A DNA stretch of 64,000 nucleotides from an uncultured Chloroflexales bacterium (lineage in GTDB: Bacteria > Chloroflexota > Chloroflexia > Chloroflexales > Chloroflexaceae). The notes beneath the pieces were generated by a model. The model saw only the letters and a program-made list of their open reading frames with translations. It was not told the DNA's origin and did not search any database. The position numbers and the translations under genes are program-made. The stretch is from the NCBI GenBank assembly GCA_937918935.1, contig CAKZSI010000009.1, positions 1 to 64,000 of the forward strand. Reading direction: 5' to 3'. Below are positions 1-64,000 of the stretch, one piece after another; the first letter of the stretch is position 1, and every line of letters starts with the position of its first letter.

Positions 1-716
1 ACGCCCTGGAACAGCCAGGCGATGTAGCTGGCCCCGGTGGGGTGCAGGAAAGCGGCGCGGGTCAGTTTATCGCCCTCTTTGACGACCAGCTTCGTCGCCC
101 ACTCGCCAAACTCGGCCCAGGTCTCAGGGGCGCGGTCGGGCAGCCCGGCCTCGGCCCAGAGCTGCTTGTTGTAGTAGAACAGCGGCGTCGAGCGGGCGAA
201 GGGGATCCAGAAGTGCTTGTTCTGGCGCACGCCCTCGTTGAGCAGCACCGGTTCGTAATCGGCGAAATCCAGGTTGACCTGCTTTGCCAGGTCGTCGAGC
301 TGGGTGATGGCCCCGGCCAGGTAGAAGCCGAACCACCAGACATCGGAGAGCAGTACGACGTCGGGGATGGTGCGGGCCTGCAAGGCCGCGGTGAACTTCT
401 GGGCGGTCTCCTCGTAGCTGCCCTGGAACTGGTACTCGACCCGTACCTCGTTCTGCGACTCGTTGAAGCGCTTGACCATAGCCTGCTCGGCCTCGCCGAG
501 CACGCCGCTGAACGACCCCCAGTAGGTGATATTGACGGTCGAGCCGGTCTGGCTGACGACGCCAGGGGCCGCCGTGGTTGGGGCAGGTGCGCCAGAGGCG
601 GTCGTGGGTGCCGGCGCGGCGGGCGCCTGGGCGCCACAGGCCGCCAGGGCTGTGGCGCCACCGCCGGCGATCAGCATCCGCAGCATCTGACGACGAGACA
701 GCTTGCGCTGCTCCAT
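1..716 (-). CDS. Sugar ABC transporter substrate-binding lipoprotein (partial, cut by left edge)
   Basis: Extracellular solute-binding protein (family 1) of a carbohydrate importer; about 238 N-terminal residues are present and the C-terminus lies beyond the left edge. The start ATG (714-716 on the complement) has AAAGGAGA about 6 bases upstream. The N-terminus shows a twin-arginine-like SRRQMLR stretch followed by a hydrophobic segment and a lipobox ending LAAC, so the mature protein is probably lipid-anchored outside the membrane. After a Pro/Ala/Thr linker comes NITYWGSFSG, typical of the first strand of the family. It is the third gene of a permease-permease-binding protein operon. The sugar cannot be named from sequence. 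Confidence 0.9.
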   Translation of the reverse strand, partial: MEQRKLSRRQMLRMLIAGGGATALAACGAQAPAAPAPTTASGAPAPTTAAPGVVSQTGSTVNITYWGSFSGVLGEAEQAMVKRFNESQNEVRVEYQFQGSYEETAQKFTAALQARTIPDVVLLSDVWWFGFYLAGAITQLDDLAKQVNLDFADYEPVLLNEGVRQNKHFWIPFARSTPLFYYNKQLWAEAGLPDRAPETWAEFGEWATKLVVKEGDKLTRAAFLHPTGASYIAWLFQG

Positions 717-828
717 GCGAGGATCTCCTTTCTCCATACTCGCGAGCATCTGTATGTACACGGGGGCCCCTCGGCCCCCGGAGGTGCCTGTTATGACCAT
801 TCCCGACCGGACGGGGTCGGCACTCAGT

Positions 829-859
829 AATCTGAGCAACCCTCCGGGTTGCTCAGATT
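829..859 (-). promoter_or_regulatory. Perfect 14-bp stem-loop between permease and binding-protein genes
   Basis: Arms 829-842 and 846-859 pair perfectly around a 3-base loop (left arm AATCTGAGCAACCC). It lies in the 164-base gap between the permease stop and the start of the binding protein and has no T-run, so it is more likely a processing or mRNA-stabilising hairpin that sets differential expression within the operon than a full terminator. A second smaller hairpin (761-768/773-780) follows it. Function is inferred. Confidence 0.55.
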
Positions 860-880
860 CGGCGGATCCAGAAAATGGCA

Positions 881-1771
881 CTATCCCTTCACCGCACCGG
901 TGGCGATACCTTCCACGATGTAGCGCTGGACGAACAGGAAGACGATCATGACGGGGATAATCAGGAACAGCGACCCGGCCATCACCACGCCCCAGTTGAT
1001 GGTGCCCTCGCTGTTGCGCAGCCAGTAGATGCCAATCGGCAGGGTACGCATATTGGCCGTGTTGGTGACGATCAGCGGCCAGAGAAAATCGTTCCACTTG
1101 GCCACCAGCGAGAGCAGGGCCATGGTCACGATGGCCGGCTGGGCCATGGGAATAACAATACTCACCAGCGTGCGGAGGTGCCCCGCCCCATCCACCCGCG
1201 CGGCCTCGATCACCTCGTAGGGCAGGGCCAGGAAGGCCTGTCGTAGCAGGAAGGTGCCATAGGCGATGGCCGCGCCGGGAATGATGATACCGGCATAGGT
1301 ATTGATCCAGCCAAGCCGGGCGATGGTCAGGTAGTTGGGCACGATGGTGATCTCCACCGGCACCATCAACGCGGCCAGGAGGAGCAGAAAGACCAGATCT
1401 TTGCGCGGAAAGCGCACAAAGGCCAGGGCGTAGGCCGAGGTGACGGCAAAGAGCACCTCCAGCCCCATGCCCCCCAGGGTGGTGATGAAGCTGTTTACGT
1501 AAAATCGGCCAAAGGGGGCCGCGTTCCATGCCGCCGGGAAGTTTGCCAGGGTGGGCGCCCGGGGGAACCAGGTCGGCGGGCCGTAGATCTCCGCCGAGGT
1601 TTTGAAGGCCGCGATCAGCGTCCAGTACACCGGCAGGCCGATCACCAGCACTGCCAGGAGCATGGCCAGGTAACCGGCGGCGCGCCAGCGCTGCCCGGCC
1701 CGCCGCGCCGCCGCGTTCTCGACCGGTTGCGTCAGGATCAGTTCGTCACTCAGGGCCATACGATCATCCAT
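881..1771 (-). CDS. Carbohydrate ABC transporter permease, MalG type
   Basis: Inner-membrane permease of about 296 residues with six predicted transmembrane segments and the cytoplasmic EAA loop (EAARVDGAGHLRTL...P) that contacts the ATPase. Length and C-terminal ending are typical of MalG/UgpE-type subunits. It overlaps the preceding permease by 8 bases, so the two are translationally coupled. The binding-protein gene follows after a gap with a strong hairpin. No ATPase gene is visible in the window; such importers often share a common MsmX-type ATPase. The substrate is unknown, though a beta-glucosidase lies nearby on the other strand. Confidence 0.93.
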   Translation of the reverse strand: MDDRMALSDELILTQPVENAAARRAGQRWRAAGYLAMLLAVLVIGLPVYWTLIAAFKTSAEIYGPPTWFPRAPTLANFPAAWNAAPFGRFYVNSFITTLGGMGLEVLFAVTSAYALAFVRFPRKDLVFLLLLAALMVPVEITIVPNYLTIARLGWINTYAGIIIPGAAIAYGTFLLRQAFLALPYEVIEAARVDGAGHLRTLVSIVIPMAQPAIVTMALLSLVAKWNDFLWPLIVTNTANMRTLPIGIYWLRNSEGTINWGVVMAGSLFLIIPVMIVFLFVQRYIVEGIATGAVKG

Positions 1772-2675
1772 AGGATACGCGGCGCTCCAGGTAGCGCACC
1801 TGGATCAGGGTCAGGACGAGCATAATCAAAAAGAGCACCACTGCGATGACGCCAGCTTTGCCCGCGTCGTAGGTCACGAAGCCCAGTTCGTAGAGGTAGA
1901 AGATCAGGGTGGTGGTAGCGTTCACCGGTCCCCCCTCGGTCAGCACCTTGATGATGTCGAACGCCTGAAAAGTTGCCAGGACGCTGGTGACCGAAAGGAA
2001 AAAGGCCACCGGCGACAGCCCGGGCAGGGTCACGTGGCGGAAACGGGCCCACGGCCCCGCGCCGTCCACCAGGGCCGCGTCGTACAGTTCACGCGGAATG
2101 CCCTGCAAGCCCGCCAGGTAGATCACTACCGCGTAGCCCAGGTTCTTCCAGACGTAGACTATGATCACCGCCGGCATGGCCCACCGGGTGCTTCCCAGCC
2201 AGTCGGGCGAGTTGAGGCCCACCAGACCGAGGAGCTGGTCAATCAGACCGTAGCGCGGGTCGAAGATGTAGCTCCAGACCACTGCCACCACCGCGCCCGA
2301 CATCACCACCGGCGAGAAGAGGGCCGCCCGGGCAGCGTTGCGGAAGCGCAGGGGCTGATTGATCAGCAGCGCCAGGGCCAGCCCGAGCACCAGCGTCAGG
2401 CCCACGGACCAGACGGTGAAGACCAGCGTGTTCAGCACGATCTCCCAGAACAACCCGCTGGTGAACACGCTGATGTAATTGTCGAACCAGACAAAGGGTT
2501 TGACCGGGCGCAGGAAGTTCCAGCGCACGAAGCTCAGGTAGCCGTTGTAGATCAGCGGCCAGTAGGTGAAAATGCCAAAGAGGAGCAGATTGGGGCCGAT
2601 CAGCAAGATGAACAGCAACCATTCGCGCCGCTGGCGCGCCGGCGTTGATCGCATACGTTGTTGCAGACTGGACAT
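1764..2675 (-). CDS. Carbohydrate ABC transporter permease, MalF type
   Basis: First gene of the importer operon, about 303 residues, with an N-terminal hydrophobic segment (LLFILLIGPNLLLFGIF) and five further membrane spans. The EAA-loop equivalent reads ELYDAALVDGAGPWARF. The open frame extends upstream to 2846, but those extra residues are Arg/Pro-rich and cover a palindromic spacer, so ATG at 2675 is preferred; it lacks a good ribosome-binding site, and ATG at 2654 is an alternative. Pairs with the MalG-type permease, which it overlaps by 8 bases. Confidence 0.9.
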   Translation of the reverse strand: MSSLQQRMRSTPARQRREWLLFILLIGPNLLLFGIFTYWPLIYNGYLSFVRWNFLRPVKPFVWFDNYISVFTSGLFWEIVLNTLVFTVWSVGLTLVLGLALALLINQPLRFRNAARAALFSPVVMSGAVVAVVWSYIFDPRYGLIDQLLGLVGLNSPDWLGSTRWAMPAVIIVYVWKNLGYAVVIYLAGLQGIPRELYDAALVDGAGPWARFRHVTLPGLSPVAFFLSVTSVLATFQAFDIIKVLTEGGPVNATTTLIFYLYELGFVTYDAGKAGVIAVVLFLIMLVLTLIQVRYLERRVSYG

Positions 2676-2806
2676 CAAGTTCTTGAATGGGAGCAACGGG
2701 GAGGGCGGAGCCTTCCCAGAAGCCCTCTTCCTCGAGCATTCGTGACCGCGCAAACACATGCCCCGGCAGAACCAGGACCTGACCGCCGCCGCGGGCGGAA
2801 CAAATG

Positions 2807-2827
2807 GCGGAGGGCTGCGCCCTCCGC
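2807..2827. repeat. Intergenic hairpin of the GGAGGGC-NNN-GCCCTCC family
   Basis: Perfect 9-bp inverted repeat (GCGGAGGGC, loop TGC). Similar hairpins occur at 5520-5540, 42801-42823, 42844-42860 and 50070-50086, all between genes, so this is a dispersed intergenic repeat. Confidence 0.7.
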
Positions 2828-2861
2828 ACCTCCCCCGAACTCTCACGTAGAACGTTGTGCA

Positions 2862-2944
2862 GCGAAACTATTTCGCGTGCATCTTAGCCGTGCCGTGTTA
2901 ATCAGCGTTAAGGTAGAGCTTAACTGTAGGTAAAATAATAGTTA
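2862..2944 (-). promoter_or_regulatory. Probable operator/control region of the sugar ABC operon
   Basis: Upstream of the first permease gene. A perfect inverted repeat GCGAAA-CTA-TTTCGC (2862-2876) resembles operators of LacI-family sugar repressors, and the unusually AT-rich stretch 2897-2944 carries GTTAA/TTAAC four times, two of them as the palindrome GTTAAG-N6-CTTAAC (2907-2924). No LacI gene lies in the window. The regulator is inferred, the repeats are seen. Confidence 0.45.
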
Positions 2945-2983
2945 AAGAATGCCCTGAAGGCCCGATCACGGCGCGAAGAGGGG

Positions 2984-3719
2984 TTGGGGCGCCATGACCT
3001 GAAGGAGCGACCAGCGGCAGGATTGTCCGGCAGCGCGGGGCGTCGGGGCAGCCGTAGTCAACTGTGGATCATGCTTGAACTCGCCGACCTGCTGGTGAAC
3101 GAGCAGCAGATGGTCGCGGAGAGAACGTCGTTGCCCGAGATCCTCTGCTTCGACTGGGGCGAGGGCGCCGATCGGCGCCGCTACGAACTGCGCCACGACA
3201 GGGGCATCCCCGAGCCGCCGGCGGTCTGGTCAAGTGAGCCGGCTGACGGCCACGTCCCTGGCGTCCGGCCCGACTACTACCTCCGGCGCATCGCCCCGCC
3301 GGCTGCTGGAACAGGCCCACAGTGCCCTGCGTGAGCCAATCGCGCCCACCTGCGAGGGCATCTTTCTCGATGCCCTCAGCGCCAGCGAGCGGCTCGGCAT
3401 CAGCGACCGCCAGGGCCACCCCATCGGCGGCCCGAGCGACGACCTGCTGATCTGCCCCAAACCCCACATCGGCCCCTGGCGGGTTGATCTGTCCATTACG
3501 GACCAGGTGCAACCGGCCGTCGGGATCGCGGGTGCGGGTCGTGCGCACGTCCATGCTCTCGACATCGCAGCAGATATGGCCGCCTGCATGACCAATGACC
3601 CTTCGCGCATAGCGGGCGTCACCTCCGCAGGTGTGCCGGGAGGGCCAGGAAGAAGCGTTACGTCGCGGGAGCACGAAAAAAGCGCGGCAGGGGGTGTAAG
3701 GAGGGCGAAACCTCCCCGG
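2984..3719 (+). other. Region with no recognised gene; possible decayed reading frame
   Basis: Two plus-strand open frames overlap here: 2984-3334 (from about 3071 it reads MLELADLLVNEQQMV...) and 3234-3803. The second runs into the tRNA gene, so it cannot be intact as read. The pieces look protein-like (for example FLDALSASERLGISDR) but match no family I can name, and continuing from one to the other needs a frameshift near 3235. It may be a degraded gene or non-coding sequence with open frames caused by high GC. Confidence 0.25.
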
Positions 3720-3745
3720 AAAAAAATGACCTGCCAGTGGCAGGT
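3720..3745 (-). terminator. Rho-independent terminator of tRNA-His
   Basis: Stem ACCTGCC/GGCAGGT (3729-3735 and 3739-3745) with a 3-base loop, followed on the minus strand by seven T residues (3720-3726). It starts about 20 bases beyond the tRNA 3' end. Confidence 0.8.
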
Positions 3746-3765
3746 TAGCATCTTGCTTGTTGGTG

Positions 3766-3842
3766 TGGGGTGCCTGATGGGTCTCGAACCCACAACCTCC
3801 TGATCCACAGTCAGGCGCTCTAACCATTGAGCTACAGGCACC
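3766..3842 (-). tRNA. tRNA-His (anticodon GTG)
   Basis: Read on the minus strand, the cloverleaf closes fully: acceptor GTGCCTG (3835-3841) with CAGGCAC (3770-3776), D-arm TAGCTCAATGGTTAGAGC, anticodon GTG at positions 34-36 (3806-3808), and T-loop GGTTCGAGACC. Two histidine-specific marks are visible: an encoded extra G at -1 (3842) facing discriminator C (3769). The terminal CCA is encoded (3766-3768). Its own promoter and terminator flank it, making a one-gene transcription unit. Confidence 0.98.
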
Positions 3843-3859
3843 ATGTTGTTCGCACGACG

Positions 3860-3889
3860 AGTATAGCATAGTGCGAAAGCGGCTGTCAA
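3860..3889 (-). promoter_or_regulatory. Sigma-70-type promoter of tRNA-His
   Basis: On the minus strand TTGACA (3884-3889) and TATACT (3860-3865) are separated by 18 bases. The expected transcription start is about 10 bases before the tRNA 5' end. A 7-bp inverted repeat TTCGCAC/GTGCGAA (3849-3855/3871-3877) spans the -10 region. Confidence 0.8.
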
Positions 3890-4135
3890 ATCGTGGTGCA
3901 TCGCCACTAGCGAATCGTGTATTACAATAATGGACAGACAGGCGCTCCCTCCCCCTCCCTGTGGGAGATCGCCGGACGTGAGCGCCTCCGTAGTCTGTAA
4001 AGTAAGTTTCGTGGCATTTCCACCCCCCTCCCAACCTCCCCCCGTTGGGGGGAGGCGCTGGCCTCCCTCCCCCGCTGGGGGAGGGTGTAGCGAAGGTCTT
4101 TGTTTCAGACTACTCAGTGTCAAGGTCCATTGGCT

Positions 4136-5482
4136 ATGCCAGCAATGCACTTTCCTGAGGGCTTCATCTGGGGCGTTGCCACCTCGGCCTACCAGATCGA
4201 AGGCGCCGTCAACGAAGACGGGCGCGGTCCCAGTATCTGGGACCGTTTCAGCCACACCCCGGGCGCGACCCGCGACGGCCATACCGGTGATGTCGCCTGC
4301 GACCACTACCACCGCTACCAGGAGGACGTGGCGCTGATGGGCGCGCTTGGACTGAAGGCCTATCGCTTCAGTATCGCCTGGCCGCGCATTCTCCCCGGTG
4401 GGCGCGGCGCGGTCAATCAGGCCGGCCTCGATTTCTACCGCCGCCTGGTGGACGCGCTCCTGGCGCGCGGCATTACCCCGTATGCCACCCTCTACCACTG
4501 GGATTTGCCTCTGGCGCTGGAGGAGGCCGGGGGCTGGCCATCGCGCGATACGGCCTATGCCTTTGCCGAGTATGCTGGTATCGTCGCCGCGGCCCTTGGC
4601 GATACGGTCCGCCATTGGATCACAATCAATGAGCCGTGGTGTGTGAGTATGCTCGGCTACCAGATGGGTGAGCATGCCCCTGGCCGGCGGGATATGCCCG
4701 CAGCCCTCGCCGCCGCCCACCACACCCTCCTCGCCCACGGTCTGGGTGTGCAGGCCATTCGCGCCGCCGCCCCGGATGCCGAGGTGAGCATTGCCCTGAA
4801 CTTCGAAGCCGTCGTCCCGCTCTCGGATAGCCCGGTTGATCGCGTCGCGGCCCGCTTCCGCGACGGCTATTTCAACCGCTGGTTCCTCGACCCGGTATGT
4901 GGCCACGGCTACCCCGGCGACATGATCGCCGACTACAGCGCCGCTGGCTTTCTCCCTCGCGGTATGCATTTTGTGCGCCCGGGCGACCTCGCTGCCATCG
5001 CCACGCCTACCGACTTTTTCGCTCTGAACTACTACACCCGCGTGGTGGTCGCCGGCGATTCCGCTCCCTGGGAGCACCACCTTGTCGCCCTTGAACGGCC
5101 CCGTACCGCCATGGGCTGGGAGATTTATCCCGAGGGGCTCTACAAGCTGTTGCTGCGGCTCTACGCTCATTACAATCTGCCCCGCATCCTGATCAGCGAG
5201 AATGGCGTGAGCTATCTCGACCCGGTTGACGCCGGCGGCCGCGTGCGCGACGAGCAGCGCATCGCCTTCATCCGCGCGCATCTGGAGGTCTGCCATCGTG
5301 CGATCCAGGCCGGCGTGCCGCTCATCGGCTACTTCTACTGGTCGCTGCTCGACAATTTCGAGTGGGCCCAGGGCTACCACCAGCGCTTTGGCCTGGTACA
5401 CGTTGATTACGCGACGCAGCAGCGCCTCCTCAGGGATAGTTTTGCCTGGTACCGCGAGGTGATCGCCGCCAACGGCTTCTAG
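4136..5482 (+). CDS. Beta-glucosidase, glycoside hydrolase family 1
   Basis: About 448 residues, the usual length of bacterial GH1 enzymes, which hydrolyse terminal beta-glucosides with retention in a (beta/alpha)8 barrel. The N-terminus FPEGFIWGVATSAYQIEG is the GH1 signature. The acid/base glutamate is E166 (TINEPWC) and the nucleophile E355 (ILISENG). The C-terminal WSLLDNFEWAQGY completes the aglycone site. ATG 4136 is chosen because the family starts here and AAGG lies upstream; the frame extends to 4100. No signal peptide, so probably cytoplasmic, acting on imported oligosaccharides. A GGAGGGC hairpin follows the stop. Confidence 0.96.
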   Translation: MPAMHFPEGFIWGVATSAYQIEGAVNEDGRGPSIWDRFSHTPGATRDGHTGDVACDHYHRYQEDVALMGALGLKAYRFSIAWPRILPGGRGAVNQAGLDFYRRLVDALLARGITPYATLYHWDLPLALEEAGGWPSRDTAYAFAEYAGIVAAALGDTVRHWITINEPWCVSMLGYQMGEHAPGRRDMPAALAAAHHTLLAHGLGVQAIRAAAPDAEVSIALNFEAVVPLSDSPVDRVAARFRDGYFNRWFLDPVCGHGYPGDMIADYSAAGFLPRGMHFVRPGDLAAIATPTDFFALNYYTRVVVAGDSAPWEHHLVALERPRTAMGWEIYPEGLYKLLLRLYAHYNLPRILISENGVSYLDPVDAGGRVRDEQRIAFIRAHLEVCHRAIQAGVPLIGYFYWSLLDNFEWAQGYHQRFGLVHVDYATQQRLLRDSFAWYREVIAANGF

Positions 5483-5519
5483 CGCCACGCACATCCCATC
5501 GGAAGGAAAAGAAGCTTCC

Positions 5520-5540
5520 CGGGAGGGCGAAGCCCTCCCG
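5520..5540. repeat. Intergenic hairpin of the GGAGGGC-NNN-GCCCTCC family
   Basis: Perfect 9-bp inverted repeat CGGGAGGGC-GAA-GCCCTCCCG just after the beta-glucosidase gene. There is no T-run, so it may end transcription only weakly; it belongs to the dispersed hairpin family. Confidence 0.7.
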
Positions 5541-5583
5541 GACCCTCCCGTGCAAAGCCTGTTTGCGTCGGAGCAATCCGCCC

Positions 5584-6807
5584 ATGAGTCTCTCCTGGAC
5601 AGTGATCCCCGGCGATGCCGCGACCTGGGCCGCTCAGATTGATGCGCTCTACGCCTTGCCGGCGATGGCAGCGCAGCCCCTTGTGCCGGACTACTTCGTC
5701 AAGACCTCGTTCGCGCGTATGGGCGGCGGTCTGGCCGTGCTCCACGATGGAGACGGCCCGGCGCCGCTGGCGGTCGGGTTGCTCTTTCCGCGCGCGATTG
5801 TTGACGGGCAACCGGTCTACACGCTGCGCCTGCACGCCCCTGGCCCTCTGCCCCCCGCGGAGGAATTGCGGGCAACCCTCGAACTCCGCCTGGCGCCGGC
5901 GCGGGTGGTCATCTACCTGCCCGAAGCCGGACGGACTTTTGCCCCTACCCATACGTCGAGTGGCGGGTTCGACATCGGCGCGCCGTCGCTGGCGGAACTG
6001 CCGGCCATTCGGCGCCTCCGCAGCATCATCTGGGGCCTGGGCGAGTCCGAAGCCTACCCCGACGACCTGCACAGCGCCGAGTTCGCCCCGGCTACGTCGC
6101 TGGTCGCCCGCCGCCACGGGCGCGTGGTTGGCTTCCTGCTGGGGTTCTTCCGCTTCGGCCTGCCGGCCCTGGAAGGGTTGGCGCTCCCCTATCGCCTCGA
6201 CCTGCTGGTCGAGTCGCAGACCATGGGCGTGGCTGCGGCCTGCCGGGGCGCCGGCGTCGCCGCCGCGCTCAAGCGCGAACAGGCCCGCCAGGCTCTGGCC
6301 CGCAACCTCGACGTGATCCACTGGACCGCCGATCCGCTGCAGTTCCCCAACGCCGTTCTCAACTTCGGCAAGCTGCGCGCGGTTGCCGGCGAGTTTTACC
6401 GCGCCTACTACCCCTTCCAGAACGAACTGAACCGGATCAGCGCCTCGCGTCTCGGGCTGGTCTGGCTGCCCCGTTCGGCGCGTGGTCGGGCCGCCCTGAA
6501 CGAAACCGCCCGTCCCGAACATCATGGTCTCAGCCGCTTTCCTGGCTGCGCCATCCTCAACGATGGCCCCCACCCGCGCCCCGGCCCGTATGATGCCCCG
6601 CACCTGGCCCTTGAGGTCCCTGCGGATTGGACTGCGCTGCAACGCGACGATCTCCACACTGCCGCGGCGTGGCGCGCCACCAGCGATGCACTCCTCGAAA
6701 CCCTCCTCGGTTTCGCGCCAGGGCGCTACCTCATCGGCGATACGGCCATCGAGGACGGGCAGCGCTATCTGGTCGCACACCGCTTCGATCCGGCGCTGCT
6801 CCTGTAA
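5584..6807 (+). CDS. Predicted GNAT-superfamily acetyltransferase (COG3375-like)
   Basis: About 407 residues. The middle part (roughly 140-310) has the features of the COG3375 GNAT group: IIWGLGESEAYPDD, a strand reading RVVGFLLGFF, the acetyl-CoA region MGVAAACRGAGVAAALKREQ, and IHWTADPLQFPNAVLNFGKL. The N-terminal 130 residues and the C-terminal 80 residues are less familiar. ATG 5584 is preceded by GGAG at about 11 bases; an upstream ATG at 5563 is less likely. The acceptor substrate is unknown. It is flanked by unrelated transport and hydrolase genes and appears to be a single-gene unit. Confidence 0.75.
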   Translation: MSLSWTVIPGDAATWAAQIDALYALPAMAAQPLVPDYFVKTSFARMGGGLAVLHDGDGPAPLAVGLLFPRAIVDGQPVYTLRLHAPGPLPPAEELRATLELRLAPARVVIYLPEAGRTFAPTHTSSGGFDIGAPSLAELPAIRRLRSIIWGLGESEAYPDDLHSAEFAPATSLVARRHGRVVGFLLGFFRFGLPALEGLALPYRLDLLVESQTMGVAAACRGAGVAAALKREQARQALARNLDVIHWTADPLQFPNAVLNFGKLRAVAGEFYRAYYPFQNELNRISASRLGLVWLPRSARGRAALNETARPEHHGLSRFPGCAILNDGPHPRPGPYDAPHLALEVPADWTALQRDDLHTAAAWRATSDALLETLLGFAPGRYLIGDTAIEDGQRYLVAHRFDPALLL

Positions 6808-7000
6808 ACCGGGTTTCTCCTTTACCGAACACGTTCGCACCGCAGAGGGCGCGGAGGGCTTCAAAACGTTCACTCTCTACGTTCCTCTGCGGTACATCTG
6901 AACAGGTACCCGGAAAACTCTCTCCCTGCGAGGAAGGGCCGACCCCCGGGGTCGGTGCAATGGATACGGCAATCCACAATCCGAAATGCTATAAGGCGCC

Positions 7001-7030
7001 TTGCGACGGTTCGCACTGCCGTGCTATAAT
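7001..7030 (+). promoter_or_regulatory. Promoter of the solute-binding lipoprotein gene
   Basis: TTGCGA (7001-7006), an 18-base spacer and a perfect TATAAT (7025-7030), ending 30 bases before the GTG start. Confidence 0.65.
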
Positions 7031-7060
7031 CCCAGAGTTTATTCCGGCAAGGAGCGCGCC

Positions 7061-8371
7061 GTGGTCGTGCCTCAGCAAATGAGACGGCTCATGATCCTGG
7101 CTCTGACGCTCCTCGTTCTCAGCGCGTGCAGCGCGCGCAGTGCCACGGTCTCCACCACCCCTCAGCCTGCCGCGCCGGCCCCGGCGCGGACGATCCTGAT
7201 CCTGTGGCACGCCTGGCCACCGCCTGCCGACCGCGCCCTCGCCGCCGTGGTCGAAGGCTTCAACCGCGGCAATCCGGGCATCCAGGTCGTGATCCAGACG
7301 CGCCAGGTCACCAGCCTGCGCGATGACCTGGCGAGTGCTGTGGCCGAAGGCGCCGGCCCGCACCTCTCCATTGTCCCCAGCCATACCCTGGGCAGTCTGG
7401 CCGAGGAAGGCGCGCTTTTGCCCCTTGATGGCCTGCTGGCGGCGCAAGAACTTGATCGCCTGTTGCCGACGGCCCTGGGGGCGGCTCAGGTGCGCTACCG
7501 CGAGGGTCCCAGGCTCTATGGCGTGCCGCTCACCTTCGATACCCTTGCGCTGTACTACAACAAAGCCAATTTCTCCGCCGCCCCGCCAGGCGACACGGAC
7601 AGCTTGCTGCGTGTGGCCCGCGGCCTCAGCGACAACCGCAGCGATCCACCGGTCTGGGGACTGGCCTACAATCTGAATCTCGATCGCACAATCGGCTACC
7701 TCTACGCCTTCGGCGGACGCATCGTTGACGACCAGGGCAACCTCGTGCTGGGGCTTGATGGCCGTGACGGAACCGAGGCCTGGCTGGACTGGCTGCTCGT
7801 CCTGCGCGAAGACGAGGGCTTGCTGGCAAGTCTGGACGGCATCACCGTAGATAAAGCCCTGCTGAGCCAGCGCGCCCTGATGACCATTGACTGGGCGCAC
7901 GCGGTAGATCGCTACGGGGCGCTCTGGTCCGGCAATCTGGGTGTCGCCCCGCTGCCACGTCTGTCTGAGACCAACCGGTTGCCCCAACCCTACGTGCAGA
8001 GCGACACCCTGGTGCTCAATGCCCGTCTGGGTGATGGCCCCGAGCGCGCTGCGGCCATCACCTTCGCCCGCCATCTTATTACCGAAACCTCGCAGCGCGA
8101 ACTGCTACGCGCCGGGCACCAGCCGGTGCTGATGAGCCTCGACCTCAACGCGGCTGATCTCGCCATTGCTCCCGAACTCCGCGAGGCGGCGCGCGTCTTC
8201 CGTGGCCAGGCCGAGGCCGGTTTGCCTATGCCCAACACGCGCGCCGCTATCGAAACGGTGTGGCCGGTGCTGATCGACATGCAGGGTGGAGTCCTGCGGC
8301 GCCTGCTTACCCCGGCCCAGGCAGTGAAGAACGCCGACACGACCCTCCGCGCCCGGCTCGACCAACCCTGA
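7061..8371 (+). CDS. ABC transporter solute-binding lipoprotein
   Basis: Family 1 extracellular solute-binding protein of about 436 residues. Start GTG 7061 is chosen because AAGGAG lies 6 bases upstream; it gives a short n-region, then MILALTLLVLSAC with lipobox LSAC. The mature part has the expected ILWHAWPPPADRALAAVVEGF opening of sugar-binding components, LYGVPLTFDTLALYYNK, and a C-terminal lobe. No permease lies next to it on this strand, so it is an orphan binding protein and its partner membrane subunits and substrate are unknown. An 88-bp tandem repeat array follows the stop codon. Confidence 0.9.
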   Translation: MVVPQQMRRLMILALTLLVLSACSARSATVSTTPQPAAPAPARTILILWHAWPPPADRALAAVVEGFNRGNPGIQVVIQTRQVTSLRDDLASAVAEGAGPHLSIVPSHTLGSLAEEGALLPLDGLLAAQELDRLLPTALGAAQVRYREGPRLYGVPLTFDTLALYYNKANFSAAPPGDTDSLLRVARGLSDNRSDPPVWGLAYNLNLDRTIGYLYAFGGRIVDDQGNLVLGLDGRDGTEAWLDWLLVLREDEGLLASLDGITVDKALLSQRALMTIDWAHAVDRYGALWSGNLGVAPLPRLSETNRLPQPYVQSDTLVLNARLGDGPERAAAITFARHLITETSQRELLRAGHQPVLMSLDLNAADLAIAPELREAARVFRGQAEAGLPMPNTRAAIETVWPVLIDMQGGVLRRLLTPAQAVKNADTTLRARLDQP

Positions 8372-8428
8372 AACGCGACGTTGCCTCCGCAGCGGCGCCG
8401 GCCCGCCTCGGCCCGCCAGCGGGGGCGT

Positions 8429-8668
8429 GGGGCAACCGGGGTTCCTCCTACGCCTCCCGCCGCCCGGGGCCACGCCGGCCAACCGGCAGCGCCGGAGCGC
8501 CCCGCCGGGAGGGGGATGGGCAACCGGGGTTCCTCCTACGCCTCCCGCCGCCCGGGGCCACGCCGGCCAACCGGCGGCGCCGGAGCGCTCGCCGGGAGGG
8601 GGATGGGGAAACGAGGGTTCCCCATCCCCCTTGAGCCGCCCGGGGCCACGCCGGCCAACCGGCGGCGC
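8429..8668. repeat. 88-bp tandem repeat, about 2.7 copies
   Basis: Matching landmarks recur exactly 88 bases apart: GCAACCGGGG at 8432 and 8520, and CGCCCGGGGCCACGCC at 8461, 8549 and 8637. Units abut directly and each contains the palindrome GCCGGCCAACCGGC. The third copy is diverged in its first half. It fills most of the 538-base gap between a lipoprotein gene and the roadblock gene. Confidence 0.85.
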
Positions 8669-8777
8669 TAGTACCGATTGCCGTAATAGACCAGTGCTAT
8701 ACTCATAATAGTGACTAGTCATTACACTTCAACCCCTGACCGAGGGCGTCATGGCCCATCAGCACGAAGCAAACTAG

Positions 8778-8806
8778 TTGCTGCCGGTACGGAGTTGTAG
8801 TAAAAT
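8778..8806 (+). promoter_or_regulatory. Promoter of the roadblock gene
   Basis: TTGCTG (8778-8783), a 17-base spacer and TAAAAT (8801-8806). It lies about 100 bases before the start codon and supports the internal ATG at 8910. Confidence 0.6.
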
Positions 8807-8909
8807 AGGCGCGGATGGCCGTCGCGTTGCGGCCCTGAACCAGGCCGGCAAGTTCCGGTGCACTCTTGCCCCTGCCCCACAACTGGCTGACGGCCCAAGG
8901 AGGATATGC

Positions 8910-9278
8910 ATGGCAAGCAGAACCGAAGAAATGGTGCGGCATCTGAAAGCCCTGTCCATGAACACGCCTGACATCGAGGCGTCGGCCGTCGTGAGTGTTG
9001 ATGGCCTCATCATGGCTTCGGCGCTGCCCGCCGATGTGGAGGAGGATCGAGTCTCGGCGATGAGCGCCGCCATGCTCTCGCTTGGCGAACGCATCGCGTC
9101 CGAGTTGCGGCGCGGTCAGCTTGACCAGGTCTTCGTCCGTGGTGAGGACGGGTACGTGATCTTGATGGCTATTGGCGAGGAGGCCGTGCTTACCGCACTG
9201 GCCCAGAGCCGGGCCAAGCTTGGCCTCGTCTTTCTTGATATGCGCCGTACAGCCAATGAACTGATCAACCTGGTTTGA
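8910..9278 (+). CDS. Roadblock/LC7 domain protein (MglB-like)
   Basis: A 122-residue protein made of one roadblock/LC7 fold: helix MVRHLKALSM, strand ASAVVSVDGLIMASALP, helix VSAMSAAMLSLGERIASEL, strand QVFVRGEDGYVILMAIGEEAVLTAL. Such proteins bind small Ras-like GTPases, for example as MglB-type GTPase-activating proteins in polarity and gliding. No GTPase gene is adjacent, so the partner is unknown. ATG 8910 follows a strong AAGGAGGA site at 5 bases; the open frame further upstream lies over the promoter and is not expected to be translated. Confidence 0.88.
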   Translation: MASRTEEMVRHLKALSMNTPDIEASAVVSVDGLIMASALPADVEEDRVSAMSAAMLSLGERIASELRRGQLDQVFVRGEDGYVILMAIGEEAVLTALAQSRAKLGLVFLDMRRTANELINLV

Positions 9279-9514
9279 TCAACACGTGGGGGCGCGGCAG
9301 ACACCGGGGTCCGAGGCATAGTCCTTGGGCCCATTTCTGTGCCTGTCAGCCCCTGGGCGGCTTGCGCAAGGCTATGTCGTTACCAGGCGGGAGCGTCTGG
9401 GAGGGCCAGGACTTCCCGGAACCATTTTGTGCGGCTGCGCCGCACGGAGATCTGACCAGTCGCCAGCGGTTTCGCGTGCATCGCCACGCGCCTGGCGCCA
9501 AGTGGGAGGCTGTA

Positions 9515-9769
9515 GTGGCAGATCACTATAATCGAGAACAGATCCGTGCCGCCCTGGCCGAGACCGATCCGGCCTATAGCTTCTATCTCGATCTCGAAAC
9601 AGGGGCGGTTGTACGCGTGCCGGATACGGAAGATACACCCGAAGCAGCCGCGTTGCGCGACCAGGTCATGGAGGGCTACGGCGGTCGCTACCGCTACATC
9701 CCCGGCGGCAATCCGACACCTGGCGACAGCGACGTGCAGAGCTGGCTCGAAGCCGAAGGCCTGGTATGA
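9515..9769 (+). CDS. Small protein, UPF0158-like
   Basis: An 84-residue acidic protein starting at GTG 9515 behind GGGAGG at 5 bases. The middle YSFYLDLETGAVVRVPDTED resembles the YYLDxxTGEV core of UPF0158 proteins, whose function is not known. The open frame continues upstream to 9275 but that part is Gly/Arg/Pro-rich and unlike protein. It lies 236 bases after the roadblock gene in the same direction and may share its transcript. Confidence 0.6.
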   Translation: MADHYNREQIRAALAETDPAYSFYLDLETGAVVRVPDTEDTPEAAALRDQVMEGYGGRYRYIPGGNPTPGDSDVQSWLEAEGLV

Positions 9770-9920
9770 ACATGGCCGGTTGAAGGGGCGTGGGGCAATC
9801 TGGTTGCCCCCCCTCTGCCCATAGAATCGCGCCCGGGCCACCGCTGCCGCCTGCACGGGCAACCCGGTTCATCCCTGCCCCGCAAAAGGGCCGTCCCCTC
9901 CGAACGGTATCGGGTGCGCC

Positions 9921-11162
9921 TCATTTCTCATAGGGCTTGCCCGCCGCCGCCGGGCCAACCGCGCGGCCGATCAGGCCAGCCAGTACGACCATTGTGGCCA
10001 CGTAGGGCAGGATCTGCAAGAACTGCACCGGAACCGGCGTCCCGCCAATTTCAACCTTGAGGATCTGCAAGCGTGTCTGCAAGGCCTCAAAATAGCCAAA
10101 GAGCATCGCGCCCCCAAAAGCGCCGAAGGGCATCCACTTGCCGAAAATCATCGCCGCCAGGGCGATGAAGCCCTTGCCGGCGGTCATCCCATCGTCGAAA
10201 TTGCCCACCGTTTCGAGCGAGAACCAGGCCCCCCCAAGACCGGCGATCATCCCGCTGATCAGCACGTCGGTGTAACGTACCCGGTACACATTGATGCCCA
10301 CCGTGTCGGCTGCCCGGGGGTTCTCGCCTACTGCGCGCGTGCGCAGGCCCCAGCGGGTGAAGAAGAGCACCAGGTGGGTCAACACCACCAGGGCTATCAT
10401 GGTGTAGAAGATCGGCTTGCCGTTGAACAGGGCCGGGCCGAGGATCGGAATGTCGCTCAGCAACGGAATGGGCGTCTGCGGCAGCGTCACCCGTCCCCCG
10501 CCGGAATCAACGATGAACTGCCGCCGCAGGTAGCCGGTGACTCCGATCGCCAGAATGTTGATCACCGTGCCGCTGATGATCTGGTCAGTCTTGAACTGGA
10601 TGGCGAGCGTAGCGTGAATGAGCGCCATGAACCCGCCGACGAGCACCGCCGTCAGCACGCCGACCCAGATGTTGCCGCTGAACGCGAACGCGGCGAACCC
10701 GAACGCGGCGCCGCTGAGCATCATCCCTTCGATGGCGATGTTGATGACCCCGCTGCGCTCGGCCCAGATGCCGGCCATGGCCCCCAGGGCAATCGGCGTT
10801 CCCAGCCGCAGCGTCTCGCTGATCATGGTCATGACGTTGGTCTGTTTCCCCGCGGCGGCCCAGATCAAAACAGCGGGAAAGATCAGCACGGCCGAGGCCC
10901 ACAATAGCCAGGTGGCGAGACGGGATGCCGCGGGGACAAACACCAGTGCGCCGCTGGCAAGGAAGATGGCGCCGATGAGCGTCAGTGAAAGGGCGGTCGG
11001 TGCCGCGACCACCGGGCCGGGCACCCCAAAGGCCAGTTTCGAGATGGTTGGGTCCGCCTTGCCGACCCCGGCGATGTTGGTGACGACCAGGAGCAGGCCA
11101 AGCGCGATGAAAAAGCCAGCTATCACCTGGCGTCGGGTAAGCCCGCGGCGGCGCGCTGCCAT
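9921..11162 (-). CDS. Nucleoside-type ABC transporter permease (second permease, YufQ/NupQ-like)
   Basis: About 413 residues with around ten membrane segments. The core LRLGTPIALGAMAGIWAERSG-VINIAIEGMML is the hallmark of the branched-chain/ribose-like permeases that pair with BmpA-type lipoproteins for purine nucleoside uptake. Later RAVGENPRAADTVGINV and GLGGAWFSLETVG fit the same family. ATG 11162 has GGAAAGGAA upstream. The usual partners (BmpA-type binding protein, duplicated ATPase, first permease) are not within the window on the upstream side, where a plus-strand scpB lies; any partner would have to be elsewhere. Confidence 0.88.
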   Translation of the reverse strand: MAARRRGLTRRQVIAGFFIALGLLLVVTNIAGVGKADPTISKLAFGVPGPVVAAPTALSLTLIGAIFLASGALVFVPAASRLATWLLWASAVLIFPAVLIWAAAGKQTNVMTMISETLRLGTPIALGAMAGIWAERSGVINIAIEGMMLSGAAFGFAAFAFSGNIWVGVLTAVLVGGFMALIHATLAIQFKTDQIISGTVINILAIGVTGYLRRQFIVDSGGGRVTLPQTPIPLLSDIPILGPALFNGKPIFYTMIALVVLTHLVLFFTRWGLRTRAVGENPRAADTVGINVYRVRYTDVLISGMIAGLGGAWFSLETVGNFDDGMTAGKGFIALAAMIFGKWMPFGAFGGAMLFGYFEALQTRLQILKVEIGGTPVPVQFLQILPYVATMVVLAGLIGRAVGPAAAGKPYEK

Positions 11163-11386
11163 ACGCTGCGTTCCTTTCCTTCGATAACGGCTGCCGTATG
11201 ATACCATACCCACCCTCCTTCCGGGCAGGGTCCAGGTCTGAGGCAATGTCTGTCTCCGGCGGGGGCGGGTGGGGGGCGTCGCCAGAACACCGCCCCGGGC
11301 CGGTTCTGGTATACTGGCATGCTGGTGCGCCTACGCTTGCGGCGGCGCGCCGGTCAGGAGCACTGTTCGAGTGGACGAAGCGAGGC

Positions 11387-11992
11387 ATGAGCGATCCCGA
11401 ACACGATGTGCAGCCGCCCCTGCCCCACCTGCCACCCCCTGCGGTTACGCCGACCCTGATGCAACTGGTGGAGAGCCTGCTCTTTATCGCCGGTGAACCC
11501 GTCACGGTGGCCCAGCTTGCACGCACTCTCGAAGCGCCCGCCGACGCAGTGGAAGCGGCCCTGGAGCAACTGGCCCTCCAGTGCCGCGAGCGAGGGGTGC
11601 GGGTGCAGCGCCATGGCGAACTGGCCCAGCTCGTAAGCGCCCCGGAGGCGGCGCGGGTCGTCGGGCGTTTTCTTGGCGTCCAGGCCAGCGGGCGCCTCTC
11701 CAGCGCCGCTCTGGAGGCGCTGGCCATTATCGCCTACCGCCAGCCGGTAACCCGGGCTCAGATCGAGGCTATCCGCGGGGTCGATAGTAGCAGCGCGCTG
11801 CGGGCACTGCTGGCCCGCGAGCTGATCTGCGAAGCCGGTCGCCTCGAGAGCGTGGGTCGGCCCATTCTCTACGCCACCACCCCGGCTTTCCTCCAGCAGT
11901 TTGGCCTGACCAGCCTCGCTGACTTGCCCCCGATTGATCTGCCGGCAGCCTCGGATGGGGCCGGTGATCCGGACGCTTCCGTGGAGGCGTAG
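11387..11992 (+). CDS. scpB: Segregation and condensation protein B
   Basis: About 201 residues with two winged-helix domains. The first begins LMQLVESLLFIAGEPVTVAQLAR; the second has the ScpB signature LSSAALEALAIIAYRQPVTRAQIEAIRGVDSS, then LICEAGRLESVGRPILYATT and QFGLTSLADLPP. ScpB dimers bind ScpA and the SMC ATPase to condense and segregate the origin region, consistent with its place just upstream of oriC-dnaA. ScpA is not in the window. ATG 11387 is chosen from alignment; the nearest AG-rich sequence is too close, so initiation context is weak. The extra C-terminal tail is acidic. Confidence 0.93.
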   Translation: MSDPEHDVQPPLPHLPPPAVTPTLMQLVESLLFIAGEPVTVAQLARTLEAPADAVEAALEQLALQCRERGVRVQRHGELAQLVSAPEAARVVGRFLGVQASGRLSSAALEALAIIAYRQPVTRAQIEAIRGVDSSSALRALLARELICEAGRLESVGRPILYATTPAFLQQFGLTSLADLPPIDLPAASDGAGDPDASVEA

Positions 11993-12285
11993 CAGGAACG
12001 GCGCGCCCTTTTCAGACAGGGGAGGGTCCGGGTGAGCGCAGCCCTCCGGACCCTGACAGGAGTTCGCGGTAGAGGGGTGTGGGGAAGCAATGCCTTCCCG
12101 CACCCGGCTCTGGCCTCGGTTGGCCCGCAGCCAGGACGAGACTGCCGCGGGTGGAACCAGCGGATCGCGAGAGCCGCGCCCCCCCAATCCAACGTCTACA
12201 ATCCGAAATAGTATGAGCGGTAAGGCAGATCATCCGAAACAGGCGACGGGAAATGGCAAGCAAACTACCCACATCCACCCACACG

Positions 12286-12530
12286 TTCTCCACAACCAGG
12301 GCCAGGTTATCCACAATGCCGGTGAAGCCATCTGCGCCATACTCTGCGCCGCTCCAGACGACCCGGATGCGGCGTGTGCCTCGAAAAACCAGTGACACCT
12401 GGCCAGGTTATCCACATGGTCAGGAAAGGTTTGTCAACATAAAGCGCCGAATAGCGCGCCAGAATAGAAAGAAACGCTGCTATACCAGCGCGCATAACTA
12501 TAAGCAGGAATTATAAAATTGCGCGTTATG
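12286..12530. other. Probable chromosomal replication origin (oriC)
   Basis: The gap between scpB and dnaA holds two perfect DnaA boxes TTATCCACA on the plus strand (12307-12315 and 12408-12416), a one-mismatch box TTCTCCACA (12286-12294) and a weaker TTGTCAACA (12431-12439). An AT-rich stretch (about 12484-12530, with ATAACTATAAG and ATTATAAAATT) follows, suitable as the unwinding element. Position next to dnaA is the classical location. Box spacing between the two perfect sites is 101 bases. Confidence 0.8.
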
Positions 12531-12534
12531 TTGC

Positions 12535-12563
12535 TTGAAAAATTGGATGGTTTGGAGTATGAT
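12535..12563 (+). promoter_or_regulatory. dnaA promoter
   Basis: TTGAAA (12535-12540), a 17-base spacer and TATGAT (12558-12563), about 145 bases before the GTG start. It adjoins the AT-rich end of oriC and the DnaA boxes, so autoregulation by DnaA is plausible. Confidence 0.6.
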
Positions 12564-12707
12564 CTCGGCCACATTCAACACGTACCACCAGCGGTCCCCA
12601 CAACGCTATCCGCTGAAGAGTCCGGCCTGTATCTCAGAGTCACTTTGGAACGACACGCGGCGCATCGCGTGTCGTGGGTTCCTGTGGCCAGTGCCAGGGA
12701 GGCGCAT

Positions 12708-14105
12708 GTGAACTTAAACCAGATCTGGCAGGCAGCACTGGGCACGATACAACTACAGACTTCGCGCCAGGAGTTTGATACCTGGCTGCGTGGGACAAGC
12801 CTGCTCGCCCTTGATGGGGGATTAGCCACGGTCGGCACGATATCGCCGTTCCACAAGGAGGGACTGGAGTCGCGCTTTCTGACACCGGTGCGACGCTCCC
12901 TCGGTGATGTGGTCGGCTATCCGGTGCAGGTACGGGTGGTGATCGCCAGCGGCGGGCACCAATCTGCCCGGGGAGAAAACGCCGTCGCAAGCGCCGCCAT
13001 CGCCGCAACCGAGGAAGACAGTTGTGACGGTAGCGAGCGGGCCGTGCAATTGGAACTCTCCAGTGCTATGCGCTCGGGGATGCTTAACCCGAAGTACACC
13101 TTCTCACGCTTCATCGTCGGGTCCAGCAACCGACTGGCCCACGCCGCCTGTCTGTCTGTCGCCGATAAGCCGGGCCAGGCCTACAATCCCCTCTTCCTCT
13201 ATGGCGGCGTTGGCCTCGGAAAGACGCACCTGCTCCACGCGATCGGTAATTATGTACTCGACCGCGATCCCGAGATTAATGTCCTCTATGTTTCCTCGGA
13301 GAAATTTACCAATGATTTGATTAATGCCATTCGCCGCCAACAGACCGACGAGTTCCGTATGCGCTATCGGAACATTGACGTGCTGCTGATTGATGATATT
13401 CAGTTCATCGCCGGCAAGGAGTCTACCCAGGAAGAGTTCTTCCATACCTTCAACGCGCTCCACTCCGCCGCCAAGCATATCGTGATCAGCTCCGATAAGC
13501 CGCCCAAAGCCATCCTTACCCTGGAAGAACGCCTGCGCTCGCGCTTCGAGTGGGGCCTGATTGCCGATGTGCAGCCGCCCGACCTGGAGACGCGCACGGC
13601 TATCCTGCGGGCAAAGGCCGATCAGATGAATGTCTTTGTGCCCGATGAGGTGATTGATTTCCTGGCCCATAAGGTGCAGAGCAACATCCGGGAGCTTGAG
13701 GGCAGTCTGAACCGTGTCGCTGCCTACGCTGCCATGCACGGCCTGCCGATCAGTGTCGAGGTCGCCACCCAGGCCCTCGCCGATCTGCTTGGCAATACCC
13801 GTCGCCGCCGCATCACCGCCGATACGATTATCCAGGCCGTGAGCCAGCACTACGGTGTCGATGTGCGCGCACTGACCGGTCGCGGGCGCTCGCGCAACGT
13901 CGTGGTGCCGCGCCATGTGGCCATGTACCTGCTCCGCGAAGAGACGGAGGCGAGCCTCGTGGATATCGGCAACATGCTCGGCGGTCGCGACCATACCACG
14001 GTCATGTATGCCTGCGAAAAGGTCGCCGAGGAGATGACCACCGATAATCGCCTGCGCAGCGAGGTGTTGAGTATTCGCGAGAAATTGCACGCTCAGGCGG
14101 GTTGA
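12708..14105 (+). CDS. dnaA: Chromosomal replication initiator protein DnaA
   Basis: About 465 residues, normal for DnaA. GTG 12708 is chosen: AGGGAGG (12696-12702) lies 5 bases upstream and the protein then begins with domain I ([20 protein letters not shown]). The frame extends to 12519, but that part overlaps the promoter. Domain III has Walker [18 protein letters not shown], Walker [14 protein letters not shown] and the arginine-bearing [17 protein letters not shown]. Domain IV has the DNA-binding helix-turn-helix [16 protein letters not shown] and signature [15 protein letters not shown]. It binds the TTATCCACA boxes upstream. The usual downstream dnaN is absent; a repeat-rich spacer follows. 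Confidence 0.98.
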
Positions 14106-14854
14106 GCCGGCGCCTGGCCGGTCGTCACCCCGGGCCACGCTGGTCTTCACCCGCCCGTTCTGCCGCGTAAAGCGCATGCGCCGCGTGACGCCCCTGTGAC
14201 GGCTGGCCGCGCCCGCCCCCGTCAACGCCTTCCTCCATGTGCCTCGCTTTACGACCTATGGCCCCGCCTGCGGCTCGCGCGGCGGGGCTAATGGTAATAC
14301 CTTGCACCTACGCCACGGCTCACGGCACGGCCCCCCTCCCGGCCTCCCCCCGGCGGGGGGAGGAGCGGGGCTACGCGCGTCGGTATGCCGCCTGACCGCT
14401 CAACAGGGAGCGGCGCCGGAAGCCCTCCCCGGCGGCGGAGGGGCGGGATGGGGCAACGCCAGCGCGCGTATGTGAAACGTATTGGGGCTAATGGTATCTC
14501 CCAGGCCTACCGCAACGTCCGCGGGGCCGGCCCCACACCCCGCCATCCGAGATAAGCGTCGCACCGCCGCCGGATACACCCCGAAGGGGAAGGAGCGCCC
14601 CACACCCCGCCATCCGAGATAAGCGTCGCACCGCCGCCGGATACACCCCGAAGGGGAAGGAGCGCCCCACACCCCGCCATCCGAGATAAGCGTCGCGGCA
14701 GCTCCGGGTGTTGGCGCAAGTCCCCTTGCTCAGAACCGGAATGGTGGTATCCTGAAATGAAAAAGGGAAAACCGCGTTTCCCCGCCCCCTGCTCCTGTCG
14801 CGCGGTGTGGCCGCAGGTATGGCTTCTGTGCGCATACTCCAGTCTGGAAAGTAG
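14106..14854. other. Long non-coding GC-rich spacer after dnaA
   Basis: About 750 bases with no supported gene. It contains a GC palindrome (CCTCCCCCCGGCGGGGGGAGG near 14345), a motif GGGGCTAATGGTA that occurs twice (14285 and 14485), the 67-bp tandem repeat, and a GGGAAAACCGCGTTTCCCC palindrome near 14764. Small open frames here look like repeat translations. Confidence 0.6.
14531..14696. repeat. 67-bp tandem repeat, 2.5 copies
   Basis: Copies 14531-14597 and 14598-14664 appear identical, and 14665-14696 repeats the first 32 bases. The unit begins CCCCACACCCCGCC. Copies abut without unique spacers, so this is not a CRISPR array. Confidence 0.9.
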
Positions 14855-17458
14855 TTGACCCTTCCTGTGCATACGCTGTTTCCTTCGCTCCTGCTGCGTA
14901 CCTCCCTCCGCTCAATGATCCGCCACCCCTGGCAGATCGGCCTGTGTATCCTCGGCGTCGCCCTTGGCGTCGCCGTGGTCGTCGCCATTGACCTGGCGAC
15001 CGCCAGCGCGCGCCGGGCCTTCGACCTGAGCGCCCAGAGTGTGACTGGACGGGCCACCCACCAGATTGTGGGCGGCCCCCGCGGCCTGGATGAGTCGCTC
15101 TACCGCCGGCTCCGCGTCGAGCTGGGCGTGCGTGCCGCCGCACCCGTGGTCGAAGGCTATGTCCAGGCTCTTCCGTTGAACCAGACCCTCCAGGTCCTCG
15201 GGGTAGATGTATTCGCCGAGGCGCCCTTTCGCCCCTATCTCGCCGGTCTGGACAACGGCGGAGAGGTTGATCTGGCCTCCCTGCTCGCCGAACCGGGCAC
15301 GGCGCTTCTGGCCGAAACCACCGCCAGGCGCGCCGGTCTGACCCCTGGCGATATGTTGCCCCTTCAGGTAGGCCCGCGCGCGACCAGGGTGCGCCTGGTG
15401 GGCCTCCTGCGCCCCGCCGATGAGACCAGCCGGCGCGCTCTGGAGGGGTTGCTGATTACCGATATTGCCACCGCCCAGGAACTGCTCACCATGGTGGGGC
15501 GCCTGAGCCGGATTGACCTGATCCTACCGGCGGACGTCGAGGACCCCGATCGCTCCGCCCAGGCCATTCGCGCCAGCCTGCCCCCCGGCGCCGAACTGGC
15601 CCCCGCCGCCGCTCGTTCCAATGCCCTGGAGCAGATGACCCGCGCCTTCGAACTCAACCTGACCGCCCTGAGCCTGCTGGCACTGATCGTGGGGATGTTC
15701 CTGATCTATAACACCATGACCTTCAGCGTTGTACAGCGACGTGGTCTGCTCGGCGCCCTGCGCTGCGTCGGCGTCACCCGGGGGCAGATTGCCGCGCTGG
15801 TGCTGCTCGAGGCCGCGCTGATCAGCCTGGTTGGCTCGCTGCTCGGCCTGGGCCTGGGCGCGCTCCTGGGTCGGGGCCTTGTGCGCCTGGTGACCCGCAC
15901 GATTAACGACCTGTACTTCGTGGTAACGGTGCGCGACCTCAGCCTGGACCCGCTGGTGCTCCTCAAGGGTCTGCTGCTCGGGATCGGCGCCACCCTGATC
16001 TCGGCGGCGGTGCCAGCCCTCGAGGCCACCCTCACTCCGCCACGCACTGTGCTCCGCCGCTCCAGCGTGGAGGATCGCGCTCGCCGCCTGATACCGCGCC
16101 TGGCCCTCGCCGGGGCCGGGTTGATCGCCGCGGGCCTCCTGCTCCTGCTGATCCCCGCCGCAGCCCGTGGCGAGGGCGCTATGCTGTCGCTGACCCTCGC
16201 CTTCGGCGCGCTCTTCGCCGTGGTGCTCGGCGCAGCACTGATCAGCCCGGCCCTCACCGTCGCGCTGATGAGCCTGGCCCGGCCCCTGCTCGGGGCCGCC
16301 TTCGGCCTGCTCGGGCGCATGGCCGCCCGCGACGTGGTCGCCGCCCTCTCACGCACCGCCGTGGCCGTGGCCGCCCTCATGGTCGCCGTCAGCGTCTCGA
16401 TCGGCGTCGGAATCATGGTCGGCAGCTTCCGCCAGACCGTCGCGGCCTGGCTCGAACAGAGCCTGATCGCCGACGTGTACGTTTCGGCCCCCGCCACCGC
16501 TGCCAATCGCGTTGACAGCACCGTGCCCCCGGACCTGATAGACGTCCTGAGCGCCGTCGAGGGCGTGCAGGCGGTAACGCGCTTCCGCAGCGTACAGGTA
16601 GATACTCCTGTCGGCCCGACCACTCTGGTGGCAATTGACGCGCCCGCAGCGCGCGGGCGCGCAGCCCTGCGCTTTCTCGAGGGCGGCGGCGAGGCCACCT
16701 GGGCCGCCTGGGAGGCCGGCGCTGTGCTGATCTCCGAGCCACTGGCCTACCGTACCGGCCTGGGCATGGGCGATACCCTGACCCTGCGTACCGACCGCGG
16801 CCCGCGCGCCTTCTCCATCGCCGGCGTATACTACGACTATTCCTCCGATCGGGGCATTATCCGTATGCCCTATGCCGTCTACCGCGACGCCTGGGACGAT
16901 CCGGCCATCTCCTCACTGGCCCTCTACGCCGCCCCCGGGGTCGAGGTTGATGCGTTGGTGCAGCGGCTGCGCGCCGCCACCGCCGGACAGGGCGAATTAA
17001 TCGTCAACGCCAACCGCGCGCTGCGCGAAGATGCCCTGGCGGTCTTCGATCGCACCTTTGCCATCACCGCCGTGCTACAGATGCTTGCGACCATCGTGGC
17101 CTTTATCGGCATCCTCAGCGCCCTGATGGCCCTGCAACTGGAGCGGGCGCGCGAACTGGCTATGCTCCGCGCCACTGGCCTTACCCCTGGCCAGCTCTGG
17201 GGCGTGGTGCTGACCCAGACCAGCCTGATGGGGCTGACGGCCGGGCTGCTGGCCATGCCCCTGGGGTTGGCCCTGGCACTGGTGCTGGTGTATGTCATCA
17301 ACCGCCGCTCCTTCGGCTGGACCCTCGATCTGACTCTCGACCCGCTGCTCTTCACCCAGGCCCTGCTCGTAGCCTGCGTAGCCGCCCTGCTTGCCGGCAT
17401 CTACCCCGCACTGAAAATGAGCCGCACCAGCCCCGCTCTGGCCCTGCGTGAGGAGTAA
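14855..17458 (+). CDS. FtsX/MacB-type ABC transporter permease
   Basis: About 867 residues with the duplicated layout of lipoprotein-release/efflux permeases: TM1 near residues 27-45, a first periplasmic MacB-like domain (about 50-260), three TM segments (about 265-395), a fourth/fifth pair at 410-475, a second extracytoplasmic domain (about 540-740), and a C-terminal FtsX domain with three TM segments ending in the family tail MSRTSPALALREE. These proteins work with an ABC ATPase in export or surface-protein transactions; none is adjacent. Start TTG 14855 follows GGAAAG closely; GTG 14867 is an alternative. Substrate unknown. Confidence 0.9.
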   Translation: MTLPVHTLFPSLLLRTSLRSMIRHPWQIGLCILGVALGVAVVVAIDLATASARRAFDLSAQSVTGRATHQIVGGPRGLDESLYRRLRVELGVRAAAPVVEGYVQALPLNQTLQVLGVDVFAEAPFRPYLAGLDNGGEVDLASLLAEPGTALLAETTARRAGLTPGDMLPLQVGPRATRVRLVGLLRPADETSRRALEGLLITDIATAQELLTMVGRLSRIDLILPADVEDPDRSAQAIRASLPPGAELAPAAARSNALEQMTRAFELNLTALSLLALIVGMFLIYNTMTFSVVQRRGLLGALRCVGVTRGQIAALVLLEAALISLVGSLLGLGLGALLGRGLVRLVTRTINDLYFVVTVRDLSLDPLVLLKGLLLGIGATLISAAVPALEATLTPPRTVLRRSSVEDRARRLIPRLALAGAGLIAAGLLLLLIPAAARGEGAMLSLTLAFGALFAVVLGAALISPALTVALMSLARPLLGAAFGLLGRMAARDVVAALSRTAVAVAALMVAVSVSIGVGIMVGSFRQTVAAWLEQSLIADVYVSAPATAANRVDSTVPPDLIDVLSAVEGVQAVTRFRSVQVDTPVGPTTLVAIDAPAARGRAALRFLEGGGEATWAAWEAGAVLISEPLAYRTGLGMGDTLTLRTDRGPRAFSIAGVYYDYSSDRGIIRMPYAVYRDAWDDPAISSLALYAAPGVEVDALVQRLRAATAGQGELIVNANRALREDALAVFDRTFAITAVLQMLATIVAFIGILSALMALQLERARELAMLRATGLTPGQLWGVVLTQTSLMGLTAGLLAMPLGLALALVLVYVINRRSFGWTLDLTLDPLLFTQALLVACVAALLAGIYPALKMSRTSPALALREE

Positions 17459-17900
17459 GCCCTGGTTTCGCCGCGCGGCTTGTTGTCTATCCGTTCGGGG
17501 GAGCCATAGCCTCCCCACACTGCTCGCATAGTACCGGTGGGAAGGGAGGAGGGCCTTCATCCAGAACGTTGACATAGCCCTGGGGGGCGTTGCAATGAAC
17601 TACGTGGCCGCCCAGATAGGTAGAATAACAAAGTAGGGCTTGCTTTGAAGTGAAAACATGCCGTCCACGGGAGGCGAAGGGCATGGCCCTTTCAATAATC
17701 CCCTTTGCCAGGCAGTTGGAGGAGGGTAGGAAACCCGCGTTCCCCACAGGGCTGCCCGAAGAAGGGGAAGCAACCCGGCCTTCCCCGCACCCCTGCCTGG
17801 AGAGGGTGGATAACTCGGAATGCTACGCCCCTGCCCTCGGGGAGAGCTTTGCCCTCCCAGGCATACTCTTTTGCATACCCATACTATGGAGCATACAACC
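17459..17900. other. Intergenic spacer, no gene seen
   Basis: About 440 bases between the permease and the thioredoxin-like lipoprotein. Only short, repeat-derived open frames occur. It carries palindromic fragments of the dispersed type (GGAAACCCGCGTTCCCC near 17728) and no clear promoter that I can define. Confidence 0.5.
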
Positions 17901-18821
17901 ATGCCTGACAAACTTTCCTGGAAGGTCCTGGCAGGAGTGGCGCTCTTCATGGTCCTCGCGCTGAGCGCCTGCGGCCAGGGCGCAACGCCAGCCACCCCGA
18001 CTGTGCCACCGGCAGCCGAACGTATTCCGGTGCTTGCCGTTTCGGAACTGGCGGTTGGCCCCAACCGGCTCCCCTTTGGCGTGCTCCAGAGCGGCACGCC
18101 GGTAAACGACCCCGAACTGAGCCTGGGGTTGCGCTTCTTCTACCTCGATGGCCCCGAACCGACCCGGATGCAAAGCGAAACCACTGCAACCTATCACGGT
18201 GAGGGGCTACCCTTTGGGCTCTATGTCGGCTATACCACCTTCGACCGCCCCGGCGCCTGGGGCGTGGAGATCAGCGTGCCGCAGGCCAGCGGCGTTGCCA
18301 CCCTGACCAGCCTCCGCCTCGATGTCCTCAAAGACCCGGCGGCACCCGCGGTTGGCGCCCGCGCCGTACCCAGCCGCAACCTCACCGCGCGTGACGTGCC
18401 CGACCTCAGCCGGCTCACGTCGGATGCCACCCCCGACCCCGACTTCTACCAGTTGACAGTGGCCGAGGCCATGGCCGCTGGCAAGCCCTTCGTGGTCACC
18501 TTCTCTACTCCCGGTTACTGCCAGACGGCCGTGTGCGCGCCGAACATGCAGGTCCTCAAGCGCCTGAAGCCAACGTTTCAGGATCGCGTCAACTTTATTC
18601 ATATCGAGGTCTACCCCTACCCCTTTGGCGAGTCGTTCCAGGCCCAGCGCTACGTGCCGCAGATGGCCGAATGGGGCCTGCGTACCGAACCGTGGACCTT
18701 CCTGATCGACGCGAACGGGATCATTCAGGCACGCTACGAGGGGGGCGTCACCTTTGCTGAACTGGCGCCCGCGCTGGAGCAACTGGCCGCCGGCCAGCCG
18801 GTAACCTTCCCTGAAACATAG
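17901..18821 (+). CDS. Thioredoxin-like lipoprotein
   Basis: About 306 residues. ATG 17901 follows GGAG at 9 bases. The signal peptide ends with lipobox LSAC, so the protein is probably anchored on the outer face of the membrane. Residues about 30-170 form a beta-rich domain (GPNRLPFGVLQSG, ETTATYHGEGLPFGLYVG); the C-terminal half is a thioredoxin fold: KPFVVTFSTPGYCQTAVCAP, FIHIEVYPYP, and EPWTFLIDANGII. The redox cysteines are spaced C-X4-C rather than C-X2-C. A role in extracytoplasmic thiol or metal handling is inferred. The target is unknown. Confidence 0.8.
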   Translation: MPDKLSWKVLAGVALFMVLALSACGQGATPATPTVPPAAERIPVLAVSELAVGPNRLPFGVLQSGTPVNDPELSLGLRFFYLDGPEPTRMQSETTATYHGEGLPFGLYVGYTTFDRPGAWGVEISVPQASGVATLTSLRLDVLKDPAAPAVGARAVPSRNLTARDVPDLSRLTSDATPDPDFYQLTVAEAMAAGKPFVVTFSTPGYCQTAVCAPNMQVLKRLKPTFQDRVNFIHIEVYPYPFGESFQAQRYVPQMAEWGLRTEPWTFLIDANGIIQARYEGGVTFAELAPALEQLAAGQPVTFPET

Positions 18822-19164
18822 TACGCCATATGAGCACATGCGATGGGTCGGCTCCTGGTGTAAGGCCGAAGCATTGGCGCAGTCCATCTCTGGCCCGACA
18901 CCATGTTGCTATAGCCGGTAATAGCACTCGCGTACAGTATACCTGTGGCAGCGCTGGTAGGGGTGCAACATCTCTCGCCACTGTCACGTCCATACCACGC
19001 AGGGAGTTGCGGAACCCCGGGTTTCTCATCTTCCTCAAGCCAGCGAAAGCGCCTCTCCTCACCCTCCCTGGCCTCGCCTGCGCTCGTCGCCCCTTCCCTC
19101 TCCACCGCAGATGAAGGAGGGAGGGCAGCAAGCGGAGGGTGAGGACAACTCTTCAGGAGAAGTG
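18822..19164. other. Intergenic spacer, no gene seen
   Basis: About 340 bases between the thioredoxin-like lipoprotein and threonine aldolase. It holds a partial GAACCCCGGGTTTC palindrome (19012) of the dispersed family but no recognised gene. Confidence 0.5.
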
Positions 19165-20244
19165 ATGACCATTAACACGACGACGAACACCTCAGATCCG
19201 CAGCAAACGCTGATCGATCTGCGCAGCGACACCGTCACCCTGCCGACGCCAGCCATGCGCGAGGCCATGGCCCGCGCCGAAGTAGGTGATGATGTCTATG
19301 GCGAGGATCCGACCGTGAACCGGCTGGAGGAACTCGCAGCCGATCTGGTAGGCAAAGAGGCGGCGATCTTCGTGCCCAGCGGCACCATGGGCAACCTGAC
19401 CGCGCTGCTGGCCCACGGGCGTCGCGGGGCGCGGGTGATCTGCGGTGATGAGTGCCACATCTACCATTACGAGGCGGGCGGGGCCTCGGCCCTGGGCGGC
19501 CTTGTCTACCATCCCCTGCCAACCGCCCCCGACGGGACGTTGCCCCTTGAGCGCGTGCGTGCGGCGCTGGCCGCGCCTCACGACGAGCACGAGGCCCCGC
19601 CTGGCGTCCTCTGCCTGGAAACGACCCATAACCGCTGCGGTGGCACAGTGCTGCCGCTGACCTATCTGGAGGAGGCCCACGCCATCGCGCGCGAGGCCGG
19701 CGTGCCGCTGCACCTCGACGGCGCGCGCATCTTTAATGCCGCCGTGGCCCTCGGCGTCGAGGCGCGCGCCATCGCCCGGCATGCCGATACGCTGCTCTTC
19801 TGCCTCTCCAAGGGTCTGGCCGCACCCGTCGGCTCGATTGTCGCCGGCCCCCGCCCGCTGATCGCCCGGGTGCGCCGGATGCGCAAACTCGTCGGCGGCG
19901 GTATGCGCCAGGCCGGCGTCATTGCCGCGGCGGGCATCGTCGCCCTCACCGAGATGACCGCGCGTCTGGCCGATGACCACGCTACCGCCCGCACCCTGGC
20001 CGAAGGACTCGCGGCCCTCCCCGGTCTCCAGGTGGATTTGAGCCGGGTGCAGACCAACATTGTACGCTTCGAGTTGGCCGCCAGCCACCTGGCGCCTATG
20101 GACTTTCTGGCTGCGTTGCGGCAGTGCGGGGTACTGATAGGCCAGCTTGAGGGCAACGTGCTGCGCGCGGTAACGCACTACGGCATCTCTCCTGGAGATG
20201 TGCGCCAGGCGGTCGCCGCCATCCGTGATGTCCTTGAGGCTTGA
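19165..20244 (+). CDS. ltaE: Low-specificity L-threonine aldolase
   Basis: About 359 residues; a PLP-dependent fold-type I enzyme cleaving threonine/allo-threonine to glycine and acetaldehyde. Hallmarks: LIDLRSDTVTLPTPAMREAM at the N-terminus, VGDDVYGEDPTVNRLE, the PLP-phosphate region FVPSGTMGNLTAL, ETTHNRCGGTVLPL, LDGARIFNAAV and the PLP-binding K216 in FCLSKGLAAPVGS. ATG 19165 is preceded by AGGAGA at 5 bases; an upstream in-frame ATG at 19111 is poorer. A diguanylate cyclase gene starts 13 bases after the stop, so they may be co-transcribed. Confidence 0.95.
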   Translation: MTINTTTNTSDPQQTLIDLRSDTVTLPTPAMREAMARAEVGDDVYGEDPTVNRLEELAADLVGKEAAIFVPSGTMGNLTALLAHGRRGARVICGDECHIYHYEAGGASALGGLVYHPLPTAPDGTLPLERVRAALAAPHDEHEAPPGVLCLETTHNRCGGTVLPLTYLEEAHAIAREAGVPLHLDGARIFNAAVALGVEARAIARHADTLLFCLSKGLAAPVGSIVAGPRPLIARVRRMRKLVGGGMRQAGVIAAAGIVALTEMTARLADDHATARTLAEGLAALPGLQVDLSRVQTNIVRFELAASHLAPMDFLAALRQCGVLIGQLEGNVLRAVTHYGISPGDVRQAVAAIRDVLEA

Positions 20245-20256
20245 ACGCCAGGCATT

Positions 20257-22122
20257 ATGAGTTCCGAGCATCCATTAGATACCGCGATCATACCTCACGC
20301 CTGGAACGCCTTGCTGGAACAGACGAGCGATGCTGTGGTGTTGCTCGACAGTGGTGGCGTGATTGTCGGAGCGAGCACGCTGGCGCGCCTGCTGCTCAAC
20401 CGCGGTGCAGAGGTGGTGGGCGTTCCGTTCCACGTCTTCGTGGAATGTGCCAGAGAATACCCGCTGGCCGATTCTTACTGCCTGCCCGAAGGGCGCACCG
20501 TTCGGGTACAGCGCACCCATCTGAGCGATCCTGACCGGCAACTGCTGGGCCAATTGCTGCTGCTCACAACCTCCCCGCCTGAGCCCCCCCCCGCCGACGA
20601 CCACTTCGACGCGCGCGAACAGCAACTCCGCGATGTAACCCTCACCATTAGCAGCGCACTGGATATTGATACGATTCTTAACCGCGTTGTGCAACTATCA
20701 ATCGAACTGCTGGGCGCCGATGCCGGCGCGCTGTCATTGTATGACGCCGAGCACGACTGCGTCTGGACGGGACATGCGATAGGCATTTCGGGATTAACCT
20801 CCTCAGGACCACTGCTGCGCGGCACCGGGGCTGTGTGGGAACTTCTGGACAGCGGCAAGCCGCTGCTCATCAATGACTACATGAGCTATCCACGGGCCAT
20901 ACCGTTGCTTGTGGAGCAGAAGGTACACGCGGTCGTAGCTGTTCCGATCGCTACGCCACACAAGATACTGGGTGTCCTGGGGATCTACTATCTGCAACCG
21001 GGGCGCCAGTTCTCCGGGCACGATCGGCAACTGCTGGAAACCGTGGCCCGCCAGACGGCTGTGGCGCTGGAGAACGCCCGTCTCTACCAGACCGCGCTCG
21101 AAGAGACCGAGCGGCGTGCCTTGCTCTATCGGGCCAGTCTGGAGTTCGGCCAGGTGCTGGAACTCGACGCCTTGTGCCAGGCGATCCACCGCGCCGCGGC
21201 GCGCCTGATGCCCTGCGACACCTGCGTGATCGGGCTGTTTGACGCGGAACGCCAGGAGGTTGAGTATGTCTACCAGGTGGACGCTATCGGGGTCTGGCCG
21301 TCTGGACGCCTGCCGCTCGAGCGGGGACTGCTGGGTTTTATTATCCGCACGGGGATTTCGCTGCGCATCACCGGCTGCGATCCAGAGCTCGAGCAGTGGT
21401 TCGGCGCCGAGCCGTTCGGCGAAGGCGAACAACCGACCGGCTCACTCCTGGCGGTACCGCTCAACATCGGCGGCCAGGCCATAGGCGCGCTTTCGATCCA
21501 GGCCGAAGCCAGTGACGCCTATACCAGCACCGATCTCGATGCGCTGGAAACGCTGGCGGCCACCGCAGCCATTGCCATTCAGAATGCCCGGCTCTTCAAT
21601 CAGGTTCAACAACTGGCTACAATTGACGCGCTTACCGGTGTGGCCAACCGCCGCCACTTCTTCGACCTGGCCCGGCGTGAAGTGGAGCGTGCGGAACGCT
21701 ATCACCACCCGCTCAGCCTGCTGATGATCGACATTGATCACTTTAAGCAGTTTAACGACACATATGGTCACGTCGCGGGCGACCAGGCGCTGCGGGCCAT
21801 CGCCGCGCATCTGCGCGACAATCTGCGTGAAAACGATATTATTGGGCGCTTTGGTGGGGAAGAGTTCCTCGTCCTGCTGCCTGAAACAGGAGGCAAGCAA
21901 GCGTTTCGCGTAGCCGAGCGGCTGCGGGCCGCGATCGGCGTGCGGCCTGTCACTACTGATGCCGGCGAAGTTAGCTTGAGTGTGAGTATTGGCGTGGTGA
22001 GCTGTCGATCCGCCGGACAAGCGCTGTCGCTTGAGCAGTTGCTCAAGCGTGCTGACGAAGCGCTCTACCTCGCCAAGCGCCAGGGCCGCAACCAGATCCA
22101 GGTTGCGTCGCTCTACGTCTGA
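20257..22122 (+). CDS. GAF-GAF-GGDEF diguanylate cyclase
   Basis: About 621 residues, soluble. An N-terminal PAS-like region (about 15-105) reads NALLEQTSDAVVLLDSGGVIVG; two GAF domains follow (about 130-275 and 300-450, the first containing LLGADAGALSLYD and AVPIATPHKILGVL). The C-terminal GGDEF domain has DALTGVANRRHF, MIDIDHFKQFNDTYGH and active-site GGEEF (533-537), so it should make cyclic di-GMP. An RxxD inhibitory site (REND, 524-527) lies five residues before it, predicting product feedback. The ligand of the sensors is unknown. A hairpin terminator follows. Confidence 0.95.
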   Translation: MSSEHPLDTAIIPHAWNALLEQTSDAVVLLDSGGVIVGASTLARLLLNRGAEVVGVPFHVFVECAREYPLADSYCLPEGRTVRVQRTHLSDPDRQLLGQLLLLTTSPPEPPPADDHFDAREQQLRDVTLTISSALDIDTILNRVVQLSIELLGADAGALSLYDAEHDCVWTGHAIGISGLTSSGPLLRGTGAVWELLDSGKPLLINDYMSYPRAIPLLVEQKVHAVVAVPIATPHKILGVLGIYYLQPGRQFSGHDRQLLETVARQTAVALENARLYQTALEETERRALLYRASLEFGQVLELDALCQAIHRAAARLMPCDTCVIGLFDAERQEVEYVYQVDAIGVWPSGRLPLERGLLGFIIRTGISLRITGCDPELEQWFGAEPFGEGEQPTGSLLAVPLNIGGQAIGALSIQAEASDAYTSTDLDALETLAATAAIAIQNARLFNQVQQLATIDALTGVANRRHFFDLARREVERAERYHHPLSLLMIDIDHFKQFNDTYGHVAGDQALRAIAAHLRDNLRENDIIGRFGGEEFLVLLPETGGKQAFRVAERLRAAIGVRPVTTDAGEVSLSVSIGVVSCRSAGQALSLEQLLKRADEALYLAKRQGRNQIQVASLYV

Positions 22123-22148
22123 GGCGCCTCCACACCACTTGATACAAT

Positions 22149-22189
22149 AAAAAAAAAAAGAGGTAGCGCAACCTGGTTCCCTAACCTCT
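22149..22189. terminator. Terminator between convergent genes
   Basis: Hairpin AGAGGT/ACCTCT (22159-22164 and 22184-22189). On the minus strand it is followed by eleven T residues (22149-22159), a convincing terminator for the minus-strand gene at 22270-22659; on the plus strand the short TCCTTTT tract may help end the diguanylate cyclase transcript. Confidence 0.7.
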
Positions 22190-22269
22190 ATCCTTTTACC
22201 ACCAGCGTTGGGCGAGATCAGCGCGGCGCCGCGCAAGGCGTGTAGAGAGATCTGGTTTTCCTCTATCTT

Positions 22270-22659
22270 CTACAACTGGTAGATTACTTCACCCGTGGCA
22301 TTGACCAGCATGTAGCCCTTGCGGGTCAGCAGCAGGCGGTGCTCGCCTGGCTGGCCCAGATCCACTTCGCGGGCGACGAGCACCTCGCCGTCGGCGAGAG
22401 TGAGCAGTAGCAGCGGCGCAACTTCGCCGGCGGTGGGCCGCGCCTGGGCGCGGGCCGCGCGCGGGGTCGTGCGGGCGGTCATAACCGCTCCCAGCGCAGC
22501 CACCGCCAGGACCATCAGGACGATCAGGGCGCTGAGGACGCTGACGGCCGCCGTGGGGGTCACAGCGAACAGCAGAATAATGACAGTGGTAAAGACTGCC
22601 AGCCCCAGCCCGGCGATCACCAGGTGCTGGCGGCTCGATAGTGTATGGAGAGCACTCAT
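22270..22659 (-). CDS. Small two-TM membrane protein
   Basis: A 129-residue protein not assigned to a known family. Two hydrophobic segments (about 13-35 and 40-62) are followed by an Arg/Ala-rich stretch and a cytoplasmic C-terminal part (LLLLTLADGEVLVAREVDLG, LTRKGYMLVNATGEVIYQL). ATG 22659 follows GGGAGGAAAA at a good distance. It is convergent with the diguanylate cyclase gene and has its own terminator. Function unknown. Confidence 0.65.
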   Translation of the reverse strand: MSALHTLSSRQHLVIAGLGLAVFTTVIILLFAVTPTAAVSVLSALIVLMVLAVAALGAVMTARTTPRAARAQARPTAGEVAPLLLLTLADGEVLVAREVDLGQPGEHRLLLTRKGYMLVNATGEVIYQL

Positions 22660-22826
22660 GGTTTTCCTCCCGGCGGCCGCCAGGGGCGGTACGCCACTCA
22701 TGCGAACGGCTCCGTCCCATTCGCGCTTCCAGTGTACCAGCCGGGTGTTATGGGGACGCTAGTGGAGCATTAGTGAAGTGTAGGAGTAGACCTCGCGCTC
22801 ACCAACGCTCCGTACAGGTCTTATCT

Positions 22827-24065
22827 TCACCTGCGCTGCTCAAGCACGTAGGCGATGCCCTGTTGCAGCGTTGGTTTAGTGATCATCTCGCGCAGATCGG
22901 CGCCGATATGCACAAGGGTCTGGGCAATCTCCGGGCTGATGCCGGTCAGCACCACCCGCGCGCCAAGCATGCGGGCCGCCTGCGCCGAGCGGATCAGCGC
23001 TCCGGCCACCTGTGTATCCACCACCTTCACCCCGGTAATGTCGAGGATGGCAACACGGGCATGGTGATCGGCGATGCCCTGGAGCAGGGCTTCCATAATC
23101 TGTTGCGCGCGCAAGGTGTCAATGGTGCCGATCAGCGGCATCGCTACCACGCCGTCAGCGATGGGCATCAGCGGCGTACTCAACTCGCGCAGCGTCGCCT
23201 GCTGAGCCTCGATGATCTGCTCCTGCATGGCCTGTCGCTCGCGCTCGGCGCGCTTCTGCTTCGTTACATCACGTGACAGGACCAGCACATCGTCATCGCT
23301 CAGCACCATGCGCGCTTCAAAATGACGCAACTGATCATTGATGACAACCTGATACTCGTAGGTCTGCATTTCATGGGTGCGTGTAAGGGCTTCGATATGA
23401 GTAAGGACCTGTTCAGCCAGATGCGGGGGCAGGACATCAGTGGCCTTCCGGCCGAGAAAGGCCTCGGGCGGCAGCAGCAGATCGTTGCTGCTGTCTGCTT
23501 TGTACTGGAGAAAGACGCCATCGGTGTTGAGTACGAATAACAGATCGGGAATGGCATTAAGCAGCGCGCGGTTACGCTGCTCACTGGCGCGCAGACTTTC
23601 CTCGGCCTCAAGTTGTCTGGTGATGTCGCGGTTGATTGAACCATAGCCGATCAGATTACCCTGACCGTCGCGCAAGGCCAGCGCCGAGGCATGCACCGTG
23701 ACCGTTGCACCATCGCTGCGCAGATAGCGTACCGTCGCACGGGGAGTCTCGCCCCGGGCCACCTGTTCGGCAAGGACGTTCAACGCGGCCAGATCATCGG
23801 GATGGGTGATTTCCATCACAGTCTTGCCAACCAGGTCGGAGTAGCCGAGCATGGCGGCAAAGGCAGGATTGGTGTAGGTCAAGACCAGATCGGTGTCGGC
23901 AATGCCGATCCCATCAGGGGCGTTTTCCACCAGTAACTTGAACGTGCGCAGTTCGTCTTCCTGACGCCTCGCCTGAGTCATGTCCTCAAGTTGCGCAACT
24001 CGTTTACGCAAACGTTCATACTCAGCCATCAATGCTGTCGGGTCCGAGAGAGGATGTGTGCTCAT
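22827..24065 (-). CDS. PAS-PAS-STAS protein (RsbR-type stressosome/anti-sigma antagonist regulator)
   Basis: About 412 residues: a short coiled-coil start (EYERLRKRVAQLEDM), a first PAS/PAC domain (about 38-160, FKLLVENAPDGIGIADTD ... SINRDITRQLE), a second PAS (about 165-275), a helical linker rich in Gln/Glu, and a C-terminal STAS domain (about 290-410). The linker-STAS part (PLMPIADGVVAMPLIGTID, AILDITGVKVVDTQVAGALI) follows RsbR-type stressosome proteins, with the phosphorylatable Thr in DITGV. It probably couples a sensed signal to partner kinases or sigma control. No RsbS/RsbT gene is adjacent. Confidence 0.9.
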   Translation of the reverse strand: MSTHPLSDPTALMAEYERLRKRVAQLEDMTQARRQEDELRTFKLLVENAPDGIGIADTDLVLTYTNPAFAAMLGYSDLVGKTVMEITHPDDLAALNVLAEQVARGETPRATVRYLRSDGATVTVHASALALRDGQGNLIGYGSINRDITRQLEAEESLRASEQRNRALLNAIPDLLFVLNTDGVFLQYKADSSNDLLLPPEAFLGRKATDVLPPHLAEQVLTHIEALTRTHEMQTYEYQVVINDQLRHFEARMVLSDDDVLVLSRDVTKQKRAERERQAMQEQIIEAQQATLRELSTPLMPIADGVVAMPLIGTIDTLRAQQIMEALLQGIADHHARVAILDITGVKVVDTQVAGALIRSAQAARMLGARVVLTGISPEIAQTLVHIGADLREMITKPTLQQGIAYVLEQRR

Positions 24066-24211
24066 ACCGGCGTCCCTGTTGCGATGGTGATGCTGTCATT
24101 GAGATGAGCGTGCAGACGAGCCATCATGAGTATAGCAGAGCGATGTAACATCAGATAAACGAATGAGGCACGTCTATACTGGCGCAGCATTGGCCGTCAG
24201 GCCGAACGAAC

Positions 24212-24237
24212 GACGCGCCCCGACAACGGGGCGCGTC
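24212..24237. terminator. Strong hairpin, probable terminator
   Basis: A perfect 11-bp stem GACGCGCCCCG/CGGGGCGCGTC around a four-base ACAA loop, in the 305-base gap between the minus-strand PAS-STAS gene start and the end of the minus-strand GNAT gene. Its position fits termination of the GNAT/wax-ester transcript, but no long T-run is present. Confidence 0.5.
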
Positions 24238-24370
24238 CTATTTGCTCGACGTAGCTCTACCGTGTATCAGTCTCAAAAGAGGGGCGGGTCCACCGCCGGG
24301 GCAACGATCTGGCGTCAGTTCATACCAGAGTTCAGTACAGCTCCCTGCAACCCCGTTGCGACGCTCGGGA

Positions 24371-24661
24371 TCACCCCAGGAGGTCGCGGTACTCGGGGTT
24401 CCGGCGAATAAAGGCATCTACATACCAGCAAAGCGGCACAACGGTGAGGCCGTACTCACGGGCGTAGTCGAGGGCCACGCGCACGAGTTTCGCGGCGATG
24501 CCCTGGCCCCGCAGCGCCGGTGGCACCTCGGTGTGGGTGAAGAGGATGCGCTGGCCATCACGGCGGTACTCAACCACCGAGAGATGGCCCCCGGCCAGCG
24601 CCTCAAAGCGTTGCGCCGTCGGGTTGTGGCGCACTTCGATGTGATCGAGGTCAAGATGCAT
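24371..24661 (-). CDS. Small GNAT-type acetyltransferase (YjdJ/COG2388-like)
   Basis: About 96 residues, the usual size of this short GNAT subgroup. It contains QRFEALAGGHLSVVEYRRDG, ILFTHTEVPPALRGQGIAAKL (the acetyl-CoA pyrophosphate loop RGQGIA) and the tail VVPLCWYVDAFIRRNPEYRDL. The open frame extends upstream to 24922 but only the last 96 residues resemble the family, and ATG 24661 is the natural start. It lies 133 bases after the wax-ester acyltransferase in the same direction and could be part of that transcript. Substrate unknown. Confidence 0.85.
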   Translation of the reverse strand: MHLDLDHIEVRHNPTAQRFEALAGGHLSVVEYRRDGQRILFTHTEVPPALRGQGIAAKLVRVALDYAREYGLTVVPLCWYVDAFIRRNPEYRDLLG

Positions 24662-24794
24662 AGGCTGTTCATCCGGTTGTCGATGCGGCTGCGCCGCACA
24701 CCACATAGTTCTTCCGGCAGGGTGCAGCCCTTCCAACCCCTCACCGCGGGCGGGGCCGTCCCGAAGGGTTTGCGCCATTCCAATGGCGCCATAC

Positions 24795-26165
24795 TCAGGC
24801 GGCGCCCACCTGCCGGGCGAGGGCGATGTACTCGTCCATCTCCCGGTGGAAGGCAACGGCGATCCGCTCCGGGTCAGGCACCAGGCCCGCGTCGGCGAGA
24901 ATGCCGAGTTGCACTTCTCCATTGTAACTCAGGATGCTGATCCCCAGGCCCAACCGGGCCGTCGGCACCCAGAACATGGCGCGCCGAATGATCTGCCCGG
25001 CCAGCGAGTACGGCTCGCGCGGCCCCGGCACATTGGTGATCACCACACTGCCTTTGGCGGCAAAGATGTCCACCCCAAGACGCTCGACGTCCACCGGGGC
25101 TGCGCCCATTACCTCCATCAACCCGAAGGCAATCACAGCTTCGGGCGAGCGCTTGATGGCGCTGGTCTCGGCGTGAATGCGCCCAACCCGTTCTACCGAG
25201 TCGGTTACGCCGATGGGCAAGGGGACGAAGACCAATCCGAAGTGGTTCCCGCCATCAGGGAGGGCCCCGGGCGGCAGCAAGTTCACCGGCACAACAGCGC
25301 GGATGGTCAGATCGCTCACGTCCAACCCTCGCCCCCGCAGGTACCGACCCAGGGCGCCGCTGACCGCGGCGAGCAAGACATCGTTGATGGTCGCGCCGGT
25401 GACCCGCCCGGCCGCCTTCACATCAGCCAGGGGCACCGGCCCGGTCCAGGCGGCGCGTTTGGCGACGCTGAGCGGCCCTTTGAGCGGGGTCGGCGGGTCG
25501 GGGCTCATGAGCACCAGTTTTCCGGCGGCGCCCGCGCTGCTGAGGCCCAGTTTCAGCAACTGGTCGGGATGGGTGATCAACTCCCAGCCCTCGTGGAGCG
25601 CGTGATCCGCCGCGCGGGCCACATCGCTGATCAGCGCCAGGGGCGAGCGTGGAGCGTGATGGTTCTCTTGCTGTCTGGTGGCGGCCCTTGCCGCGCCTTC
25701 GTCGGTCATGCCGAGCAGCATGTGGCTCAGCGCCATCCCGTCGGCCAGGCAGTGGTGCAGGCGCATAATCAGGGCGCAACCCGGACCGCAGCGATCAACC
25801 AGGTACATCTGCCAGAGCGGGCGCGCCCGGTCCAGCGTGGTGCTCAACAGGTCGCTGACGAGGTCGCGCAGGTCGGCCTGGGTGCCCTCGCCGGGAAGGG
25901 CGATATGGTGCAGATGGGCGCTCAGTTCAAAATCGGGGGCCAGTTCCCAGTAGGGGCGACCTTCGCCTCGCGGCTCGACTATGCGCTGGCGGAAGCGTTC
26001 GAAGACCAGCAGCCGATCGCGGACGATTGCCCGCACATCGTCGAAGGCGATTGGCTGGTCGAAGCCCCAGAGAGTGGTGATGACCATGGGATTGACTGGC
26101 TCGTCAATGTGGAGCCAGTAGGCATCGATGTTGGAGAACGGTGTTCGCACGGACCGGTCGCTCAT
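24795..26165 (-). CDS. Wax ester synthase / diacylglycerol O-acyltransferase (WS/DGAT)
   Basis: About 456 residues, the typical WS/DGAT length. The catalytic HHxxxDG motif is complete at residues 137-143 (HHCLADG, preceded by LIMRL). Also visible are the N-terminal family pattern ([16 protein letters not shown]), [17 protein letters not shown] and [17 protein letters not shown]. The enzyme joins an acyl-CoA to a fatty alcohol (wax ester) or to diacylglycerol. Its ATG overlaps the stop of the upstream reductase-like gene by four bases (ATGA), implying a shared transcript and a shared pathway. Membrane-associated but without TM segments. Confidence 0.95.
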
Positions 26166-28384
26166 CGGGTCACCTCCTCATAGGCGGCGGCTGTGGCGGT
26201 GGATCGCGCAAGGCGTCGTCGCAGCCCGATCCCGGCGAGGGCCACCCCAACTGCGGCCCAGGCCCAGCGCATCCGCGCGGGACGCCGGGCGCGTACACCC
26301 TTGGACGCGGCGGGGATGCGGGCCAACCGCTCGGCGGCCTCGGCGCGGGTGCGGGCGAACAGCGCGGGGTCGGCGCGTAACGCATCGGCAAGGGCGCGTT
26401 TGGCCAGCACATCCTCGTCAGTAACATAAACGCCAAGGGAGCGCAGGCCGGCCAGTTGCAGACCGTGCTTCTTGAACAGCCGGTAGATCTCCTTGACCCG
26501 CTCCATGGTGATGTTGCGGCCGATGGTGTAATCCTCGAACCGTCCATCCATCGCCAGCAGCGCGGTCTCCGCCAGACAGGCGTAGACCGTGCCCGGCGGC
26601 AGTCCGATGTAGTAACCGATTGACACGTCACCCGGTAGCAGCACCTCGCCGCTTTCGATGACCAGCACATCCGGGCGCAGCGCGGCCTCGGCTTCGCTGA
26701 TATCGGGCGGACGGGCCACGTCGCAGATCACCGCCCCGGGCTTGCAGCGGGTAATGTCGAGCACGCGCTGGCCAAAAGCCGAGGTGGCGGTGACGATCAG
26801 GTCACACTCCCCGGCAAGTTCATCCGAGCGCGTGGCGATGATCACCCGCGCACCCGGCGTCTCTTCCTCGATGGTGCGCTTCAGGGCGATCAGTTTCTCC
26901 GGCTCGATTGAGACCAGCACCACATCGCGGATGGCCTGGGCCAGGAGGCGCGAGCACACCGAGCCAATCGAGCCGGTCGCGCCGATGACCATCGCCCGGC
27001 CCCGGGTCAGATCGCTGGCGCCCATCTTGCGGACAGCCTGTTTGGCCGCTTCGAGTGTGGCGGCCACCGTCAGGCTGTTGCCGCTGGTAATGGCAATATC
27101 GGCCTCGTGGGCCACAGTGGCCCCGGCATCGCCCACCACGCTGGTAAAGGCGCCCAGGCCCATGATCCGGGCGCCCATACGCTCGGCCATGCGCGCCGCC
27201 TGGTTCAGGCGCGTGTAGGTGAAGCGTTCCCCGTGGCGCATCATCTGGCGCGGGGTGGCGCCCAGTGAGATCAGGTAGCCCTCGACCCGCTGGCCGGTGG
27301 CCGCCGAGCGCACGCCACTGACCTTCCCCACGTAGATCGGCGGAAAGTAGGCCGCCACGGCCTCTACCAGCTCGTCGGGGAGGTAGCGTGTCCAGCCGAA
27401 CCAGGGGTGGGAGTGGATAAAACTCACGTTCAGCGGGTGGATCACGAATGCAAACTTGTTGATCCCGGCGTCCTCCGGCTGCAAATACGTAATCGCCGGC
27501 GACCACTCGATCTCGGCCAGGAGGTCAAGGTAGGTGTCCTCGGTGAGGGGGGCCTCGGGGTTGGCACGCAAGGCTGCCAGCAATCCTTCGACCGTCGCCG
27601 CCGACCAGTGGCGCAAGCCATCCACGGGGACCAGCCCGTCAAGCAGGGAGACCACGATCGACGCGCCCCGCGCCTGCAGGTCGGCACGGTCCTCGGCGCT
27701 GGCCCACTCGACGACAATCGTCTTGCGGTGGAGCGAGGCAGGCGCGTAGCGCCGGATGGCGCCAATTTCCCCGGCCAGCAGATCGGCCCAGGCAAAGGGC
27801 GCCGCCGGGCGCGGGTTGCGCGGCGTGCCCGCGCGCGGCACTATCCGGTGGAAGGGCGCGGTCTTGAGCCAGTCCAGCGTTGGCCCGGCTACTCGCGGCA
27901 AGGTGGCGGGGCTGCCTACCCCCGGCAGGTCGGGCATGCCAAAAAAGACCACCGGATCAGCGTAGCGCACGGTGCAGCCCCGGCGTGACAGGGCATGGGC
28001 CAGGCCGTCGTGGTTCAGCCCGGGCACCATCAGCACGCGCTTCCGGCTGAAAATGCCCGGCTGGGCCCGATCGGCGAGGATGACGCCCCACCGCTCCAGC
28101 ATTGGACGCACGCCACTGCCATCCACCACCGGCGTCTGCCTGGCGGCGGCGGCCAGGGCGCTCCCCAGGGCGTGGGGTTGCCGGGCCGGGCCGAGCCGCA
28201 GGCTGGCAGGCATGTTCTCCAGGGCAATGGCGCTTACCCGTCCATCGTGTTCGGCGATCAATCTCCGGGCAAGCTCCAGATCGCCGCTACAGCCAATCCG
28301 GCGCACCTGCACGGGCGTGCCAAGCATCTGGATGGTCGCGGTCTCATCACCGCTATCGTCGTGAATAACGAGCACGTGCTTCAC
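26162..28384 (-). CDS. Acyl-ACP-reductase-like protein with a large N-terminal domain
   Basis: About 740 residues. From about residue 310 the protein resembles cyanobacterial long-chain acyl-ACP reductase (AAR): [20 protein letters not shown], a helix [21 protein letters not shown], the nucleotide-binding [17 protein letters not shown] (466-482) and [15 protein letters not shown], whose Cys603 aligns with the AAR thioester cysteine. It should reduce a fatty acyl thioester to aldehyde or alcohol. Residues 1-310 form an extra domain I do not recognise. The C-terminus ends in a basic linker and one TM segment (about 713-728), suggesting membrane anchoring. GTG start follows AAGGA. It is coupled to the wax ester synthase downstream. 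Confidence 0.8.
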
Positions 28385-28609
28385 AAGAGAGTCCTTCCCG
28401 CTGGTTTGTTCTGGGATCGGCCTCTACTCTAGCACTGCCAGGAGATAGTTTCTGGTAACAAACGTCACACGCCAGTAGTAAGCCATTAACTATTCGCATC
28501 CTCGCCCCTGGAGAAGAGCAGGGAAACCGGGTTTCCCCACGCCCGGCTGGCGGGGGGAGCGCAGCTCGCCCAGAACGTAACCGGCTACCCCGGGTGTCCA
28601 GATAGACGC

Positions 28610-29248
28610 TCAGTACACCACCTGGCTGGCCACGGCCAGGAAGTGGCAGATGCTGCCCACCAGCACAAACAGGTGCCAGATCGTGTGCCCGTAGACAATG
28701 CGCTCGTGGTAAAAGAAGTAGGCGCCGCCGGTGTAGGCGATTCCTCCCAGCGCAAGCAAGATGGCCGTGGTGAGTGGCAGGGCTCGCAGCATGGGCTCAG
28801 CGGCAACGATGATCAGCCAGCCCATCGCAATGTAGATCAGAGTTGAGATCAATCGGAAACGTGTAGTAAAGATCAGCTTGAAGACGATCCCGGCGACTGC
28901 CAGGCCCCAGATCACTGCGAAGAGGGGCCAGCCTACTGTGTCGCGCAGGGTTACCAGTGTAAATGGCGTATAGGTGCCGGCGATCAGCACGAAGATCGCG
29001 CAGTGATCAACGATCTCGTAGCGTCGCTTCAACCTATGATCCCGTTCCCAGTGGAACAGCGTCGAGGCGGTGTACAACAGCGCCAGGGCAATGCTAAAGA
29101 CCGCCGCACCAGTGATGCGCCACGGGTCGCCGCTGCCTGCCGCCATGCCCACCAGCGTAGCCCCCGCAATCACGCTTGCCACCGCCCCGACGCCATGGGT
29201 GATCGTGTTGGCGTTCTCTTCCGGGTTCATCGGATCAAAGCTCAGCAT
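28610..29248 (-). CDS. Hemolysin III / PAQR family membrane protein
   Basis: About 212 residues with seven membrane segments. Family marks: the N-terminal NTITHGVGAVASVIAG, the motif STLFHW followed by YEIVDHCAIFVLIAGTYTPF, and a C-terminal ERIVYGHTIWHLFVLVGSICHF. Conserved Ser/His/Asp residues in these motifs form the metal site of PAQR hydrolase-like receptors. Bacterial members affect membrane composition or energetics; the old hemolysin label is weakly supported. ATG 29248 follows GGAGGAA. It stands alone between a palindromic spacer and the subtilase region. Confidence 0.93.
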   Translation of the reverse strand: MLSFDPMNPEENANTITHGVGAVASVIAGATLVGMAAGSGDPWRITGAAVFSIALALLYTASTLFHWERDHRLKRRYEIVDHCAIFVLIAGTYTPFTLVTLRDTVGWPLFAVIWGLAVAGIVFKLIFTTRFRLISTLIYIAMGWLIIVAAEPMLRALPLTTAILLALGGIAYTGGAYFFYHERIVYGHTIWHLFVLVGSICHFLAVASQVVY

Positions 29249-29721
29249 CGGTTCCTCCGTTTCCTGCGCTCCATGCTTGCACACCAGGCCTGCGGCCTTT
29301 CAAGGGGTGAGAGGAAGGTGTTCCGTGCGGTCAAGCCCTCCCCTGTCGCAGCGTTTGTTGGCTGGCGCAGCAACTGTCACACCGGGGCCACCAGACCCGG
29401 CGCAACGCAGAACGGCGCACGCCTGCCTGCCGCATGGACGAATATGGCCATGCGCTGCCCGTTCAACGGTGCGTGCCCGCGTTTATGCCTTCCAGCAACA
29501 GGGGTTGGTCACAGGTGTGGCGGGAATTATAGCGAATTTTCGGCAAAAGGGAAGCCACCCGATCAGGCAGTTTTGCCTACCCGGTGTTCCTTGACCTTGC
29601 TCGTACCGGGTCCGAGTTTCGTGGCCGGGTTGTTGGGCCAAAGCGCCGGCACAGCCAGCGTTTCGGCCTTCCTGAGCATCAGCCCCGGGGCGGGTACAGT
29701 CTTTCCGGGTTCACCGCTTCC
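29249..29721. other. Intergenic spacer, no gene seen
   Basis: About 470 bases between the PAQR gene start and the end of the subtilase gene. Open frames here are not protein-like, and no repeat or RNA gene was recognised. Confidence 0.5.
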
Positions 29722-32700
29722 TCACCGCCCGCCGGAAACCCACGGAAAAAACGTCCGGTATGGCGCTTCGCTGGTGCTGAGACGCACGGTGAAGCGCACC
29801 CGCGGCCGCGCCGGATCGTTGGTCCGCACCTCGACCACGCCACTGGCTGGCCACGCTCCTGTTGGCGCGATCCAGCGCACCCGCACCGGCAGGTTCACTA
29901 CCATGCCCGGAGTCAGGCTTTCACCCGTCGCTTCTACCTGCAGCCAGGCCGGGGGTGGCGTCTGCGGGCGCAGTTCTAGCGTCAGCCCGTTTTCAATTCC
30001 CAGGTCGCTGCCGCAGCCGAGCGTCTGAGCCTGACGGAGATTATATTGTACCCCGTAGCTGGCCGACGCAGCCACAGGCAGCCTGCCCACCTGCCGGTAG
30101 CGCAGGCTGATGCGTCCATCGGGCATCAACAAGGCCTGGAAGCTCAGGCGCGTCGTCGGGTTGCTGTAGAGCGGCACGTTTACCCAGCTAACCAGGAAAC
30201 CCTCAGCCAGCCGGGCATAGCTCACCGTGGCGCCTTCGCGCGACGGGTCGAGGTCAACCCGCAGGGGCGCGATCGCCGCGGCGCCGGTTTCGGTCAAGGG
30301 CAGGCAGGTGGGCACAAAGGGCGTTTCCCACGTGATCGGCGCCAGGCTGAGAAAGCCGTTCGCACCGATGGTGACCGTCTCGTAGATCCCATCGCGGTAC
30401 GGAAATGCGAAGCCGATGGCTATCGCCTCGCTCACCCCGTCATCGGCAAGGGTGAGCTGTACCGCATCCGGCGGCGGTTCCGTCCACGTCGGCGCCGGTC
30501 CATCAGGCTCGTTGCTGCGCCAGACCCCGTAGGGTTCGTCGGGGATCCTGACCGTGTACGTCAACGCGCGCGTGCCTTCATTGCGCATGGTGAACGTCTC
30601 CAGGGCCGTTTCGGCGAACCCCAGCGCAAGGCTGCGCGGGGTCGTCTCGGCCACCAGGCGTGGCACATCGCTATCGAGGCTGAAATCGAGGGTGATCTGC
30701 GCGCCGGGGCCAGGCGTCACCTGCTGGCTGCGCCGGGCGTAATCGCGCGCCGAAGCCTGCAGGGTATAGGGTAGGGTCGCGGGTGGCAGCACGAGACGGT
30801 AGCGCCCCTCGGCATCGGTGCTCACGCTGGCGCCATCGATGACCGTCACCGTCGCCTGAAGCGGTTGCCCATCAGTGCTGCGGGTGACGCGGCCTGTGAT
30901 GGTGGCGTGGCTGGCATCGGCGGGCACATCGAGGGTGACCGGGACGATCAGCGGGGTGCGGCTCAGGTCGGGCCCATGCACGAGCACCCGGGCCTGGTAG
31001 CGTCCGGGCCCCGGCACGCGCCTGGCGTCAATCCGGAGTTGCAGGGTCAACCCTTCGCCCGCGCCGAGGGACGCCAGCGGCACGGCGGGCAGTTCCAGCC
31101 AGGGGACATCAACGCGGGCCCGGGCCACGGCGGCGTAGGTGTCGAGACGTCCGTAGCCGTAGATGTTGTTGGGGACGTTCAGCGGCTGGCAGGCCGCGTA
31201 GGCCGGGCCGAGGTAGCGCGGGTCGCCGGTGCGGGGTGCGGCCGTAGCGGTGAGGATGGCGTAGGTCGCATCATAGTCGCCAATCAAGTCCGGACGAGCT
31301 GACCAGAGCAGGGCCACCGCGCCGGCAACGTGGGGCGTGGCCATCGAGGTGCCGCTGCTGAACGCATAGAGCCGCCCCGGATCGGCGATCGTCGAGTAGA
31401 CCCCGCTGCCTGGCGCGGTCAGATCGGGCTTGGTGCGCCCATCGGCAGTCGGTCCGATGCTGCTGAAACTGGTAAGGTTGCTGGCGGCATCAACGGCGCC
31501 AACGGCGGTGACACTGGCATAATCGCCAGGCGATTGCACCGTACCGCAGGCGCCGTTGCCGCTATTGCCCGCCGCGAAGACCGGGTAGATACCCGCCGCG
31601 CGCCACGCTGCCACGTAGCCGGCGTACCAGTTCGTGTTCCGCCCGGCGGTCCACGAATTATTGACCACGTGCGGGCGCAATTCCGGGCGCGGGTTGGCGC
31701 CGGTCAGGTCGGTTGGTGCGAGCAGCCACTCGGCGGCGCGGATCAGGTCCACTTCCCCGCACTCGCGGGCCGAGCAGGCGCGCACCGCCATCCAGCGGGC
31801 GCCGGGGGCCACGCCCACGGCGGGTTGGGTGGGTGAGAGGCCCCGGGCAGCCATCAGGCCCATCGTGTGGGTGCCGTGATCGCCCGAGTCCACCGGTACG
31901 GGCGAGGCCCCGAACAGGTCGTACCAGTTGTAGTTATGCTCTACGCCGGTGCCCGTGGAACCGCGGTACTGCCCGATCAGCGCGGGATGGTCATAGCGCA
32001 CGCCGCTGTCGATATTTGCTACCGTAATCCCCTCGCCGCGCACCCCGAACTCGCTCCAGACCCGATTGGCGCCCACCAGGTTGAGGTGCCAGCAGGCCCC
32101 ATCGCTGCCGGCATTACAGGGAGGGTTGCCGCTCTGAGCGGGAACGCTGGCGGGCTGGCCATCGAGGGTCAGCAGGCGGTTGGCGCGCACCGCGGCCACC
32201 TCGGCACGAACGGCGATAGCGGCCACATCGGCGGCAGCGCCCCGGACGGCGATGGCGTTCACGATCCACAGGGGGTGATAGGCGAGGCCGCGGGCGTCGA
32301 GCGCGGCTCGCAGGTCGCGTTGCGTGCGCTCGGCGTGATCGCGGAGAGTGCGATAGACATACGCGCCACGCTCGCCCCAGTCGGCGATGGCATAGGCGGC
32401 GGAGAGATCGGCCTGATCGGCCAGGACTACCAGGAACTCGGTCTGACCATCAGGGGCGGCGGCCTGCTCGCGGGCGATCTGCGGATCGACCCGCGCGTCC
32501 TGCGCAGGCAGGGTGGCGCGAGCCTCGGGAAGCGGACCGGCGGGTCGGGCGGGCGCGGGGAGGGCCTCGTAGAGCCGCGGAACCACGGGCGCGGCGCTTT
32601 CGTTCCGCACAACGAGTTGCAGACTGGCCGTCGCGCCCAGGGCGACCGTCGCTGTCAGCGCATCGGGGGAAGCAGCCAGAACCGGCCCCCCGGATTGGGC

Positions 32701-32790
32701 GGCGACGGGCGGTGGCATGGCGGAGAGCGCCGGAAGCAGCGCTAGGAGGAGCAGCAGCAGCAAGAATGGCGCGCGGTGAGATTTGACCAT
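29722..32790 (-). CDS. Secreted S8 (subtilisin-like) serine peptidase with beta-rich C-terminal domains
   Basis: About 1,022 residues. A Sec signal peptide (run of leucines, cleavage near PVAAQ) is followed by a propeptide-like region and the peptidase domain (about 220-560) with the full triad: D261 (VANIDSGVRYDHP), H305 (GDHGTHTMG) and S482 (SSGTSMATPHVAGA). The C-terminal part includes a carboxypeptidase-regulatory-like domain (about 650-730, ITGRVTRSTDGQPLQATVTV), an upstream fibronectin-like segment and an Ig-like end. It is expected outside the cell for protein breakdown. No cell-wall anchor motif was seen. The start lacks a strong ribosome-binding site. Confidence 0.95.
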   Translation of the reverse strand: MVKSHRAPFLLLLLLLALLPALSAMPPPVAAQSGGPVLAASPDALTATVALGATASLQLVVRNESAAPVVPRLYEALPAPARPAGPLPEARATLPAQDARVDPQIAREQAAAPDGQTEFLVVLADQADLSAAYAIADWGERGAYVYRTLRDHAERTQRDLRAALDARGLAYHPLWIVNAIAVRGAAADVAAIAVRAEVAAVRANRLLTLDGQPASVPAQSGNPPCNAGSDGACWHLNLVGANRVWSEFGVRGEGITVANIDSGVRYDHPALIGQYRGSTGTGVEHNYNWYDLFGASPVPVDSGDHGTHTMGLMAARGLSPTQPAVGVAPGARWMAVRACSARECGEVDLIRAAEWLLAPTDLTGANPRPELRPHVVNNSWTAGRNTNWYAGYVAAWRAAGIYPVFAAGNSGNGACGTVQSPGDYASVTAVGAVDAASNLTSFSSIGPTADGRTKPDLTAPGSGVYSTIADPGRLYAFSSGTSMATPHVAGAVALLWSARPDLIGDYDATYAILTATAAPRTGDPRYLGPAYAACQPLNVPNNIYGYGRLDTYAAVARARVDVPWLELPAVPLASLGAGEGLTLQLRIDARRVPGPGRYQARVLVHGPDLSRTPLIVPVTLDVPADASHATITGRVTRSTDGQPLQATVTVIDGASVSTDAEGRYRLVLPPATLPYTLQASARDYARRSQQVTPGPGAQITLDFSLDSDVPRLVAETTPRSLALGFAETALETFTMRNEGTRALTYTVRIPDEPYGVWRSNEPDGPAPTWTEPPPDAVQLTLADDGVSEAIAIGFAFPYRDGIYETVTIGANGFLSLAPITWETPFVPTCLPLTETGAAAIAPLRVDLDPSREGATVSYARLAEGFLVSWVNVPLYSNPTTRLSFQALLMPDGRISLRYRQVGRLPVAASASYGVQYNLRQAQTLGCGSDLGIENGLTLELRPQTPPPAWLQVEATGESLTPGMVVNLPVRVRWIAPTGAWPASGVVEVRTNDPARPRVRFTVRLSTSEAPYRTFFPWVSGGR

Positions 32791-33017
32791 GAGTGCCTAT
32801 GAGGTACGACAGTGGGAAGCAGAAGCGCCGATCAGACTTCGGCTCATGGGGTAGCAGCCCGACGTTGATCGCTTGCAGAAAGGGGGCAACCCTCGCCCCT
32901 GCTCGGACGCCGCACTATGGCGTTGCTCGAAAAGATCGGCCCATAACGATGGCGTCGCCAGCGCAGCGAGCCACACGGCTGAAGGTCCTCACTGGATCAA
33001 CCATTCCCGCCAGTGCA

Positions 33018-33127
33018 CTAAGTGGTGCATCCGGCAAGTTACACGAAAAAGCTGGAAGGAGGGTTACCGGGAGGGCGAAGTGCTCCCAGACCCTCCTGTT
33101 CAGAAACTTACCGGATGCACCACTAAG
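33018..33127. mobile_element. MITE-like element with 23-bp terminal inverted repeats
   Basis: Arms 33018-33040 and 33105-33127 are inverted copies of 23 bases with two mismatches (core GTGGTGCATCCGG), enclosing 64 bases that contain an imperfect GGAGGGC hairpin. The right arm covers the last codons and stop of the patatin gene. No transposase is present and no target duplication could be seen, so this may be a non-autonomous element or just a large hairpin. The 332-base gap around it holds no gene. Confidence 0.5.
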
Positions 33128-34355
33128 CCGCGCGCCCGACGCAGCGTTCTTCGAGGCGCTTCAGCAGGCGGTCAAGCTCGGCGAGGGTCAGCGCGAGGCC
33201 GGCGGGCGCGGTATGGAGCGAGCCATTGGAGACCAGCGCAGCCTTCACGGCATGGAAATCATCACTGGCGGCGCGAAGATTCTGAAGATCGTGGTTAAGC
33301 CGCTCATTATTGATCTTGACCCCATGGCGCGCCATCATATCACGGTAGTAATAGTAATGTTGATTGAGATGCGAGGCGACCGTCTCAAAACCATGGCGAG
33401 CCAGCAACATGCGCGTTTTGTAGCGCATCGTATTATCATTGAACATCACATGATCACGACGATTCGGCTCGATGAGGATAATATCCACATCGGGATGGCG
33501 GCGACGCACCTGCTTGAGATGGTAATGTAAACCGGCGTGGATAAAGGTGCGGAAGACCTGATTGCCAATGCGGGTCATGCCCTCATCGCTAAAGGATCGC
33601 CCCTCGAAATGTTCACGATTATCAAAGGGGACGAGGGGATTGATGCAGACGATCAACTCGGCGCCACACTCAATGGCCACATCGACGCTGGCGGTACCGC
33701 GGATGCCTCCGTCAATATAATCCCGGTCCCCGATGCGCACCGGGCGATAGAAGAGGGGCAGGGCTGCCGAGGCGCAGACGGCCATGGAGATCGGCACCTC
33801 ATCGAGGGGCGGATGGCCAAACACGGCTCGTTCGCCGGTATCGAGATCGGTGGCGATGATCGCCAGTTCGCGGTGCAGATCGGCGAAGCGGTTCGAGCGT
33901 CCGGGAAGGGAGAGCGCCGCGCGGATGTAGCCTTCGAGGGCCAGCGAGTCGTAGATCCCGGTCGGCAGGCCGGCCGCCAGAGCCTCAACCAGATCGAGCA
34001 GGGAGATCGCTCCACCCTCGCCAACCACCCGGCGCGCCATCTCCACAAACGCTGCTGGAAGGCGGCGGAGCCGCGTGAGCAGGTCAGACACATTGAGCGA
34101 GTAGAGATGGTGTGGCTCCAGTTGCTCAATCCCAAGCATGGGACTCTCGAGGACCGAGAGCAGGGTGCGGGGTGAAATGTTATTGGCAAGACAGGCCCCG
34201 ATGAGACTTCCAGCGCTGGTGCCGACATAGATATCGAACTCGTTGACCGAGAGTTGTTCAAGCAACTGGTCTATCGCGCAGAGGGCGCCGATCTCATAGG
34301 CCGCGCCGGCAATCCCTCCTCCAGCCAGTACAAGCGCCGTTTTGCTACGTTGCAT
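33123..34355 (-). CDS. Patatin-like phospholipase
   Basis: About 410 residues. The N-terminal domain has the oxyanion loop GGGIAG (ALVLAGGGIAGAAYEIG), nucleophile S47 in GTSAG and D215 in DGG (YIDGGIRGT), the complete Ser-Asp dyad of patatin lipases. The C-terminal part (FIHAGLHYHLKQVRRRHPD, ILIEPNRRDHVMF) is shared with longer bacterial members. It likely cleaves acyl esters of lipids in the cytoplasm or at the membrane. GAGG lies about 6 bases before the ATG. The stop lies inside a terminal repeat of the MITE-like element. Confidence 0.93.
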   Translation of the reverse strand: MQRSKTALVLAGGGIAGAAYEIGALCAIDQLLEQLSVNEFDIYVGTSAGSLIGACLANNISPRTLLSVLESPMLGIEQLEPHHLYSLNVSDLLTRLRRLPAAFVEMARRVVGEGGAISLLDLVEALAAGLPTGIYDSLALEGYIRAALSLPGRSNRFADLHRELAIIATDLDTGERAVFGHPPLDEVPISMAVCASAALPLFYRPVRIGDRDYIDGGIRGTASVDVAIECGAELIVCINPLVPFDNREHFEGRSFSDEGMTRIGNQVFRTFIHAGLHYHLKQVRRRHPDVDIILIEPNRRDHVMFNDNTMRYKTRMLLARHGFETVASHLNQHYYYYRDMMARHGVKINNERLNHDLQNLRAASDDFHAVKAALVSNGSLHTAPAGLALTLAELDRLLKRLEERCVGRAA

Positions 34356-34454
34356 ACAAGCCTCATCGCCCGGGTACAGAAAAACGATGTTTCATTGGAT
34401 ACATCATGCGATCTATCCCTGCCGGGAGCACGTCTGACACGTCCGAACCGGCGC

Positions 34455-34994
34455 TCACTGCTGACGCTGTTCGCGGAGCAACTGATCGATCGCCCGGGTC
34501 AGCGCATCGACCTGGGCGTGGAGCCGGGCGACATCATTGCGCGAGGGCACCTCAGCAACAGGCTCAACGCCCTTCTGGTCCACGATCTGGCTGAACTCCT
34601 TCCGCAGCAGGAGCCGGCAGAGCCGCTCCCCCTCATCGGCGGTCAATTCGCCCACTTCCACCAGGTAGGTAATGCGGCGTTCGATCTCCGAGGTCACCAG
34701 GTCATCGCCGCCGAAGGAAGCGAACAGCGCCCGCCGCACCCCGGCGAGGGTATCGCCGCCGATCTGGATCAGCCCCGTCAGCATGTGGGTCGGCAACTGG
34801 GGCCCGGAGCGCCCGCGGGAGTGCAGCACCACCTGGGCAAGAATGCTTGCGGTAATATCCTCACCCGTCTCATTATCGAGAACCTGAACTGCCTCACCTG
34901 CCTGCACCAGTTTGGCGATGCCATCGAGGGTGATGTACTGCTTCTTGTTGGTATGGTACAGTTTGCGGTTGGCGTACTTCTTAATGATGTGCAT
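34455..34994 (-). CDS. phaR: Polyhydroxyalkanoate synthesis regulator (PhaR-like DNA-binding protein)
   Basis: About 179 residues. The N-terminal 60 residues match the PHB/PHA accumulation regulator domain (IIKKYANRKLYHTNKKQYIT, LDNETGEDITASILAQVVL). The rest is helical and ends in a heptad-like segment (VARLHAQVDALTRAIDQLL), suggestive of oligomerisation. In other bacteria PhaR binds DNA and PHA granules and represses phasin genes until granules form. Here the phasin-like gene lies upstream in the same direction, consistent with such a circuit. A TATAAT-like -10 (35027-35032) adjoins a half-site TATAACACGC resembling the phasin operators. Confidence 0.9.
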   Translation of the reverse strand: MHIIKKYANRKLYHTNKKQYITLDGIAKLVQAGEAVQVLDNETGEDITASILAQVVLHSRGRSGPQLPTHMLTGLIQIGGDTLAGVRRALFASFGGDDLVTSEIERRITYLVEVGELTADEGERLCRLLLRKEFSQIVDQKGVEPVAEVPSRNDVARLHAQVDALTRAIDQLLREQRQQ

Positions 34995-35269
34995 AGGCTT
35001 TGGTGTCTCGGCAGTGCGGTATTCCTATTATAACACGCCCGGCCGGCTCCGTGCCTGCCTGACAGGGCCGATGTAACGTCCTGGTGGCAGGCATAAACCT
35101 GACAGATGAGGCAACGCAGTATATCTGCGACAGGCGCTCACAGCGTGCCGCACCTGACAGGTTTTTTGAGGTTGCATCAGCCCTGACCTGCCTGAAGACC
35201 GACGCGCCGGTGCACAGAGGCAATCCCCCGCGCCCGGCGCGTCTCCTGGCCCGCAACCTGCGCCACGGG

Positions 35270-35734
35270 CTAACCCTCGGCATTTTTCCGAGAACCCCCC
35301 CTGGCCGACTGCTCCTGTACCAGGCGCAGTTCCTCGACCCGCGCGGCCAGTTCGGCGATCTTGGCGCTCAGTTCGTCAATATCGCGCTTCGAAGGAATGT
35401 TGAGCCGGTTCAGGAACTGCTCCAGGTTATTCTCTACCTGCACGGAAATGCTGCTCACCTGGCTCTCAGCCTGCGCGACCCGCGACTGGCCCACGTTGCG
35501 AAACTTCGACATCGTCTCATCCAGCAGGCGCTGCGCATCCTTCTGGGCGATCTCGCCACGCTCGACCAGCCGGTTCAGGAACGCCTCAACCTCGTCGCGA
35601 GTGAGCGCGACGGCCCCGACGCCGGCCAGCAACAGCTTGCGCATCACGTCGAACACCATCATCGGCTGCTCGGCGGGCGGCGGGGTTTCTTCGATCTGCC
35701 GGACGTTGACTTCGATTTCCTCGGCGGACGACAT
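35270..35734 (-). CDS. Phasin-family (PHA granule-associated) protein
   Basis: About 154 residues. The core MRKLLLAGVGAVALTRDEVEAFLNRLVERGEIAQKDAQRLLDE is typical of COG3937 phasin-like proteins, followed by a long coiled coil (IDELSAKIAELAARVEELRLV). It probably coats PHA granules. ATG 35734 has GGAGG upstream; the longer frame from 35848 starts within the promoter and is rejected. The leader of about 97 bases begins in a promoter with two palindromic operators, and phaR lies downstream, indicating tight regulation. Confidence 0.88.
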   Translation of the reverse strand: MSSAEEIEVNVRQIEETPPPAEQPMMVFDVMRKLLLAGVGAVALTRDEVEAFLNRLVERGEIAQKDAQRLLDETMSKFRNVGQSRVAQAESQVSSISVQVENNLEQFLNRLNIPSKRDIDELSAKIAELAARVEELRLVQEQSARGGSRKNAEG

Positions 35735-35813
35735 GGTGGTCCTCCTCACGTCTATGTGCTGTACCCTGCCATGGCTCTCGTATGATACCACAGCATCTTC
35801 ACCACGGCAGTGT

Positions 35814-35867
35814 ATAACGCGGTGCGTTATCGATCCTGAGTATAACACGCTGCGTTATCCGTGTCAA
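35814..35867 (-). promoter_or_regulatory. Phasin promoter with two operator palindromes
   Basis: On the minus strand TTGACA (35862-35867), a 17-base spacer and TATACT (35839-35844). Palindrome A (35842-35858, ATAACAC-GCT-GCGTTAT, one mismatched pair) overlaps the -10 and spacer; palindrome B (35814-35830, ATAACGC-GGT-GCGTTAT, perfect) lies just after the expected start. Their centres are 28 bases apart. Such a layout indicates a repressor. Whether it is PhaR or a TetR-type protein is unknown. Confidence 0.75.
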
Positions 35868-37193
35868 TCACGCGAATCCGAACTCGCGCGCGCCCACGTC
35901 TTCACGGTAGGTGCGCCCGGGGAACTGAATGCGCTCGGCATTGAGCAGCGCCCGCCCCCGCGCCCCGGCCAGCGTGGCCCCAAGCGCCACCACGGTTGCC
36001 ACCTGTCCTCCCGTGAGGGTAATGCCGCTGGCGGGTGCGGCGCCACGGAGCAAGAAGGCCAGCCCGCCCCGGCTGGCAGGCGTGTACCGCAGACCGGCGG
36101 GATTGTGGGTCTGCCCGTGAAACACCAGTACGCCCTCGTCAACCTCGTTCAGCCCGTTAACGCTGGCCCCCAGGGGGTAGTGGTGCGGGTACCCCTGAGC
36201 GACCAGCGCCAGGGCCACGCTGGCCTCATCGCGCCAGACCAGGGGCGGTTCGCGGTCGAGCCGGCGTGCAATGGCCGCTTCGATCAACGGCAGCAGGTCG
36301 CTTTCCAAGCGCGGCAGCACCGCCTGGGCTTCCATATCTCGCAGACTGCAACGCAGGCCCATCAGGAGGGGACCGTGATCGGCGATCACGCAGTCAATGC
36401 CCAGAAATCCCCAGTAGGGCAGGCCCTCTTTAGCCAGCGCGCCGATGATCGGCAGAGCGACCCGCTCGTACAGGTAGGCCCCCAGTTTGTGGGCGTAGGC
36501 CGAGTTCGCTGACACGGCCCCTATCACTGGAGCAGCCGGACCATTCGGTTCAGCGCCAGGCTGCTCGTAGAGACGCACCGGCAGCAACGGCAGGGCCGTT
36601 GTTCCATCGGTGAGCACCGAGAAGCCGACCAGCGGCCCGGCAGGGAGTTCCTCAATCACCACGCCGCCGCGCGTATCGCCAGCCATGGCGGCGAAGGCGG
36701 CTTGCAGGGCCTCCAACGCTGCATAGCGGTCGATGTGGATTGTTGCGCCGCCATCGGGATCGTCGGTCTTGATTATCACCGGCAACGGCTGGCTGGCGAG
36801 GTACTTCTCCGCTGTGGCCAGATCCTGGCACACCCGCCCGCGGGGCAGAGGTAGACCGTGGCGCTCCAGAAAGACCCGCGCAAAACAGCGGCTCCCTTCG
36901 ATCAGCGTTGTTCGCTGCGGCGGGCCGCACACGCCTATATGCATCGCAACCACTTCATCCACCAACCCGGCGCGCAGGGGGCCACTGTCGGCGGGCACGA
37001 TCAGATCCACCTGTTCGGCAAAGGCCCAGCGAGCTACCTCGACCACGTTCGTCGGGTCGAGATCGACCTGCGCTGCCAGTTGCACTGCCCCGCCATTGCC
37101 CGGGGCCACCAGCACCTCAGCCGTCGAGTGATTGAACAATTTCCAGACCAGCGCATGGGTCCGGCCGTCGGCGCCAAGCACCAGGATTTTCAT
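35868..37193 (-). CDS. PurD-like ATP-grasp protein with degenerate active site
   Basis: About 441 residues, similar along its length to phosphoribosylamine-glycine ligase (GAR synthetase): KILVLGADGRTHALVWKL at the start, FARVFLERHGLPLPRG, VLPRLESDLLPLIEAA and a C-terminal IQFPGRTYREDVG. However, the ATP-loop GKGV is replaced (TDDPDGGATIH) and the metal-binding EFNxRFGDPE signature reads MGLRCSLRDME, removing the key Glu and Asn. The GPEAPL motif is PADSGPL. It may have lost GAR synthetase activity or gained another role. It follows fchA and folD in the same direction, 65 bases after folD. A genuine purD would be expected elsewhere. Confidence 0.75.
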   Translation of the reverse strand: MKILVLGADGRTHALVWKLFNHSTAEVLVAPGNGGAVQLAAQVDLDPTNVVEVARWAFAEQVDLIVPADSGPLRAGLVDEVVAMHIGVCGPPQRTTLIEGSRCFARVFLERHGLPLPRGRVCQDLATAEKYLASQPLPVIIKTDDPDGGATIHIDRYAALEALQAAFAAMAGDTRGGVVIEELPAGPLVGFSVLTDGTTALPLLPVRLYEQPGAEPNGPAAPVIGAVSANSAYAHKLGAYLYERVALPIIGALAKEGLPYWGFLGIDCVIADHGPLLMGLRCSLRDMEAQAVLPRLESDLLPLIEAAIARRLDREPPLVWRDEASVALALVAQGYPHHYPLGASVNGLNEVDEGVLVFHGQTHNPAGLRYTPASRGGLAFLLRGAAPASGITLTGGQVATVVALGATLAGARGRALLNAERIQFPGRTYREDVGAREFGFA

Positions 37194-37258
37194 AGGCTTC
37201 GATGAGGGCGCCCGCTCCCAGGCCCTTCCTGCGGGCTGTGGCTTGGAGCAATCGGGTT

Positions 37259-38122
37259 TCAGCCACGATGGGTGGAATGGCCGCGCGTGGCAGTGATCAG
37301 GTTCTTCAGCAGCACCGCATTGGTCACCGGACCGGCGCCCCCCGGCACCGGCGTGAGCATCCCCGCGACCTCAACCACGGCAGCGAAGTCCACATCGCCA
37401 ACCAGACTGCCGTCCTCCCGCACGTTGGTGCCAAAATCAACCACCACCGCGCCCGGGCGGATCATGTCGGCGGTGATCAACCCCGGGCGGCCCACGGCCA
37501 CGCAGACAATCTCGCACTCGCGCAGCACGGCGCCAAGATCCACCGTGCGCGAGTGGCACAGGGTCACCGTGGCATCGGCCGTAGTGAGCAGGTGGGCCAT
37601 CGGGCGCCCGACGACGGCGCTGCGACCTACCACGGCGGCGCGCCGGCCCCGCAACTCCACGCCGTAGTGTTGGAGCAGAGCCATGCCCCCGGCGGGGGTG
37701 TTGGGCACCATGGCCGGGCGCCCCTGAGCCAGCAGGCCGGCGTTGATCGGGTGCACGCCGTCAATGTCCTTGCGGTAGTCGAGGGCCATCACCGCAGTGT
37801 GGGTGTCAAGGTGCGGCGGCAAAGGCAGTTGCAGCAGAATCCCATCCACCGCCAGATCGGCATTCAGTCTGTCAATGGTTGCCAGAAGGGCGCTCAGCGA
37901 CGTATCGGTGGGCAGCAGTTCGAGGCGAAACGCGGCCCCGGCGCCCTCGCACAGGCGCCCGATGCTCCGCACATAGCGACTGGAGGCCGCGTCGCCCTCG
38001 ACCTGGATCACCGCCAGACACGGGGCGCGGCCAAGCTGTTCGGTAAGGACGGCGATTTCGGCGCGGGCGGCGGTGCGAAGTTCCTGGGCCAATCCCTTGC
38101 CTTCGAGCAGCATTGCGGTCAT
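37259..38122 (-). CDS. folD: FolD: methylene-THF dehydrogenase (cyclohydrolase lysine missing)
   Basis: About 287 residues. Numbering from ATG 38122 matches E. coli FolD: Y50, Q98 and D121 are all present ([29 protein letters not shown]), as are the NAD(P) loop [13 protein letters not shown] and the C-terminal [13 protein letters not shown]. The catalytic lysine at position 54 is instead isoleucine (codon ATC, SIGRLCE). In studied enzymes this lysine is needed for cyclohydrolase and often dehydrogenase activity. The next upstream gene encodes a cyclodeaminase-family protein that could supply the hydrolase step. GGAA lies before the start. Confidence 0.9.
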
Positions 38123-38246
38123 AGCGTGGTTCCAGGCGCCCCGCAGGGGCATCGGCGCGCGGCTGTAAGGCCGAAGCATGGGCGCAGCCAGTACTCTGGC
38201 CCAACGACGAAGCTCGGATGCAGTCCTACAATCAAGATCCCTCCGC

Positions 38247-38885
38247 CTACTGGCTGATGCGGCTGCGCACGATGGCGATGATCCCTTCGGTCTCTTCGCT
38301 GAGGCCGATGGTCAGATCTTCCACCTGTGCGCGGGTCTCGCGCACGAAGAGTTGATCTTCCAGCCCGCTCAGGTTGATCTCGATGTTGAGGATGGCGCTC
38401 TGCACCGCTGCGCGGGCGAGCACGGCCGCCACGCCGATGTCGCTCACTACCAATCGGCTAACCCTGGGCGCCAGCGCGGTGCAGAGGGGCAGAATACTGG
38501 CCGCAGCCTGGGCAATGCGGAGCGGGACCTCTGTGGCCTGACGGGTGACTTGCTGGATGGCAGCCTGACGGGTGGCTGCATCGGCCTCGGTGGTGCGCGG
38601 CAACTTATACGCCGCCGAGAGCCGCCCAAACACTTCGATATCCTTCGCCGCCAGGTGGAGGAACTCCTGTCGCAGCGTCTCCGAGCGCGCGTGCGCCCCG
38701 CGCACCTCATCTTCGATCGCTGCGAACTGCTTCTTGCCGACGGTGAGCGCGCAGACCATGCTCACCAACCCCGCCGCCATCGCCCCCGCGAGGGCCGCCA
38801 CGCTGCCCCCGCCTGGCGCTGGCGCGTTCGAGGCCAGCGCATTGAGAAACGCGCCGATTGGCTGGGCATCAAGTGATTCCGACAT
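38247..38885 (-). CDS. fchA: Cyclodeaminase/cyclohydrolase family protein (FchA-like)
   Basis: About 212 all-helical residues of the formiminotransferase-cyclodeaminase C-terminal family. Marks: [32 protein letters not shown] and later [26 protein letters not shown]. Stand-alone members act as methenyl-THF cyclohydrolase (FchA) or formimino-THF cyclodeaminase. It lies 124 bases before folD in the same direction. Since FolD here lacks its cyclohydrolase lysine, the cyclohydrolase role is favoured; no histidine-degradation gene is visible. Gene name given on this inference. Confidence 0.85.
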
Positions 38886-39231
38886 GGTTCATAGCTCCTT
38901 CCGTCGCGTCGAACCGGGTGGCGCGACACCGCTGACCCATGGCTCGCGTCCCCGACGCTGCACACCGTTTCTGCGCTCGGGGCGGCCGCGGCAGTGCCAC
39001 GGCTCCCTTCCTGGCTGTTATTATACCAGTGCGATCGATCCATCGGACAGAGGCGCTTCCCCTGCACCAGGGAAGTTGCAACGTCTTTGCGGCTTGCCCC
39101 AGACCCCGGGTTGTTCGTTGGGTCTGGCCGCTGTGCCGCCAGAACCAGCGAACCTGTCGGATGGCGTAACCGCCCCATACCCCTCACTTCAGAGATGGAC
39201 GTTGCTCAAGCCCTGCCCCCTTTACGCGGGC

Positions 39232-39267
39232 TTGACATGGCCCAAAAGTTCGTGCTACACTTCACAA
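39232..39267 (+). promoter_or_regulatory. rex promoter with overlapping Rex-type operator
   Basis: TTGACA (39232-39237), an 18-base spacer and TACACT (39256-39261). The sequence TCGTGC-TACACT-TCACAA (39250-39267) fits the Rex operator TTGTGA-N6-TCACAA with two mismatches in the left half and a perfect right half. It covers the -10 box, so autorepression by Rex is likely. Confidence 0.6.
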
Positions 39268-39297
39268 AACGTACAGCCTGACTCCCTGGAGGCGCCC

Positions 39298-39936
39298 GTG
39301 GATCGCCTGGACGTACCACCCGATGTTGTCATCCGGCGGCTGCCGCTCTATGCCCGCAGTCTGCGCTACCTGCTCGAAGAAGGGGTGCACTCGGTTTCTT
39401 CGCAGGAACTCGGCGAGCGGATCAACGTCACCGCCGCCCAGATCCGCAAGGATCTCTCCTACTTCGGGGAATTTGGGAAGCAGGGCATTGGTTACGATGT
39501 CGAGAAGCTGCTGAACCACATCGAGCGCATCCTCGGGTTGAACCAGCGCTGGCCGGTGGTGCTGGTGGGCGTTGGCTACCTCGGGCAGGCCATCGCTCGC
39601 TACGAGGGCTTTCACAAGCAGGGGTTGCAGATTGTCGGCCTCTTCGACACCGATCCCGCCAAGATCGGCGAGCACGTCAATGATCTGACCATCCTGCCGC
39701 TGGACCAACTGGCCCGGGTTATCCGCGAGCACCACGTGCGCCTGGCGATTATTGCCGTGCCCGCGGCCCAGGCCCAGCATGTCGCCGATCTGCTTATCGA
39801 GGCCGGCGTTCGTGCCATTCTGAACTACGCGCCCATCGTGCTACAGACCCCCGATGATGTCTGGGTGCGCTACATCGATCCGGTTGCCGTACTGCACAGC
39901 CTTACCTACTACCTCGCCCGCGAGTCCGGCGATTGA
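39298..39936 (+). CDS. rex: Redox-sensing transcriptional repressor Rex
   Basis: About 212 residues, the normal Rex length. The N-terminal winged helix ([48 protein letters not shown]) is strongly conserved, followed by a Rossmann fold with [15 protein letters not shown] and a C-terminal swap helix ([14 protein letters not shown]). Rex senses NADH/NAD+ and represses respiratory and fermentative genes. Start GTG 39298 follows CTGGAGG at 5 bases; the open frame upstream to 38572 is not Rex-like. A Rex-type site overlaps its promoter. Confidence 0.97.
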
Positions 39937-40176
39937 TGCGATTGGTACGGCGTCTGTGACGGCTGCGCCGCCGCAACCGGGGTTGGGGGCTTATTCCACG
40001 CGCAGGCCCTGGGGGAGTCTGGCAGGGCCACGCCAACCTCCTGGCTGAAGGTCAGGCGCGTTGATCTGGCCCGGAAAATCTGCTTCATGGCTTGACAAGC
40101 TGGTTGTGACAGGGTATGTTTGCAGCGAGGGCGCAGCTCTTCCAGTCCCCCCTGCCATGTCCCTGGGAATGTCTGC

Positions 40177-42795
40177 ATGAAGCGACCGATACTCGCCGGG
40201 CGTCGCCAGATCCAACTCGCGCTACTGGTTCTCGCCTATGCGTTAACCGCGCTGCCGCTGGCATGGCCGAACCCGTCACACACTGTCCAGTTCGCCGGCG
40301 CCCGGCTTACCTCGGCGCCCCTGCCCCTCTCCGGCCCCACAACTCCTCAGCAAGCCTTTGCCGCTCTCCAGGCTCGCACCAGCGCCCCGCTCGACGTTAC
40401 CTTCGACCCGCTGACCGGCGTGGCTCGCTTCGTGCAGCCGGTGCGCGCTGACGACCGGCTGCCATATGTCCCCACCGCCGCCGAGGCGGGCAAGCCCGAA
40501 GCCATCGCCCGCGGCTTCCTTGATCAGCATCGCGCCCTCTTCGGCCTGCGCAGCGCCGCCGAAGAACTGCGCCTGCTGCGCTACGAACCCGACGCGCAGC
40601 TTACCTTCGCCCATCTGCGCTTTGATCAGGTCCATCAGGGGTTGCCCGTCTTTGGACGCCAACTGGTCGTCCACCTCGATCCCGAGCAGCGCATCGTCGC
40701 CGTAAACGGGCAGTTTCATCCCCAGATCGAGATCGTGACCAGCCCCGCCGTCACCCCCGAGGCGGCCCTGGCCGTCGCGCTGCTCGATCTGCGTGGCAAA
40801 CAGCTCGATCCTGATGAACTGGCGCGCATCGAGATCCACCCTGTGCCCGCCAGGACCCGCCTGGTGGTGTATGTGGACGAACGCGGCGGGGCCGCCCTGG
40901 CCTGGCAACTCACCATTCTCACCACGACGCCCCTGGGCCAGTGGACCTACTTCGTCAACGCCAGGCGTCCGCTGGTGATCCACGCCTTCGATACGATCAT
41001 GCACACTAAGCGCCGGCGCACCTTCACCGCACAGAATACTACTCGCGTGCCGGGCCGGCTGATCATTGACGAAGGCGAACGCTCGCGCGACCCCGTGGCT
41101 CAGGCGGCCCACGATGGCGCCGGCATTGTCTACGACTACTACTTCAATACCTTCCAGCGCAACTCGATCGACGGGCGGGGCATGCCCCTGGTCTCCACTG
41201 TCAACTTCGGCAGTGACCCTCAGGATGCTGAGAACGCCGCCTGGGTGGGCGAATACAACCAGATGATCTACGGCGACGGCGGGCGTATCTTCAAACCGCT
41301 GCCCTTCGGGCTGGATGTCATCGGCCACGAGTTCACCCACGGCGTCACCCAGTATACCGCCGACCTGATCTACGAGGGGCAGTCGGGCGCGTTGAACGAG
41401 TCCTACTCCGATGTCTTTGCCGCAATGATTGATCGCGACGACTGGCTGATCGGCGAAGACATCATCAAATCGCCGCCCTACCCGCGTCCCTATCTGCGGA
41501 GCATGCAGGACCCGAACGCCGAGGGCGCCTACGATCCGAGCAACCCGTTGGAGGGCATTGGCCAGCCGGCTACGATGGCCGAGTATGCTAATCTCCCTAA
41601 CACCCGCCGCGCCGACAATGGCGGCGTACACATCAACTCCGGCATCATCAACCATGCCCACTATCTGCTGGCGCAGGCCATCGGTCGTGAGAAGACCGAG
41701 CAGATCGCCTACCGCGCGTTGACCCAGTACCTCACGCCGAGCGCCAATTTCGTGGACGCGGCCAACGCCAGCGCTCGCGCCGCCGCCGACCTGTACGGCC
41801 AGGGCGCCGAGGTGCAGGCTGTACGCCAGGCCTTCGCCCAGGTGGGCATTACCGACCAGGCGACGCCGGGCGGCCCGGTGATTTCCGACACCACCGACGT
41901 GCCTTCCGGCGGCCCTGCGCCGGAACGGCCGGCTCCGGCCCTCCCCGCCGGCTGTAGCGACATTGTTGTCGCTGGTGGCTTCGAGCAACGCGAAGCATGG
42001 GTCGAGGTCGTCCGCGGCGACGCGCCAATTATCGATACCCAGTTGCCGCGCAGCGGGCGCTACAGCGCCTGGCTCGGCGGGCAGGACCAGGAGACGCTCC
42101 AGTACCTCTACCAGGACGTGCGCATCCCCGCCAATGCCACCCGCGTGGAACTGCGCTACGCCCGCCTGATCCACGAAGAAACCACCGGCCTTTTCGGGGC
42201 CTTTGCTCCCGATGCCCGCTTTACCTCTCTGTTTGCTACCCTCCAGGGCGACCCGGTCCAGGTGGTCGAGGAGATCTCCTCGCGCGGCGGCGATGACACC
42301 TGGCGCGAACGGAGCTTCGACGTTTCGCGCCTGGCCGGGCGTAACGTCCGCCTGGTCTTCGCCTCGGAGAACCCTCGCGGCAACGTCTCGAGTATGTTCG
42401 TTGACGATGTGGCCCTGATCGCCTGCACCACCGGCGAGGGACCTGCCGCCCCGCCGACCTCCAACGCCGACCTGGTCTACATCCAGGGGCAGATCACCGA
42501 TGCCAGCACCCGCCGGGGCATCGAAGGCGTACAGTTTCTCGTGATGCGCCCGGGGATCACTGCGAGCCAGGCCGCCGCCGATGATACCCTGTCGCCTGAC
42601 GAGGTGCTGACCTTCGGCGTCACCGACCGGCAGGGCGTCTATCGGACGCAACAGGCCATCCCTCGCGGCCAGACCTACAGTGTCATTGTCTTCGGCGCTG
42701 GCTACCGGCCAATTATTGCCGACCAGGAAGTGTCCATCCCCGCCACTGCCACCAACCCGTACCGGGTGGACGCGGAGTTGCGTCGGGGAAGATAG
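40177..42795 (+). CDS. Secreted M4 (thermolysin-like) metallopeptidase
   Basis: About 872 residues. An N-terminal signal segment (ALLVLAYALTALPLAW) is followed by FTP/propeptide domains (about 60-270) and the M4 catalytic domain. Zinc ligands are H384 and H388 (VIGHEFTHGVTQ, with E385 catalytic) and the glutamate in ALNESYSDVFAAMI; the second-domain His is in GGVHINSGIINHAHYL. C-terminal to about residue 590 are a beta-sandwich domain (jelly-roll/MAM-like, DIVVAGGFEQREAWVEV) and a carboxypeptidase-regulatory-like domain (YIQGQITDASTRRGIEG). It should act outside the cell. ATG 40177 is chosen for the signal peptide; the frame opens at 40120. Confidence 0.95.
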   Translation: MKRPILAGRRQIQLALLVLAYALTALPLAWPNPSHTVQFAGARLTSAPLPLSGPTTPQQAFAALQARTSAPLDVTFDPLTGVARFVQPVRADDRLPYVPTAAEAGKPEAIARGFLDQHRALFGLRSAAEELRLLRYEPDAQLTFAHLRFDQVHQGLPVFGRQLVVHLDPEQRIVAVNGQFHPQIEIVTSPAVTPEAALAVALLDLRGKQLDPDELARIEIHPVPARTRLVVYVDERGGAALAWQLTILTTTPLGQWTYFVNARRPLVIHAFDTIMHTKRRRTFTAQNTTRVPGRLIIDEGERSRDPVAQAAHDGAGIVYDYYFNTFQRNSIDGRGMPLVSTVNFGSDPQDAENAAWVGEYNQMIYGDGGRIFKPLPFGLDVIGHEFTHGVTQYTADLIYEGQSGALNESYSDVFAAMIDRDDWLIGEDIIKSPPYPRPYLRSMQDPNAEGAYDPSNPLEGIGQPATMAEYANLPNTRRADNGGVHINSGIINHAHYLLAQAIGREKTEQIAYRALTQYLTPSANFVDAANASARAAADLYGQGAEVQAVRQAFAQVGITDQATPGGPVISDTTDVPSGGPAPERPAPALPAGCSDIVVAGGFEQREAWVEVVRGDAPIIDTQLPRSGRYSAWLGGQDQETLQYLYQDVRIPANATRVELRYARLIHEETTGLFGAFAPDARFTSLFATLQGDPVQVVEEISSRGGDDTWRERSFDVSRLAGRNVRLVFASENPRGNVSSMFVDDVALIACTTGEGPAAPPTSNADLVYIQGQITDASTRRGIEGVQFLVMRPGITASQAAADDTLSPDEVLTFGVTDRQGVYRTQQAIPRGQTYSVIVFGAGYRPIIADQEVSIPATATNPYRVDAELRRGR

Positions 42796-42800
42796 AGGGG

Positions 42801-42860
42801 CTGGGAGGGCGCAGCCCTCCCAGGAACAAACCCGCCTGTGGGGGGAGGGCGCAGCCCTCC
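42801..42860. repeat. Two adjacent GGAGGGC-type intergenic hairpins
   Basis: CTGGGAGGGC-GCA-GCCCTCCCAG (42801-42823, 10-bp stem) and GGAGGGC-GCA-GCCCTCC (42844-42860) sit in tandem between the M4 peptidase and the PrsW-like gene. They are the clearest members of the dispersed family. Confidence 0.8.
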
Positions 42861-42870
42861 AGGAACAGCA

Positions 42871-43809
42871 ATGCCAGAGAAGAACCGCATTGAATGCTGC
42901 ATCTGTCACGAGCCGCTGACTCCGCCATACCAGACCCTCGGCGGGCGGGCCTACTGCGCGCGATGCTATGAGGCAGTAAACCGCCCTCGCGTGGGCTTCT
43001 GGCGGGCAACCGCCATGCAGATCATCGGCATGGCCGCGCTGGCGGCCGTGGTGGCCTATCTCGCCGACCGGATTGGCCCCCTGAGCGGCCCGGCCCTGCT
43101 GGTGGCCGGCGTGCTGCTGGCGGTGATCCCCTCGGCCCTGTGGGTCGTGTTCTTCTACCAGCAGGATCGCCTGGAACCGGAGCCCAAACAGCGCGTCGCG
43201 GCGGTCTTCCTGCTCGCGGCGCTGCTCGCCGACGTATTCGCCCGGCGCATCATCTATGACTGGTTCCGGGTGAGCGAGTGGGCTCCGCGCACTACATCGA
43301 ACTCGTTGCTGGCTTCGATCCTGATCATCGGCGCCACCTACCAGGCCATCGTCTACGTCGCCGTGCGTCTGCTGGTCTACGACACGGCGGAGTTCGACGA
43401 ACGCATAGACGGGATCATCTACGGCACCATGGCTGGCCTGGGTATTGCCATGGTCAGCAACCTGTACTTCGTGCTGGCCAACGACGGTGTGGCCCTCGGC
43501 CCCGGGGTGATCGCCACGGTGACCACGGCCCTGGCCGCGGCGTCCTTCGGCGGCCTCCAGGGCTGGTTCATGGCCGAGGCCAGGTTCGAGCATAAGCCGG
43601 TCTGGTGGGTGCCCCTGGGCTACGTTGTGGCGACGGTGTTCAACGGTGTGTTTAGCTGGCTGATCAGCGAGGTCAGCGCCGTGGGCCTGCAGGTGGCCCC
43701 CTGGCGCTCGCTGCTCATGGGCCTGATCGTGGCCCTGGGGGCCTTCCTGACCCTGGCGGCTCTCATGCGCCGCAGCACCGCGGTCACCCTGCGGCGGGCC
43801 GGGCGGTAG
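42871..43809 (+). CDS. PrsW-family membrane protein with N-terminal zinc-binding motif, probably inactive
   Basis: About 312 residues. The first 30 residues hold two CxxC pairs (CCICHEPL ... YCARCYEAV), likely binding zinc. Then come about eight TM segments with the PrsW pattern: FFYQQDRLEPEPKQ, then FDERIDGIIYGTMAGLGIAM. In active PrsW proteases (intramembrane cleavers of anti-sigma factors) the EE pair, the EN after the Gly-rich helix and a later His are catalytic; here they read GATYQA, MVSN and no obvious His. It may be a non-catalytic relative. ATG 42871 follows AGGAAC. The next two genes are closely spaced. Confidence 0.8.
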   Translation: MPEKNRIECCICHEPLTPPYQTLGGRAYCARCYEAVNRPRVGFWRATAMQIIGMAALAAVVAYLADRIGPLSGPALLVAGVLLAVIPSALWVVFFYQQDRLEPEPKQRVAAVFLLAALLADVFARRIIYDWFRVSEWAPRTTSNSLLASILIIGATYQAIVYVAVRLLVYDTAEFDERIDGIIYGTMAGLGIAMVSNLYFVLANDGVALGPGVIATVTTALAAASFGGLQGWFMAEARFEHKPVWWVPLGYVVATVFNGVFSWLISEVSAVGLQVAPWRSLLMGLIVALGAFLTLAALMRRSTAVTLRRAGR

Positions 43810-43822
43810 ATTGGAGATGCGA

Positions 43823-44428
43823 ATGAGCGACCTGGCGCGCAATGAGCCGATCTACACTCTGCGCATGCGGCCAAAGGATATTGGCGTGGCCCTGGCGGCG
43901 CTGCTCTTCCTCCTCGGCGGCTGGCTGCTCATGAGCAGCGCCACCGCCCGCACTCGCACCTTCCAGGACGAGGCAACACCGCTGCGCTTCGAGTATCCCG
44001 CCGACTGGATCGCCATTGAAACGCTTCAGGACGTGGTGCTGCGCGTGGCGAATCCGGCCACGCCCTCGGCAGTCAAAACCTCCATGACGGTCGAGAGCCG
44101 CCCCCTCGACCCCGCTAACCCGCCCACCCTGCAGACCCTGCTCGACCGGCGGGTGGAGCAACGGCAGGTGCTCACCGGTTACCATTTCCTCAGCGAGGCC
44201 GAGACCGAGGTTGGCGGGGCGCGGGCGATTGTGACCGAGTACGCCTACGTGGTGCAACCGATCGATGAGCCACGGCGCGCTTCGCTGCCGGTGGTGGTGC
44301 GCGTGCGTGAGTATATTATTGTGACCGCCGACCAGTCGTATTACATCACCTTCAGCGCGCCGGATCAGGTCTTCGACCGGGAGAGCCGGCGCTTTGAGCG
44401 GGTGATCACAAGCATGGTGGTGCAATGA
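43823..44428 (+). CDS. Single-TM protein with PsbP-like extracytoplasmic domain
   Basis: About 201 residues. Short cytoplasmic N-terminus, one TM segment (IGVALAALLFLLGGWLLM, about 20-37), then an exported domain whose start LRFEYPADWIAIE resembles PsbP/Mog1-like folds. ATG 43823 has GGAG at 6 bases. It begins 13 bases after the PrsW-like gene and overlaps the next gene by four bases (ATGA), so these three form an operon. Function unknown. Confidence 0.7.
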   Translation: MSDLARNEPIYTLRMRPKDIGVALAALLFLLGGWLLMSSATARTRTFQDEATPLRFEYPADWIAIETLQDVVLRVANPATPSAVKTSMTVESRPLDPANPPTLQTLLDRRVEQRQVLTGYHFLSEAETEVGGARAIVTEYAYVVQPIDEPRRASLPVVVRVREYIIVTADQSYYITFSAPDQVFDRESRRFERVITSMVVQ

Positions 44429-44904
44429 GCGACAAGACCGAGGAGCCAGCCGTGCCCCCCGAGGGCATTAAGCTCGGCGGCGCACCGGCGGGAGGCTATG
44501 ACACGCGCCTGAGCGCGTCACAGGCGCCCGAAGGCGCAGACGAGGGCCGCCTGCGGCTGCCCCGCAACGGCCTGATTGCCTACCGCAAGAGTGGCGGCCT
44601 GCGCTTCACTTCACGGGCGATCATCGTCTACCGCAATGGATGGATGATGCCGCTGGACGGCGCGGAAGGCCGTCCACGCCGCCTGGGGCCGGCGGCGCTG
44701 GCTCGCCTGGAGGGCCTGATCCTGCGCAGTGAACTGACGCGGGTGCCACGGGATACCCGCAGCGCCACCCGCGACGGCCACAACTATGAGATCGTCACCC
44801 GCATCGGCAGACAGGAATATGCCGTCGAATTGAGCGACCCCGTCCCCGCGGCTCAGGTGCGCCTGGTAGCGATGTTGAACGCCTTATTGCCGGAGCTGGC
44901 GTGA
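44425..44904 (+). CDS. Hypothetical protein of the PrsW-like operon
   Basis: About 159 residues, no recognised family. The N-terminal 40 residues are Pro/Gly-rich and probably disordered; the remainder (LIAYRKSGGLRFTSRAIIVYRN ... EYAVELSDPVPAAQVRLVAML) looks like a compact beta/alpha domain. Translation is coupled to the preceding membrane protein by an ATGA overlap. A GAAACCGGGTTTCCCC palindrome follows the stop (near 44915). Confidence 0.65.
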   Translation: MSDKTEEPAVPPEGIKLGGAPAGGYDTRLSASQAPEGADEGRLRLPRNGLIAYRKSGGLRFTSRAIIVYRNGWMMPLDGAEGRPRRLGPAALARLEGLILRSELTRVPRDTRSATRDGHNYEIVTRIGRQEYAVELSDPVPAAQVRLVAMLNALLPELA

Positions 44905-44976
44905 GGGGGTGGAGAAACCGGGTTTCCCCGCCCCACCACGCCGCCCCTTGCCGATGGGCCATGCCCGATCCAATAG

Positions 44977-46119
<1,143 letters not shown>

Positions 46120-46280
46120 TGGTTCCCTCCTCTACCCCTACGTCTACGCCATTGTAGGCGTCACTCAGCATCCAGTCTCTTCCCATTCTACGTCGAAGCC
46201 CGGCACTGAGCAAATCCGGCCTCGGGCAGGAGCCGGCTGGTGACCCTTGTCCTGTGGATCGCGTGCGGGCTAAGGTTCGT

Positions 46281-46416
46281 GCGGGCTGAAGCCCTCGCTG
46301 AGGTCCTGGAAGCCCCTGCGGGGCTGGTGCGTAAGCGGCTGTTGGAGGGCTTCAGCCCGCCGCGTGCTTCTGGTGGGGTGGCGCAAGTCATAGGGGCGGG
46401 TTCTGAACCCGCCCCT
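46281..46416. repeat. Nested inverted repeats downstream of valS
   Basis: Perfect 16-bp inverted repeat GCGGGCTGAAGCCCTC (46281-46296) / GAGGGCTTCAGCCCGC (46345-46360), with an inner hairpin AGCCCC-TGC-GGGGCT (46311-46325). A separate 11-bp hairpin AGGGGCGGGTT-CTG-AACCCGCCCCT (46392-46416) lies six bases beyond the valS stop and may act as its terminator. No gene occupies the 46120-46421 gap. Confidence 0.8.
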
Positions 46417-46421
46417 CCTGT

Positions 46422-49160
46422 TCACAACTCCGCCAGGCGGGTGCGTAGTTTCTCCAGGGTCGCGCGCGCCAGTTCCAGACCCTCGCGCTCGCGTTCCACC
46501 ACCTGAAGCGGCGCTCGCGAAACAAAGCCATCATTGGCGAGTCTGGCCTCGCGGCGCGCCACGTCGGCCTCGGTCGCCTCAAGCTCTTTCCGCAGCCGCG
46601 CGCGTTCGGCCTCCAGGTCGATCAGGCCGGCCAGGGGCAGGTAGCATTCCACGCTGCCGATGACGATCGATGCGGCGTGGGTGGGCCGGCGCTCCAGGCG
46701 CTCAACAATCGTCAGTTCATCGGCCTTCACGCGGCTCAGGCGCGCAATCAGTGGGGCCTGGGCGCGCAGCATCGCGGCCTGCTCGCCGGCGGCAATCGTT
46801 GCCGTGACCCAGCGTGCCGCCTCGACCTTAAACTCGCTGCGGGCGTTGCGGATGGCCACGATCAACTCGCGCACCAGTTCCCAATCGCGCTCGGCGATCT
46901 CGTCCAGCGGCGCGGGTTCGTCCACGGGGTAGGCGGCGAGCATAATTGAGCGCGGCGCTTCGGGGTAGTGGCTGGCCATAGCGGCGTCACCCACCAGGTA
47001 TTGCCAGAGTTCCTCGGTGACGTAGGGCATAAAGGGGTGCAGCAGCCGCAGGCTTCCTTCGAGGATGGTGTAGAGCGTGGCCCGTGTCGTCCGCTGCGCC
47101 TCGGGGGCATCTTCGAGTTGCACCTTGGCCGCCTCGACGTACCAGTCGGCGAACTCGCCCCAGAGGAAGTCGTGGATCTGCCGCCCGGCCTCACCGAAAT
47201 TGTAGCCCTCCATCAGCCGGTCAACGTCGCGCACCAGCCGGCCGTAGCATGAGAGGATCCAGCGGTCGGCGAGGGAGAAGGCCGCGGGGGGCAGACCGTA
47301 GGCCAGTTCGCGCTCCTCACCGAGTTTGCCCAGCACGAAGCGGGTGATGTTCCACAGCTTGTTGGCGAAATTGCGCGCCCCCTCGATGCGCTGCGGGTTC
47401 AGGTTCAGATCCTGGCCGGGGGCGCCGCTGGTTGCCAGGGTATAGCGCAGGGCGTCGGTGCCGTAGCGCTCCATCACCTCCAGCGGATTGACCACGTTGC
47501 CGTAGCTCTTCGACATTTTTCGCCCGTGCTCATCGCGCACCAGGCCGTGCAGGTAGACAGTGTGGAAGGGCGGCACTCCGGTGAGGTAGCAGCCCATCAT
47601 CATCATGCGCGCAACCCAGAAGAAGAGGATGTCGTACCCCGTCTCCATCACCGAGGTGGGGTAGAACTCGCGCATATCCGAGGTATCGTCGGGCCAGCCC
47701 AGTGTCGAGAAGGGCCAGAGACCCGAACTGAACCACGTATCGAGCACATCGGGGTCCTGCGTGGCCCCGGCGGGTGGCTGCTCATCGGGGCCGGGGACGA
47801 CGAAGCTGCCATCGGGCAGGTACCAGACGGGGATGCGGTGGCCCCACCAGAGCTGTCGGGAGATGCACCAGTCTTCGATGTTCTCCAGCCAGTGGAAGTA
47901 GACCTTCTCGAAGTGTTCGGGAATGATCCGCGTGCGGCCCTCGCGCACGGCGGCGAGGGCCAGGTCGGCCAGGGGGCGTGTGCGCACGAACCACTGCTCG
48001 GAGAGCAACGGTTCGATCACCTCGCCACCGCGCTGGCTGATACCCACGCTCATGGTGTGCGGCTCGGTTTTGACCAGCATGCCCTCGCGCTCCAGATCGT
48101 TGAGCAGAGCCGCGCGGGCCGCGAAGCGGTCCATCCCGGCATAGGGGCCGCCTTCCTCGTTGATCGTCGCATCTTTATTCATGATGTTGATCATGGGAAG
48201 GTGATGGCGCTTCGCCACCTCGTAGTCGTTCTTGTCGTGGGCCGGGGTGATCTTCACCGCGCCCGAGCCGAACTCCTTATCCACATACCCATCGGCAATA
48301 ATCGGGATCTGGCGGCCCAGGGCGGGCAGCAGCGCCACGCGCCCGACCATGGCCGCATAGCGCTCATCGTCGGGGGCGACGGCCACCGCAGTATCGCCCA
48401 GGATGGTCTCCGGGCGGGTAGTGGCGACGGTGATCCAGGTCGTGGCCCCTTCAGCCCAGCGCCCCGACCCCCAGGGATGCGCCGGCCCATTCCAGCCGGA
48501 GTCGATCACCGGGTAGCGCACGTACCAGATCGAGACATTGCGCTGTTCGTATTCCACCTCCAGGTCACTCACGGCCGTCTGGAGTGCAGGCGACCAGTTG
48601 ACCAGGTAGGTGCCGCGATAGATCAGCCCATCGTCGTAGAGGCGCTTGAAGGCGGTGTGCACCGCGCGCGAGAGACCGGCGTCGAGGGTGAAGCGTTCGC
48701 GCGACCAGTCGCACGAGGCGCCCAGGCGGCGCAACTGGCGGGTAATCTCGCCGCCGTACTTCTCTTTCCACTCCCAGGTGCGGCGCAGAAACTCCTCGCG
48801 CCCGACGGCCTGGCGGCTCGTGCCCTCGCTCAGCAGCAATTTCTCTACCTGGGTCTGGGTGGCGATGCCGGCGTGGTCGGTGCCGGGCACCCACAGGGTC
48901 TTGTAGCCCTGCATACGTCGCCAGCGGATCAGCAGATCCTCGATGGTGACGAACATGGCGTGGCCGAGGTGCAACTCACCGGTAACGTTGGGCGGCGGAA
49001 TGGAGATGACGAATGGCGGGCGCGGGGCATCGTCGCGGGGCGCGAAGAAGCCGCTCCGTTCCCACCACGCATAGAGGCGCTGCTCAACCTGCTGGTGTTC
49101 GTAGGCTCTGGCCATCTCGGGGGGGCGCCGGGGGGCGCTGGCCGGGGTGTCTGTCGTCAT
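46422..49160 (-). CDS. valS: Valyl-tRNA synthetase
   Basis: About 912 residues, class I synthetase charging tRNA-Val. HIGH motif in PPNVTGELHLGHAMF, KMSKS in GRKMSKSYGNVVNPLE, the editing domain between them (TTRPETILGDTAVAV), and a C-terminal coiled coil (LEAERARLRKELEATEADVARRE). Typical ValS length and domain order. ATG 49160 follows GAGGAG at 4 bases. No T-box or other leader could be recognised in the 168 bases upstream. The next gene upstream is on the same strand but unrelated. Confidence 0.98.
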   Translation of the reverse strand: MTTDTPASAPRRPPEMARAYEHQQVEQRLYAWWERSGFFAPRDDAPRPPFVISIPPPNVTGELHLGHAMFVTIEDLLIRWRRMQGYKTLWVPGTDHAGIATQTQVEKLLLSEGTSRQAVGREEFLRRTWEWKEKYGGEITRQLRRLGASCDWSRERFTLDAGLSRAVHTAFKRLYDDGLIYRGTYLVNWSPALQTAVSDLEVEYEQRNVSIWYVRYPVIDSGWNGPAHPWGSGRWAEGATTWITVATTRPETILGDTAVAVAPDDERYAAMVGRVALLPALGRQIPIIADGYVDKEFGSGAVKITPAHDKNDYEVAKRHHLPMINIMNKDATINEEGGPYAGMDRFAARAALLNDLEREGMLVKTEPHTMSVGISQRGGEVIEPLLSEQWFVRTRPLADLALAAVREGRTRIIPEHFEKVYFHWLENIEDWCISRQLWWGHRIPVWYLPDGSFVVPGPDEQPPAGATQDPDVLDTWFSSGLWPFSTLGWPDDTSDMREFYPTSVMETGYDILFFWVARMMMMGCYLTGVPPFHTVYLHGLVRDEHGRKMSKSYGNVVNPLEVMERYGTDALRYTLATSGAPGQDLNLNPQRIEGARNFANKLWNITRFVLGKLGEERELAYGLPPAAFSLADRWILSCYGRLVRDVDRLMEGYNFGEAGRQIHDFLWGEFADWYVEAAKVQLEDAPEAQRTTRATLYTILEGSLRLLHPFMPYVTEELWQYLVGDAAMASHYPEAPRSIMLAAYPVDEPAPLDEIAERDWELVRELIVAIRNARSEFKVEAARWVTATIAAGEQAAMLRAQAPLIARLSRVKADELTIVERLERRPTHAASIVIGSVECYLPLAGLIDLEAERARLRKELEATEADVARREARLANDGFVSRAPLQVVEREREGLELARATLEKLRTRLAEL

Positions 49161-49328
49161 AGGCTCCTCAACACGGGGGGCACGTTCAATCTCGTTGTAT
49201 TATAACATCCCCCCCGGAGGAGCAGACACCGGCAGAGCTTATGCAACATTTTTCGGGCAAGCCCCAGACTCCCCCGCCGGAGACAGGCGTTGCATCGGCC
49301 CTCACAGGGTACTTTGCGAGGGCGCCGC

Positions 49329-50045
49329 TCACTGCGCCAGCGTCGGGCGCGGCTGGACGACAATGCGCCAGCAGGCGACATCATCAAGCGGCACGTTGGT
49401 AAAATGCACCAGGCCGGTATGGTCGGTTTCGCCGCGAAAGCTCTGTTCAGCGGTCTCCAGGAACACCGTGCTGCCAGCCTGGTCGAACGGGTCAGCATCG
49501 GGCAGTTCGATGCAGATCCGTACCAGGCCCTGCTCGTCATCCTCATCCGGCGCGAGCACCTCAACAGTGATGTGCGGGTCGTCGTCGCTGGTTTGCGGAA
49601 CGGTATACGTATAGCGCAGGCGCAGGCCGACGGCGCGGGTCAGGGCGGGCGGGCGCATAAGGGCCAGCAGCGGTTCGGAGAACTGGACCACGATCAGGTC
49701 GAGAAAGCGAGCAACCGTCGATTGAACGCCGGAAGCCGCTGCGGCCAGGGCGCCCAGCGGCGCAGGTGGAGTGCGCAGGAAGCTCAGGTCGGGCACGGGC
49801 GGCTCGGGGAAGCTGACCGCTTCGTGGCCGTAGAGCGCCTCCAGGGTGGCGCGCAACGCCTCGGCCTCTGTGCGACAACTGGCGCAGCCTTCCAGGTGCG
49901 CCCCGACCTCGCGTAGCGTCGTTGTAAGTGGCTGCCCAAGCAGCACTGCTGTTACGTATTCGGGAAGAATGGCCAGCACCTGAAGATGAAAGGCGGTGCT
50001 GTCGCCCTTCGCCAGGCCATCACCATACGCGGCCCCAGGTTCCAT
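49329..50045 (-). CDS. Soluble zinc-finger anti-sigma-like protein
   Basis: About 238 residues. The N-terminal half has a ZAS/zf-HC2-like motif with H and two C ligands (HLEGCASCRTEAE, about residues 50-62) in a helical context (VLAILPEYVTAVLLGQPL), as in zinc-containing anti-sigma factors. There is no TM segment, unlike most. The C-terminal half (RYTYTVPQTSDDDPHITVEV, LVHFTNVPLDDVACWRIVV) is beta-rich, resembling a Cna-B/carboxypeptidase-regulatory-type fold. It follows the sigma gene by 69 bases, with a hairpin between, so it is the likely sigma inhibitor. AAAGGA precedes the ATG. Confidence 0.75.
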   Translation of the reverse strand: MEPGAAYGDGLAKGDSTAFHLQVLAILPEYVTAVLLGQPLTTTLREVGAHLEGCASCRTEAEALRATLEALYGHEAVSFPEPPVPDLSFLRTPPAPLGALAAAASGVQSTVARFLDLIVVQFSEPLLALMRPPALTRAVGLRLRYTYTVPQTSDDDPHITVEVLAPDEDDEQGLVRICIELPDADPFDQAGSTVFLETAEQSFRGETDHTGLVHFTNVPLDDVACWRIVVQPRPTLAQ

Positions 50046-50069
50046 TCCGTGTATCCTTTCTCTGCCCCG

Positions 50070-50086
50070 GGAGGGCGTCGCCCTCC
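50070..50086. repeat. GGAGGGC-type intergenic hairpin inside the sigma operon
   Basis: GGAGGGC-GTC-GCCCTCC, 7-bp stem, in the gap between the sigma-factor stop and the anti-sigma-like start. It may reduce read-through and so lower inhibitor expression. Confidence 0.65.
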
Positions 50087-50114
50087 GGGATCAGCCTATC
50101 AAGCAGGGGTAGTG

Positions 50115-50906
50115 TCAGGACGCCCATTTCAAATCCAGTCCCCAATCCCGCGCCAGTTCTTGCCATACCGGCGAGGCGCGCAACTGGTTCAGGCCCCGCG
50201 AGCGCAGCACGTGCACACTGGCGATCGGCCTGGCCATGTATGTGCTGATCGTCTCATCATCCAGACCGGCGATAAACTTCAGCCAGACGGCCTCCAACTG
50301 GCGCCGTGCGCGTGGTTGCTGGCGCAGCACTTCGTCAAAGCAGGCCCGCACCCGCTGGCGCAGATCGGCGCGTATGGCCCCCTGCTCCGGGTCGCCATGC
50401 TCGGCGACGATCTGCCGCTCGTCCAGGAGTTCCAGGGGCAGGGCTACTGGCAGTCTGGTCCATAAAGGGCGCAGGACGTTGCGCAGTTCCAGCGCTGCGA
50501 TGGCCAGAAAGGCCCCCGGTGTATGGTAGCTGTCCAGCTTTTTCCAGATGCGCAGCAGGGTTTCGTTCACGGCCTCGGCCCGCACATCCGGCGCCAGATC
50601 GGCGCTTTCGCGAAAGGAAAGCCCATACAGGTAACGGTGCAACTCGGTGAACCCGAGGTTCTGGCGCTCGCGGCCCTCATCGCCCCGACACGCGCCGTAG
50701 AGGCACTGGCAGTACACGTTGATCGCCGCCCGCCACAGGTCCGTCACCTCGCTGCGCAAGACGCTTGCCTCAGTCCGCCGTGTGAACTCGTCAACGCTGA
50801 GGAGTTGCCAGCCGAACCGTTCTATCACCCGGATCACGGTCTGACGACACTGCTCATGCACACCATTCTCGGTCACACCCTTGTCGTCGAAGACGCCCTC
50901 AGTCAT
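50115..50906 (-). CDS. ECF-like RNA polymerase sigma factor
   Basis: About 263 residues, longer than usual ECF sigmas because of an N-terminal extension of about 70 residues. Region 2 is seen in VRAEAVNETLLRIWKKLDSY followed by TPGAFLAIAALELRNVLRPLW; region 4 in FDEVLRQQPRARRQLEAVWL and a helix-turn-helix LDDETISTYMARPIASVHVL. It would direct RNA polymerase to a specific regulon. Its operon places a metallopeptidase gene upstream (78-base gap) and an anti-sigma-like gene downstream. The extension could bind a partner. Confidence 0.85.
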   Translation of the reverse strand: MTEGVFDDKGVTENGVHEQCRQTVIRVIERFGWQLLSVDEFTRRTEASVLRSEVTDLWRAAINVYCQCLYGACRGDEGRERQNLGFTELHRYLYGLSFRESADLAPDVRAEAVNETLLRIWKKLDSYHTPGAFLAIAALELRNVLRPLWTRLPVALPLELLDERQIVAEHGDPEQGAIRADLRQRVRACFDEVLRQQPRARRQLEAVWLKFIAGLDDETISTYMARPIASVHVLRSRGLNQLRASPVWQELARDWGLDLKWAS

Positions 50907-50984
50907 GGGGGGAGTCGCACCTTCTGCTAGGGCGTCGCATTGCAGCGCAGGCCCATCTTCTAACCATAACCATGGACCGGGATG

Positions 50985-53099
50985 TTAGCCGCCAGGGGTC
51001 CAGTAGATCCGGTAGCGTTCAACCGGAGGCGCCCCTCGTTCACCGGTCAGCGCCGGGGCGGTTCCCAGGCCCTTCTGGAGCGGGAGTGCCACGTAGGGGA
51101 GCGCAGGCGCGTAGGTGACGTGCAATGTCCAGCGTTGCTCCTGCGTGTCCCAGCGGTAGATCAACAGATCGCCGCGGCGCTCGCGCGCGTCCCGGTCATA
51201 GTATAAAACAAGGGTGGCGGTATAATCCATAAGTAACACATTACTGGCAAGGCTAAAGATGTAACTTCGCGCCTCGGCGCCTTCGGGGAGGCGCTGTGCG
51301 CCTCCGATCAGGGTGGTGGTGACGATGCGCACCTGTTCGTCTTTGTCAGGTGGCGCGTCGGGAGCAGGCGAGGGCCGTGGCTGGCGGTTGTCCGGCTCGA
51401 CAAAGAAGAGCATAGCGTTGCCCTCGGCGGAGCCGGCAGTGATCGGCAGGCGCCCGCCGGTGGTTGAGTTTGGCCCGCCGCCCTGCGAGTAACTGGCGAC
51501 GAAAAAGGCGTCATCGGCCCAGCGCAGCAGCACGTGGCCATCGAGGTGCGGTACGGGGCGCGTCTCGGTGATCAGTGCAGCGGCATCAAGGTCGCGCAGC
51601 GCCAGGGGCGCGAGCGGAGCGTGGGGGCCGCAGGGGTAAATCTGTACGGCGTCGGGCTTCGGCCCATGCGCTTCGATCCGCGCCGCTACGGCCACCGGGT
51701 CGCGCGCGGCGCCTTCCACCGACTGCGGCAGCACGTCCACAAAGAAGGGCCGATCCAGCCCCGGCGGGGTAGCGTCGCCCCAGGCGAGCCGGGCCAACGC
51801 GCGCTGCCTCGGCGCTGCCGGGGTCGCCGGGGCCACGAAGCTGGCCCGCTGCACCCGCAGCGCGTCGTCGATCTGGCTGATGAGCAGGAGTTCGTCGCCG
51901 GTTTCGGCCCCGAAAAGGTGAAAGCCCTCGCGCTGATCGGCCGTGGAGACCTTGCCCTGGGCGATCAGCCCGCGGGGCATGCCGTCCTCGCCCCGAGGTT
52001 TGAGCACGTAGAGCCAGTGGGCCGTGTCGGGGCGCCGGGCCGAACCGGCCATCGCCCGCGCCAGTGGCTCGGCCAGGTCGAGGTACGCTTCCTGAGCCTG
52101 GTCCAGGCTGATGCCGACACCGGCGTGGTAGCGTGGCGCGGGAAGGTCAACGAAGACCGGCAGGGGCAGGGGCAAGGCCAGCGGCCCCTCCATCGGGCGC
52201 TGATCCCAGGGATCATCGGCGGGCAGGAGCGGAAAATTGGCCCGCAGGGTCTCGAAGATCGCGCGCCAGGGCGGCAGTTCGCTGATCTGGGTGGCGGCCA
52301 TCACACTGGCATCCACCGGCAGGGCCACCCGAGGCAGCGCCGCCCTGACCGCCGTCGCGCCCTTCGGCGCCCGTTCGCTCACCTGCCAGCGCCGCTGGCG
52401 CCCGCGCCGGACAAGTGTGGTATCCTCCAGATACCCGTCGTTGATGTTGAGCGCGTAGTGGCCCCACTCGTGGATCAGCGCCCGGTACCCCTCCGGCGCG
52501 TCCCAGGTCGAAAGGAGACCCGGGTCCTTCTGCCAGATGCCGCGGCCAACCCGAATGCTCTTGAACTTGCGGCCCTCGTGCAAGCCGTTGTTCCAGGCGC
52601 GGGGATGCACCCGGTTCGAGGCCAGCACCTGGATGTCGGCGCCGTCAAGCAGGGCCGGCCCGCCGATGACGACCTGGCCGAAGGCCATGTAGCCGTTGGT
52701 CACATCGTAGAGGAAATCCGAGGCCCGTCGCATAGCAACGCGGATCTGCTGGTAGGTGGCCGCCGAGGGTTGCCATTCGAGGGCCACGATCACGTTAAAT
52801 AGATACAGCACTGATCGGAACAACGGCTCGCCGTTGATCGCCGTCAGTGATCGGGCGCGTTCGTCGGGTGAGTAGGCCAGCCACTTCTCACGGAAGGGCG
52901 CCGAGTCGGGAAGGGCGCCGGGTTGGTCGAGCAAAGCGGGATCAGCGCGAACGAAGGCTTCCTGCTGGGTCGCGGTACGCTCCGCATTCGCGCTGTGCAG
53001 ATAGGTGAGCCTGACCGCCTTGCAGCCCGCCGCCGCCTCACCGTGGCTGGCCGCATCGAACTGGAAAGGCAGGTCCAGGAGATAGCGCTCGTCGTCCAT
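50985..53099 (-). CDS. Large cytosolic HEXXH metallopeptidase-like protein
   Basis: About 704 residues without a signal peptide. A zinc-peptidase motif is visible at H210-E211-H214 (ALIHEWGHYALNINDGYLED), somewhat like the HEWxH motif of CLCA-type metallopeptidases, which are followed by an acidic residue. The rest is Pro/Asp-rich beta structure (IYPCGPHAPLAPLALRDLDA, RVQRASFVAPAT). Family otherwise not recognised. GGAG lies 9 bases before the ATG. It is the first gene of the sigma/anti-sigma operon, and divergent from the CHAT gene across 214 bases. It may process the inhibitor or another target. Confidence 0.7.
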   Translation of the reverse strand: MDDERYLLDLPFQFDAASHGEAAAGCKAVRLTYLHSANAERTATQQEAFVRADPALLDQPGALPDSAPFREKWLAYSPDERARSLTAINGEPLFRSVLYLFNVIVALEWQPSAATYQQIRVAMRRASDFLYDVTNGYMAFGQVVIGGPALLDGADIQVLASNRVHPRAWNNGLHEGRKFKSIRVGRGIWQKDPGLLSTWDAPEGYRALIHEWGHYALNINDGYLEDTTLVRRGRQRRWQVSERAPKGATAVRAALPRVALPVDASVMAATQISELPPWRAIFETLRANFPLLPADDPWDQRPMEGPLALPLPLPVFVDLPAPRYHAGVGISLDQAQEAYLDLAEPLARAMAGSARRPDTAHWLYVLKPRGEDGMPRGLIAQGKVSTADQREGFHLFGAETGDELLLISQIDDALRVQRASFVAPATPAAPRQRALARLAWGDATPPGLDRPFFVDVLPQSVEGAARDPVAVAARIEAHGPKPDAVQIYPCGPHAPLAPLALRDLDAAALITETRPVPHLDGHVLLRWADDAFFVASYSQGGGPNSTTGGRLPITAGSAEGNAMLFFVEPDNRQPRPSPAPDAPPDKDEQVRIVTTTLIGGAQRLPEGAEARSYIFSLASNVLLMDYTATLVLYYDRDARERRGDLLIYRWDTQEQRWTLHVTYAPALPYVALPLQKGLGTAPALTGERGAPPVERYRIYWTPGG

Positions 53100-53313
53100 G
53101 GAGATGCTCCGATCTGGAAAGTTGCCCGCCTATGCCTCGTGAGGTCTGGGTTGCCCGGTTACCCGGTTACATTCTGGGAGGCGCAGTTCTGCCACACTCT
53201 CCCAGCAGACAGAGGCGTGGAGAAACCTGGTTTCCTCACCCTCCTTCAAACGGCGCGTTCGGCGACTTCGTGTATCCTCGCAGCCAGGTGTAAACCATCC
53301 ACACGAGTGTGCC

Positions 53314-55920
53314 ATGTCTGGTTCCACATCGCTCGACATCGTGCGTTGCGCCATTTTTGAACACTTCGATCGGGCCATGCTGCGCGCCGTGCTCGAACTC
53401 GACGATGACAGGGCGCAGGCGGTACTGGCACGGGCAGAGATTGAACGTATCGGGCCCGACCTTTTCGCGCCGCGCTTTGAGGCCCGGCGCGAGTTGCTGG
53501 CACGCCTGCGGGCCGAGGCCGCCCCCGAGGAGCGCGCGTTGCACCAGCGGGCCTTTGACCATCTGATGGATCGTCTGGCCAATACGGGCGCGAACGCCCC
53601 CTGGCTCATGGCGGCCTGTCTGCACCACCTGGAGGCCCTGCGCGACCTGAACCTGGACTACATGCGCTGGCACAAGGTGAGCGCAATGATCGCCCGCGTG
53701 CGCACCCTGGCTCGTGCATGCGAACCGGATCACGCTGATCGACTGGCACTGCTCGAAGCGTACCATGCTTTTCGCCAGCAGGCGTATGCGCAGAGTGAGC
53801 AGATTATCGAGCAACTCCTGCATCGCGCCGATCTGCCCCCGCGCCGGCGCGGCGAGGCGCTGGTAACGCGCGGCCTCTGTGCGATGAACCAGGCCCGCAA
53901 CGAGGCCGCGCTCGCCGACTTCGCGGAAGCGGAGGCCCTCGGTGTAGCCGCCGACGATGCGGCGCTGCAGGCCCGTGCCCTGGTGAACGCCAGTTGCGTG
54001 TACAATCTGCTCCATCGCTTCGAGCGCGCCCTGGAGTTGAGCGATCGCGGGTTGGCCCATTACCGCCAGGCGGGTGATCTCTACGGCGCCGCCTTTGCGC
54101 TCTATATGCGCGCCAACAATGCGCTCTACCTGGGGCGCTGGGAACCAGCCATCGCCGACCTGGACCAGGCCGCGGCGATCTACCACGCTGCGGGGATGCA
54201 GGCCCGCCTGGCCTCGATCGACTGGGCGCGCGGCTTTCTGCATCAACTGCTCGGCAACGAGGCGGAGAGCCTGGCAGCCTACGAGCGCGCCCTGGTGATT
54301 GCCACCTCCGCCGAGCATGGTAATGCCGTCCTCGCCGCTGACATCTTCACCGAACTGGGTCTGATCTACCAGTTGCAGGATCGCTGGGATGATGCCGACG
54401 CGGCCTTCCGCCGGGCGATCGCGCTCCAGGAGGAGTTGGGGAACACGCTGGGCCAGGCCCTGCTGATGCACCGCCACGCCCAGTTCCTTGACCGCCGCGG
54501 CGCCCGCAGGGCCGCCCTGGCCACCCTGCGCGAGGCCGTTGATCTGCTGGAAACCTTGCGCGTCGCGACCTATGCCGAAGACCTGAAGATCAGCCTGCTG
54601 GGCACTGCCGAACAGGTGTATGAAACCATCATCCTGACCTACCTGGAGCAGGGCGATACCGAGAGCGCCTTTGCCTACGTCGAGCGGGCGCGGGCGCGCG
54701 CCTTTCTCGACCTGGTGGCGCGCCGTGATGCACCGGACGGTACGCTTGCGCAACGGCCCACCGTCACCCTGTCCGATGTGCAAGGCTGCATCGCCTCCAA
54801 CGCCCTGGTGCTCGAATACTTCTGCATCGGCGTGCTGCCGCCCGGCGACTCCTTCATGGCGCGCATCCCTTCTACCAACACCCGGCTGCGCGATCTCGTG
54901 CGCCCGCAGCCGGAGATCCTGCTCTTTGCCATTACCCGTGAGACGGTTCAGGTGCAACGGATCGCCTTCGATCCGAACCTGCTGCGCCCGCCGGCCAACG
55001 ACCCGACGCCGGGGTGGCGCCTGGTGACGCAACGCAAGCTGCGCTGGATGTACGACCGGCTGATTGCCCCGATCGAGAGCCTCCTGATCAGTTGCGCCGT
55101 GGTCCATCTTGTTCCCCATGGGCCGTTGCACTACGTTCCCTTTGCTGCCCTGGCAACTCCGCGGGGTGGCGCCCTGCTCGACGCCGCCGGGCCGGCCCTG
55201 ACCTTCGCGCCCAGCGCCACAGTGCTCTGCGACTGCCTGGCGCGACCCCCAGGCGCCGGAACGATGAGCCTCGCCCTGGGGTACAACTATCGGGGCGAGG
55301 CGCGGCTGTTTCTGGCCGAGCACGAGGTCCAGATCGTCGGGGCGATGCTCGATGCCCGGGTGATTGTTGGCGATCCGGCCAAGCGCGCCGACCTGTTCGC
55401 CTCCGGCCCCGACCTGCGCTGCCTGCATATCGCTGGCCATGCTGTGTATCGGGCCAGCGATCCGCTTGGTTCCTACCTCTGCCTGGGCGCCGATGACAAC
55501 CTCGATGCCCGCACGCTGATGAGCGAGTTGCAACTGCGCGATACCCTGGTGACGCTGAACGCCTGTACCTCGGGCCTCAGCCAGGTGGCCTCCGGGGATG
55601 AGTTGCTCGGGTTGCCGCGGGCTTTCCTCTACGCCGGCGCAGCGACGATTGTCTGCGCGCTCCACGAGATTGACGATATCGCTGCCTACGTTCTTATGGT
55701 ATTGTTCTACACGAATCTTGCAGTGGGAGCATCGCCCGCTGAAGCCATTCATCAGGCGCAACTCGCGCTCCGCGATTCGGATCGAGAAACGGTAGTGGCC
55801 CTGCTGCAACGTTCAGGCGCCGCAACCCCCCAGGCCCTCGCGGCCCTGGAAGGCTATGACCGGCATCCCTTCGCGCATCCACGGTTCTGGGCCGCGTTTA
55901 TGCTGGTTGGAAAACCCTAG
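53314..55920 (+). CDS. TPR-CHAT (caspase-fold) protease
   Basis: About 868 residues. Residues about 60-470 are helical repeats of TPR type (ALADFAEAEALGVAADDAAL, ALELSDRGLAHYRQAGDLYG, ALVIATSAEHGNAVLAADIF). The C-terminal CHAT domain (about 560-868) has the cysteine-protease dyad H709 (LHIAGHAVYRASDP) and C751 (LNACTSGLSQVASGDELLG), with the usual ATIVCALHEIDD and PAEAIHQAQLAL following. CHAT proteases are caspase-like and cut specific targets when the TPR region receives a signal. It is divergent from the sigma/anti-sigma/metallopeptidase operon. No CRISPR or toxin genes adjoin it. Start context is weak. Confidence 0.93.
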   Translation: MSGSTSLDIVRCAIFEHFDRAMLRAVLELDDDRAQAVLARAEIERIGPDLFAPRFEARRELLARLRAEAAPEERALHQRAFDHLMDRLANTGANAPWLMAACLHHLEALRDLNLDYMRWHKVSAMIARVRTLARACEPDHADRLALLEAYHAFRQQAYAQSEQIIEQLLHRADLPPRRRGEALVTRGLCAMNQARNEAALADFAEAEALGVAADDAALQARALVNASCVYNLLHRFERALELSDRGLAHYRQAGDLYGAAFALYMRANNALYLGRWEPAIADLDQAAAIYHAAGMQARLASIDWARGFLHQLLGNEAESLAAYERALVIATSAEHGNAVLAADIFTELGLIYQLQDRWDDADAAFRRAIALQEELGNTLGQALLMHRHAQFLDRRGARRAALATLREAVDLLETLRVATYAEDLKISLLGTAEQVYETIILTYLEQGDTESAFAYVERARARAFLDLVARRDAPDGTLAQRPTVTLSDVQGCIASNALVLEYFCIGVLPPGDSFMARIPSTNTRLRDLVRPQPEILLFAITRETVQVQRIAFDPNLLRPPANDPTPGWRLVTQRKLRWMYDRLIAPIESLLISCAVVHLVPHGPLHYVPFAALATPRGGALLDAAGPALTFAPSATVLCDCLARPPGAGTMSLALGYNYRGEARLFLAEHEVQIVGAMLDARVIVGDPAKRADLFASGPDLRCLHIAGHAVYRASDPLGSYLCLGADDNLDARTLMSELQLRDTLVTLNACTSGLSQVASGDELLGLPRAFLYAGAATIVCALHEIDDIAAYVLMVLFYTNLAVGASPAEAIHQAQLALRDSDRETVVALLQRSGAATPQALAALEGYDRHPFAHPRFWAAFMLVGKP

Positions 55921-56006
55921 GGGATTTGGGATTGAGATGGGTGGTTCGTTGGGTTCGCATTGCTTTAACGCAGGCTGGAAGCAGTCAGTGAAATGGGACA
56001 GGCGCT

Positions 56007-56957
56007 ATGCAGACCACCAGACTCGGCCGGAGCGGCCTGGAAGTGACCCGCCTGTGTCTGGGCGGCAATGTCTTCGGCTGGACCTGTGATGAGGCGACCT
56101 CCCAGCGGGTGCTGGACGCCTACGTGGATGCTGGGGGCAACTTCATTGATACGGCGGATGTGTATTCGCGCTGGGCCACGGGCCACACCGGCGGTGAGTC
56201 GGAGGCGGTGCTGGGGCGATGGATGCAGGCCCGCGGCAACCGGTCGCGGCTGGTCATCGCCACCAAAGTGGGCTCGGCAATGGATGAGGGGCCAAACATG
56301 GGCGGTCTCTCGCGCCAGCACATCCTGCGCGCGGTTGATGCGTCGTTGCGTCGCCTGCGAACCGACTACATTGATCTGTACCAGGCCCACTTCGACGACG
56401 AACGCATCCCGCTGGAAGAGACCCTGCGGGCCTTCGATGATCTGGTGCGGCAGGGCAAGGTCCGCTACATCGGCGCCTCGAACTACCATGCCTGGCGGCT
56501 GGTGCAGGCTCTGTGGGTCAGCGATCGCCACGGGTATGCGGCCTATATCTCGTTGCAGCCGAAGTACAATCTGGTGGACCGTGAGGAGTTCGAAGGCGAT
56601 CTGGAGGCGGCCTGCCGCGCCTTTGGTCTGGGGGTCATTCCCTACGCGCCGCTCGGCGGCGGCTTCCTGACCGGCAAGTACCGCCGCGAGGGCGCCCTGC
56701 CGGCCACCGAGCGCGCCCCAAAGGTGCAACAGCGCTACATGCATGCCCGTGGCTGGGCCGTGCTGGAAGCGGTGCAGCGGGTGGCCGAGGCGCGAGGGGC
56801 CACGCCGGCGCAGGTGGCCCTGGCCTGGCACCTGGCCCGCCCGAGCATTACGGCGCCGATTGTCAGCGCCACGAGTGTGGAGCAACTCGACGAACTGCTC
56901 GGAGCGCTGGATCTCCAGTTGAGCGCCGAGGAACTGGGGTATCTGAACTCAACATAG
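56007..56957 (+). CDS. Aldo/keto reductase
   Basis: About 316 residues, (beta/alpha)8 barrel. The catalytic tetrad is seen: Asp and Tyr in FIDTADVYSRW, Lys in IATKVGSAMD and His in IDLYQAHFDD. Substrate entry and cofactor loops (GASNYHAWRL, PTAPIVSAT-like APIVSATSVEQL) are typical of the YajO/Tas-type bacterial group. NADPH-dependent reduction of aldehydes or ketones is expected; the natural substrate is unknown. A GGGACAGG stretch lies before the ATG. It follows the CHAT gene by 86 bases in the same direction, possibly sharing its transcript. Confidence 0.95.
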   Translation: MQTTRLGRSGLEVTRLCLGGNVFGWTCDEATSQRVLDAYVDAGGNFIDTADVYSRWATGHTGGESEAVLGRWMQARGNRSRLVIATKVGSAMDEGPNMGGLSRQHILRAVDASLRRLRTDYIDLYQAHFDDERIPLEETLRAFDDLVRQGKVRYIGASNYHAWRLVQALWVSDRHGYAAYISLQPKYNLVDREEFEGDLEAACRAFGLGVIPYAPLGGGFLTGKYRREGALPATERAPKVQQRYMHARGWAVLEAVQRVAEARGATPAQVALAWHLARPSITAPIVSATSVEQLDELLGALDLQLSAEELGYLNST

Positions 56958-57059
56958 CCGGTTGGACGAGCGCGGGGAGACCAGTTCTCTACGCCCCTGT
57001 CTGTGGGGAGGGCAAGGAAATCAGCTTTCCCATACCCCTCAATCTCGCCAGCGGGTGAG

Positions 57060-57088
57060 TTGATACCGTTTGTTGTTTCTGTTATAGT
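57060..57088 (+). promoter_or_regulatory. Promoter of the Dps gene
   Basis: TTGATA (57060-57065), a 17-base spacer and TATAGT (57083-57088). It implies a leader of about 210 bases before the start codon at 57309. Confidence 0.7.
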
Positions 57089-57153
57089 GTTACAATGAGG
57101 TTGAATATTGGCGGAGGTTGCGGGGGCCGGGCGGTCCCTGGAAGGCCTTCTAT

Positions 57154-57186
57154 CCTGTCTGGCACAGCGAAGCTGCGCCAGACAGG
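57154..57186 (+). promoter_or_regulatory. Long hairpin in the Dps leader
   Basis: Arms 57154-57163 (CCTGTCTGGC) and 57177-57186 pair perfectly, and an inner CAGC-GAA-GCTG helix (57165-57175) continues them across an A-C mismatch, giving a 14-bp stem. It lies about 60 bases after the inferred transcription start. No T-run follows, so a leader structure is favoured over a terminator. Confidence 0.6.
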
Positions 57187-57308
57187 AAGTTTCGATAGGG
57201 CAAAGCCCCTTCGCCCCCCGCAGGGAGCGGCGCAAAGGAATCTTCTGGAATCGGCTGGCTGGGAATCCGTTCGGATTGCCAGTGGCCCAAGATGAAAGGG
57301 ATGTGACC

Positions 57309-57821
57309 ATGACGACCTCAAAGCCAGGTGTGACCGGCACGACGCCCGATATCGGTCTGAGCGCGGCGAACGTGCAGGGAGTGGTGGCGCTGCTGAGCCG
57401 CCTGCTTGCCGATGAGCACGTGCTCTACACACGGTTGCGCAACTACCACTGGAACGTTGTCGGAATGGCCTTTGGCCCGCTGCACGAGTTGTTCCAGGAG
57501 CAGTACGAGGGGCTGGAGGGAGACATTGACGAGATCGCCGAGCGCATTCGCTCGCTTGGCGCCCCTGCTCCGGGTACCATGACCGAGTTCCTGCAACTGA
57601 CCACCCTGTCCGAGCGCCCCGGCGAGTATCCCGATGACCGCACCATGGTGGCCAACCTGGTGGCCGATCACGAGGCGATTATTCGCCATCTCCGCCGTGA
57701 TGTGCGCGCGACCGATGAGCAGTACGACGACATGGGCACCAGCGATTTTCTGACCGGGCTAATGGAGAAGCACGAGAAGATGGCCTGGATGCTGCGTGCG
57801 CACATCGAGCAGCGCGGGTAG
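57309..57821 (+). CDS. dps: Dps-type ferritin-like protein
   Basis: About 170 residues, a four-helix-bundle ferritin of the Dps/MrgA class that stores iron using peroxide and protects DNA in starved cells. The ferroxidase motif is present: RLRNYHWNVVGMAFGPLHEL followed by QEQYEGLEGDIDEIAERI, with His, Asp and Glu ligands. The N-terminal 15 residues are flexible and contain Lys only once. ATG 57309 is chosen for its AAAGGG site at 8 bases and because it starts the protein; the frame upstream crosses the leader hairpin. A GC hairpin with TTTCTTG follows the stop. Confidence 0.93.
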   Translation: MTTSKPGVTGTTPDIGLSAANVQGVVALLSRLLADEHVLYTRLRNYHWNVVGMAFGPLHELFQEQYEGLEGDIDEIAERIRSLGAPAPGTMTEFLQLTTLSERPGEYPDDRTMVANLVADHEAIIRHLRRDVRATDEQYDDMGTSDFLTGLMEKHEKMAWMLRAHIEQRG

Positions 57822-57848
57822 CATCCGGACGCTTTGTGTCTCAGCGGG

Positions 57849-57880
57849 GCGCGGGGGCATATGGCCCCCGCGCTTTCTTG
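57849..57880 (+). terminator. Rho-independent terminator of dps
   Basis: Perfect 10-bp stem GCGCGGGGGC/GCCCCCGCGC (57849-57858 and 57864-57873), 5-base loop, followed by TTTCTTG. Confidence 0.8.
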
Positions 57881-57968
57881 TGCCGGTGTTGGGCGGCGAA
57901 GCCGCGCCACTAAAAGCATATTCGGAGGAGCCTGGCCCCTCCGAACTTTCTCATCGTGCATCGATCAG

Positions 57969-58376
57969 TCAATTCTTCCACTGGCGTCCGGGTGGCGGCG
58001 CGGCGAGGCGGCGGTAGCCTGCGCCAAAGGGCAGCCGTTGCTGGCGACAGAGGGGGGCACAGAGTTCCTGCGCTGCGGTCTCTACCAGGCGCGCCAGGAC
58101 GCGCAGTTCGTCGCGGCTGAGCAGGAGGCCACCGTTGTGCAGCCAGAGCTGAATGGCGTCGTCCGCCCCCCGCGTCAGGCGATAGTAACCCCGGCGCAAG
58201 AAGGGCAGCTCCTCTTCCTCGCACCATTCGTCAAGCGCGGCAGCGAGATGCGGCAGGTCGTAGATCGGCAGACGAAAGGTCGCGGCGTCCCACACCAGAC
58301 GCAGATCGCCGTCGGGCGCGACGCCGATCAGGCGGCCAGGGCCAGCAATCGCAACGGTGGCAAGATGAGCATCCAT
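57969..58376 (-). CDS. Hypothetical protein, about 135 aa
   Basis: No family recognised. The protein is predicted soluble with mixed strands and helices (VAIAGPGRLIGVAPDGDLRLVWD, HLAAALDEWCEEEELPFL) and an Arg/Pro-rich tail. GGAG lies about 11 bases before the ATG. It stands alone between the dps terminator and the glucosylglycerate operon, with a 323-base spacer upstream. Confidence 0.55.
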   Translation of the reverse strand: MDAHLATVAIAGPGRLIGVAPDGDLRLVWDAATFRLPIYDLPHLAAALDEWCEEEELPFLRRGYYRLTRGADDAIQLWLHNGGLLLSRDELRVLARLVETAAQELCAPLCRQQRLPFGAGYRRLAAPPPGRQWKN

Positions 58377-58699
58377 CAGATCTCCGGTCGCAACAGGGTT
58401 GTCGTGAGGCTCATTGGGCAGGGCGGCGGATAGGTTCAGTGTATGCTGCCAGGGCGGTTGTTTGTGTTAACAGGTACTGGCAACAGCTTGCGCCTTCATA
58501 ACCGTCTGGCAGGAGAGGCGGGAACTGCGCCCCTGCGAGCCTGCCCTCTACAACAAGGTATGGAAGGACTTCACGCTCTAATTAGCAAACCCGAAATCCT
58601 GTATGTAGGATACACGATTCGCTGGCGGCGTCTAGTTGTGAATTTTGGAACTACTAATGTCGGAGGGGCGGGCGCCCCCGGGCGTGCCCGCGCCTCTGG
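58377..58699. other. Intergenic spacer, no gene seen
   Basis: About 320 bases between a hypothetical gene and the end of the phosphorylase gene. An imperfect palindrome TCCTGTATGTAGGA (58599-58612) is visible. No RNA gene or promoter could be defined. Confidence 0.5.
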
Positions 58700-60421
58700 C
58701 TATTCCAGACGCAGCCAGGCCACCTGGTATGGCGCCAGTTCAATCACCTCTGTGCCGGCCGCGTAGCGCGCCCCGCCGATGAGGTCGCGCGCACCCCCGG
58801 CGCCCGGGGCCGGCACACGCTGGCGCGCGCTGGAGACGTTGTGCAGGCACAACACCGCCGCGTCACCCTCGGGGGTGCGGCGCTCCAGTGCAAAAACGGC
58901 CGGGTGCACCTCGAGCACCCGCTGGGGGCCGTTGGGGTGAAAGGCCCGTTCACCGCGCCGCGCGCGGATCAGTGCGGCCATGCGTTGCAGCACCGCCCCC
59001 TCGCGACGCCGGGGGTCCGCCAGGCGCGCCTCCAGGTCGGCGCGCGTCCACTTCTCACGATTAAGCGTGCGGAAGCGTCCGGTGGTTTCCAGCCCCTGGT
59101 GGTAGTTGGGTGAACCAACCAGACTGTGCACATAGACTCCTGGAACGCCTTGCATGGCCAGCATAATCGCCTGCGAGGCAATGAAGCGCCCGATGACCAC
59201 ATCCGGCGCCTCGGCGCCGGCGGGGTCGGAGAGGGCATCGAACCAGGTGCAGTTCAACTCGTAGGGGCTCTGCGAGCCGTCAGGGTTGGTCTTGTAGGAG
59301 ACGCGCCCGCCGTGGCGCTCCACCTGCGTGCACAGGTCCTGCACTTCAGCCTGGCTCAGGATGCCGGTGGCCGGCACCACGCCGATACCGTCGTGCGAAG
59401 CCAGGAAGTTGAAGAAGGCCGTCGTCGGCGAGGGCGGGGCAAGATCGCGCGCCCAGCCGCTCAGCCGGGTGGCGTCGCCAGTGGCGAAGGCGTGCAGCAC
59501 CAGCGGCGCCAGGGGAAACTGGTAAACCAGTTGGGCCTCGTTGCTCCCGTCGCCGAAGTAGCTGATGTTGTCGGCATGGGGCACGTTTGTCTCGGTAATC
59601 AGCAGCACGTCGGGCGCGGCCACGTCCAGGACGGCGCGCCAGAGTTGTACGATGCGGTGGGTGTTCGGCAGGTGAATGCAGGTCGTGCCCGGCTCTTTCC
59701 ACAGGTAGCCGATGGCGTCGAGGCGGATCAGGCTCGCGCCGTGCTCCACGTAGGCCAGCAGCACGTCGGTCATCTCCAACAGCACCTCCGGGTTGGCGAA
59801 GTTCAGGTCAATCTGATCGGCGCTGAAGGTGGTCCAGACATGGCGCACGCCGGCGGGGGTCTCGAAGGGGGTGAGCAGGGGGGTGGTGCGCGGGCGGGTC
59901 ACCCCTCGCAGGTCGGTGGCCGGGTCAACGATGTGGAAGCGGGCCTCGGCGCCGGGCACACCGGCCAGAACGTCGCGGAACCACGCGCTGCTGGCCGAGA
60001 TGTGGTTCACCACCGCGTCGAACATCAGGCGGTAGTGCTGGCCGAGGCGTTCGATGTCGGCCCAGGTTCCCAGGGCGGGATCGACGGCGCGATAATCCAC
60101 TACCGAAAAGCCGTCATCGGAGGTGTAGGGAAAGAAGGGCAGGATATGGACGCCGCTGACGACGCTGGCGAAGGTGGTGTCGAGGGTCTCACCCAGGGTC
60201 TGGAGCGGGGGGCGACCCGGCTCGCGCACCTGGTCGCCGTAGGTAATCAGGATCACATCGTTCTCGGTGAGTCGTTCGGCGGGCGGGCGTGGCCGGGCCG
60301 GGGGGCGGCGGGCCACGAAGGCGTCCAGCATGGCCAGCAGGCGCGTGGTGATCGCCGCGCCCGCCGGCTGGCCATAGATCGCTTCGAGCAGTGTGTGAAT
60401 CCGCGCGCGCGCATCACTCAT
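58700..60421 (-). CDS. GH13_18 sugar phosphorylase, probable glucosylglycerate phosphorylase
   Basis: About 573 residues of the sucrose phosphorylase subfamily. Catalytic residues: Asp nucleophile in LIRLDAIGYLWKEPG, Glu acid/base in VLLITETNVPH, and the third Asp in FLASHDGIGV. The pattern VVNHISASSAWF and VSGVHILPFFPYTSDDGFSV are family landmarks. Members split sucrose or glucosylglycerate with phosphate. The neighbouring GpgS-type gene, overlapping by four bases, favours glucosylglycerate (GGaP, E. coli YcjM type), but the acceptor loop cannot be judged by eye. Cytoplasmic. Confidence 0.9.
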   Translation of the reverse strand: MSDARARIHTLLEAIYGQPAGAAITTRLLAMLDAFVARRPPARPRPPAERLTENDVILITYGDQVREPGRPPLQTLGETLDTTFASVVSGVHILPFFPYTSDDGFSVVDYRAVDPALGTWADIERLGQHYRLMFDAVVNHISASSAWFRDVLAGVPGAEARFHIVDPATDLRGVTRPRTTPLLTPFETPAGVRHVWTTFSADQIDLNFANPEVLLEMTDVLLAYVEHGASLIRLDAIGYLWKEPGTTCIHLPNTHRIVQLWRAVLDVAAPDVLLITETNVPHADNISYFGDGSNEAQLVYQFPLAPLVLHAFATGDATRLSGWARDLAPPSPTTAFFNFLASHDGIGVVPATGILSQAEVQDLCTQVERHGGRVSYKTNPDGSQSPYELNCTWFDALSDPAGAEAPDVVIGRFIASQAIMLAMQGVPGVYVHSLVGSPNYHQGLETTGRFRTLNREKWTRADLEARLADPRRREGAVLQRMAALIRARRGERAFHPNGPQRVLEVHPAVFALERRTPEGDAAVLCLHNVSSARQRVPAPGAGGARDLIGGARYAAGTEVIELAPYQVAWLRLE

Positions 60422-62304
60422 TTCGGGGCCTCCTGCAGCGGTTGCCCTGCAACTTCCAGCGGCAGGCCGCGTATGAGCCGATACTCAGGGATGTGCAGCA
60501 TCGGGGGGCGCTCGTGGTCGCGGATCTCGCGCAGTTCCAGATGGAAGCTGCCATCCTCGCGCTGGGTGATCAGCTTCATCGTCTGGTTGACTGGTTCGAG
60601 CAGGCTGGCCCGCTGCCGCTGTTCCAGGCGCTGGATCACCACCTGGGTAATGGCGAAGGCCATCTTGGAGAGGGGGACGAGTTCCTGGTTGCGGTGGATG
60701 CGCTCCAGCAGATCGACCTGGGCCAGAGCGTTCAGCCCATGACGCTCCAGCAAGTCGATCAACAGACCGGTCTCCACGCCATAGCCGGTGAAGAAGGGCA
60801 CGGCCTCGAGGGCGAAGCGCCGCCCGGCATATTCGCCGGCGAGCGGCTGGAGCATACCCGACAGCTCAGGGTAGAACAGGTTGAGCAGGGGCCGGGCGGT
60901 CAACTCAGTGACGCGACCGCCGCCGCTGGCCTGGATCTTCTCGCCGAACTGGATGGGCCGGCGGTAGAATCCCTTACAGTAGACCAGCCGGCGTTCGCGC
61001 AGCAGGGGGCCGATCACGCCATAGACGAAGCGCGGGTGAAAGTTCTTGATGTCGGTGTCGCACCAGGCGACAATATCGCCATTCAGCACGTAGAGGCTCT
61101 TCCACAGGGCCTCGCCCTTGCCGTAGAAGGCCCCGTACTGCGGCAGGATCTCCTGATGGATATAAACCGGAATGCCGTGGGCGGCGGCGATCTCGCGGGT
61201 GCGATCCTGCGAACCGCTGTCTATCAGCACTACCTCGTCGAGCAGCGGCGTTTTCTCCATCAAGTGCTGCTGCACCTGGCCGATGATCTCGCCGATGGTC
61301 TGCTCCTCGTTAAGGGTCGGCAGACCGAGGCTGATACGCACCCCCTGCTGTTGTTTGAGCGCCAGGAGGCGTTGCAGGTCGTCGTACTCGGTGGAACTGA
61401 AGGTGTTTTCGGCGAACCAGCGGTCAACAATGGCCGAGAGATCGCGCTGTTGCTGCCAGATCTGCTGGGCCTGCTCTTCGTCCTGGGCCATACGGTGGCG
61501 GACGATGATGACCGTCGTGGCGGCCTTGCGTAGAATGCGGTCGGCGAGGGGGCCGATAGGCGCCTCGGGGTCGCCCTGGCGGCCGGTAACCCCCAGGACG
61601 ATCGCCTGGTGATCGGCCGCCTCGGCCAGAATGGCCTGTTCAACGGGGATACTACGCTCCAGCCAGCGTGTGACGCGGGGCATAGTACGCAGGGATTGCA
61701 GGCTCTCGCGCACGGCGCCATTGTCGGGCAGGCGCGGGTTGGCAGCGTAGAGCACGCTGATCCCGGCCTCGTGGCGTTCGGCCAGGGCCAGGGCCACTTC
61801 GCAGGCCAGGGGCGTATGCGGGCCGCCCCGCACAGGCAGGAGGATGCGCCGCCACTGGCCATCGCCCATCAGGCGCACCACCATCACATCACAGGGCGGA
61901 TGGCGCAGCAGACTGTCAATCGGCGGGCCGAAGAGTCGTTCGGATGAGGACTGCTCGGCCTGCCAGCCAAGCAGAATGAGGTTGGCGTGCTGCTCCTGGG
62001 CCGCGGTGCGGATGCCCTCGGTCAGGTCGTAGGCCACGGTGATGACCGTGCGCACGGGCACCTGAATGGTGCCAAGTTCGGCAATCGTATCGTGGGCGGC
62101 GCGCATGCGTCGCGTTTCCAGCATGCCTTCGCTGAGGGGTTGTCCTTCGGGCACCACCACGATGCTGACGATCACCACCTGGCCGCCGTGATGGCGGGCA
62201 ATGTCAGCCGCGAGGGGCAGCAGCAGGCGGATCTTCTCCGGGGCCCGCGCGGGCAGGAGCACCGTGTATTCTCCCGTATCATGGCCACTGTACGCAGAGG
62301 TCAT
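60418..62304 (-). CDS. Double Usp domain fused to glucosyl-3-phosphoglycerate synthase
   Basis: About 628 residues. Residues about 10-150 and 155-280 are two universal stress protein domains; the second keeps a G-2X-G-9X-G ATP-type loop (GVTGRQGDPEAPIG). From about 322 the protein is a GT81 GpgS-like transferase: SLGLPTLNEEQTIGEI, DSGSQDRT, and the DxD metal site WCDTDIKNFHPRFVYG (D at 416 and 418). It would make glucosyl-3-phosphoglycerate from NDP-glucose and 3-phosphoglycerate, a precursor of the solute glucosylglycerate. AGGAAGGAAC precedes the ATG. No phosphatase (GpgP) is visible in the window. Confidence 0.9.
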   Translation of the reverse strand: MTSAYSGHDTGEYTVLLPARAPEKIRLLLPLAADIARHHGGQVVIVSIVVVPEGQPLSEGMLETRRMRAAHDTIAELGTIQVPVRTVITVAYDLTEGIRTAAQEQHANLILLGWQAEQSSSERLFGPPIDSLLRHPPCDVMVVRLMGDGQWRRILLPVRGGPHTPLACEVALALAERHEAGISVLYAANPRLPDNGAVRESLQSLRTMPRVTRWLERSIPVEQAILAEAADHQAIVLGVTGRQGDPEAPIGPLADRILRKAATTVIIVRHRMAQDEEQAQQIWQQQRDLSAIVDRWFAENTFSSTEYDDLQRLLALKQQQGVRISLGLPTLNEEQTIGEIIGQVQQHLMEKTPLLDEVVLIDSGSQDRTREIAAAHGIPVYIHQEILPQYGAFYGKGEALWKSLYVLNGDIVAWCDTDIKNFHPRFVYGVIGPLLRERRLVYCKGFYRRPIQFGEKIQASGGGRVTELTARPLLNLFYPELSGMLQPLAGEYAGRRFALEAVPFFTGYGVETGLLIDLLERHGLNALAQVDLLERIHRNQELVPLSKMAFAITQVVIQRLEQRQRASLLEPVNQTMKLITQREDGSFHLELREIRDHERPPMLHIPEYRLIRGLPLEVAGQPLQEAPK

Positions 62305-62352
62305 CGCAACTGTTCCTTCCTCGCCGGTAGGGGATGCCGCGGGCGATCAGGC

Positions 62353-63594
62353 TTACGCGCCCGCGAGCAAAGGGACGATGTGCCGGCGCACGATCGCCTC
62401 CCACGTATAGGTCGTGCGGACGCGCTGCCGTAGCGCGTAGCGCTCATCGGCGGCGAACGCAGTAAGGATCCGTTCCGCGATCTGGTCGGGATGTTCCGCA
62501 AGCCCGAAGTACATGGCAGCGGAACCAGCCGAGGCCCGCAGGGGCGGAATGTCGCTACAGAAGATCGGAATCCCGCTCAGCCCTGCCTCCAGCACCGGGA
62601 TGCCGAAGCCCTCGTAGCGGCTGGGGAAGAGCAGACCATCGGCCAGGTGAAAGAAATCGGCGAGCATGGCGTCGGAAACGGGGCGCGGCTGGCCCTGCGG
62701 GTCGGTAAAGACTTCGTAGAGAAACACGGTAGCGTCTTCAGCGCCCGTGTCGCGGCGCAGGGCCAGCAACTCGGCCAGATAGGCGGCGTTGGTCGGATTG
62801 TGGGGCCCGGGCGGCCCCGTGATGACCAGGCGCGGCGCAGCGCCCTGGCGCTGCATGGCGCCCGCGATGGCGACGGCCAGTTCGATGTTCTTGCGCCGGG
62901 TGATGCGCGCCGGCAGGAGGAGCAGCGGAGCGGCCTCCAGTAAACGCAGCCGCTCGATCAGGTCGGCCGTCTCGGGCTCCAGTTTGAGCAACCCCCGCAC
63001 ATCAACGCCGGGCGTCACTACGGCGATCCGTTCCGGCGCCAGCCCCAGCAACTCGGCCAGGATGGAGCGCCGGTCCTCCGAGACGACCACGTAGTGCACC
63101 CCGGGCCACGCTTCGCGCAGCAGATCCCAGGGGTAGCCGGGGTGCAGTTCTGGCAGGTACAGGGGGTCGCGCCAGGCAAAGTCGTGGCACCAGGCGAGCA
63201 TCCGGGGCAGGCGACCCGCGTCGTGGAGGCGCCGCAGCGCAGCGGTGAAGGCCAGGTTCTTGTGCAGGCTCAGCACGTTGTGCACCATGAGCGCATCGCA
63301 ACCGGCGAGGGCGTCATCGAGCCACGCGGCGATGCGATCACGCAGGGTCAGGAACTCGGCGCTGACGATCCCCGCGGCCAGTTCGCGGCTGATGCGTTCG
63401 ACCATCTCGCCGCGGGAGCCGAGTTCGGGCAGGACATGCGCTTCCACCCCCGGCCCGATGTCGCCGCCTTTAGCGGCGATCATGCGCACCGACCACCCCA
63501 GGGCCGCAAGCGTCCGCCCATGGGCGGCCATGGTGATCTCGACGCCGCCGACGTAGGGCGGCCCGGCGTAGTGCAGGATGGCAACCGCGCTCAT
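62353..63594 (-). CDS. Glycosyltransferase family 4 protein
   Basis: About 413 residues with the GT-B layout: N-terminal Rossmann half beginning LHYAGPPYVGGVEITM, a C-terminal half with LPARITRRKNIELAVAIAGA, LVITGPPGPHNP and the donor-binding FPSRYEGFGIPVLEAGLSG. It probably uses an NDP-sugar; donor and acceptor are unknown, though its place inside a glucosylglycerate operon suggests it makes a related glycoside. ATG 63594 overlaps the stop of the GH63-like gene by four bases, and a 48-base gap separates it from the GpgS fusion. Confidence 0.92.
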   Translation of the reverse strand: MSAVAILHYAGPPYVGGVEITMAAHGRTLAALGWSVRMIAAKGGDIGPGVEAHVLPELGSRGEMVERISRELAAGIVSAEFLTLRDRIAAWLDDALAGCDALMVHNVLSLHKNLAFTAALRRLHDAGRLPRMLAWCHDFAWRDPLYLPELHPGYPWDLLREAWPGVHYVVVSEDRRSILAELLGLAPERIAVVTPGVDVRGLLKLEPETADLIERLRLLEAAPLLLLPARITRRKNIELAVAIAGAMQRQGAAPRLVITGPPGPHNPTNAAYLAELLALRRDTGAEDATVFLYEVFTDPQGQPRPVSDAMLADFFHLADGLLFPSRYEGFGIPVLEAGLSGIPIFCSDIPPLRASAGSAAMYFGLAEHPDQIAERILTAFAADERYALRQRVRTTYTWEAIVRRHIVPLLAGA

Positions 63595-64000
63595 ACAATC
63601 TCTCCCCGGCTCATACGGATGGCCAGATCGATGAAGCACGCCGCCGACCAGCCAAACATTGGCGCGGCCCTGGGTGGCGCTTCACCCGTCAGCGGGTGGT
63701 AGTACTCGTAGATGTCGCGCTGGCCCATCACCAGGCGCAGCGTCTGCTCAGCCAGTTCCCCGGCGAGGGCCTGAAAGCCGGTGCGCTGCAGGGCCTCGAC
63801 AAAAATATAGTTGATGTTGATCCACACCGGCCCGCGCCACATCTGCTGGGGATCGTGACGGGGATCGGAGAGGGCCACCGTGGGCAGCGGATAGGTGGCC
63901 CAGAAACTGCGCGGGTCGCGCAGATGGGCGATCAGGCGTTCGGTGATTGCGGGTGGCATGCGCCCCGTCCAGAGTGGGTAGAGGCTGAAGGGCGTCAGCA
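63591..64000 (-). CDS. GH63-like glycoside hydrolase (partial C-terminus), possible glucosylglycerate hydrolase
   Basis: Only the last ~135 residues are in the window; the frame continues through the right edge (LTPFSLYPLWTGRMPPA). The sequence QMWRGPVWININYIFVEALQ and IYEYYHPLTGEAPPRAAPMFGWSAACFIDL is characteristic of GH63/GH37-type (alpha/alpha)6 barrels, including mannosylglycerate and glucosylglycerate hydrolases. Its ATGA overlap with the GT4 gene makes it the first visible member of the four-gene operon. The function is inferred from family and neighbours. Confidence 0.8.
   Translation of the reverse strand, partial: LTPFSLYPLWTGRMPPAITERLIAHLRDPRSFWATYPLPTVALSDPRHDPQQMWRGPVWININYIFVEALQRTGFQALAGELAEQTLRLVMGQRDIYEYYHPLTGEAPPRAAPMFGWSAACFIDLAIRMSRGEIV

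What the first reader, a model, noticed from the sequence alone, without database searches (positions are those of the whole stretch)
58700..64000. Glucosylglycerate synthesis-and-recycling operon with a double-Usp/GpgS fusion
Seen: four genes with two 4-base overlaps and one 48-base gap: GH63-like hydrolase, GT4, Usp-Usp-GpgS, GH13_18 phosphorylase. Known: GpgS makes glucosyl-3-phosphoglycerate, and GH13_18 and GH63 members can degrade glucosylglycerate. The combination of synthesis and breakdown enzymes in one operon, and the fusion of two universal stress domains to GpgS, suggests stress-controlled turnover of a compatible solute. The fusion may make synthesis responsive to ATP or another nucleotide.
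Basis: partly seen in the sequence, partly recalled or inferred. Interest (0 to 1): 0.66.

Follow-up and report, generated by a model that had tools for sequence, protein, structure and literature searches.

The report
Stress-domain-fused osmolyte synthase operon, phylum-wide
A Chloroflexota bacterium carries a four-gene operon that makes and breaks down a sugar-glycerate protectant, and its first enzyme has two built-in stress-protein domains that are kept across much of the phylum but whose job is untested.

Summary
GH63 continues beyond the window to 65360. The GH13_18 enzyme is a glucosylglycerate phosphorylase (GGaP) by published signatures (TETN, PYE) and 45% identity to E. coli YcjM, not a sucrose phosphorylase. 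The GpgS domain keeps its catalytic residues. (1) The Usp-Usp-GpgS fusion is the usual GpgS form in Chloroflexota: 115 of 400 sampled genomes carry GpgS above cut-off, and every intact copy examined has the Usp pair. (2) GpgS's constant partner is the GT4, immediately upstream in 59 of 65 GT4-bearing genomes; GGaP and GH63 occur only where this GT4 occurs. So the end product is probably a glycosylated glucosylglycerate. (3) GH63 keeps the catalytic site but lacks the glycerate-binding cap of known glucosyl/mannosylglycerate hydrolases. No GpgP is linked. The Usp pair lacks the canonical ATP motif, has a conserved xGGP loop shared with transporter-associated Usp pairs, and folds like them; ATP control is neither supported nor excluded. 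A new variant of a known kind, with regulation untested.

The parts
63591..64000 (-). 3' part of GH63-like (PF22422, MGH1-like) alpha-glycosidase gene; continues to about 65360 beyond the window (589 aa from GTG)
   Evidence: PF22422 240 bits over the full gene; catalytic Asp382/Glu557 (numbering of L009:6592-8376) kept
62353..63594 (-). GT4 glycosyltransferase, likely hexosyl extension of glucosyl(-3-phospho)glycerate; ATG at 63594
   Evidence: immediately upstream of Usp-GpgS in 59 of 65 GT4-bearing genomes; N-terminal half matches mannosylglucosylglycerate synthase model NF041101; closest own-genome paralogue is the MggS-like C63 gene
60418..62304 (-). Usp-Usp-GpgS fusion, 628 aa
61867..62265 (-). 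Usp domain 1 (residues about 14-146), weakly conserved pocket
61489..61848 (-). Usp domain 2 (residues about 153-272), conserved VRGGP loop, Gly238, Gly251
60595..61434 (-). GpgS (GT81) catalytic domain (residues about 291-570)
   Evidence: MtGpgS residues from PMC2581804
58700..60421 (-). GH13_18 glucosylglycerate phosphorylase (GGaP), 573 aa
   Evidence: TETN and PYE signatures per PMC7178133

Best explanation
The operon makes and dismantles a glucosylglycerate-based compatible solute. Step 1: the GpgS domain joins glucose (probably from UDP-glucose) to 3-phosphoglycerate. Step 2: the partner GT4 adds a second hexose to glucosyl-3-phosphoglycerate or glucosylglycerate, as MggA/MggS do in Thermotogales, so that a mannosyl- or glucosyl-glucosylglycerate accumulates. 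Step 3: an unlinked phosphatase removes the phosphate. When the solute is no longer needed, the GH63-like enzyme trims the outer hexose and GGaP splits the remaining glucosylglycerate with phosphate into glucose-1-phosphate and glycerate, saving energy. The N-terminal tandem Usp module is a sensor or assembly module for GpgS, of the same kind that sits on amino-acid and ion transporters. Shown by sequence: gene order, family membership, catalytic residues of GpgS and GGaP, GGaP signatures, phylum-wide fusion and GT4 linkage, absence of the GgH/MgH glycerate cap in GH63. Inferred: the GT4 donor and acceptor, the GH63 substrate, the phosphatase, and any regulatory role of the Usp pair.
For: GpgS: 370 bits to NF010496; E54, K114, D134, D136, V186, E232, R256 equivalents in 27/27 and T187, H258, N260 in 26/27 homologues. 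GGaP: TETN and PYE present, 45% identity to YcjM. GT4 coupling: same strand, directly upstream in 59 of 65; all 44 GGaP-bearing and 22 GH63-bearing genomes among 80 also have this GT4 (Fisher p 8e-7 and 0.008, not corrected for phylogeny). Some Anaerolineae-type clusters also carry a second GT4 with 200-220 bits to the mannosylglucosylglycerate synthase model, and the window's own genome has one elsewhere. GH63: -1 site kept, 53-residue cap bearing Arg216 and the Tyr88 loop missing, Tyr375 replaced by Met. GGaP and GgH-like hydrolases tend to replace each other across the phylum (GGaP in 3 of 13 genomes with GgH versus 39 of 64 without, p 0.016), as expected if both act on glucosylglycerate. 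Usp module: Usp2 under purifying selection as strong as GT81 (dN/dS 0.03-0.08); fold matches tandem Usps and transporter regulatory domains.
Against: No enzyme was assayed. The GT4 matches the MggS model only weakly (43 bits, cut-off 640), so its donor and acceptor are guesses. No dedicated phosphatase was identified. GGaP is unlinked or absent in many genomes with the fusion (44 of 80 have it, 27 within 9 kb). The window protein has PLAGE where the proposed glucose-discriminating motif is PLSGE (20 of 27 homologues have Ser), so mannose use cannot be excluded. Nothing shows that the Usp pair regulates anything.
Confidence: 0.62

Rival explanations
1. The operon makes plain glucosylglycerate as the end product, GH63 hydrolyses it and GT4 has another role.
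For: GpgS and GGaP are the best-identified enzymes. GH63 is in the family of GgH/MgH.
Against: GT4 is more tightly linked to GpgS than any breakdown gene. GH63 lacks the cap and the residues that bind glycerate in GgH/MgH, and two breakdown routes for one solute would be redundant (inference).
Confidence: 0.2
2. Glucosylglycerate is an intermediate for a polysaccharide or glycolipid, as in mycobacterial methylglucose lipopolysaccharide, and GT4 starts chain elongation.
For: GpgS is a first step of such a pathway in mycobacteria (PMC2581804); GT4 enzymes often elongate glycans; one cluster has three GT4 genes in a row (L081).
Against: Co-occurrence with GGaP, which splits free glucosylglycerate, fits a soluble solute better. 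No branching or methylation genes were seen next to the window operon.
Confidence: 0.12
3. The GT81 domain is a mannosyl-3-phosphoglycerate synthase like that of Rubrobacter and the operon makes mannosylglycerate.
For: Best PDB match is the Rubrobacter enzyme, 262 versus 204 bits; the window has PLAGE like Rubrobacter.
Against: His258 and Asn260 equivalents match GpgS, not Rubrobacter; most homologues have PLSGE; GGaP in the operon needs a glucosyl substrate; the NF010496 equivalog cut-off is passed.
Confidence: 0.06

Closest known systems
GpgS-GGaP gene neighbourhoods (PMC7178133, PMC11009771)
   Same: Glucosyl-3-phosphoglycerate synthase and glucosylglycerate phosphorylase encoded together
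   Different: Here GpgS is fused to two Usp domains, a GT4 and a capless GH63-like gene are in the operon, and no GpgP is linked
Petrotoga/Thermotoga mannosylglucosylglycerate pathways (GpgS with MggA; MggS) (pathway details from my own knowledge of Fernandes et al. 2010; the solute in PMC3694870)
   Same: GpgS coupled to a glycosyltransferase that extends the glucosylglycerate core
   Different: GT4 here is only distantly related to MggS (43 bits); MggA itself could not be compared; Usp fusion and GGaP are additional
Mycobacterial GpgS (PMC2581804)
   Same: Catalytic domain and active-site residues
   Different: Mycobacterial enzyme is about 320-340 aa without Usp domains; a Tsukamurella copy is 302 aa
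Tandem Usp modules on amino-acid permeases and near cation antiporters (PMC12159084)
   Same: Tandem Usp with an xGGP loop in place of the usual DGS in several of them
   Different: Attached there to membrane transporters, here to a soluble biosynthetic enzyme
GH63 glucosylglycerate/mannosylglycerate hydrolases (MhGgH, TtMgH; PMC6608630)
   Same: Catalytic Asp/Glu and -1 subsite
   Different: Glycerate-binding cap and residues missing; N-terminal domain added

Membership tests
GpgS (GT81 glucosyl-3-phosphoglycerate synthase) | NF010496 equivalog cut-off (262 bits) | tested here: met
   370 bits
GpgS (GT81 glucosyl-3-phosphoglycerate synthase) | DxD, Lys114-Asp134-Glu232 network, Thr187/Val186 acceptor site, His258 | tested here: met
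   with residues from PMC2581804
GpgS (GT81 glucosyl-3-phosphoglycerate synthase) | Glucose-selective PLSGE loop | tested here: inconclusive
   window PLAGE; Ser in 20 of 27, Ala in 7
Glucosylglycerate phosphorylase (GGaP, GH13_18) | (T/S)ETN at beta5 tip | tested here: met
   TETN, residues 276-279; PMC7178133
Glucosylglycerate phosphorylase (GGaP, GH13_18) | Glu instead of Gln in loop A | tested here: met
   PYE, Glu388; PMC7178133
Glucosylglycerate phosphorylase (GGaP, GH13_18) | Phosphorolysis of glucosylglycerate, none of sucrose | not testable with these tools
   needs assay
Glucosylglycerate/mannosylglycerate hydrolase (GgH/MgH) | Catalytic Asp182/Glu419 and -1 site Trp42, Asp43, Trp376 | tested here: met
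Glucosylglycerate/mannosylglycerate hydrolase (GgH/MgH) | Glycerate contacts Tyr88, Arg216, Tyr375 and the cap segment | tested here: not met
   53-residue cap absent, Tyr88 loop deleted, Tyr375 is Met; 94 bits to NF047898, cut-off 550
Mannosylglucosylglycerate synthase (MggS) | NF041101 cut-off (640 bits) | tested here: not met
   43 bits for the window GT4
ATP-binding Usp | G-2X-G-9X-G(S/T) and Asp at the end of strand 1 | tested here: not met
   Usp1 lacks the glycines; Usp2 keeps the first and last Gly (27/27) but rarely the Ser/Thr, and has Arg159 for Asp in 25/27; this does not exclude ATP binding (PMC3673472)
Tandem Usp fold | Two Usp domains packed as in Rv2623/UspE/AF1760 | tested here: met
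   model residues about 11-273 match with Z 16.7-19.5; model pLDDT mostly 80-90 there, GT81 part poorly modelled

The most novel reading that the evidence does not exclude
The tandem Usp module is a direct allosteric sensor, of the same fold as the regulatory tails of volume-regulating cation-chloride cotransporters and related to Usp pairs on amino-acid permeases, that gates the committed step of osmolyte synthesis. It would let Chloroflexota couple osmolyte production to the same ligand that controls their transporters, without transcription.
Probability: 0.3. Interest if true: 0.75.

Novelty: new variant of a known kind. Interest (0 to 1): 0.52.

Why it matters
What Usp domains sense and do is a long-standing open question, because most are stand-alone proteins without an activity to measure. 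Here a tandem Usp is covalently tied, across much of a phylum, to an enzyme with a simple assay and a known structure, so ligand effects could be measured directly. It also predicts a glycosylated glucosylglycerate solute in Chloroflexota, for which I found no published report in the library searched.

Tried and rejected
Sucrose phosphorylase: rejected by TETN/PYE signatures and YcjM identity. GH63 as canonical GgH/MgH: rejected. Linked GpgP: none; the next gene past GH63 is a divergent KefB-type antiporter; the MPGP model gives only 30 bits, at a Cof-type HAD protein, and the histidine phosphatases are not assignable. Apparent unfused GpgS in Chloroflexota: the best candidate (G257:C993) runs into the contig end, so it is no evidence; weak below-cut-off 240-251 aa relatives exist. 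Search for the fusion in other phyla: the genome search accepts only held genome handles as centre; plasmid records showed actinobacterial GpgS matching only from residue 291 on, and Usp-only matches in haloarchaea. Rfam: no RNA family in the region. Structure: the alignment allowed was shallow, so the GT81 half and the Usp-GT81 interface are unmodelled.

Full report
What is there. The GH63 gene continues beyond the window to a GTG at window coordinate 65360, preceded by GGAGG. The next gene upstream is a divergent KefB-type cation antiporter; downstream lies a convergent Dps gene. The genome is a 4.6 Mb Chloroflexales member close to Ca. Viridilinea and Ca. Chloroploca.

The phosphorylase. 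The GH13 protein carries the two published signatures of glucosylglycerate phosphorylase, TETN at the tip of beta-strand 5 and Glu instead of Gln in loop A (PYE) (PMC7178133), and is 45% identical to E. coli YcjM, annotated as glucosylglycerate phosphorylase.

The synthase. Residues 293-606 score 370 bits against the GpgS equivalog (cut-off 262). Residues that bind nucleotide, metal, donor and acceptor in M. tuberculosis GpgS (PMC2581804) are conserved: Glu54, Lys114, Asp134, Asp136, Val186, Glu232 and Arg256 equivalents in 27 of 27 homologues, Thr187, His258 and Asn260 in 26 of 27. One site is ambiguous: the proposed glucose-selective PLSGE motif reads PLAGE in the window and has Ser in 20 of 27 homologues.

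The fusion is phylum-wide. In a sample of 400 Chloroflexota genomes, 115 have GpgS above cut-off, in open frames that are nearly all 600 aa or longer. All 30 best loci fetched from that search and all 27 copies aligned have the N-terminal Usp region, apart from truncation at contig ends. A group of close relatives (genus g9 in the sample) lacks GpgS. In a maximum-likelihood tree of the GT81 domain the fused copies lie apart from the actinobacterial GpgS; those match the query only from residue 291 on and the annotated Tsukamurella copy is 302 aa long. Two long-branch relatives fall inside the fused group; one is truncated by its contig end, the other has a 637-aa frame. The data are consistent with one old fusion but do not prove it.

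The Usp pair. The model of residues 11-273 has pLDDT mostly 80-90 and matches tandem Usps (AF1760 Z 19.5, UspE and Rv2623 about 18) and, equally well, the cytoplasmic regulatory domain of cation-chloride cotransporters (3g40 Z 20.1, NKCC/KCC about 19). A shared fold shows no function. The nearest sequence relatives outside are tandem Usps fused to amino-acid permeases, in Chloroflexota and haloarchaea, and a haloarchaeal stand-alone pair between a cation antiporter and a mechanosensitive channel. Several share a GGP loop where ATP-binding Usps have DGS. In the GpgS fusions Usp2 keeps VRGGP (Arg, Gly, Gly, Pro in 25-27 of 27), Gly238 and Gly251 (27 of 27), all at the classical ligand pocket, but lacks the Ser/Thr and the Asp of the ATP motif; Usp1 keeps little. 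Usp2 evolves as slowly as the catalytic domain within the genus (dN/dS 0.03-0.08). I infer a conserved, probably anionic ligand at Usp2. ATP is not indicated by the motif but not excluded: TTHA0350 binds ATP through a degenerate domain (PMC3673472).

In 80 GpgS-bearing genomes the GT4 is found in 65, in 59 of them directly upstream on the same strand. GGaP (44) and the GH63 (22) occur only in genomes with this GT4 (counts are not corrected for relatedness). The N-terminal half of the GT4 weakly matches the mannosylglucosylglycerate synthase model (43 bits), its closest paralogue in the same genome is a better match to that model (C63, 215 bits), and several other Chloroflexota operons hold both types side by side. 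Together with the known GpgS-MggA pairing in Petrotoga (my own knowledge; the paper is not in the library) this makes a hexosyl-glucosylglycerate the likeliest product.

The GH63. Catalytic acid and base and the -1 subsite are kept. The 53-residue cap carrying Arg216, the loop with Tyr88, and Tyr375, which hold the glycerate in MhGgH (PMC6608630), are missing or replaced. A canonical glucosylglycerate hydrolase is therefore unlikely; trimming of the outer hexose of the GT4 product is my inference. Elsewhere in the phylum true GgH-like enzymes tend to occur where GGaP is absent.

Gaps. No linked phosphatase; candidates are unlinked histidine or HAD phosphatases without clear assignment. Donor sugars, GT4 and GH63 substrates, and the effect of the Usp pair need the bench.

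Verdict. The operon type (GpgS with GGaP) is known; the double-Usp fusion, its phylum-wide conservation and the GT4/GH63 coupling were not found in the literature searched. New variant of a known kind.

Noticed in passing
L022 (CALGMA010000022.1): The nearly identical public MAG is titled 'uncultured Anaerolineae bacterium', but its operon and relatives place it in Chloroflexales near Viridilinea/Chloroploca.
   Followed up: partly
L119 (own contig C63) 8935-10788: An MggS-like GT4 gene lies divergently beside a single-domain Usp gene, a second GT/Usp association in the same genome.
   Followed up: partly
L120 3133-6615, L121 4774-7980, L122 4075-7377: Chloroflexota proteins of about 1070-1160 aa that join an amino-acid permease, Usp domains and DUF389.
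   Followed up: partly
L078 9848-11326, L093 9862-11103, L095 9506-11116: In some families the GT4 is replaced directly upstream of Usp-GpgS by a second GT2/GT81-like gene (51-57 bits to the GpgS model) of unknown function.
   Followed up: no
L090 7013-8824: A Usp-GpgS copy whose acceptor motif GGGRVTEL is degraded to ESDPVAHL, probably catalytically dead.
   Followed up: no
L085 11351-11734: A stand-alone response-regulator receiver domain gene sits at the head of a GT4-UspGpgS-GH63 operon.
   Followed up: no
L009 8754-10769 (window about 65753-67768): A KefB-type K+/H+ antiporter gene is divergently transcribed from the operon; seen only within the genus.
   Followed up: partly
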